This document shows positions 1 to 33,826 of a stretch of DNA of 33,826 nt, piece after piece; the first letter of the stretch is position 1, and each line of letters begins with the position of its first letter. The notes under the pieces were generated by a model. It saw only the letters and a list, made by a program, of their open reading frames with translations. It searched no databases and was not told the DNA's origin. The translations under genes were made by a program, and so were the position numbers. Origin of the DNA: an uncultured Spartobacteria bacterium (GTDB lineage Bacteria; Verrucomicrobiota; Verrucomicrobiia; Chthoniobacterales; UBA6821); NCBI GenBank assembly GCA_903823215.1, contig CAIJRY010000180.1, forward strand, positions 1-33,826, read 5' to 3'.

Positions 1-387
1 GATCTCATCGGGAATAATCAGGTGATCAAAATCAATGAAGGTTGCAGCAATCAGCAAGGAGAGAAAGATCCAGAAAATCGGAGCTAGCGGCAGACCAACC
101 CTCCCCCAAGCCAACAGGTAAAGACCTGCTGTCAGTAGCTCCACGAGCGGATAACGGATCGAGATCGGCATGGCACAGCCCGAACAGCGCCCCCGCAGCA
201 ACACCCAGCTCGCAACGGGAAGATTCTCATGCCATGCAATCGTCTTGCCGCAGCCCGGACAAAAAGACCGCTTCGGATCAAGCAGCGAAATACCCCGTGG
301 CAGCCGATGAATCACCGCATTAAGGAATGATCCTGTGATGAGCCCCAGCACGGCAACTGCAATCAGCATGACCCAAGAGAGCATCAT
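1..387 (-). CDS. pilD: Type IV prepilin peptidase (leader peptidase/N-methyltransferase), C-terminal part cut off by the window start
   Basis: Absent from the ORF track because it runs off the edge. Reverse strand translates without stops as MMLSWVMLIAVAVLGLITGSFLNAVIHRLPRGISLLDPKRSFCPGCGKTIAWHENLPVASWVLLRGRCSGCAMPISIRYPLVELLTAGLYLLAWGRVGLPLAPIFWIFLSLLIAATFIDFDHLIIPDEI, with the CxxC...CxxC motif and the FIDFDHLIIPDE catalytic Asp motif. Confidence 0.93.
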   Translation of the reverse strand, partial: MMLSWVMLIAVAVLGLITGSFLNAVIHRLPRGISLLDPKRSFCPGCGKTIAWHENLPVASWVLLRGRCSGCAMPISIRYPLVELLTAGLYLLAWGRVGLPLAPIFWIFLSLLIAATFIDFDHLIIPDEI

Positions 388-401
388 CCGAAGCGGTTTT
401 T

Positions 402-1058
402 CTAAGCCTTGGGCAGGCGCTCTTCGATGACCTCGCAGAGGACATGCAGGAGGAACTTCTGCGCCTCCTGAATCCGTGCAGTCTCTACCCCGGGCACGAT
501 CATCTCCAGATCAGCGGCCCCCTTGGTAAAACCACCTCCCTTGCCGAGGAAGGCAATCGTTTTCACCCCATGACGACGGGCCTCCTCAAGCGCAGCCAGA
601 ATATTGCGCGATTTGCCACTGGTCGTAAGCACAATCAGCACATCACCCGGTTTGGCAAAGGCCGCCACCTGCCGGGCAAAGACATCCGTGAATTGATAAT
701 CATTACCGATGGCGGTCATGAGGCCACCGTCCACAGTAAAAGACATTGCCGGATAGGGACGGCGATCCTGCTTAAACCGGCAGGTAAACTCCGTGGCAAT
801 ATGGGCACTGTCACTGGCACTCCCTCCGTTGCCGCAGAACATCAGTTTATGACCCGCAAGCAGTGCATCACCTGCGACAGCGGCAGCTTCTTCCAGCGTC
901 TCTCTCAAGGGAGAAAGACTTTTGAGTATCTCCTGCAAGGCAGACAAAGAATTTTCAAATTGACTCATATCGGGGACATTGAGCATCCCATGATCTTCCG
1001 TCAAGAATCCCTGAGTTGCCTCCGCGTGCGCGAGGTGCATTGACACTCCAGCACCCAC
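402..1058 (-). CDS. gmhA: SIS-domain phosphoheptose isomerase (sedoheptulose 7-phosphate isomerase)
   Basis: MSQFENSLSALQEIL...FCGNGGSASDSAHIATEFTCRF...VLTTSGKSRNILAALEEAR matches the GmhA/DiaA SIS family. True start is probably the internal MSQFEN. Confidence 0.85.
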   Translation of the reverse strand: MGAGVSMHLAHAEATQGFLTEDHGMLNVPDMSQFENSLSALQEILKSLSPLRETLEEAAAVAGDALLAGHKLMFCGNGGSASDSAHIATEFTCRFKQDRRPYPAMSFTVDGGLMTAIGNDYQFTDVFARQVAAFAKPGDVLIVLTTSGKSRNILAALEEARRHGVKTIAFLGKGGGFTKGAADLEMIVPGVETARIQEAQKFLLHVLCEVIEERLPKA

Positions 1059-1076
1059 CCGCTTTGATTCTCTGCC

Positions 1077-1646
1077 GTGATGTTTCTTTCAACCGACCTT
1101 ACTATTGACCGGGTTTTCCGTGCCTTTGCAGTTCTACTTTTCGGAACCACCGCGATGCTAATGCTCGGGTGTGCAGCCCCCGAGCCACCGCAGATCAAGC
1201 TGGAGAAGGCCAATATACTCCCCCTTTCGATCAATCCTGATTTCGTCTTCCGCAAGAAAACGCAGTTCCTCAACGATCCAGCGACCTACCTTCAGGGAGG
1301 CCCGTCAACGGATGAAGCCATCTATTTTGAGCGTAACTACTACATGTGGCCGGCATCCACACAGCTCGACAAAGATTCCTTGCGCGGGCATTACCTGAAC
1401 TTCTGGTGGTGGAATCGCGGACAGCCCGCCGATGTCACCGTCCGTCTCGAATACCGTCAGGCCAACCTAGCCTCCTTTGTCATGGCAAGAGAGAAAACCT
1501 ACCCTGCCGCCAAAGGATCACACCGCACGCAGTTCACCGTCATTGGGGACGACTATCTCGAGAATGGCGCGATCACCAACTGGCGCTGCCTGCTCATCGT
1601 CGATGGCAAGATCGTCGGTCTAACCCAGTCTTACCTCTGGAAATAA
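1077..1646 (+). CDS. Hypothetical lipoprotein
   Basis: N-terminal hydrophobic segment ending in a lipobox-like LMLGC; no family recognised; stop overlaps the next start by 1 nt (TAATG). Confidence 0.65.
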   Translation: MMFLSTDLTIDRVFRAFAVLLFGTTAMLMLGCAAPEPPQIKLEKANILPLSINPDFVFRKKTQFLNDPATYLQGGPSTDEAIYFERNYYMWPASTQLDKDSLRGHYLNFWWWNRGQPADVTVRLEYRQANLASFVMAREKTYPAAKGSHRTQFTVIGDDYLENGAITNWRCLLIVDGKIVGLTQSYLWK

Positions 1647-2350
1647 TGCTCCCCTCGATCGAAAAACTTCTCACCCTTCAGAATCGGGATCAGAAGCTCC
1701 GCGCCGTCCTCACAGAAATTGCAGCCCTGCCCGGGGAGAAGGCCGCCCGTGAACGCGAGCTGAAAGCCGCCGATGACCGACTGGAGGCCGCCCGCAGCCG
1801 CCAGCGCGAGATCGAGATCGAGCGTAAGAAACTGGAACTTGAAGTTAAGGGTAAACAGGATCAGATCGCCCGTTACAAGAACCAGCAGCTCGAAACACGG
1901 AAAAACGACGAATTCACAGCCCTCCGGCACGAGATCGACAACGCGGAAAAAACCATTATCGAGATCGAAGACCGCGAACTTCTCCTCATGGAAGAGGCCG
2001 AGAGCCTTAAGCCTGCTCTTCAGGCCGCTCAGGAGGCCCATGATGCGGAGAAAAAGAAAGTGGCGACACACATGGCCTCCCTTGTCACCCGTCGCGAGAA
2101 CCTTACCACAAGGCAGCAAGAACTAGAAGCCGAACGCCAACTTGCCACTGAGGGAGTCGAGGAGGAACTTCTCGACCGCTACACCCGCCTCTTCAAAAGC
2201 AAAAACGGCGTGGCCCTGGTCACCATCGAACATGGCGTCTGCACCGGCTGCCACATGCAGGTCAACACACAGACCTATCTTGAAGTCCGGGCGGAGAAGG
2301 AAATCATCGGCTGCCCGCAGTGTGGGCGGATTCTCTACGAACCCCAGTAA
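1646..2350 (+). CDS. Coiled-coil protein with C-terminal C4-type zinc ribbon (DUF164/CT398-like)
   Basis: Starts at the internal ATG 1646 (MLPSIEKLLTLQNRDQKL...). Long charged coiled coil, then CTGCHMQV...IIGCPQCGRILY. Confidence 0.85.
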   Translation: MLPSIEKLLTLQNRDQKLRAVLTEIAALPGEKAARERELKAADDRLEAARSRQREIEIERKKLELEVKGKQDQIARYKNQQLETRKNDEFTALRHEIDNAEKTIIEIEDRELLLMEEAESLKPALQAAQEAHDAEKKKVATHMASLVTRRENLTTRQQELEAERQLATEGVEEELLDRYTRLFKSKNGVALVTIEHGVCTGCHMQVNTQTYLEVRAEKEIIGCPQCGRILYEPQ

Positions 2351-2462
2351 ACGCCATCGGGGATGGCGGGTTGCAAGTTGAAGGGCTGATAGCGTTTAGA
2401 GAGGCAGTATCAGCAATCACTGAAATCCTTTACTTTTGACGCTTTACCTTTATTGTAAAACT

Positions 2463-2717
2463 ATGACGACAACGATCAGCAGCAAGGGGCAGATCACCGT
2501 TCCCGTGGAGATCCGGGAGGCCTTGGGACTGGAACCCGGCACACGCATTGAGATCCGCATGGGGTCCTCAGGCACCTTCGTTGCCACCAAAGCAAAGGAG
2601 ACCAGCTTCTTTGCCAAATTCAAAGGTGCTGCGGACAATCGCAAGGCACCCTACGCCGATAGCGTCGAAGCCATGGATCTCCTACGCGGCAAAGTCCCCA
2701 CGGGCGATGTTGATTGA
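2463..2717 (+). CDS. AbrB/MazE/SpoVT-type antitoxin
   Basis: MTTTISSKGQITVPVEIREALGLEPGTRIEIRM is a canonical swapped-hairpin AbrB motif; followed directly by a PIN gene. Confidence 0.85.
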   Translation: MTTTISSKGQITVPVEIREALGLEPGTRIEIRMGSSGTFVATKAKETSFFAKFKGAADNRKAPYADSVEAMDLLRGKVPTGDVD

Positions 2718-2726
2718 GCGGAGACC

Positions 2727-3137
2727 ATGATCACGGCCATTGATTCCAACATCCTGATCGATGTGATCGGGCAGCACTCTCGGTTCACCGATCCTTCAAT
2801 CCGAGCCTTGGATCAGGCACGCCAAGAGGGGGCTCTGATCATCTCCCCGATTGTCGTTGCTGAAATCGCCGGACATTTTTCCTCTTTGAAGCATCAGGAG
2901 AAGTGCCTACGGGAGATGGGGCTGAGACTGCTGGATTTGACCATGGCGGATGCATACCTCGCCGGGCAGGCCTACATCGCCTACCGATCTCGGAGCAAAG
3001 ATCCGAAACCTCGTATGCTCGCCGACTTTCTTGTGGGTGCCCATGCTGCGCATCAGTCCGATAGATTGATGACCCGCGACAGAGGCTACTACCGCACCTA
3101 CTTTACCAAGCTCAAGCTGATCGAACCGGAAGTGTGA
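2727..3137 (+). CDS. PIN-domain toxin (VapC-like)
   Basis: MITAIDSNILIDVIG... plus a C-terminal LADFLVGAHAAHQSDRLMTRDRGYYRTYF acidic PIN motif; follows the antitoxin by 9 nt. Confidence 0.85.
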   Translation: MITAIDSNILIDVIGQHSRFTDPSIRALDQARQEGALIISPIVVAEIAGHFSSLKHQEKCLREMGLRLLDLTMADAYLAGQAYIAYRSRSKDPKPRMLADFLVGAHAAHQSDRLMTRDRGYYRTYFTKLKLIEPEV

Positions 3138-3223
3138 TTGGGAAGAGAAACGGAAATATTGTCGCAACCGTCTCGGCTGAATAGCAACAACTGGGCAACC
3201 TGTATCGAAAACTCAAGGGAGGG

Positions 3224-3427
3224 ATGACCACCAAGGCCGATCCGATGCTCCAATCATGTGATCTGTGTGGATGCCAGAATGCCGTCCAAGTTCATCTGAG
3301 CGAGGAAGTGCTTCGCAAGGTTTCAGGGATGCAGGGTCTTTCGGCTGACGAGTTCCCGGAATGGTGTTGGAAGGGGGCTGTCTTATCGAACGAGGAATCC
3401 GTCGAACACGGGCCCATCTTGGGGTAG
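3224..3427 (+). CDS. Small hypothetical protein with McsA/UvrB-associated-like CxxCxxxxAxVHLxE motif
   Basis: 67-aa ORF MTTKADPMLQSCDLCGCQNAVQVHLSEEVLRKV...; the tail overlaps an antisense ORF, so its status is uncertain. Confidence 0.35.
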   Translation: MTTKADPMLQSCDLCGCQNAVQVHLSEEVLRKVSGMQGLSADEFPEWCWKGAVLSNEESVEHGPILG

Positions 3428-3952
3428 CTTGGGGTTCTCTTTTAAATACGCATCCATCTCTTGGGTAATTTGTAGAACCTCCTTGGCCTTCTGGTCTGAA
3501 GTCATAGAGCGGTCTTCCAGCACACTCCTAGAAGAAAAGGCAATGATGGCATTGGCTTCTCGGATGTTCCTAGGGTTCTTCATCAAGTATGTAAGCTGCT
3601 CAAAGGTGAGCGCCTGTTTGGGTTCAGTGGGGATTTTACTAGGATCTACCCCAGAGACATCAACGGTAATCTTGGGCCGAGGTTCCACAGAAGGGGCTGG
3701 GTTAGCCTGCTGGAGAGACTGCAATGTCTGAAGAGCCGCGAGGTTTTGTTGTAGCTCTGTATCGGCAGCCGAGGCTTTCTTCTTAGGCTTCGACTGGGAT
3801 AGCCGGATCATATCAATGTCCTGCTGCTAGCTGTTAATCTGTTGTTGGAGCCTCCAAGTATCTTGCTGTTGTAGGAGGGTCTGTTGGGCAAAGGCCGATA
3901 CAGGGAATAGAAGGGCTAAGAGTATGGCGGGGGTCTTCATAGTAGTGTTCAT
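3383..3952 (-). pseudogene. Exported Gln-rich hypothetical protein interrupted by one in-frame TAG
   Basis: Reverse strand from ATG at 3952: MNTTMKTPAILLALLFPVSAFAQQTLLQQQDTWRLQQQINS*QQDIDMIRLSQSKPKKK... The TAG is at 3827-3829, in frame with the 142-aa ORF 3383..3811. Confidence 0.7.
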
Positions 3953-4182
3953 AGGAGTAATTGAGGTTAGTTGCAAACAGGATTGGAAAAACAGGGTTGT
4001 TGGGGCTGGATTATTCTCCCTTGATAAGACGGGTGATCGGGTCGAGATCGACTGTGATAGGAAGATCCTTCAGATTTCTATTTTCATTTTTTCTGAATTT
4101 TTTTGGGGGGATTCGTCCGTTTGTGGTGAATCACTCCATGAGGCGGATAATCCCGTCCGCTTCAAAAAAGGAAACACATCTC

Positions 4183-4365
4183 ATGAAATCACTATCCACC
4201 CTGCTCAAAGCAGGAGCTCTGTTTGCTCTCGTTGCCGGATTCGGTATCGCGACCGTCTCGGCCTCCGACGCCTGCAAGAGCTGCTGCAAGACATCTTGTA
4301 GCTCCTGCAAGAAATGCGCGGACGGCAAATGTGCCGATTGCTGCAAATCCAGCTGCTGCAAGTAA
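4183..4365 (+). CDS. Exported cysteine-rich microprotein (60 aa, 11 Cys)
   Basis: MKSLSTLLKAGALFALVAGFGIATVSASDACKSCCKTSCSSCKKCADGKCADCCKSSCCK with a signal peptide (VSA-S). AAAGGAAA ribosome-binding site upstream. The longer ORF-track starts are unlikely. Confidence 0.8.
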   Translation: MKSLSTLLKAGALFALVAGFGIATVSASDACKSCCKTSCSSCKKCADGKCADCCKSSCCK

Positions 4366-4378
4366 TCCCCTCAGCATA

Positions 4379-4410
4379 GCGGGAGCAGTAAAAGAAAAAC
4401 CTGCTCCCGC
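4379..4410 (+). terminator. Hairpin between the Cys-rich gene and the anti-sigma gene (terminator, attenuator or mRNA-stabilising element)
   Basis: Perfect 10-bp inverted repeat GCGGGAGCAG-taaaagaaaaac-CTGCTCCCGC; no T tract follows. Confidence 0.55.
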
Positions 4411-4448
4411 CACCTGATTGGGTTAACATTTCCCTATCCATTCCAACC

Positions 4449-4751
4449 ATGAACCCATCCGACGATCTCTCCCATCTGCTCCAGAGCTGGCAACCGGAGT
4501 CTCCCTTTCCCGGTGATTTCAACCGTGGTGTCTGGACACGCATCGAGGCGATGGAGTCTGGCAAAGGAACCGGCATCCAGGCTCTCCTTTCATGGATTCA
4601 GCTGTTCGCCCGCCCCCGGATCGCCGTTTCAGCCGCCATGCTCGCCATTTTTGCGGGGGTCTTCCTGGGTGGAATCCAGGCCCGATCGTCTCAGGAGGAA
4701 CACTATCTCCAGTCCCTGAACCCCTACGGTTTTCACAGTCATAACAGGTGA
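4449..4751 (+). CDS. Probable single-pass membrane anti-sigma factor (CnrY-like position)
   Basis: Soluble N-terminus (MNPSDDLSHLLQSWQPESPFPGDFNRGVWTRIEAME), then one TM helix (IAVSAAMLAIFAGVFLGGI) and a short periplasmic tail. Call rests largely on gene order. Confidence 0.65.
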   Translation: MNPSDDLSHLLQSWQPESPFPGDFNRGVWTRIEAMESGKGTGIQALLSWIQLFARPRIAVSAAMLAIFAGVFLGGIQARSSQEEHYLQSLNPYGFHSHNR

Positions 4752-4758
4752 CACCCGG

Positions 4759-5184
4759 ATGAAACGGGGAGTTCTCATCCTTCTTGGCATCATCCTTATC
4801 GGCTTTGCCGCCGAACAGGTCGCCGCATATTTCCTTCGTTGTGCCCCTTCGGAGTGGCTCTGTCATGAGTATGGCCTGAAACCGGAGCAGGCTGAGAGGA
4901 TGAAGCTGCTTCAAAAAGAATACGGCTCCCGATGCGGCCCCTTCTGTGATCAGATGTGCGAAGCCAACGCACGACTGGAGCAACTGACCCTTGGCTCTGG
5001 CAGCGTGACGCCGGAGATTCGTACCGCGGTGGCGGAAACGGACCGTATCCGCACCGAAACCCGGCTTGCCATGTTGGAGCATTTCTATGCCGTGGCTGCC
5101 GAGCTACCTCCGGAAAAACGGCGCGCCTATTTGTTGAAGGTTCTTCCTCTGGTCATCGAGTCCTGCGGATCTCAACGGCGCTGA
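4759..5184 (+). CDS. Periplasmic heavy-metal sensor-like protein (CnrX/Spy/ZraP-like)
   Basis: N-terminal TM anchor, then helical LKPEQAERMKLLQKEYGSRCGPFCDQMCEANARLEQLTLGS; five Cys in the first ~80 aa. Confidence 0.7.
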   Translation: MKRGVLILLGIILIGFAAEQVAAYFLRCAPSEWLCHEYGLKPEQAERMKLLQKEYGSRCGPFCDQMCEANARLEQLTLGSGSVTPEIRTAVAETDRIRTETRLAMLEHFYAVAAELPPEKRRAYLLKVLPLVIESCGSQRR

Positions 5185-5753
5185 TGTCTGAAAATGCCAC
5201 GGCCTCGGAAAATATCGATCTGACGGCGATGAGCCGTCTCGCCTCGGGCGAGGATCGTGCTCTGACCGGGATCATGGAGCGTTGGAAGAGTCGCCTGATC
5301 TCCTATCTTGTCCGCTTCACGGGCAGTGAAACCGCCGCCATTGATCTGGCCCAGGAAACCTTTGTGCGTCTCTATCAGGGCCGCACTCGGTTCCGTCCGA
5401 CAACTTCTCCCAACTGCTTCTCCTCATGGATTTTTGGCATCGCCGCCAATCTGGCTCGAAATCACCTCCGCTGGCAATCCCGCCACCCCACACTCCCCCT
5501 CGAAGAGGTGGGCGATCCGGCATCACTTGGTGATCCAAGTCTGTCCGCTGAGACAGCAGAACGCACGACAGCCATTCGGTCTGCCATCGCATCCCTTCCC
5601 TCTGACCTGCGTGAGGCCCTGATCCTGAGCGAATATGAGGCTCTCTCCCATGCAGAGATTGCAATGATTGCGGGATGCTCGGTGAAGGCCGTGGAACGAC
5701 GGATCAGCCATGCCCGGGAACAGCTCCGCGGGGAATTGAAGGCCCTGCTGTAA
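5184..5753 (+). CDS. ECF-family RNA polymerase sigma factor
   Basis: MSENATASENIDLTAMSRLASGEDRALTGIMERW...DLAQETFVRLYQ...(sigma2) and LPSDLREALILSEYEALSHAEIAMIAGCSVKAVERRISHAREQLR (sigma4). ATG overlaps the preceding TGA by 1 nt. Confidence 0.9.
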   Translation: MSENATASENIDLTAMSRLASGEDRALTGIMERWKSRLISYLVRFTGSETAAIDLAQETFVRLYQGRTRFRPTTSPNCFSSWIFGIAANLARNHLRWQSRHPTLPLEEVGDPASLGDPSLSAETAERTTAIRSAIASLPSDLREALILSEYEALSHAEIAMIAGCSVKAVERRISHAREQLRGELKALL

Positions 5754-5774
5754 GCAGCGCACCACCCAGCCATC

Positions 5775-6701
5775 TTATGATCCGCTGGCTCTCCGTTGAT
5801 CAGAGTGATGGTGTCGCGCACGGCGGATTCCAAGGAAAGTCAGTATGGAAGCAGCGCAGACGAGCAATGCCACCGTTGAGGGCTCGGGCACTGCGCTTAC
5901 GAGCAGGGTGGCATTAAAACCGTAAGAGCCTGATGCATCAGCCCCGGCGTTATTTGTCCCGAAATACTGGGCGCCACCGACAAAGATTGAGTAATCACCC
6001 GGACCGAGCAAAAAGGATGCTTGTAGCGTGCCATCGGCATTACCGTCACCGTGGATGGTGTCGTTGGCGAAGGAGACCACATTGTTGCTCGCATCAAGCG
6101 CATAGCCGGTTGTGGCCGGGCTGCTGCCATAGTTGGCTGATGTTCCATCCGCAGCATTCCCGATATAGGTAAAGGAGGCGAGATCGGCGAACGTGGAGCC
6201 GTCATCACTGCCGATCTTCCAATTGCCCAGAGCATCGAAGCTTCCCTCCCAGTTTCCCGCACCGTAGGTGGCGTCATTGTAGGCACTGCTCACGGCACTG
6301 AAATCATGATCCGCCTGCAGCGGCGGCAGATGAGCCAATCCTTGGTAGATCGAAAAGCCCGGCGTCGCCAGAGCACCGATGTTAAGGATGCCTTTTTTGA
6401 AGGCAATGCCTTGGACTTGAAAGGTCACAAGGCCCGTATTTAGCAAGGTGAATTTGAACGCTGTCAGTTTGTGGCTGTCACCGAGATTCGAATCCGTACC
6501 GCTCGCCCAGCCGTAGTTGCCTGTCACCGAATTACTAAGGATGGCATTAGTCGATGTAACGCTGCTGGCAGTCAAAGAACCGAAATCCCTTCCGGTGTAA
6601 TAGATGTGAGCGGAGGCAGTAAAGGTGGTCGCGATGAACGCGACCACCAAAACAAGCATCTGCCGAAGGTTTGCTTTCACAGATTTCACGGGTATGTACA
6701 T
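5775..6701 (-). CDS. PEP-CTERM sorting-domain protein (paralog 1)
   Basis: Signal peptide; C-terminus VPEPSTVALLVCAASILTFLGIRRARHHH is a canonical PEP-CTERM tripartite signal. Confidence 0.9.
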   Translation of the reverse strand: MYIPVKSVKANLRQMLVLVVAFIATTFTASAHIYYTGRDFGSLTASSVTSTNAILSNSVTGNYGWASGTDSNLGDSHKLTAFKFTLLNTGLVTFQVQGIAFKKGILNIGALATPGFSIYQGLAHLPPLQADHDFSAVSSAYNDATYGAGNWEGSFDALGNWKIGSDDGSTFADLASFTYIGNAADGTSANYGSSPATTGYALDASNNVVSFANDTIHGDGNADGTLQASFLLGPGDYSIFVGGAQYFGTNNAGADASGSYGFNATLLVSAVPEPSTVALLVCAASILTFLGIRRARHHHSDQRRASGS

Positions 6702-6712
6702 TCGAAATTCTT

Positions 6713-7567
6713 TTAGGAATTTCCGGCCTTTCTACGTACGAGAAGCCCTGTGATCACGACGGAAAGACCGAGCAGTGCCCATGTGGAGGGCTCAGGAACC
6801 GATGAAACACTGATGCTTCCCTGAACCCCGTATGTTGAGGTGGTATTGGCCCCGGCATTGTTGGTCCCAAAATATTGTCCTCCACCAACGAAGACCGAGT
6901 AGGTTCCCGCCGACAGTGTCCAAGTACCACTTACGACCCCGTCAGCCAAACCATCCCCGTGAATGGTGTCGGTGGCGAAGGAGACCACATTGTTGCTCGC
7001 ATCAAGGGCATAGCCGCTTGTTGCAGGACTGCTTCCATAATTCGCTGATGTCCCGTCAGCTGCATTACCAATGTAGGTGAAGGAGGATAGATCGGCGAAC
7101 GTGGAGCCGCCATCGCTGCCGATCTTCCAATTGCCCAGCGCGTCGAAGCTTCCGTCCCAATTGGTCGTCCCAAGGATGGCGTTGTTGTAAGCCGTGCTGA
7201 TCGCACTGACATCGTGATCCAAAGCGGCAGGGGCCACGTGAGCCAAGCCGCTATAGAGGGAGAAGGCAGGCAATGCCAGCGCATTGGTGACTGAGCCGTA
7301 GGTGTATCCCTGGAAAGTAAGCGAAACGATCGCCGCATTCTGCAGAGTGAAGGTGTAGGCTCGGAGCTTGTGCGTGTCACCAAGATTGGCATCGGTGCCG
7401 CTGGCCCAGCCGTAGTCGCCGGTCACGGCGTTTGAGCCAAGTGTCAGGGTTTCAAGACCGCTGCCTGTGAAGGAACCGAAATTCCGGCCAGTGTAGCTGA
7501 TGTGTGCTGAGGCAGTAGCCGCTGCAGCCAAGCAGAGAAGTGCGATAAGGTATTTGTAAGGTTTCAT
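6713..7567 (-). CDS. PEP-CTERM sorting-domain protein (paralog 2)
   Basis: MKPYKYLIALLCLAAAATASAHISYTGRNFGSF...VPEPSTWALLGLSVVITGLLVRRKAGNS; strongly similar to the adjacent paralog. Confidence 0.9.
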   Translation of the reverse strand: MKPYKYLIALLCLAAAATASAHISYTGRNFGSFTGSGLETLTLGSNAVTGDYGWASGTDANLGDTHKLRAYTFTLQNAAIVSLTFQGYTYGSVTNALALPAFSLYSGLAHVAPAALDHDVSAISTAYNNAILGTTNWDGSFDALGNWKIGSDGGSTFADLSSFTYIGNAADGTSANYGSSPATSGYALDASNNVVSFATDTIHGDGLADGVVSGTWTLSAGTYSVFVGGGQYFGTNNAGANTTSTYGVQGSISVSSVPEPSTWALLGLSVVITGLLVRRKAGNS

Positions 7568-7611
7568 GGTTAATGTTGTTTAAGTTTTTTTGTTTGTTGA
7601 TGTTTTGGGTT

Positions 7612-8283
7612 TTATTCGGTCGGCAGCGGGTTAATAAATCGGCTGCCGTTGGCATTGATCATGGTTTGTGCATCCTTCCAGCTGATCGATTCGACATGAG
7701 CATCGGCAAAGAGGTAGTTTGCCTTTCCAAAATGCCGTTCCACCCCCACTTCTGATTTGAATTCGGAGAGGGGTATTTCCCCTCCGTAATACTGGGCCAA
7801 ATGCAGATGATCCGGCGGCGTGTTGGTCCCGTAAGTATTCGACAGCTCCATGATGAAGACTGTCTGACTCGGCTTTTCAACGCAGACAAGATGTGCCTGA
7901 TTCATGACTCCCGTGACTGCGTCGCAGGGCATCGAAGTCAGATAATCATTGATCACATAGGTTCTCCTTCTTCCGGTCACTGCATCTGCGGGACAACGGA
8001 AGACCACCGTTCCATTGGCATAGGGCTGCAAGGAGTTTGTCCAACAGTTATTGGGATCATCGCAACTGCTTTTGGGAAGGCATCCTTCATTATCTTGCGA
8101 ATAAAGAAGGCAGGCCTTGCCTAGTTGGCCCATATTACTGGCGCACTTGGCACTGAGTGAATCGGCATAGGCTGCCTTGAGCGACGGGATGACCATCGCA
8201 AATAGCACGGCTACTATGGCCACTACCACCAACAACTCGATGAGAGTGAAGGCCGAGATATTGTACTGATTTTTTTGAGACAT
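7612..8283 (-). CDS. Type II secretion/type IV pilin-like pseudopilin of the H-X9-DG class
   Basis: Prepilin motif SAFTLIELLVVVAIVAVLFAMVIPSLKAA; C-terminus RHFGKANYLFADAHVESISW fits H-X9-D(A). Confidence 0.9.
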   Translation of the reverse strand: MSQKNQYNISAFTLIELLVVVAIVAVLFAMVIPSLKAAYADSLSAKCASNMGQLGKACLLYSQDNEGCLPKSSCDDPNNCWTNSLQPYANGTVVFRCPADAVTGRRRTYVINDYLTSMPCDAVTGVMNQAHLVCVEKPSQTVFIMELSNTYGTNTPPDHLHLAQYYGGEIPLSEFKSEVGVERHFGKANYLFADAHVESISWKDAQTMINANGSRFINPLPTE

Positions 8284-8400
8284 TCTTTTTTCGGATGCTG
8301 CAAATCCACGGGATCAGAGTGGAATTTGCGTAGAGAAGCGGTCACCACGATCTGCGTGGAACCGATACCCCAGTTTAGGTGTCAACGGCGTGCTCATAGA

Positions 8401-8420
8401 CGTGGCTCGATCAAGCCACG
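8401..8420. terminator. Hairpin in the gap between the 8439-8846 gene and the pseudopilin
   Basis: Perfect inverted repeat CGTGGCT-cgatca-AGCCACG; no T tract. Confidence 0.35.
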
Positions 8421-8438
8421 GAGACGCCAATACGGCGA

Positions 8439-8846
8439 TTAGACCAACAAGTCTCTGGGCACCGGCACCGGCGGAGCGTCAGAACGCTCCGGTATCTCGA
8501 CTAATGGAGCCGCCGCATAGACAAGCGGACGGCAGACTGGCAAGGGAATTGAGGAAGCGGATTGGGCAAAAAAACCTTCTGCTTTTTTCTCCGATTTCAC
8601 CGCGGCGGGAGCCTTTCCTTCAGCGGAGCGGGCTTTGGCAATCTTTTTGCACAATGGGCAGGGATGCCGACCATCGAAGGTTTTCTCAACGGCCATACTC
8701 AGGGAACCCGTGCGGGAAAAATCATTGACCATCGTGGTCCAGGCGACGGTCTGGAGCAGGGCGTAATGACCACCTGCTGTAAGGAAAAGAGCCCATGCAA
8801 TCAGCGCATACCCAAATCGTTTGAAATAGGGATGAGCTGCAAACAT
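8439..8846 (-). CDS. Hypothetical membrane-anchored protein with HPCPLCKKI motif
   Basis: MFAAHPYFKRFGYALIAWALFLTAGGHYALLQTVAWTTM...DGRHPCPLCKKIAKA; N-terminal TM. Confidence 0.6.
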   Translation of the reverse strand: MFAAHPYFKRFGYALIAWALFLTAGGHYALLQTVAWTTMVNDFSRTGSLSMAVEKTFDGRHPCPLCKKIAKARSAEGKAPAAVKSEKKAEGFFAQSASSIPLPVCRPLVYAAAPLVEIPERSDAPPVPVPRDLLV

Positions 8847-8939
8847 TGCGTTGACAAATATTCACAACGGCCTGCATGTGTCGAGAAATTCTGATGCAAT
8901 ATCTGGCATCTCGCTGAATCCGTGCGTAGATTGCCCGCC

Positions 8940-9191
8940 ATGAGATTTTTTCCACTCATTGCCGTCCTCCTCTTAAATACAGCGGTCTTTGCAGCCGACC
9001 CCAACCCCTCGCCATATCCACTCACCACCTGCGTGGTCTCCGGCGATAAGCTTGGCGCCATGGGCAGTCCGGTCAGCATCAACTACAAAGGGACGGAGAT
9101 CCGATTCTGCTGCCATGACTGCGATGCCTCCTTCAACGAAAACCCCGCCAAGTATCTTGCAAAATTGAAAGCCTCGACATCGCATCCCTAA
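8940..9191 (+). CDS. Exported YHS/TRASH-like small protein
   Basis: MRFFPLIAVLLLNTAVFAADPNPSPYPLTTCVVSGDKLGAMGSPVSINYKGTEIRFCCHDCDASFNENPAKYLAKL; signal peptide and a YHS-like C...CCxxC pattern. Confidence 0.75.
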   Translation: MRFFPLIAVLLLNTAVFAADPNPSPYPLTTCVVSGDKLGAMGSPVSINYKGTEIRFCCHDCDASFNENPAKYLAKLKASTSHP

Positions 9192-9227
9192 ATTCTTTCA
9201 TCGTAATCCCCTGCTTCCTACTTCCCC

Positions 9228-10373
9228 ATGTCCGACCCCCGTTTTGATTCCCTGGCCCGCATCCTAGTCTCCCACTCCACAAAGTTAAAAAGCGGAGACA
9301 GAGTCCTCATCGATGTCTCGGAGACGCCGGAAGATTTTGTCATCGCCCTGATCCGGGCCGTCCGCGCCGCCAAAGCGGAGCCGTTTGTCACGCTCCAGAA
9401 TAACCGGGTCAGCCGCGAGCTGATGCTCGGCATCACTGGGCCGCAGGCTGAAACGATGGCTGCCATTGATCTTGCCCGCCTTAAGAAAATGCAGGCTTAC
9501 ATCGCTGTCCGGGGTTCGCACAACATCTCAGAGACCGCCGATGTGCCGCAGGAGAAAGCTTCGTTGCTCTCCTCCAAGCTTCGTCCGGCACTTGACTATC
9601 GAATCAACAAAACCCGCTGGGTTGTCCTTCGCTGGCCCACCCCCTCGATGGCGCAGCAGGCACAAATGAGCACGGAAGCATTTGCAGAGTTTTTCTTCAG
9701 GGTATGCACACTCGATTACGCTCGGATGATCCCTGGCATGAAGGCTCTCAAAGCCCTCATGGATCGAACTGACAAGGTTCATCTCAAGGGCCCCGGCACC
9801 GATCTGCGATTCAGCATCAAGGGCATCGGTTCGGTGGTCTGCGGCGGCGAGCACAATATCCCGGACGGAGAGGTCTTCTCCTGCCCGGTCAAGGATTCCG
9901 TCGAGGGGCATATCTCCTTTAATGCTCCGACACTCAATCGCGGCATCGCCTTCGATCAGGTCTTTCTCGAATTTTCCAAGGGCCGTATCGTGAAAGCAAC
10001 CGCCAATCATACCAAGGAACTCAATGAGATTCTCGACACGGATGTTGGAGCGCGGTTCATCGGGGAGTTCTCACTGGGGTTCAACCCGCACATCCTTCAT
10101 CCGATGCGCGACATTCTCTTCGACGAGAAGATCGCAGGCTCGTTCCATTTCACCCCCGGACAGGCTTACGAGGTTGCGGGCAACGGCAACAAGAGCGCGA
10201 TCCACTGGGATATGGTCTGCATCCAGCGCAAGGATTACGGCGGTGGCGAGGTCTGGTTTGATGACAAGCTGATCCGCAAAGATGGCCTCTTCATCCTGCC
10301 CGCACTTCAGGCACTGAATCCCGATCATCTTCTCGGAAAGAAAAACCGGAAGAATACGACCGGCAGGAGCTGA
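9228..10373 (+). CDS. M29-family aminopeptidase (AmpS/PepS-like)
   Basis: [30 protein letters not shown]...[10 protein letters not shown]...[21 protein letters not shown]...[11 protein letters not shown]...[17 protein letters not shown] matches the M29 family. Confidence 0.85.
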
Positions 10374-10404
10374 TCTGCAAAATCTGGGATGGTCCATCAT
10401 TCTT

Positions 10405-10899
10405 ATGATCCGTAATTTTATCCGTCACTGGGTGACCCGCTTTCACGAGTTGCTTGATGCGCGCGATGCTCCGCATGCTATCGCTGGAGGGACAGCCATC
10501 GGTGTTTTCTTTGGATTTCTGCCGGTCTTCGGCCTCAAAACGCTGGGTGCCATGGGAGTTTCCCTGCTGACACGATGCAGCGTCATCGCCTCGGTTATCG
10601 GAGTATCCCTGCACGACATCCTGCTGCCGATCTGGCCGCTGATCCTGCGTTGCCAGTTTCAGATTGGCTTCTGGATCCTGAGTCATCCTCATCATCTCCC
10701 ACCACGGCTCACAAAGAATGATTTTAAAATTTCCGAACTCCTCCAGTGGGACAACCTCTTTGATATCGGTCTGCCTCTCCTGCTGGGGGGGGTAATCTTT
10801 GCAATCCCTGCATCCCTGATCACCTACGGCGTAATCCTCTTGGTGGTGAAAATGCGCCAGGCACGCCGTTGTAGGAACGAATCCGATCCATGTCCTTAA
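10405..10899 (+). CDS. DUF2062-family membrane protein
   Basis: APHAIAGGTAIGVFFGFLPVFGLKTLGAMGVSLLTRCSVIASVIGV is typical of DUF2062. Confidence 0.8.
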   Translation: MIRNFIRHWVTRFHELLDARDAPHAIAGGTAIGVFFGFLPVFGLKTLGAMGVSLLTRCSVIASVIGVSLHDILLPIWPLILRCQFQIGFWILSHPHHLPPRLTKNDFKISELLQWDNLFDIGLPLLLGGVIFAIPASLITYGVILLVVKMRQARRCRNESDPCP

Positions 10900-10942
10900 G
10901 GAGATACTGATTAAACAGTGTTTCCTTAACCAAGGGAAAACC

Positions 10943-12265
10943 TCATTTCTCCATCTCGCTATCCAAGGGAACCGCTGACTGATAATTGGCCAACCAGATG
11001 CATTCTTTAAAACGAGCGATGGTAGCCGGCTCCTCAATCCTGATATCGCCGATGATGCTGGCCACCTGCTGGCCACATTGAAGCCAGTAGATCACGAGCA
11101 GTGCCGTCAGGCAACGGCGATAACGCCAGAGAGCGAACGAACAGCCTGGCAAGATGATCATGTACCAATTCATGACCCAGGCGACGCTCTTGATCATCAC
11201 CCAGAATCCGAGCGTGGGCAGGGCCTGTGGAAGCTTCCGCAGAAAATGACCTCGAGCCAGAAAGAGGCCCAGCAGGGCAATCGGCGTGAAACTCGCGGCA
11301 AAATCCCAGAGGACGCGAAAATTGGAGCATTCATCGAAGTGGGCCATCGAGAGATCACTACAGAAGACAGGCCAGTAGTAAGGATTAAGCAAATTCTCCT
11401 GATTCTGAAGTGGAAGAAGCCAGAGATCGGGCCTCCACCAATAAAACGGAAGAAAGGGTATGAAGGCTGTGCAGAAGCCGATCATAAATCCTCTGGCTGC
11501 GCGCAGTTGTCTTGGGCGGGTGCGATGCCAAATTTCAAAGAGGAGATAGGGGGCGATCAGAATACCGAGTTGCTTGGCCTGCAACGCAAGCATGAAGGCC
11601 ACACCAGCCAGTCGCCAACGCCCGCTTCTCGCGCAGAAAATCGAGAGTACCATCAAGAGCGTGAGCAGACTCTCGTACTGCCCCTCGTGCGAGGTGTACC
11701 AAACGCTAATCGGTGCCGAGAAAACCAGCAGTGCAGCCCACTTGGAAACAACCCTCCCGATCAACAATGCCGAGACAAGATCGCAGAGCGAGAGAACTAT
11801 CTTCACCCAGAAGAGGCCGATGCCAAGCGTGCCGAAAAAGGAGAAAAACAGGAGCGCAAGCGGCGGATAAATGTAGCCCTGATCACTCCAGAAATCAGAC
11901 CAGAATTCATCGGGAAAGTCCGTCGGCACCAACCAATAAAATGTTCTTGGAAACTCCAGAAAATGAGAAGTGAAGCCAAGATGACGGTAGAGATCACTCG
12001 TTTCTATGGGGGCCTGAGCACAGAAATAAATCCTCAGCAAGGCAATCAGGGTAAAAGCAAGGATCCAGCCCCGTTGACGCAAGATATCCCGATACGGAAT
12101 GCTCTTCCAGAGAAGCATCCCGTGGCGTGATTCAGGTGGAACAATCGGCATGGAGAGGTTGGTTCGGCAAGTGGCAGCCTCGCAGAAAGTCCCGTCCGGC
12201 AACGAGCATCTCAAGCATAAAGCAGGCCATCTGCACAACGGATTTTCATGGTCTGGAGCAATCAA
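10943..12265 (-). CDS. Polytopic membrane glycosyltransferase (GT-C/mannosyltransferase-like)
   Basis: Many TM helices; SDLYRHLGFTSHFLEFPRTF...DQGYIYPPLALLFFSFFG...AGVAFMLALQAKQLGILIAPYLLFE. Start may be internal. Confidence 0.65.
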   Translation of the reverse strand: MIAPDHENPLCRWPALCLRCSLPDGTFCEAATCRTNLSMPIVPPESRHGMLLWKSIPYRDILRQRGWILAFTLIALLRIYFCAQAPIETSDLYRHLGFTSHFLEFPRTFYWLVPTDFPDEFWSDFWSDQGYIYPPLALLFFSFFGTLGIGLFWVKIVLSLCDLVSALLIGRVVSKWAALLVFSAPISVWYTSHEGQYESLLTLLMVLSIFCARSGRWRLAGVAFMLALQAKQLGILIAPYLLFEIWHRTRPRQLRAARGFMIGFCTAFIPFLPFYWWRPDLWLLPLQNQENLLNPYYWPVFCSDLSMAHFDECSNFRVLWDFAASFTPIALLGLFLARGHFLRKLPQALPTLGFWVMIKSVAWVMNWYMIILPGCSFALWRYRRCLTALLVIYWLQCGQQVASIIGDIRIEEPATIARFKECIWLANYQSAVPLDSEMEK

Positions 12266-12322
12266 TGATCAGAGAAAATATCTTCCAATTAATCTCGTTG
12301 ATCGTTTTTAACTTGTTCAGAA

Positions 12323-12352
12323 GGGGGGTGTAGGGCCTATAGTCCGCCCCCC
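12323..12352 (+). promoter_or_regulatory. 5'-leader hairpin just upstream of hisG
   Basis: GGGGGGTG-tagggcctatagtc-CGCCCCCC (8 bp, one G-U), ending 11 nt before the ATG at 12364. Confidence 0.4.
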
Positions 12353-12363
12353 AAGATTACTTT

Positions 12364-13242
12364 ATGGCGGATAACATTCTCACCTTTGGCCTTCCCTCCG
12401 GAAGCCTAATGGAGGCGACACTATCGCTCTTCCAACGGGCAGGCTACTCCATCTCCGGCACCAGCCGTTCCTATCGTCCCACCGTGGACGATCCCGAGCT
12501 GCGCTTCCGCCTGTTGCGCGCTCAGGAAATCAGCCGATATGTCGAGGGTGGATTTCTGGATTGCGGCATCACGGGACGTGATTGGGTTGAGGAAAATGGC
12601 TCCCAAGTCGAGGTGCTTGCCGAACTTCCCTACAGCAAGGCAACGGCCAATCCGACCCGCTGGGTCATCGCCGTGCCTGAGGACTCGCCCTACAAATCGG
12701 TCAAGGATCTCGAAGGAAAGCGTATCGCCACCGAGGCCGTGGGACTCACCCGCCGCTACTTCGAGAGCAAGGGAGTGAAAGCCGAGCTGGAATTCTCCTG
12801 GGGTGCCACTGAAGTCAAGGTGCCTGATCTGGTCGATGCCATCGTGGACATCACCGAGACGGGTTCCTCCCTTCGGGCCAACAAGCTTCGCATTCTGGAA
12901 ACCATCATTGAATCATATCCTGTCTTTGTAGCCGGGAAGGCAGCCCATGCCGATCAGTGGAAAAGGGAAAAGATGGAACGAATTTCCCTGCTGCTGGTTG
13001 GAGCACTGACCGCACGTGACAAGGTCGGACTCAAAATGAATCTTCCGCGGACAAAGTTGCAGAATCTTCTTGAGGCGTTGCCAGCTCTCCGCAATCCTAC
13101 AGTTTCGCCTCTGGCCCAAAACGACTGGGTGGCTGTGGAAACTGTCATCGACGAGAAAATCGTCCGGGAGATCATACCGCAACTAAAGTCACTCGGAGCC
13201 GAAGGCATTATCGAGTACCCCCTTAACAAGGTCGTCTACTAA
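12364..13242 (+). CDS. hisG: ATP phosphoribosyltransferase HisG (with C-terminal regulatory domain)
   Basis: [23 protein letters not shown]...[16 protein letters not shown]...[19 protein letters not shown]...[23 protein letters not shown]; 292 aa, compatible with the long form. Confidence 0.93.
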
Positions 13243-13298
13243 AAACACAAACCAAGCTTTCTACGCAAGTAGTCCAGCACCGCACGAACACAGCTCCG

Positions 13299-13403
13299 AT
13301 GGGATCAATTAAAAAGAAACGCAAAGCCAAAATTGCCAAGCACAAGCGCCGCAAGCGCATGAAGCTCAACCGGCATAAGAAGCGCCTTCGTTACAAGTCG
13401 TAA
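13299..13403 (+). CDS. bS22-like / AURKAIP1-COX24 domain ribosomal microprotein (34 aa)
   Basis: Below the ORF-track cutoff. MGSIKKKRKAKIAKHKRRKRMKLNRHKKRLRYKS resembles bacterial AURKAIP1/COX24-domain (bS22-type) proteins that begin MGSxxKKRRKRMxKKKHRK. Confidence 0.8.
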   Translation: MGSIKKKRKAKIAKHKRRKRMKLNRHKKRLRYKS

Positions 13404-13450
13404 GAGGGCCCGGCCTTCTGACGCAAAACCTCTCGCAGGTTTTTACTCGC

Positions 13451-13518
13451 GCACCGGATACTCGGTGCCTTCATTCACACACAAGGCTCTCCGGCTTTTT
13501 GCCTGGGAGCCTTTGTGT
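13451..13518 (+). terminator. Tandem hairpins downstream of hisG/bS22-like gene
   Basis: GCACCG-gatact-CGGTGC (13451-13468), then ACACAAGGCTC...GAGCCTTTGTGT (13479-13518, one bulge). Confidence 0.5.
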
Positions 13519-13741
13519 CTTTGTGTGATCAGAACGCTTTAATACCATTTCTCATGGTGATTGGTAGAAGCACCATTCCTTGCGGCGGTATAGGGCTTTA
13601 GCGGTGTCGCATTGCTCGGGCTGCAGAGCACAGCAGGACTACAGCCTCATCGATTGCTCCTTGCCAACCGACCCCATGGCACTCGCAAGTTGATGGCCAC
13701 ACTATTAGTTAAAACGCTCTAAGCCATGGATAGAGAATCTC

Positions 13742-13772
13742 CCCCCCTGTTGCATCAACTTCCCGAGGGGGG
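13742..13772 (-). terminator. Hairpin downstream of purD
   Basis: CCCCCCT (13742-13748) and AGGGGGG (13766-13772), just past the purD stop on the minus strand; no T tract. Confidence 0.4.
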
Positions 13773-13788
13773 TTACCGGACGAACGGA

Positions 13789-15045
13789 CTACGCCCCGAT
13801 ATCGCGTCGGAGCTGCTTGCCCTCAAAGTTGATTTGATCTGCAACGGCGTAGGCCTTGATCCGGGCCTCTTCGAGCGTTGAGCCAAGGGCGGTGATACCA
13901 AGCACGCGTCCCCCATTGGTCACGAATTTTCCCTCTTTCCATGCAGTCCCCGCGTGGAAGACCTCCACATCGGGATCAGTCCCGACACTTTCAAGGCCAC
14001 TGATGACCTTTCCCTTCTCGATAAGGCCGGGATAGCCACCTGAAGCCAGCACGATACAGACTGCGGTACGATCGTCCCAGATGGGATGCACCTCGGAGAG
14101 CCTGCCATCGATGGTTGCTTCGATGAGATCCAGCAGATCGCTCTTCAAACGACGCATCAGCACCTGCGTCTCTGGATCGCCAAACCGGCAGTTAAACTCC
14201 AGCACCTTCGGCCCCTGCGGTGTGATCATCAGCCCTGGAAAGAGCATTCCCTGAAACTGCAACCCATCCACCTTGAGACCTGCCACAAACGGTTCCAAAA
14301 TCTCGTTGCGCACCCGCTCCTGCATCGCGGCATCCAACACGCGTGAGGGACTGATAGTTCCCATCCCGCCGGTGTTGGGCCCCAGATCGCCATCAAGCGC
14401 GCGCTTGTGATCCCGGGCATCGGGAAAGAGTAAATATTTCGCTCCATCGACCAATGCATGCAGTGAACACTCCGGTCCCGTGAGAAAATCCTCGACCACA
14501 ACAGTCGCCCCCGCATCACCAAAAATTTTATCCACCATCATCTGTTGAATGACTGTCTCTGCTTCCGTCTGATTCTGGGCAATCACGACTCCCTTGCCGA
14601 GTGCCAGACCATCAGCTTTGACGACCAGCGGATAGGAAGCGGTGCGACAATGAACCAAGGCATCCTCCAGCTCGCTGAAGGTCGAGGATGCCGCAGTCGG
14701 GATCCCGTGGCGATCCATGAATCCCTTGGCAAACGACTTTGAGGATTCCAAACGCGCGGCGGCGGCACGCGGGCCAAAAATCCGCAGACCCTCGCTCTGG
14801 AAAAGATCGACGATGCCCTCCGCCAGCGGATCGTCCGGACCGACGATGGTGAGATCGACAGCCTCCGATTTTGCGAGCGCCAACAGGGCTGGCAGATCGG
14901 AGGCGGCAACCGGGTGATTCGTGGCGATCTGCTGCGTCCCGGCATTCCCGGGAGCGCAGAGAAGCTGCGTCACACGAGGACTTTGGGAGAGCTTCCAGAG
15001 AATGGCATGCTCACGGCCGCCGGAACCAATCACGAGAATTTTCAT
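13789..15045 (-). CDS. purD: Phosphoribosylamine--glycine ligase
   Basis: MKILVIGSGGREHAILWKLSQSPRV...GPDDPLAEGIVDLF...LEFNCRFGDPETQVLMRRLKSDL. Confidence 0.96.
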   Translation of the reverse strand: MKILVIGSGGREHAILWKLSQSPRVTQLLCAPGNAGTQQIATNHPVAASDLPALLALAKSEAVDLTIVGPDDPLAEGIVDLFQSEGLRIFGPRAAAARLESSKSFAKGFMDRHGIPTAASSTFSELEDALVHCRTASYPLVVKADGLALGKGVVIAQNQTEAETVIQQMMVDKIFGDAGATVVVEDFLTGPECSLHALVDGAKYLLFPDARDHKRALDGDLGPNTGGMGTISPSRVLDAAMQERVRNEILEPFVAGLKVDGLQFQGMLFPGLMITPQGPKVLEFNCRFGDPETQVLMRRLKSDLLDLIEATIDGRLSEVHPIWDDRTAVCIVLASGGYPGLIEKGKVISGLESVGTDPDVEVFHAGTAWKEGKFVTNGGRVLGITALGSTLEEARIKAYAVADQINFEGKQLRRDIGA

Positions 15046-15111
15046 GCGGAAAGAATGTGGGGAGGGAGCAAACGATGTCGAGATTCTTAGATCGAAAGAA
15101 GAGGGGTGAAT

Positions 15112-15723
15112 TTAATCCGCCAACGGATGACGGATATCCGGTAGCAGTGACTCGGCGGACACCTCCACCTCCCGATCCTGACCGAGCAGGCTGAGAAGAA
15201 TTGCGACCCGATCACGCGCCGGCAGGATGCGCGTAACCAGTGCACGCACCCCAAGAAATGGCCCCTCGATCACCTTGACCTCCTCGCCTTCCCTGATTTC
15301 GGAAGCTATCTCCACGATCTCTCCGTCAGCCACATGCAATCTAAGGTCGGCTATGATGGACTCGTCGAGCACGCAGGGTCTGCCACCGAAACTGAGCGTC
15401 TTTGCCACGCCACTGATCGCGGCAATATGCCTATAAAGTTGGGGATAGACAAACCGCGCAAAGAGATAGCCCGGAAACATCGCTTCCTGTACCCAGGCGA
15501 CTCCGGTCGATCGAGCCCTCTTGAATCGGATCTTGGGGCAGAAAACTTCCAGCCCCAGTTCGTGCCGCAGTAAGCGGGTAGCGATTCCCTCCTGTTTGGG
15601 CTTTGCCCTCACACAATACCAGAGCAACTTCTCGGAAAAGAGGGTTTCTGGTTCGGGAATCGAAAGGCTGCCGGACATCGTAAAATCGTGACACGGAGTA
15701 GCTGAGGAATCAACCCTCTCCAC
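15112..15723 (-). CDS. NusG-like transcription antiterminator paralog (RfaH/UpxY-like)
   Basis: LLWYCVRAKPKQEGIATRLLRHELGLEVFCPKIRFKR...QEAMFPGYLFARFVYPQLYRHIAAISGVAKTLSFGGRPCVL...EGEEVKVIEGPFLGVRALVTRI (NGN + KOW). Confidence 0.88.
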   Translation of the reverse strand: MERVDSSATPCHDFTMSGSLSIPEPETLFSEKLLWYCVRAKPKQEGIATRLLRHELGLEVFCPKIRFKRARSTGVAWVQEAMFPGYLFARFVYPQLYRHIAAISGVAKTLSFGGRPCVLDESIIADLRLHVADGEIVEIASEIREGEEVKVIEGPFLGVRALVTRILPARDRVAILLSLLGQDREVEVSAESLLPDIRHPLAD

Positions 15724-15735
15724 GGCATTTGGATT

Positions 15736-16665
15736 ATGACGAAATTGTCACAATCCAAGTGTTGGTTTGCAGGAAAAAACCTGTTTACACATGATCTTGT
15801 GCATGATGTAGCCACACACCACTACAGGAGCGTATGGATCTCCGATGTGCATCTCGGCACGCGGGGCAGTCAGGCGGAGGCTTTGCTTGGCTTTTTGAAG
15901 TTTTTTGATTGTGACACTCTCTATGTGGTCGGAGACCTCATCGACATCTGGGCGATGAAACGAGGGGTTTTCTGGAAGCAGGCCCATAGTGATGTTATTC
16001 AGAAAATTCTTCGCAAGGGACGCAAGGGCTCAACAATCATTTACATCCCCGGCAATCACGACGAGCGCATCACCGATTTCACCGGCACTTATGCAAATGT
16101 GCATATCCAATCCCGCGCCATCCACACCACTCTAAACGGCACCCGCCTTCTGGTGGTTCACGGCCACGAACTCGACACCGTGGTCCAGAATATGGGATGG
16201 CTGGCCCATGTGGGCGACATCGGCTACCAGCTGTTGCTGCATCTCAACACGCCCGTCAACTTCTGCCGCCGTCTCTTGGGGCATGGTCACTGGTCACTCA
16301 GTGCCTATGTGAAGAGCAGCGTGAAAAATGTGGTGAATTTCATCGGCAGCTTTGAAGAGTCGATGGTTCGATTTGCTTCCGACGAAGGGGCGCAGGGCAT
16401 CATCTGCGGGCACATTCACACCGCGGCAATCCGCAAAATCAAGGGCCTCGATTATTACAACACCGGCGACTGGGTTGAGAGCCGTACCGCCTTGGTAGAG
16501 GAAATGGACGGACAGCTGAAACTCCTTCAGTTTTCTGAAACAGGTGAGATTTTGCGCACCCTTGCCATCGCCGATACGCCTGATCAGCCGCCGCATGAAG
16601 CTGATCCGAACCCCGCGCCCGCTCTGGATTCCGAGGAATTCCCCGCTGAGGCAGTGACCGTCTGA
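15736..16665 (+). CDS. UDP-2,3-diacylglucosamine diphosphatase-like metallophosphoesterase
   Basis: SVWISDVHLGTRGSQAEALLGFLKF...LYVVGDLIDIWAM...IYIPGNHDE...VVHGHELD...ICGHIHTAAIRK...YYNTGDWVES. The true start may be internal. Confidence 0.85.
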   Translation: MTKLSQSKCWFAGKNLFTHDLVHDVATHHYRSVWISDVHLGTRGSQAEALLGFLKFFDCDTLYVVGDLIDIWAMKRGVFWKQAHSDVIQKILRKGRKGSTIIYIPGNHDERITDFTGTYANVHIQSRAIHTTLNGTRLLVVHGHELDTVVQNMGWLAHVGDIGYQLLLHLNTPVNFCRRLLGHGHWSLSAYVKSSVKNVVNFIGSFEESMVRFASDEGAQGIICGHIHTAAIRKIKGLDYYNTGDWVESRTALVEEMDGQLKLLQFSETGEILRTLAIADTPDQPPHEADPNPAPALDSEEFPAEAVTV

Positions 16666-16728
16666 TTCTTTTATCGGTAAAAAAACTGGCGGGTTTGCTC
16701 TTTCCTCATTAGGAAAAGGGGCTGTTCG

Positions 16729-17082
16729 ATGACCATCTGCCTGCTCAAATCCAAAATCCATCGCGCCGTGGTGACCGGCGCCTCAGTGGATTACGAAGGA
16801 AGTCTCACTATAGCCTCCGATCTTGCCGAACGCGTCGGACTCCTTCCTTACGAAAAAATTCTTGTGGGCAATATGGGAAACGGGGAACGCTTCGAGACCT
16901 ATGTGATCTATGGACCGCATGGCTCCGGAGTGATTGAACTCAACGGCGCCACCGCTCACCTGGGTAAAATTGGCGACCGCCTCACGATCATGTCGTATGC
17001 TTGGGTTGATGCAGACGAGGCCAGGCGGCACAAGCCGTCGGTCATCGTGCTTGACGAAAAAAACCAGATTAAACGGGCATAG
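16729..17082 (+). CDS. panD: Aspartate 1-decarboxylase
   Basis: KIHRAVVTGASVDYEGSLTIASDLAERVGLLPYEKILVGNMGNGERFETYVI, including the G-S self-cleavage site. Confidence 0.95.
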   Translation: MTICLLKSKIHRAVVTGASVDYEGSLTIASDLAERVGLLPYEKILVGNMGNGERFETYVIYGPHGSGVIELNGATAHLGKIGDRLTIMSYAWVDADEARRHKPSVIVLDEKNQIKRA

Positions 17083-17109
17083 GAAAAACCGGTCGTTGGG
17101 AGATAATCG

Positions 17110-18363
17110 CTAGGCGACGGGATCTGATGTCACTGGCTTCACAAGGGGAAATCTGCGGATCAGAAACACCCCGCAACCGCAGAAAATACCGCTTAGGGTG
17201 ACGCTTGCACCCACGCCGATCTGATCGGCCACCCATCCCGAGATCCAGCTTCCAATCGCAAGCGATCCCTGAAATGTCAGGAGGTAAAAGGAGATCGTTC
17301 TGCCCCGCACCCAATCCGGTGAGCACGCCTGCACCGAGACATTGTGATTTACGGCCACCACGATCCATGAAAGTCCGGCAACGAACATGGCGGAGGCAAC
17401 GAGAACGGTGCTCCGTCCCTGCCCCACGACAACCACGCAGGAGGCAAAAATCAGGAGTGCCACAGCCACGGTTCTATCAATTGGAAACCGCCCGCGAATC
17501 AGTGGAATAAATAGGGCTCCGATGGTGGAGCCGATGCCGAATGAACTCAGGAGCAATCCATAGCCGGAGGCCCCTGTGCCAAGATGATCCCTTGCAATCA
17601 CGGGAAGCAGCGCCCAGACCCCCGATCCAGTGAGCATGAAAAATGCGCATCGAAGGAGTATCCCACAGATCAGCGGAGAGCCGCGCAGAAATCGCCATCC
17701 CTCACCGAGTGATATCATGACTGCTTTAGGCGTCGCTTTTTTTTCGGGGGTGGGAACTAGATGTGCCGGCACGCGCCAGAGCCCTGCCAAGACGGCAAAA
17801 AAGGAAACGGCATTCATCGCAAAGACTGCTGCTGCACCGACACTTGCCACCAGAAAACCGCCTATGGCAGGACCGACGGATCGGGCAAGATTGAAGCTGA
17901 TACTATTGAGAGAAACGGCGGCGGCCATCTTGTCCCGAGTCACCAGATCCTGCAAAAGAGTCTGCCATCCCGGGAGATGAACTGCCGATCCCATGCCCAG
18001 CAGCAGGAGCAGCGTGAGCAATTGCCACGGTCGCAGATGACCGTTCCAGGCCATCACGGCCATGAGCGCAGCCATGGCCATCATCCAGAGTTGGGCAAAG
18101 ACCAGCAGCCTTCGGCGATTCACAAGATCGGTCAGAGCACCTCCCGCCATGCCAAAGAGGAAAGCAGGCAGACTTGCCGCCGTCTGCACCAGACCGATCA
18201 GCAAGGGGGAGGTTGTGAGCGTGGTCATCAGCCACGCCGCGGCAGCCGAGTGCATGATCGTCCCGAGGTTGGAAAGAAAATTGGCGATCCAGAGATCCCT
18301 GAAAGCCGGTTGCATCAAGGGAGCCAATCCGGAAAATCGATCGGAACTCTTTGGCGCACGCAT
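17110..18363 (-). CDS. MFS transporter (EntS/DUF894-like)
   Basis: FRDLWIANFLSNLGTIMHSAAAAWLMTTLTTSPLLIGLVQTAASLPAFLFGMAGGALTDLVNRRRLLVF... Confidence 0.88.
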   Translation of the reverse strand: MRAPKSSDRFSGLAPLMQPAFRDLWIANFLSNLGTIMHSAAAAWLMTTLTTSPLLIGLVQTAASLPAFLFGMAGGALTDLVNRRRLLVFAQLWMMAMAALMAVMAWNGHLRPWQLLTLLLLLGMGSAVHLPGWQTLLQDLVTRDKMAAAVSLNSISFNLARSVGPAIGGFLVASVGAAAVFAMNAVSFFAVLAGLWRVPAHLVPTPEKKATPKAVMISLGEGWRFLRGSPLICGILLRCAFFMLTGSGVWALLPVIARDHLGTGASGYGLLLSSFGIGSTIGALFIPLIRGRFPIDRTVAVALLIFASCVVVVGQGRSTVLVASAMFVAGLSWIVVAVNHNVSVQACSPDWVRGRTISFYLLTFQGSLAIGSWISGWVADQIGVGASVTLSGIFCGCGVFLIRRFPLVKPVTSDPVA

Positions 18364-18474
18364 CTGATTACCTTCTCATGGCCACTTGCCCCCGCCCAGC
18401 GAGAAGAAATTTAGATGATCAGGCTCTGCTACCAATGACAGGAAGAATGGTCTGAATCCTGATTGTGATTGGTA

Positions 18475-18900
18475 TTATTTCAACGCATGAGCACCAAGGC
18501 TGGTAATGACTCCCAGGACGACCACCCACGGCAGGACACCCAGCGAGATAGCAAGCTGGATACGGCGTGGTGACTCTCCGAGCGCCAAAGCAACTGCTGC
18601 CGTCGCCTGCGGACCGATCGTCACGGGTGCGATCGCCCCGAGTCCCCAGAGCCCATAACGATGCCAGACCCGCCAGAAAAGCTTGGTCGGATCAGGCTTT
18701 GGATCAATTTTCAACTTTGCCAAAAGCCATGCCCGCATAGGAGTTCCAGCCAGCAGAACCACCAGCCCACCCGCTGAATAACCACCCCATGCAGCAACCG
18801 CAGCCATCCAGAGCGGCACATGGGCCGCCACACCTGCGGGGATCGCGCTGATGAAATAGAGGAATCCCAGCGCGAACGATTCTAATAATCCAAGTGCCAC
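18475..18900 (-). CDS. Small multidrug export protein-like membrane protein
   Basis: Four or more TM segments; GLWGLGAIAPVTIGPQATAAVALALGESPRRIQLAISLGVLPWVVVLGVI resembles the Sm_multidrug_ex family. Confidence 0.6.
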   Translation of the reverse strand: MALGLLESFALGFLYFISAIPAGVAAHVPLWMAAVAAWGGYSAGGLVVLLAGTPMRAWLLAKLKIDPKPDPTKLFWRVWHRYGLWGLGAIAPVTIGPQATAAVALALGESPRRIQLAISLGVLPWVVVLGVITSLGAHALK

Positions 18901-18903
18901 AAA

Positions 18904-19635
18904 TCAGAGCCAGGTCACACGCCCCGTCCCGACATGATAGATCGCACCAACGATTTTGAGTTTTCCTTCATGGAGGAGCTTGCCCAGGACAGGACTTGAT
19001 TCCAGACGCAGGATCTCCCCGTACACCTGTTCACGCGTTGCAGCGTCTAGAAGGGCTGATCCATCAGCATGAGGCTGAATGCGTTCAGCCCGCTTGACTG
19101 CGGGACGGATCTGCGCCACCAGATGGGGAAGTGATCCAGGGAGAGGCTTGTTGGCAATCGCCGCTTTCATTGCCCCGCAACCCGTGTGACCCAGCACCAC
19201 AATGGCAGGAACTCCAAGCACGGCCGATCCATATTCCAAACTCGCTTCATCATTCACGCTGGAAGCCACACCCGCCACGCGGCAGACAAAGATCTCACCG
19301 ATTCCCGCATCGAAAATCACCTCGGGAGGGGTGCGGCTATCGGCACAGCCGATGACGGATGCAAATGGATATTGGCTCTTGGCTGTTGCCTCCACGCGCT
19401 GAAGGGCATCGGAATGATGTTTTGAATCAGCGTTCAAAAAACGGGCATTCCCCACCTTCATTGCTGCTAAGGCTGCATCCGGCGTGGCGCGGCGAGGGTC
19501 GTTGTTGCCAGCAATCGCCGCAGATTTCACAGCTCCTGACGGACTGCAGGAATGATGCACGCAGGCGGGTGTCATCGAGGTGACGAGCAGCGCAGCTCCC
19601 AGAAATAAGGGACGAGGAAGGAATGAGGAGGTCAT
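18904..19635 (-). CDS. Beta-class carbonic anhydrase with N-terminal export signal
   Basis: VIGCADSRTPPEVIFDAGIGEIFVCRVAGV...VVLGHTGCGAMKAA; N-terminus MTSSFLPRPLFLGAALLVTSMTPACVHH looks like a signal/lipoprotein leader. Confidence 0.9.
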   Translation of the reverse strand: MTSSFLPRPLFLGAALLVTSMTPACVHHSCSPSGAVKSAAIAGNNDPRRATPDAALAAMKVGNARFLNADSKHHSDALQRVEATAKSQYPFASVIGCADSRTPPEVIFDAGIGEIFVCRVAGVASSVNDEASLEYGSAVLGVPAIVVLGHTGCGAMKAAIANKPLPGSLPHLVAQIRPAVKRAERIQPHADGSALLDAATREQVYGEILRLESSPVLGKLLHEGKLKIVGAIYHVGTGRVTWL

Positions 19636-19832
19636 GGGTGATTGAGTTCACTGGGCAATACCACCTTCTCCGGGGTATGACCAGCCGCAGATTGCCTCTT
19701 ACTTGGCCTGAGTGGAAGAGTGCCTGATGGTTGACTAGGGCAGCAGGTATATGGTTTTCATGGAAACTTCCTTTGCAAAGCAATGGTGCCTTTGGTGGCA
19801 TCAAGTTTTTCTTCTCTCACTGATTTCTTCAG

Positions 19833-20801
19833 ATGCCGCTCATCGCCTCCTCTTCTTTCAAACCACCTCCGGGATTGGCGAATGGACACTTGCAGACGAT
19901 CCTTCCGGTGCTCTTCCGCCGCGTTGCCCCGATTACTCGGGAACGGGAGAGGATCGAGACACCTGACGGTGACTTTCTCGATCTTGATTGGAACCGTGCG
20001 ACCCGCTCAGAACGCTTGCTCATTATCACCCATGGATTGGAAGGAAGCAGTGTCAATGCCTCCGTGCAGGGTATGGCCGCCACCTTCCATCGGTTGGGAT
20101 GGGACACTCTTGCCTGGAACCTGCGCGGGTGCAGCGGTGAGCCGAACCGACTGCTCCGCACCTACCACAGCGGAGCCCGCGAAGATCTGGAGAGGGTCAT
20201 CGACCATGCGGGGCACGGCTATCATGAGATTGCCCTCATCGGTTTTAGTATCGGCGGTAACTTAACCCTCAAGTATCTCGGTGATCTCGGCTCCGCGATC
20301 AACCCACGCATCACGGGAGCAGTGGTCTTCTCGGTGCCCTGTGATCTGGCCTCAAGCGCCCGAGCGTTAGAAAAACCCGCCAACCGTATTTACATGAATC
20401 ACTTCCTGCGCGACCTCCGCCGCAAAATCCGGGCAAAGGCGACTGAGTTCCCCGGTGCGGTGCCAACCGCGAAATTGAAACGGATGCGCACCTTTCGTGA
20501 ATTTGACGGCACCTACACCGCTCCTCTCAATGGCTTCCTCAGTGCGGAGGATTACTGGGCACGGGCCAGCAGCAAACCCTCTCTTATCGGGATCACCGTT
20601 CCAACCCTGATGATCACCGCTCTGAACGATCCCTTCCTCGGCCCCGAGTGCTATCCCACGGAAATTGCCGAATTCCATCCCCACCTCCATCTCGAAACTC
20701 CCTCAAGCGGCGGACATCTCGGATTTTTAAGCTTGGGCTCCGAATTTTGGTCCGAACGAAGAGCCACGGAATTTTTGAGTCATACTGTTGAAGAGTGTTA
20801 G
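19833..20801 (+). CDS. Alpha/beta hydrolase, YheT family
   Basis: FKPPPGLANGHLQTILPVLFRR...LIITHGLEGSSVNASVQGMA...NLRGCSGEPNR...LIGFSIGGNLTLKYLGD. Confidence 0.88.
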   Translation: MPLIASSSFKPPPGLANGHLQTILPVLFRRVAPITRERERIETPDGDFLDLDWNRATRSERLLIITHGLEGSSVNASVQGMAATFHRLGWDTLAWNLRGCSGEPNRLLRTYHSGAREDLERVIDHAGHGYHEIALIGFSIGGNLTLKYLGDLGSAINPRITGAVVFSVPCDLASSARALEKPANRIYMNHFLRDLRRKIRAKATEFPGAVPTAKLKRMRTFREFDGTYTAPLNGFLSAEDYWARASSKPSLIGITVPTLMITALNDPFLGPECYPTEIAEFHPHLHLETPSSGGHLGFLSLGSEFWSERRATEFLSHTVEEC

Positions 20802-20885
20802 TCTATGATCCGTCTGGAGAGGGCCATTCGAAGCGTCACCCTTTCAGGCAGAGATGCTCGGGAACGATCGAGGCAATGACCAAGC

Positions 20886-22181
20886 TTACAACAAAAGAAG
20901 AGCTGGAGCTTCTAGCAGCTTCCGCAACGCTGCCATATACTCTGCAGCCACCGCCCCATCCACGACGCGGTGATCGCCGCTGATCGTAATGGTCATCCGC
21001 TGGCCGATCTCGATGGCATCACCGTTGACCACAGGCTTCTTGACGATGGCTCCGATGGCTAAGATTGCCGCCTGAGGAGGGTTCACGATGGCAAAGAATT
21101 GCTCGACACCATAGGCTCCGAGGTTGGAGACGGTGATCGTCCCTCCGGCGTATTCCTCGGGCTTGAGTTTCTTGTCACGGGCGCGTGTAGCCAGATCTTT
21201 GACCGCGGCACTGATCTCCGCGAGGGAGAGATTCTGGGCATCACGGATGACAGGCGTGACGAGTCCGTCTTCGACGGCAATGGCAACCGATAGGTTGACG
21301 CTGCCATACTGGACGATGCCATCGCCTGCAAAGGAGGCATTAACTTTGGGCTTCTCCATGGCGGCTCGGGCCACGGCTGCAAGAGCGATGTCGTTGAAGG
21401 TGATCTTGAGACCCTTTTCTGCATTCGCCTCGTTGTATTCCTTGCGGAAGGCCATCATTGGGGCTGCATTGATCTCAATGGAGAGGTAGAAATGCGGGAT
21501 CTGGGTTTTGCTCGCCAACAACCGCTCGGCAATGACGCGGCGCATCCCGCTGAGTGGAATCTTGGTCTCGGGCATTCCGGCAATCGGTGTCGGCAGAATG
21601 GTGGCAACAGGAGATACAGAACCTCCCACAACGGGCGCGTTTGCGCCTCCTCCAACAGGTGCATTCTCGACATCAAAGGCGATGACGCGACCGCCGGGAC
21701 CCGTTCCTTTGACGGTGGCAAGATTAACGCCCCGCGAAGCGGCAATCTTTCGGGCAAGCGGTGAGGACTTCACACGCACTCCGGGTGTGGCGACAACTCC
21801 TGCTTGGGCTGCCGCAGCGGCGCGGGCTCTAGGTGTTAGAGGACGGCCCGAGGAGACGGTGGGACGAGCGGAGGATGCAGCGGTCTCGCTGGCGGCAGGT
21901 GCAGCAGGAGCGGGTGTGGCCTTGGGACGATCACCCAGTTTTTCACCCTCTCCAAGGATAACTCCCAGCGGCGCGCCGACGATGACCTTGCCCCCTTCTT
22001 CAACGAATATGTCGGCCAAGATGCCCTCTTCAAAGGCTTCCATTTCCATCGTGGCCTTGTCTGTCTCGACTTCGGCAAGAATGTCTCCGACTTCGATTTT
22101 ATCACCCTTTTTCTTGCACCAGCGCAGGAGGGTTCCCTCCGTCATGGTGTCGCTCAGTTTGGGCATCGTGATCTCTGGCAT
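20886..22181 (-). CDS. pdhC: Pyruvate dehydrogenase E2 (dihydrolipoamide acetyltransferase)
   Basis: Lipoyl domain EVETDKATMEMEAFEEG, peripheral subunit-binding domain, catalytic TISGDHRVVDGAVAAEYM. Confidence 0.93.
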   Translation of the reverse strand: MPEITMPKLSDTMTEGTLLRWCKKKGDKIEVGDILAEVETDKATMEMEAFEEGILADIFVEEGGKVIVGAPLGVILGEGEKLGDRPKATPAPAAPAASETAASSARPTVSSGRPLTPRARAAAAAQAGVVATPGVRVKSSPLARKIAASRGVNLATVKGTGPGGRVIAFDVENAPVGGGANAPVVGGSVSPVATILPTPIAGMPETKIPLSGMRRVIAERLLASKTQIPHFYLSIEINAAPMMAFRKEYNEANAEKGLKITFNDIALAAVARAAMEKPKVNASFAGDGIVQYGSVNLSVAIAVEDGLVTPVIRDAQNLSLAEISAAVKDLATRARDKKLKPEEYAGGTITVSNLGAYGVEQFFAIVNPPQAAILAIGAIVKKPVVNGDAIEIGQRMTITISGDHRVVDGAVAAEYMAALRKLLEAPALLLL

Positions 22182-22213
22182 TGTCGTAAGCGGTAAAGGG
22201 TTAAAAAAGGTTG

Positions 22214-23188
22214 TTAAAAGCTGGAAAGAACTTTGGCGACGACCGCCTGGGCATCGGGAAGTTGAAGCTTCTCAAGAGGCATGCTGTAGATGGCCGGTGC
22301 ATCGAGGGCCGTGACGCGCAGGACAGGGGCGTCAAGATCATCAAAGGCATGCTCCGCCAGCAGTGCTGCGATCTGAGAGCTGACGCCGCAGAAGGGCTTG
22401 TTCTCATCGACCAGAACAGCGCGGTGGGTCTTGGCAACAGAATTCAGGATGGTCTCTTCATCAAGAGGGCGGATGGATCGAAGATCGACGACCTCGGCCT
22501 CAATACCATGTTCGGCAGCGAGAATCTCGGCTGCTGCAAGGCAGGTGAGTACCGCACGGCCATGGGCGATGATGGAGACATCAAGTCCCTCGCGCTTCAC
22601 ATCGGCAACGCCGAGCGGGATGGTGTAGGAACCATCCGGCACTTCGCCGAGTTCTCCATAAAGAAGCGTATTCTCCATGAAGCAGACGGTGTCGTTATCA
22701 CGGATGGAGGAGATCATGAGTCCCTTGGCATCATAAGGAGTGGCAGGACAGACGACCTTGAGTCCAGGTGTATTGGCGAGGAAGTTCTCCGGCGTATGCG
22801 AGTGGGTCGCGCCCACATTGGTGCCTCCGTTGGCAGGGCCGCGGATGACCATGGGGACATTGATGAGCCCTCCAGACATATAACGGATGCAGCCTGCATT
22901 GTTGATGATCTGATCAAGGCCGACATAGGCGAAACTCCAGAACATCATTTCGACAACGGGGCGCAGTCCCATCATTGCGGCACCGACGCCAAGCCCCAGA
23001 AAGGCCGCCTCGCTGATCGGCGTGTCAATGACCCGCCTCGATCCGAATCGTGCCCAGAGTCCTTCGGTGACCTTGTAGGCACCATTGTACTGGGCAACCT
23101 CCTCACCCATGAGAAAGACATTTTCATCCCGGGTGAGTTCCTCTGCGAACGCATCGTTGAGAGCCTGGCGGTAAGTGATGACGGGCAT
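22214..23188 (-). CDS. pdhB: Pyruvate dehydrogenase E1 beta subunit
   Basis: MPVITYRQALNDAFAEELTRDENVFLMGEEVAQYNGAYKVTEGLWARFGSRRVIDTPISEAAFLG. Start set at 23188; the longer ORF-track start is less likely. Confidence 0.93.
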   Translation of the reverse strand: MPVITYRQALNDAFAEELTRDENVFLMGEEVAQYNGAYKVTEGLWARFGSRRVIDTPISEAAFLGLGVGAAMMGLRPVVEMMFWSFAYVGLDQIINNAGCIRYMSGGLINVPMVIRGPANGGTNVGATHSHTPENFLANTPGLKVVCPATPYDAKGLMISSIRDNDTVCFMENTLLYGELGEVPDGSYTIPLGVADVKREGLDVSIIAHGRAVLTCLAAAEILAAEHGIEAEVVDLRSIRPLDEETILNSVAKTHRAVLVDENKPFCGVSSQIAALLAEHAFDDLDAPVLRVTALDAPAIYSMPLEKLQLPDAQAVVAKVLSSF

Positions 23189-23220
23189 ACGGAAAATATG
23201 TGAGCGGTTTTGGCTGTAGG

Positions 23221-24396
23221 CTATTCGCTGAAGAAGTGGCGTCCGGTCTGCCCGGCCTCCGTCTGATGATCGACCTCGTAGTAGATGTCCTCGAAGATGG
23301 TCTCTTCCGCAGGCCAAGGGCTATTGATCCCGAACTCGGCTGCTGCTTCGGCTTCGGCCTTGGTTTCCTTGTCGAGCTTTGTGATTTCCTCCTCGGTGAT
23401 CACATTTTCGTTAAGAAGCTGGTTTTCCCAGATTGTGATCGGATCGAACTCTTTCTTGTAATGATCGATCTCCTCGGGGGTACGGTATTTTTTGGCGTTT
23501 GCATCGGCAACCGAATGGCCGTAGTAGCGATAGGTGTTGACCTCCAGCACGGATGGCTTCGACTCGGCGCGGGCTCTCGCCATAGCTGGTCCGAGCTTGG
23601 CGCGCAACTCGTAGAGATGAAAGCCGCCACAAATTTCCGCCTCGATCGCGTAGCCCTTCGCACGGTAGGCCAGCGGTCCGTTAAACGCGGAGGATCGTTC
23701 CAGACTGGTGCCCATGGAGTAGCCGTTGTTCTCGATCACATAAACGATCGGAAGACTCCAGAGAGAGGCAATGTTGAGACACTCGCTGAAGACCCCCTGA
23801 TTTACAGCCCCGTCTCCGAGGAAGCAGACGGCGCACCCGTTGACAGCTTTGTATTTGAGGGCAAAGGCCAAGCCAAGCCCAAGCGGGGTCTGTCCTCCCA
23901 CGATGCCATGTCCGCCCCAGTAATGCTTATCGGGGGCAAAAAAGTGCATCGAACCACCCTTGCCCTTGGAGCAGCCCGTTCCCTTGCCGAAGAGTTCGGC
24001 CATGCATTCGTCCATCCCCATGCCGACAGCAAGGGCATGACCATGATCACGGTAAGCGGTGATGATCTCGTCATGTCCGTTCATCAGCGAGGAAGTGCCA
24101 ACGGCAATCGACTCCTGACCGATGCAAAGGTGGAGGAACCCCCCCATGATACCCTGATTGTAGTACTTGAGCGCCTGTTGCTCAAATCGGCGGATACGAA
24201 GCATCTCGCGGAGAAATCCTATTTTCTGCCCGGCTGTCAGAGAGGCATTGACCGGATCCTTGGAATAATCGGCGTGCGTCGGGGAGCTGACCCAGCGACA
24301 GGTGGATCCGCCAAAGAGTTCGTCCAATTCCGTGAGGTTCTTCGCTGGTTCCGGTGACTTTGTGGAAAGGGTGGTAGATTGGGCCATGAGCGTCAT
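23221..24396 (-). CDS. pdhA: Pyruvate dehydrogenase E1 alpha subunit
   Basis: FLREMLRIRRFEQQALKYYNQGIMGGFLHLCIGQESIAVG...GKGGSMHFFAPDKHYWGGHGIVGGQTPLGLGLAFA...LGDGAVNQG. Confidence 0.94.
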   Translation of the reverse strand: MTLMAQSTTLSTKSPEPAKNLTELDELFGGSTCRWVSSPTHADYSKDPVNASLTAGQKIGFLREMLRIRRFEQQALKYYNQGIMGGFLHLCIGQESIAVGTSSLMNGHDEIITAYRDHGHALAVGMGMDECMAELFGKGTGCSKGKGGSMHFFAPDKHYWGGHGIVGGQTPLGLGLAFALKYKAVNGCAVCFLGDGAVNQGVFSECLNIASLWSLPIVYVIENNGYSMGTSLERSSAFNGPLAYRAKGYAIEAEICGGFHLYELRAKLGPAMARARAESKPSVLEVNTYRYYGHSVADANAKKYRTPEEIDHYKKEFDPITIWENQLLNENVITEEEITKLDKETKAEAEAAAEFGINSPWPAEETIFEDIYYEVDHQTEAGQTGRHFFSE

Positions 24397-24546
24397 TCCC
24401 GCCGGTGGATGCCGGTCAGACGGTGCAAACTATCCAGAATTTCTTCCTCCTAGTGAAGGGGAAAGTGCGAAGAAAAGAATGAAAGTTGAAACTTGATACC
24501 CAAAGAGGTCTTCGGAGAGGCTCATGACCCGCGAGCAGGCCCAGTT

Positions 24547-25641
24547 TTACGGCTGGGCCGCAGGCAGAGGCTGTTTCTTCTTTGTGCCCTCGGCTGCAGC
24601 AGCAGCTTCCGCCTCGATGACGGATTTCACAGCTTCCTCGATTTCGGCGTAGAGAGCTGCATCGCTCTTGAGGAGTTCCTTTGCGGCATCGCGACCCTGG
24701 GCAATATTGTTGCCCTTGTAGCTGAGCCACGAACCGCGTTTCTCAATGATGTTTTTCTCCAGCGCAAGATCGAGCAACGAGCCAGTGCAGGAGATTCCCT
24801 CATTATACATGATGTCGAATTCAGCCTCGGTGAAGGGAGGGGCGACCTTGTTCTTGACGACTTTCACGCGTGTGCGGTTGCCGGTGACGGTACCGTCGGG
24901 CTGCTTGATGGCACCGATGCGACGAATATCGACGCGGACGCTGGAGTAGAATTTGAGGGCCTTGCCTCCCGGCGTGGTTTCCGGATTGCCAAACATGACC
25001 CCGATTTTTTCACGAATCTGGTTGGTGAAAATACAGCAGCAGTCGGCCTTGGAGATAAATGCAGTGAGCTTCCGCATCGCAGCACTCATCAGGCGGGCCT
25101 GGGCGCCAACAACGGAATCGCCGATCTCTCCCTCAAGCTCGGATTTGGTGACCAAAGCGGCCACGGAATCTAGGACGACGACATCAATGGCATTGGAACG
25201 AACAAGCGTCTCGCAGATGCGAAGAGCTTCCTCGCCAGAACTGGGCTGGGAAACAAGGAGCTCCTCAAGATTCACCCCCAACTTGCGTGCATAAGTGGGA
25301 TCAAGCGCATGCTCGACATCGATAAACGCGGCGACACCGCCGCGCTTCTGAGCTTGCGCCACAACCGTCAGCGTGAGCGTAGTCTTGCCCGAGGACTCAG
25401 GGCCGTAGATCTCCACGATGCGGCCTTTGGGAAATCCGCCCACACCGAGAGCGCGATCGATAAGCAGATTGCCGGTTGGAATCACCTGGATCCCCTTGGA
25501 GCCCTCGGCTCCAAGCCGCATGATCGCACCATCGCCGTAGTCTTTGGCGATCTGCTGGATGGCAAGGTCGAGGTTCTTGGCGCGAGCCGCCGAAGCTTTG
25601 TCGGTGGATTTTTCGGGAGTGAGTGTGTCGTCTTTTGCCAT
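24547..25641 (-). CDS. recA: Recombinase RecA
   Basis: [19 protein letters not shown]...[19 protein letters not shown]...[13 protein letters not shown]...[21 protein letters not shown]. Confidence 0.98.
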
Positions 25642-25680
25642 GATGCGGTAAATGTGTAGTGTTGTTGGAGTGCCCTGACC

Positions 25681-25702
25681 ATACCGAAATTTTGTTCGGT
25701 AT
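25681..25702 (-). promoter_or_regulatory. Dyad upstream of recA, candidate SOS/LexA-type operator
   Basis: Perfect 8-bp dyad ATACCGAA-attttg-TTCGGTAT, 40-61 nt upstream of the recA start. Confidence 0.5.
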
Positions 25703-25749
25703 CAACCTTAAAACAAAGGCTTCTCTTTCTGGACGGCATTCCTACCTTT

Positions 25750-26649
25750 GTGAGCCGTTGGATGAATTCCCTTCCCTCTTCATTTCTCCCCCGCACGATT
25801 AGCACGGTCATCCTCTGGCTGGCAATCGTCGTTGCCTATGTGTTGCGCTCGGAAATCGCCTTTGCCCTGTTGATCACCCTTCCCGCGATGGGTGCCCTCT
25901 GGGAATATTTTTCCCTGCTCAAATCGGGCGGCATCGCCCATCACCGGGGATTTGGCATGGCCACCGCGCTCTTGCTGATCGGACTGAACTTCTGGCTGCT
26001 TCGATCGAGGGATATGTTTCAGCAGTTTGCCATTTTTCCTTTTGAGGAAATGGTTTTTGCGCTGCTGATTCTTTCCCTTTTTCTCCGGGAATTCGGTCGT
26101 AATTCTCCCAGCCGCACCACGGCTGACGCCATTGTTTTCACCCTCTTCGGTGTGGTCTACATTCCATGGCTTTTTCTCTTCATGGCAAAACTGCTCTATC
26201 TCACGCCACGGGATGAACATGGGTTTCTCACCGGACAATATCTCGTGCTCTTTGTCGTTGCCGTGACCAAGTTCACCGATGTCGGGGCCTTTCTTTGCGG
26301 CAGCCTCTTTGGACGCACCCCTTTCTTTCCGAATATCAGTCCCAAGAAAACTTGGGAGGGAATCGCGGGCGCCTTGGTACTGGGGGTACTGGTCGGCCTC
26401 GGCATCTTTCACTTTTTTGGAAATCATCTTCCTTCCTTCTCCCCTGTCCTCGTCTGTGAACTCTCGCTGCTGCTTGGCATCGCCGGTATCGCAGGCGACT
26501 TGGCTGAGTCGTTATTAAAAAGATCCGTTCATACCAAGGATTCGGGTCATGCGCTGCCGGGCATTGGCGGTGGCCTCGACCTCATCGACAGCCTGCTCTT
26601 CACACTGCCGCTCTTTTACTTCCTTTACCTTTTCGTGCTCCATCCATGA
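25750..26649 (+). CDS. cdsA: Phosphatidate cytidylyltransferase
   Basis: TDVGAFLCGSLFGRTPFFPNISPKKTWEGIAGALV...GDLAESLLKRSVHTKDSGHALPGIGGGLDLIDSL. Confidence 0.94.
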   Translation: MSRWMNSLPSSFLPRTISTVILWLAIVVAYVLRSEIAFALLITLPAMGALWEYFSLLKSGGIAHHRGFGMATALLLIGLNFWLLRSRDMFQQFAIFPFEEMVFALLILSLFLREFGRNSPSRTTADAIVFTLFGVVYIPWLFLFMAKLLYLTPRDEHGFLTGQYLVLFVVAVTKFTDVGAFLCGSLFGRTPFFPNISPKKTWEGIAGALVLGVLVGLGIFHFFGNHLPSFSPVLVCELSLLLGIAGIAGDLAESLLKRSVHTKDSGHALPGIGGGLDLIDSLLFTLPLFYFLYLFVLHP

Positions 26650-27785
26650 AAAAGCGGATTGTTGTTCTTGGTGCCACAGGCTCCATCGGTGAGAGCACCA
26701 TGCGTGTGGCGCGTGCCCTGCCCGAGCACCTCGAGATCGTCGGGCTCTCAGGAAAGAACAATACGATTGCGCTGCAACACCTCGCCCGTGAGTTTCCATC
26801 GGCTGCGCTCTGCACCGGAGACGAAGCCTCGTCCGATGCACTCCAGGCAGAATTTCCCAATCGCGTCATCACGCATGGTGAAGCAGGATTAGAACGGCTT
26901 GCCTCACTTCCCGAGGCCGACTTGGTCTTGATTGCCATCGTGGGCACGGCGGGACTCAAGCCCGCCTTATCCGCCCTCACCGCCGGAAAGGACATAGCCG
27001 TCGCCAGCAAAGAGATTCTCGTCATGGCGGGCGAGGCGGTCACCTTGACGGCACGGCGGATGAATCGCCGCGTGCTTCCAGTCGATAGCGAGCACAATGC
27101 GATTTTCCAGTGTCTGGAAAATCGCGATCCTTCCACGGTGAAGCGGCTGATTCTTACCTGCTCGGGTGGTCCCTTTCGTCAATCATCAGCCGTGGAACTT
27201 GCCTCCGTCACGCCGGATCAGGCACTGCTGCATCCCACCTGGTCGATGGGGCGCAAGATCACGATCGATTCCGCCACGCTCTTCAACAAGGGGTTGGAGA
27301 TGATCGAGGCAAAATGGCTTTTCGGTATTCCGATGGAGAAGATCGATGTCGTGATTCATCCACAGAGCATCGTTCACTCGATGGTGGAACTTGTGGATGG
27401 CTCCATCATTGCCCAGCTCAGCACGACCGACATGGCGCTGCCCATTCAGTTTGCCCTTACCTATCCCAAACGGATTGCCGGCCCATGCGCACCGCTGGAT
27501 CTTGCCACGCTGGGACGGCTTGATTTTGAAGCTCCCCGCACGGATTGCTTTCCTGCGATCAATCTGGCTCGTCGCGCCGGAACCGCCGGAGGGACTCTTC
27601 CTGCCGTGCTCAATGCAGCCAACGAGTCTGCGGTGGAGGCATTCCTTTCAGGGCGAATCAGCTTCCCTGAAATCTGGGAAAAAGTTGAAGCGGTGATGGA
27701 AAAGGTTCCCTTTATCGAACACCCCACGCTTGATCAGCTTGTGGCTGCCGACTCGGCCGCAAGGGACATCGTTGGAGAAAAGTAG
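26646..27785 (+). CDS. dxr: 1-deoxy-D-xylulose 5-phosphate reductoisomerase
   Basis: MKKRIVVLGATGSIGESTMRVARALPEHLEIVGLSGKNN...LPVDSEHNAIFQCL...HPTWSMGRKITIDSATLFNKGLEMIEAKWLF; overlaps cdsA by 4 nt. Confidence 0.96.
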   Translation: MKKRIVVLGATGSIGESTMRVARALPEHLEIVGLSGKNNTIALQHLAREFPSAALCTGDEASSDALQAEFPNRVITHGEAGLERLASLPEADLVLIAIVGTAGLKPALSALTAGKDIAVASKEILVMAGEAVTLTARRMNRRVLPVDSEHNAIFQCLENRDPSTVKRLILTCSGGPFRQSSAVELASVTPDQALLHPTWSMGRKITIDSATLFNKGLEMIEAKWLFGIPMEKIDVVIHPQSIVHSMVELVDGSIIAQLSTTDMALPIQFALTYPKRIAGPCAPLDLATLGRLDFEAPRTDCFPAINLARRAGTAGGTLPAVLNAANESAVEAFLSGRISFPEIWEKVEAVMEKVPFIEHPTLDQLVAADSAARDIVGEK

Positions 27786-27843
27786 TGATTCGGGATTCAG
27801 ATGTTCGATCTGCGATCTCGTGAATGCCTCATCCCTGCAAAAA

Positions 27844-27877
27844 AAAAGCCCCGCGCCTGAAATGGAGCGGGGCTTTT
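27844..27877. terminator. Bidirectional Rho-independent terminator
   Basis: AAAAGCCCCGC-gcctgaaatgga-GCGGGGCTTTT between convergent dxr and SOD genes. Confidence 0.93.
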
Positions 27878-27896
27878 GTTAGAGTGTAAGAAAGGA

Positions 27897-28511
27897 TTAC
27901 TTCAACGCAGTCTGATAGTTCTGCTCGGCGTGATGCCAGTTCACCACATTCCACCATGCCTTGAGGTAATCCGGACGGCGGTTCTGATAGTGGAGATAGT
28001 AGGCGTGCTCCCAGACATCATTCGCGATGACCGGCTTATTACCATCCATGATCGGGCTGTCCTGATTTGGGGTGGAGACGATTTCCAGAGCACCCTGTTT
28101 ATTCACGATGAGCCAGACAAACCCACTGCCGAAGCGGCCCACGCCACCGGCTTCGAACTTGGCCTTGAACTCCTCAAAGCTGCCGAAGGTTTTGGCGATC
28201 ACCTCAGCCAAGGCACCAACGGGTTCGCCTCCCTTGCCCGGGCCCATGATCTCCCAGAAAAACGAGTGGTTGGAATGTCCGCCGCCGTTGTTACGGACAG
28301 CAGTACGGATATTCTCCGGCACCGCAGAAAGGTCGGCAATGAGTTCATTGACCGGCTTGGCAGCAAGCCCGGGATGATCCTTGAGTGCATTATTCAGGTT
28401 GTTGATATAAGCGGCGTGATGCTTGTCATGATGGATCTCCATCGTGCGTGCATCGATGTGTGGCTCGAGTGCGTCGAAGGCGTAGGGAAGCGGTGGAAGA
28501 GTGTAGGACAT
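27897..28511 (-). CDS. sodA: Superoxide dismutase, Fe/Mn family
   Basis: [38 protein letters not shown]...[28 protein letters not shown]. Confidence 0.96.
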
Positions 28512-28595
28512 AGGGCCAGAGCATGGACACGCTCCGCGCTTGCAGACAAGCAGGATTTTACTCCGTAGAATCTCCTGAAAATCGAGGAGGCACTA

Positions 28596-29681
28596 TCAGT
28601 GCCCCAGCTTTTTCAGAATCCGATCCACATCCAGACCCGTGCCTATTTCCTCCTGAATCCGGGAGATTTTTCCATGATCCGAAGGAAGGGTCTTCACCGT
28701 CATCGAATGCACGCGGTTGGCTATCTGGTAGCAGTCACCGGAGGCAAGGATCACGGGCAGGGAGGCCTTCTCCATGAGGCGTGTGATTTCTTCCGGAGGA
28801 CGGAGCCCGTCAGAGAGAATAACCCCGCCCAATCGGTCGGCAGACTGAAGGGCCATGGAAAGAATGTTTTCCCGATCTCCCGGAATCACCAGTAGGGTTT
28901 CAGGTGTGAATTGCGCGACCGCGTGGGCCCCGCTCATCGCTCCGATCACAACGCGCCCTGCATGTCTGCCAAGATTCTCTTTCCCATAAAGCATCTCCCC
29001 GTGCAGCACTTCCCTCACCTGCTCCATGGTGGGGACGGCGAGCATCTCCACTCTGGGAATCATCGCAAGAAGTTCGAGTCCAAGTTTCTTGAACCCCGTG
29101 CGCGATACCTCTGCTATTTCCTCCATTTTGGAGGGAATCACCTTGTTCATCACCACCCCGATCACCTCCACACCGGCTTGATCGAACAGTGCCTTGTTGA
29201 GCGCCGCCTCATCGATCGGGCGACCTATCCCGCCCGGCGTCACCAGAATGACTTTGGATCGCAGGATGCGCGCAATGCGTGCATTGGAGAGGCCAAAGAC
29301 GGAACCGACACCGGCATGGCCCGTTCCCTCAATCAGGGTAAAATCCTTTTCCCAAGAGGCCCGGTCAAAGGCGTTGCAAATTCTGCGTACGAGGGCCTCA
29401 TGGTTGGCCCCGTTGATGTATCGACGGGTAAAATCAGGCTCCACCGTGATCGGACTCATCGCTTCAATGGGCAACTGCGTATCATAAGTATTGCGGATAA
29501 GCAGGCTGTCTTCATCGATCCGCTGTCCCTCGACATCCACGAACCGCTGTCCCACCGGTTTAATGAACCCGATGCGGCCATATCGGGGCTTTAGCAACTG
29601 ATGGAGTCCTAGGGCAACCGTTGTCTTTCCCGCATTCTGCTCGGTGGCGGCGTTGAAGATTCGGGGAGTGACCGTATTCAC
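28596..29681 (-). CDS. AAA_26/DRTGG-domain P-loop protein (stand-alone homolog of the Pta N-terminal domain)
   Basis: IFNAATEQNAGKTTVALGLHQLLK...GFIKPVGQRFVD...LIEGTGHAGVGSVFGLSNARIA...LVIPGDRENILSMALQSADRLGGVILSDGLRP. Confidence 0.82.
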   Translation of the reverse strand: MNTVTPRIFNAATEQNAGKTTVALGLHQLLKPRYGRIGFIKPVGQRFVDVEGQRIDEDSLLIRNTYDTQLPIEAMSPITVEPDFTRRYINGANHEALVRRICNAFDRASWEKDFTLIEGTGHAGVGSVFGLSNARIARILRSKVILVTPGGIGRPIDEAALNKALFDQAGVEVIGVVMNKVIPSKMEEIAEVSRTGFKKLGLELLAMIPRVEMLAVPTMEQVREVLHGEMLYGKENLGRHAGRVVIGAMSGAHAVAQFTPETLLVIPGDRENILSMALQSADRLGGVILSDGLRPPEEITRLMEKASLPVILASGDCYQIANRVHSMTVKTLPSDHGKISRIQEEIGTGLDVDRILKKLGH

Positions 29682-30748
29682 TGCAGCGGATTCGAAGGGT
29701 CGTCGGAAAGGGGGTAGAGTTTCCGGTATTCCACGGCCTGCAAGCCGATAATTGCGGCGACAGCGGCGATATCCTCACTCAGAGTGCCGCGGGAAAGTTC
29801 TGCGGCGGGCCGTGTCAACCCGAGAACTATCTGGCCATAAACCTTGGCCCCGGAGAGATGATGCACCAGCTTGGCGGCAATATTGCCGGAGTTAAGATCG
29901 GGAAAGATGAGTACATTTGCACGCCCCGCCACCATGCTGTTGGGCTCCTTGATTCTAGCGATTGCCGGCACGATCGCGGTGTCCGCCTGAAGTTCTCCGT
30001 CAATTTCCATCAGATCATCAAGACTGGATCCCCCGATCTGAAGAGCCAGCTGACGGGCCTGTGCGGTGGCCGCAGCCATTTTGGAAACAGAGGGATGCGA
30101 TGCGCTACCGTGTGTGGAAAAACTCAGGAAGGCGATGCGCGGACGCTGCCCAAAGACCTGCCGCGCGAGTAGTCCGGTCTGCACCCCGATCGAGGCGAGC
30201 TGGGAAACAGTTGGCTCCGGCACGACGCCGCAGTCTGCAAAGAAAAGAACCCCTTCATCCCCAAACTCAGGCCTTGGCACCTCAACCACCATGGCACTTG
30301 AGACAACCGAGGCATGGGGAAGCGGCTTGATCAGCTGGATCAACGGGCGAAACAGTGATCCCGAGTAGGCACCCACACCACCTACCAGACCGTCAACCTG
30401 ACCGTTCTGGAGCATCATGCAGGCAAAATAATTTGGGACGCAGAGAGAGTTTCTTAAATCTCCTGCACTCATCCCACGATACCGTTCCAAGCTGCCCGCA
30501 AGCTTCAGAAAGCGGGGCATCTCGGAGGAGGTCTCCGGATCGACAATCGCCACTCGTTCTAGCGACACTCCGTTGGCGGCCGCCACTTCTTGAATCTCCT
30601 CGCGTTTCCCTATGAGCACAGCGACCCCCAGTCCCCTGTCATGGAACATCCGGGCAGCACGGATCACACGGGGATCATTGCCATCTGGAAAAACGATCCG
30701 CTTGGGATGGCGACGAAGCTTGGTGTAAACGGATTGTAGAAATGACAT
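29678..30748 (-). CDS. pta: Phosphate acetyl/butyryltransferase (PTA_PTB catalytic domain)
   Basis: MSFLQSVYTKLRRHPKRIVFPDGNDPRVIRAARMFHDRGLGVAVLIGKREEI...ALQIGGSSLDDLMEIDGELQADTAIVP...RANVLIFPDLNSGNIAAKLVHHLSGAKVYGQIVLGLTRPAAELSRG. Start at 30748; the 527-aa track ORF is an over-extension. Confidence 0.92.
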   Translation of the reverse strand: MSFLQSVYTKLRRHPKRIVFPDGNDPRVIRAARMFHDRGLGVAVLIGKREEIQEVAAANGVSLERVAIVDPETSSEMPRFLKLAGSLERYRGMSAGDLRNSLCVPNYFACMMLQNGQVDGLVGGVGAYSGSLFRPLIQLIKPLPHASVVSSAMVVEVPRPEFGDEGVLFFADCGVVPEPTVSQLASIGVQTGLLARQVFGQRPRIAFLSFSTHGSASHPSVSKMAAATAQARQLALQIGGSSLDDLMEIDGELQADTAIVPAIARIKEPNSMVAGRANVLIFPDLNSGNIAAKLVHHLSGAKVYGQIVLGLTRPAAELSRGTLSEDIAAVAAIIGLQAVEYRKLYPLSDDPSNPLQ

Positions 30749-30877
30749 CTTCCCGGAAAGGTTGGGAAAAATCCCGTGCGGAGACAAGGATGTTCCCGTC
30801 TTTCTCAGATAGCCTGAACTTTCCTGGAATTGTTTTCCGCTTTTCGCTGCCAGCATTTCACGCTCATCTTGGGACAG

Positions 30878-31264
30878 ATGATTACAAAATTCCTGCACAC
30901 ACGGTACCGTGTTCATGACCTCGAAAAAACCGTCGCCTTTTATCGCGATATCCTGGGACTTGAGGAGACGCGTCGCAGCGAGAGCGGGCGTGGATCGAAG
31001 CTTGTCTTTTTCAAGGCCCCCGAGGGTGATGTCGAAATCGAGATCTGCCAGTATGATGCCAGCGGACCCGTGCAGGTGGGGCTCGATCTGACCCACCTTG
31101 CCTTTGCTGTGACCGATCTGGAAGCCTTCGCGCGAGAAGCGGCTGCCAAAGGGTATCCGTTGAGCGATGGGCCCCATCGCACCTCCAAGGGCACTGTGAT
31201 CGCCTTCATTGATGCTCCCGAAGGTTATGAGATCGAGTTGATTCAGCCCGCCTCCAATCACTGA
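30878..31264 (+). CDS. VOC/glyoxalase I-like protein
   Basis: MITKFLHTRYRVHDLEKTVAFYRDILGLEETRR...LDLTHLAFAVTDLEAFAREAAAKGYPLS...FIDAPEGYEIELIQ. Confidence 0.88.
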   Translation: MITKFLHTRYRVHDLEKTVAFYRDILGLEETRRSESGRGSKLVFFKAPEGDVEIEICQYDASGPVQVGLDLTHLAFAVTDLEAFAREAAAKGYPLSDGPHRTSKGTVIAFIDAPEGYEIELIQPASNH

Positions 31265-31390
31265 GCTTTTACCGATTGACTGATTTTTCTTCGGTCTCTC
31301 TATCCGGAAGGGATTGCCTCAGGGAAGACCATCGATCGGCCACAACTCGGCTTGCCATCAGCCTCATTTCTGCTTTTCCTAGACCGCATC

Positions 31391-31864
31391 ATGATACCCG
31401 AACCCAAAGTCGCCAAGGCCGTCGTCGAAAAATCCTCCAAGGTCTTCACCGAATTCCAGGCTTTCATCAGCCGGGGAAATGTTGTCGATCTTGCCGTCGG
31501 TGTGATCATCGGTGCCGCCTTCGGAAAAATTGTCACAGCATTGGTCAATGACATCATCATGCCTCCGATAGGCATGATCATGAAGGGAATCCAGTTCAAC
31601 GACCTCTTTGTTCCCCTCAATGGAAAGCACTACGCCACCATCGCGGCGGCCAAGGCTGATTCTGCAGCAATCATCAGCTACGGCAATTTCGTCAATACCG
31701 TCATCGAATTTCTCATCGTCAGTGCCTGTGTCTTTGCGCTGGTCAAAGTCATCACCACCCTCCGCCTTACCCAGCCCCCCGCCACTGCAGCTCCAACAAA
31801 AAGCGAAGAACTCCTGACCGAGATCAGGGATCTGCTCAAGAACAAGGATAACAGCTCCTCATAA
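31391..31864 (+). CDS. mscL: Large-conductance mechanosensitive channel
   Basis: EFQAFISRGNVVDLAVGVIIGAAFGKIVTALVNDIIMPPIGMI...YGNFVNTVIEFLIVSACVFALVK...EELLTEIRDLLK. Confidence 0.95.
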   Translation: MIPEPKVAKAVVEKSSKVFTEFQAFISRGNVVDLAVGVIIGAAFGKIVTALVNDIIMPPIGMIMKGIQFNDLFVPLNGKHYATIAAAKADSAAIISYGNFVNTVIEFLIVSACVFALVKVITTLRLTQPPATAAPTKSEELLTEIRDLLKNKDNSSS

Positions 31865-31920
31865 AATGCTGGAGCAGGGTTGACACCCCCAAAATTCGCG
31901 CAAGAATCTAACCCTTCTTT

Positions 31921-32253
31921 TTGAACCTACTGCTGATCCTCATTTCCTCGGTTTCTTTTCTTGGATATGGCAGTGCCTGTTTTTTTTCTCCCTATCTGAA
32001 GCGCGAGTTTGAGCGCTATGGATTCGCCTCCAAACGCACACTTGTCGGAACACTGCAGTTACTTGCGTCACTCGGCCTGATCTTGGGCTTCTGGAAGCCA
32101 GTATTAGGCTCAGCAGCTTCCTTTGGACTTACCCTCATGATGCTTTTGGCGGTTCTCGTGCGGATTCGTATTAAAGACAGCTTTCTCCAAACCCTTCCCG
32201 CCCTCTTTTATCTGCTACTTAATCTGTACCTCTTGCTTCAAGGCTTCCGATGA
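31921..32253 (+). CDS. DoxX-like small membrane protein
   Basis: 110 aa, about four TM segments, MNLLLILISSVSFLGYGSACFFSPYLKREFERYGFASKRTLVGTLQLLASLGLILGFW; TTG start assumed. Confidence 0.6.
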   Translation: MNLLLILISSVSFLGYGSACFFSPYLKREFERYGFASKRTLVGTLQLLASLGLILGFWKPVLGSAASFGLTLMMLLAVLVRIRIKDSFLQTLPALFYLLLNLYLLLQGFR

Positions 32254-32616
32254 TTATAGCAGCACAATCAGAAGGCTCATCAGAAGGACGGCAAGCGATG
32301 GCCACGCTTTACTGAAGGGGTCCTTCACCTTCAGGTGCATGGAGAAGGCTCCAAACATCAGTACTGCCATTCCCAAAGCGGATGGTTGCACAAGAACTGG
32401 AACCCACACACCGGCAATAAGGGAAAGCGCGAGCGAGATTTTTAGCACCGCAATCAGACAAAAAAACCAAAAGGGCAATCCGTAGGCAGCAAACTCCTCA
32501 CGAAGATTCTTGGCATCTCTTCCTCTATAGTCGGTTGCTTTCCCCGAACGGATAAGCCAGACATTCAAAATACCAATCCCCACAAAGACCTGAAGGAAAA
32601 TGCGTAAATAGTTCAC
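32254..32616 (-). CDS. DoxX-like small membrane protein
   Basis: 120 aa, about four TM segments, NLREEFAAYGLPFWFFCLIAVLKISLALSLIAGVWVP...KVKDPFSKAWPSLAVLLMSLLIVLL; similar layout to the convergent neighbour. Confidence 0.65.
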   Translation of the reverse strand: MNYLRIFLQVFVGIGILNVWLIRSGKATDYRGRDAKNLREEFAAYGLPFWFFCLIAVLKISLALSLIAGVWVPVLVQPSALGMAVLMFGAFSMHLKVKDPFSKAWPSLAVLLMSLLIVLL

Positions 32617-32744
32617 GCATTAAATCATGCTCCCGGCCCTTCGACGCTGCAATGATTCATTCCAAAAGAGACAGGGGCTCCCCCCTGCTCCACTTCTCCA
32701 TTATTTGCGCAACTCGTTGATTAACAGTGGAGCGGGTGAAGGGA

Positions 32745-32837
32745 ACACCGAGTGCCGGGAGGCACGGTGTAGCCTGTGTTTTAGCACAGCCCGCAGGGCG
32801 AGGCCGTCGGGGACGGCGAGGCAATCGAACCGCCACG
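32745..32837. repeat. GC-rich intergenic element with consecutive hairpins
   Basis: ACACCG-ag-TGCC-ggga-GGCA-CGGTGT (32745-32770), then GCCGTC-ggg-GACGGC near 32803-32817. Confidence 0.5.
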
Positions 32838-32854
32838 ACAGTCTCGGTGTCGGC

Positions 32855-32923
32855 TTGCAATGAATTCCGGAGTTAGATTTGCACTGTATGCCGGAGTTTC
32901 TTTGCAGTGAATTCTGGAGTCGG
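32855..32923. repeat. Three degenerate direct repeats with ~23-24 bp period
   Basis: TTGCAATGAATTCCGGAGTT (32855), TTGCACTGTATGCCGGAGTT (32879), TTGCAGTGAATTCTGGAGTC (32902). Confidence 0.7.
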
Positions 32924-32984
32924 TTTCCAAAGTTCTAAATCCCGGCACGAAAAATGAGTGTCCTATGCTTTCTTCTTTTCTGTG

Positions 32985-33826
32985 CTAGCACTGCGGACGA
33001 AGCAATGACCTTACTCTAGTTTGATGCATGGTATCGAACTCATCCGGAATAAGTTCTCCATCTACTAGATAAAATCGCATAGCGCCTCGGCAAGATACAC
33101 CAGTTCTACAAGGGCGAAGTCCAAGCGCCAATGCCCCTTGGAATACTGGGATTTTTTTTAACACGTGTAGACGATCGCAACATCTTGAAAGTTGAGAACA
33201 AACTATTCGGGATCCCGCCTGCTTCAGCAATTTGAGATAACCCGGTCGCGGGTGATTGTGTGGGTTTTTCGTTCCAACAGAAATAAAACTTCGCTGAGGC
33301 TTAATCAAATTCACGGAGCACCGGACGAGTTGCTTTAAAGCACCGGCTGCCTTACCGGCTTTTTTCCGCACTGCCTTAGTGGGGTAGTCTGAAGGCCCTC
33401 CGTGATGTGGACCAAACAAACCCCAAGGAGGGGTGGATTGGAGTTTTTCTGCCACCTTGTTTAACTCAAGATCTCCTGGCCATGCGAAAAGACAGTTAGA
33501 GTTTGATTCCAATACAATTAGACCAGATGAGCCATTGGGTTTTCCTGAATTTATCGCTTGGACATTTTCAATGAAATTTGGGTGGACGATTTTTAGGACA
33601 GTTTTTCCATCCTCGCTAGTCCATAGGACTTGCCCTTCATCAACCCGTTTGATTTCAAAACATCCTTCTTTCGCTGCTTCTTCTGCGATGCGGAATATTT
33701 TCTGAAAAACTAGGTTGGAGGGATTGCGGTCCATAAGCATCCAAAAGACACCAATGCGTCTTTTATGCTCTCTGATTATCGCTGAAAGCGCACCAGCATG
33801 ATCACCATCATTATGCGTCAGAATTA
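32985..33826 (-). CDS. Metallo-beta-lactamase-fold hydrolase (ComEC/Rec2-like), N-terminus cut off by the window end
   Basis: The frame stays open past the track ORF start: ILTHNDGDHAGALSAIIREHKRRIGVFWMLMDRNPSN...LFAWPGDLELNKVAE...WGLFGPHHGGPSDYP...HNHPRPGYLKLLKQAGSRIVCSQLSR...CRGAMRFYLVDGELIPDE. Confidence 0.75.
   Translation of the reverse strand, partial: ILTHNDGDHAGALSAIIREHKRRIGVFWMLMDRNPSNLVFQKIFRIAEEAAKEGCFEIKRVDEGQVLWTSEDGKTVLKIVHPNFIENVQAINSGKPNGSSGLIVLESNSNCLFAWPGDLELNKVAEKLQSTPPWGLFGPHHGGPSDYPTKAVRKKAGKAAGALKQLVRCSVNLIKPQRSFISVGTKNPHNHPRPGYLKLLKQAGSRIVCSQLSRCCDRLHVLKKIPVFQGALALGLRPCRTGVSCRGAMRFYLVDGELIPDEFDTMHQTRVRSLLRPQC

Follow-up and report, generated by a model that had tools for sequence, protein, structure and literature searches.

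A putative CnrYXH-like envelope metal-stress operon headed by an exported cysteine-rich peptide

Why should a tiny exported protein rich in cysteine be encoded at the head of a gene set that ends in an ECF sigma factor? The locus that raises this question lies in a stretch of 33,826 nucleotides (the window) from an uncultured Spartobacteria bacterium, the genome of which is 2.3 Mb, 95.9% complete and not closed, with 'Spartobacteria' MAGs standing closest to it among the named genomes compared. An original prediction, made from the DNA letters alone, had placed four genes at 4183-5753 and read them as a metal- or thiol-responsive module. Each is an open reading frame (ORF) at those positions, and the last two overlap by 1 nt as described, base 5184 being common to the stop codon of the third gene and the start codon of the fourth (TGATG). 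A scan of the window against Rfam gave no match. The module comprises:

4106..4134, + strand: promoter-like element GGGGGATT-N11-GGTGAATCAC, recognized by conservation; putative target of the ECF sigma factor encoded in this operon
4183..4365, + strand: ORF for an exported Cys-rich microprotein of 60 aa with 11 Cys in its mature part; proposed effector, a metal-buffering peptide
4379..4410, + strand: RNA hairpin with stem GCGGGAGCAG/CTGCTCCCGC, recognized by folding and covariation; proposed expression attenuator or processing element
4449..4751, + strand: ORF for a single-TM protein of 100 aa; predicted CnrY-like anti-sigma factor
4759..5184, + strand: ORF for a TM-anchored helical protein of 141 aa with PF13801; CnrX-like periplasmic metal sensor
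5184..5753, + strand: ORF for an ECF sigma factor of 189 aa with Pfam regions 2 and 4

The fourth gene product matches Sigma70_r2 (4.1e-15, residues 31-100) and r4_2 (1.9e-14, residues 130-181) in Pfam, regions 2 and 4 only, as membership in the ECF sigma factors demands; it also matches the NCBIfam sigma70-ECF model, and its PDB matches are ECF sigmas, including CnrH at 1.8e-12. The third had been likened to CnrX, and here Pfam (Metal_resist PF13801, E 1.5e-7, 32.1 bits against a curated cut-off of 29.2), sequence matches from phmmer against the PDB (NccX 7e-5, CnrX 6e-4) and the predicted fold agree. The AF2 model (pLDDT 84) consists of a TM anchor and a helical hooked bundle, and its best 15 Foldseek matches in the PDB are all CnrX or NccX (probability 1.00, TM up to 0.76). 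The likeness extends to family and fold, but not to the metal site: the nickel/cobalt ligands of CnrX, which we take to be H42, H46, E63, H119 and M123, correspond to S31, C35, Q52, H108 and V112, so that H119 alone is kept (as H108). The role of Met123 in CnrX has been addressed previously (PMC7689651). A Ni/Co sensor of the CnrX type could be ruled out, as four of the five ligands are not kept and a Cys-based site is present instead.

In the window, the ligand-type residues of the sensor are C35, C59, C63, C67, C136 and H108. Among 60 relatives outside the genus, the recurrent residues are H52 (48), C59 (57), C63 (56), C101 (56) and H108 (53), together with Met at positions 105 (45) and 116 (48). 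The sensors of the genus have lost H52 and C101, and all 12 carry C35, C67 and C136; at the level of sequence, the genus pairs a very Cys-rich peptide with a rebuilt, Cys-heavier sensor. Such a site might also read the oxidation of a Cys pair, in which case the circuit would answer thiol or redox stress (disulfide or electrophile) and the peptide would be a sacrificial thiol buffer. C59-x3-C63 is invariant in the genus and nearly so class-wide (96 of 100% of cells), and Caulobacter NrsF, which stands over a small metal-stress ECF regulon, relies on two Cys that are conserved and periplasmic (PMC3511200). Moreover, thiols left free in the periplasm could become oxidized, a point against the metal-chelating role that we favor below. 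However, the site combines Cys with conserved His (H108, H52) and Met residues, as a metal site would, the protein has a metal-sensor fold, and the neighboring genes are metal-efflux rather than oxidant-defense genes; we regard a redox circuit as very unlikely.

The second gene product is predicted to be a CnrY-like anti-sigma factor. Its size and topology fit CnrY (class II), it carries motifs in the cytoplasmic part (LL-W...F-VW-RI) and in the periplasmic tail (YL-S-NP), and its homologues precede the sensor gene in 40/40 class-wide loci and in nearly all loci of the taxonomic order. CnrY in the PDB was not matched by either the single sequence or a 17-row profile, and no Pfam family was matched; anti-sigma classes have very little sequence in common (PMC7406223). 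AF2 gave a low-confidence model, too poor for use at an interface, with helices at 3-12 and 21-39 and a TM helix at 56-90.

Linkage in relatives, on which the original prediction had staked itself, holds in every intact locus of the genus: the order peptide, anti-sigma-like protein, sensor, ECF sigma is identical in 12 (the window and 11 others), and the last three genes also stay together class-wide. The peptide gene was found in 13 of 16 genus genomes and the sensor gene in the same 13, with neither in the other three. One of the modules (genome G199) has decayed: two contigs (L057, L058) show frameshifts and a deletion in it, and CusB/CusA-type genes lie directly 3' of it. This is consistent with efflux having replaced chelation, though in a single case, part of which may be assembly error. 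A CusA/CzcA pump above the family cut-off occurs in just two of the 16 genus genomes, G199 being one, and in none of the other 14; a copper-type P1B ATPase above cut-off occurs in all 16.

The peptide itself (MKSLSTLLKAGALFALVAGFGIATVSASDACKSCCKTSCSSCKKCADGKCADCCKSSCCK) has a signal-peptide-like start followed by 11 Cys within its last 31 residues, the number that had been claimed, in a tail one residue shorter than the 32 originally given. Nine of these Cys are invariant across 12 orthologues, six of the nine columns use both TGC and TGT, and pN/pS of the mature region is ~0.33 (mean, uncorrected; 12 orthologues), a pattern indicating that the peptide is under purifying selection, Cys codons included, and is not a chance ORF. 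Three genus members carry an extra C-terminal SCCK. Pfam and NCBIfam searches with the peptide returned no family at E<=1, metallothionein and bufferin models (e.g. DUF2282) included, and together with the PDB search they yielded nothing but non-significant alcohol-dehydrogenase matches.

Being short, exported and Cys-rich, the peptide superficially resembles the bufferins, exported peptides that chelate excess copper and whose clusters include an MNIO modifying enzyme (PMC12452194). It might thus be a precursor (a RiPP, bacteriocin or toxin-like product) that is modified and secreted. Yet no MNIO enzyme (PF05114) was found in the window's genome at its 95.9% completeness, the same search being positive in Caulobacter, and on this ground a bufferin or bufferin-RiPP identity was rejected. 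No gene for modification, export or immunity adjoins that of the peptide, and its orthologues strongly preserve the framework of nine Cys; a precursor of any of these kinds is highly improbable. As an exported chelator that buffers metal, the peptide would probably fill a role resembling that of the bufferins. In another family, the gene for a 12-Cys exported peptide (genome G040) related to that of G038 is not on the contig of the module and has a promoter of the same type, AGGGTTTT...CGGTGTCTTA (in full AGGGTTTTGGAGCAGATCGGTGTCTTA), which suggests that the peptide remains part of the regulon where linkage to the module is lost. Separately, two genomes from another family (L068 and L163) encode a CDGSH-like protein close to the gene for the Cys-rich exported peptide.

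The region upstream of the peptide gene aligns without gaps and is near-invariant in 12 orthologous loci, with the consensus GGGGATT-N11-GGTGAATYA (aligned form GGGGGATT-N11-GGTGAAT(C/T)AC). When the 16 genus genomes were searched with two mismatches allowed, a perfect core match was found exactly once per genome in all 13 module-bearing genomes, always 5' of the peptide gene, and not at all in the three without the module. That each of these genomes has a single copy of the element points to the first gene as the main output and strengthens the idea that the microprotein is the effector. The simplest reading is a sigma factor that regulates its own operon as its one strong target, with weaker targets possible. 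A broad regulon was discarded in the absence of a second exact copy in any genus genome. In other families, an equivalent site, approximately (A/G)GGG(A/T)TT...GG(T/G)G(T), lies 5' of the first gene or directly 5' of the anti-sigma gene. One two-mismatch site, GGGGATAACTCGYCGAAAGGCGAATTA, was considered as a further target and dropped, as it also occurs in G207, which has no module; it is recurrent, with a conserved hairpin-like core, in G194, G197, G198, G200, G203, G206, G207 and G208.

Between the peptide and anti-sigma genes, bases 4379-4410 fold into a 10-bp stem (MFE -23 kcal/mol, z -6.2). In an alignment of 12 sequences, 95% of cells pair and four pairs are changed on both sides; the covariation score was reached by 0/500 shuffles and was lost when the partner was slid. 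A stable hairpin of different sequence occupies the equivalent place in many other families; none was found at several of the loci with a first gene (L194, L203, L208, L213, L218, L221). We infer that the hairpin sets the ratio of effector to regulator expression.

Beyond the genus, the sensor was found in 98 of 286 class genomes, and 40 loci were fetched. An ECF gene lies nearby on the same strand in 38 of these, and a contiguous anti-sigma, sensor, ECF order of the CnrYXH type occurs in genus and class loci alike. A small exported first protein is encoded in at least 17 of the 40, as counted by hand from tables, versus 10 of 266 background genes (p 1e-10, indicative only, as the 17 were picked by eye and a wider upstream range was scanned for modules than for background); none of the ten background genes encodes 3 or more Cys. 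The first genes fall into several families between which no similarity was detected: Cys-rich (the genus and G038), Cys/Met/His-rich (L214, L216), CP(M/L)MK (L210, L215), YHS-like (L194, L205) and, mostly without Cys, SPRA...APLK repeats (L200, L203, L204, L208, L211, L213, L221). The scanned member (L200) of this exported repeat family (LLSPRAKANQ... ending in APLK) has no Pfam family. The position of the first gene is more conserved than its sequence, and the slot would not always hold a thiol chelator, since the first genes of L059, L061, L200, L203 and L204 encode no Cys.

Which metal might be sensed is suggested by the neighborhoods of related modules. Within ~7 kb of these we find CopA-type ATPases (L059, L060), CusA (L061, L066, L067), CusB (L066, L067), copper-resistance-type multicopper oxidases (L071, L073) and DUF3347 proteins. 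In L066, an unscanned ORF, a CusB-like gene and a CusA-like gene lie, in that order, between the sensor and the sigma factor, and in the closest relative (L046) genes for SCO1 and a CusF-SCO1 fusion adjoin the sigma gene. By tblastn, copper-type genes occur near the module in 9/17 loci of the order versus 0/39 control stretches (Fisher 3e-6), a hand tally that leaves out three non-genus query-source loci and HMBD-only matches. The corresponding class figure, likewise tallied by hand from tables, is about 22/40 versus the same 0/39 (Fisher 8e-9), the control stretches being drawn from the order and not from the whole class. In the window, no copper gene of the tested kinds adjoins the module. 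The metal- or thiol-responsive character originally proposed is supported, and the relatives' neighborhoods sharpen it to copper.

Zinc, cadmium or cobalt could also be involved, because in four genus members an SPC-type P1B ATPase, with its best match among specific models to the cadmium family, is encoded within a few kb of the module. The same circuit might then have Zn(II)/Cd(II), or soft metals broadly, as both signal and cargo, with the peptide acting as a periplasmic zinc/cadmium metallothionein: the rewired sensor site of the genus (H52 and C101 lost; C35, C67 and C136 gained) could shift metal specificity, and CC and CxxC motifs bind Zn and Cd as well as Cu. However, the ATPase is encoded on the strand opposite the module and, in the genome of the window, on another contig; the relatives' neighbors are mostly of copper type, and it is SCO1 and CusF-SCO1 that stand beside the module in L046. 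We consider zinc or cadmium unlikely and prefer Cu(I).

Several other genes surround the module. At 8439-9191, 3 kb away, a small protein with HPCPLCKKI (- strand) and a divergent exported YHS-like protein (+ strand; PF04945 at 5.9e-6 but below cut-off) are both possibly metal-related. A divergent gene for an exported protein at 3383-3940 (- strand) has an upstream region in common with the module and an in-frame TAG after 37 codons, reflecting either a pseudogene or a sequence error. A VapBC-like pair, a MazE/AbrB-type antitoxin (PF04014) followed by a PIN-domain toxin (PF01850), lies at 2436-3137 (+ strand). Just 3' of the sigma gene, 5775-7567 (- strand) encodes a tandem pair of exported paralogues, both with a PEP-CTERM-like tail, and similar genes are found near the module in several genus members.

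The diversity of first genes among relatives, some without Cys, and the Cus/Cop genes that stand beside the module in many of them, and that could be its real output, would also suit a different division of labor. The first gene might serve in feedback regulation rather than as effector, its secreted product loading metal onto the CnrX-like sensor or stripping it off, with the true resistance genes elsewhere under a looser promoter. Against this, the genus has no second exact copy of the element, and 14 of its 16 genomes have no CusA/CzcA-type pump above cut-off; we find this arrangement distinctly unlikely.

Our preferred explanation, which we think probable, is an autoregulated CnrYXH-like envelope metal-stress operon, most likely responsive to Cu(I), that makes an exported metal-chelating peptide. 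The CnrX-like protein (4759-5184) would use its Cys/His ligands to detect a periplasmic excess of thiophilic metal, most likely Cu(I), and pass the signal to the CnrY-like single-TM protein (4449-4751), which would let go of the ECF sigma factor (5184-5753). The freed sigma would use the element (4106-4134) to transcribe the operon that encodes it, with the exported 11-Cys peptide as the main output, and the hairpin after the first gene would keep mRNA of the effector more abundant than that of the regulator genes. By chelating metal in the periplasm, the peptide would both protect the envelope and lower the signal, closing a negative feedback loop. With somewhat less than even confidence, we extend this to a class-wide CnrYXH-like copper circuit with a swappable first slot, in which a conserved sigma promoter and, at most loci, an intergenic hairpin would flank genes for small exported proteins not homologous to one another (Cys-rich, Cys/Met/His-rich, YHS-like or SPRA...APLK repeats); in the window's genus, the slot would hold an unmodified, MNIO-free periplasmic metallothionein as main output in place of Cus-type efflux.

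The closest known counterpart is CnrYXH of Cupriavidus metallidurans, which responds to Ni/Co. Both have the order anti-sigma factor, CnrX-like sensor, ECF sigma, with a small single-TM anti-sigma factor (predicted here) and a sensor similar in fold and sequence to CnrX/NccX, and the relative L066 includes a CusBA-type pump in the unit, as CnrCBA goes with CnrYXH. In contrast, the module described here keeps one of the five CnrX ligands, with a Cys-based site, and has an anti-sigma factor unrecognizable as CnrY by sequence; it is led by an exported Cys peptide rather than an efflux pump, and its relatives have links to copper genes.

Bacterial metallothioneins such as SmtA and MymT are small, Cys-dense peptides with CC/CxxC motifs, and those known act in the cytoplasm. 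The peptide here is likewise Cys-dense with CC/CxxC motifs and likely to form a metal-thiolate cluster, but it has a signal peptide, and hence would act outside the cytoplasm, and it belongs to no Pfam family at E<=1. The exported copper buffers described recently, the bufferins, are enzyme-modified, whereas no MNIO enzyme was found in the genome here, nor any sequence relation to them.

That a copper-responsive ECF sigma factor with a CnrY-like anti-sigma factor and very few direct targets exists is clear from SigAb-AabA of Acinetobacter, with three direct targets (PMC12153292). The SigAb-AabA-AabB system shares with this module a copper-responsive ECF sigma and a CnrY-like small TM anti-sigma factor (both putative here) and a periplasmic partner. 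In the text consulted, however, the sigma gene comes first, AabB is not called CnrX-like, relA and a small RNA are among the direct targets, and a Cys peptide is not mentioned (PMC12153292). Caulobacter SigF-NrsF likewise sets an ECF sigma and a membrane anti-sigma factor over very few genes, but the anti-sigma factor (NrsF) is a different one, and the part of the account available to us describes no CnrX-like sensor (PMC3511200).

We found no prior account of this system in the open-access papers searched, themselves not the whole literature. If our explanation is right, an exported Cys peptide that is seemingly the sole client of its sigma factor would constitute a minimal circuit for sensing and chelation, with possible use in biosensing or in modeling how metal is buffered in the periplasm. 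Copper response is also suggested, by the class-wide pattern, as the function of a common, uncharacterized Verrucomicrobial ECF group and of several tiny exported protein families that have no Pfam family and are easily missed in annotation. By analogy with these known systems, the module would be CnrYXH-like in its working and bufferin-like in its output.
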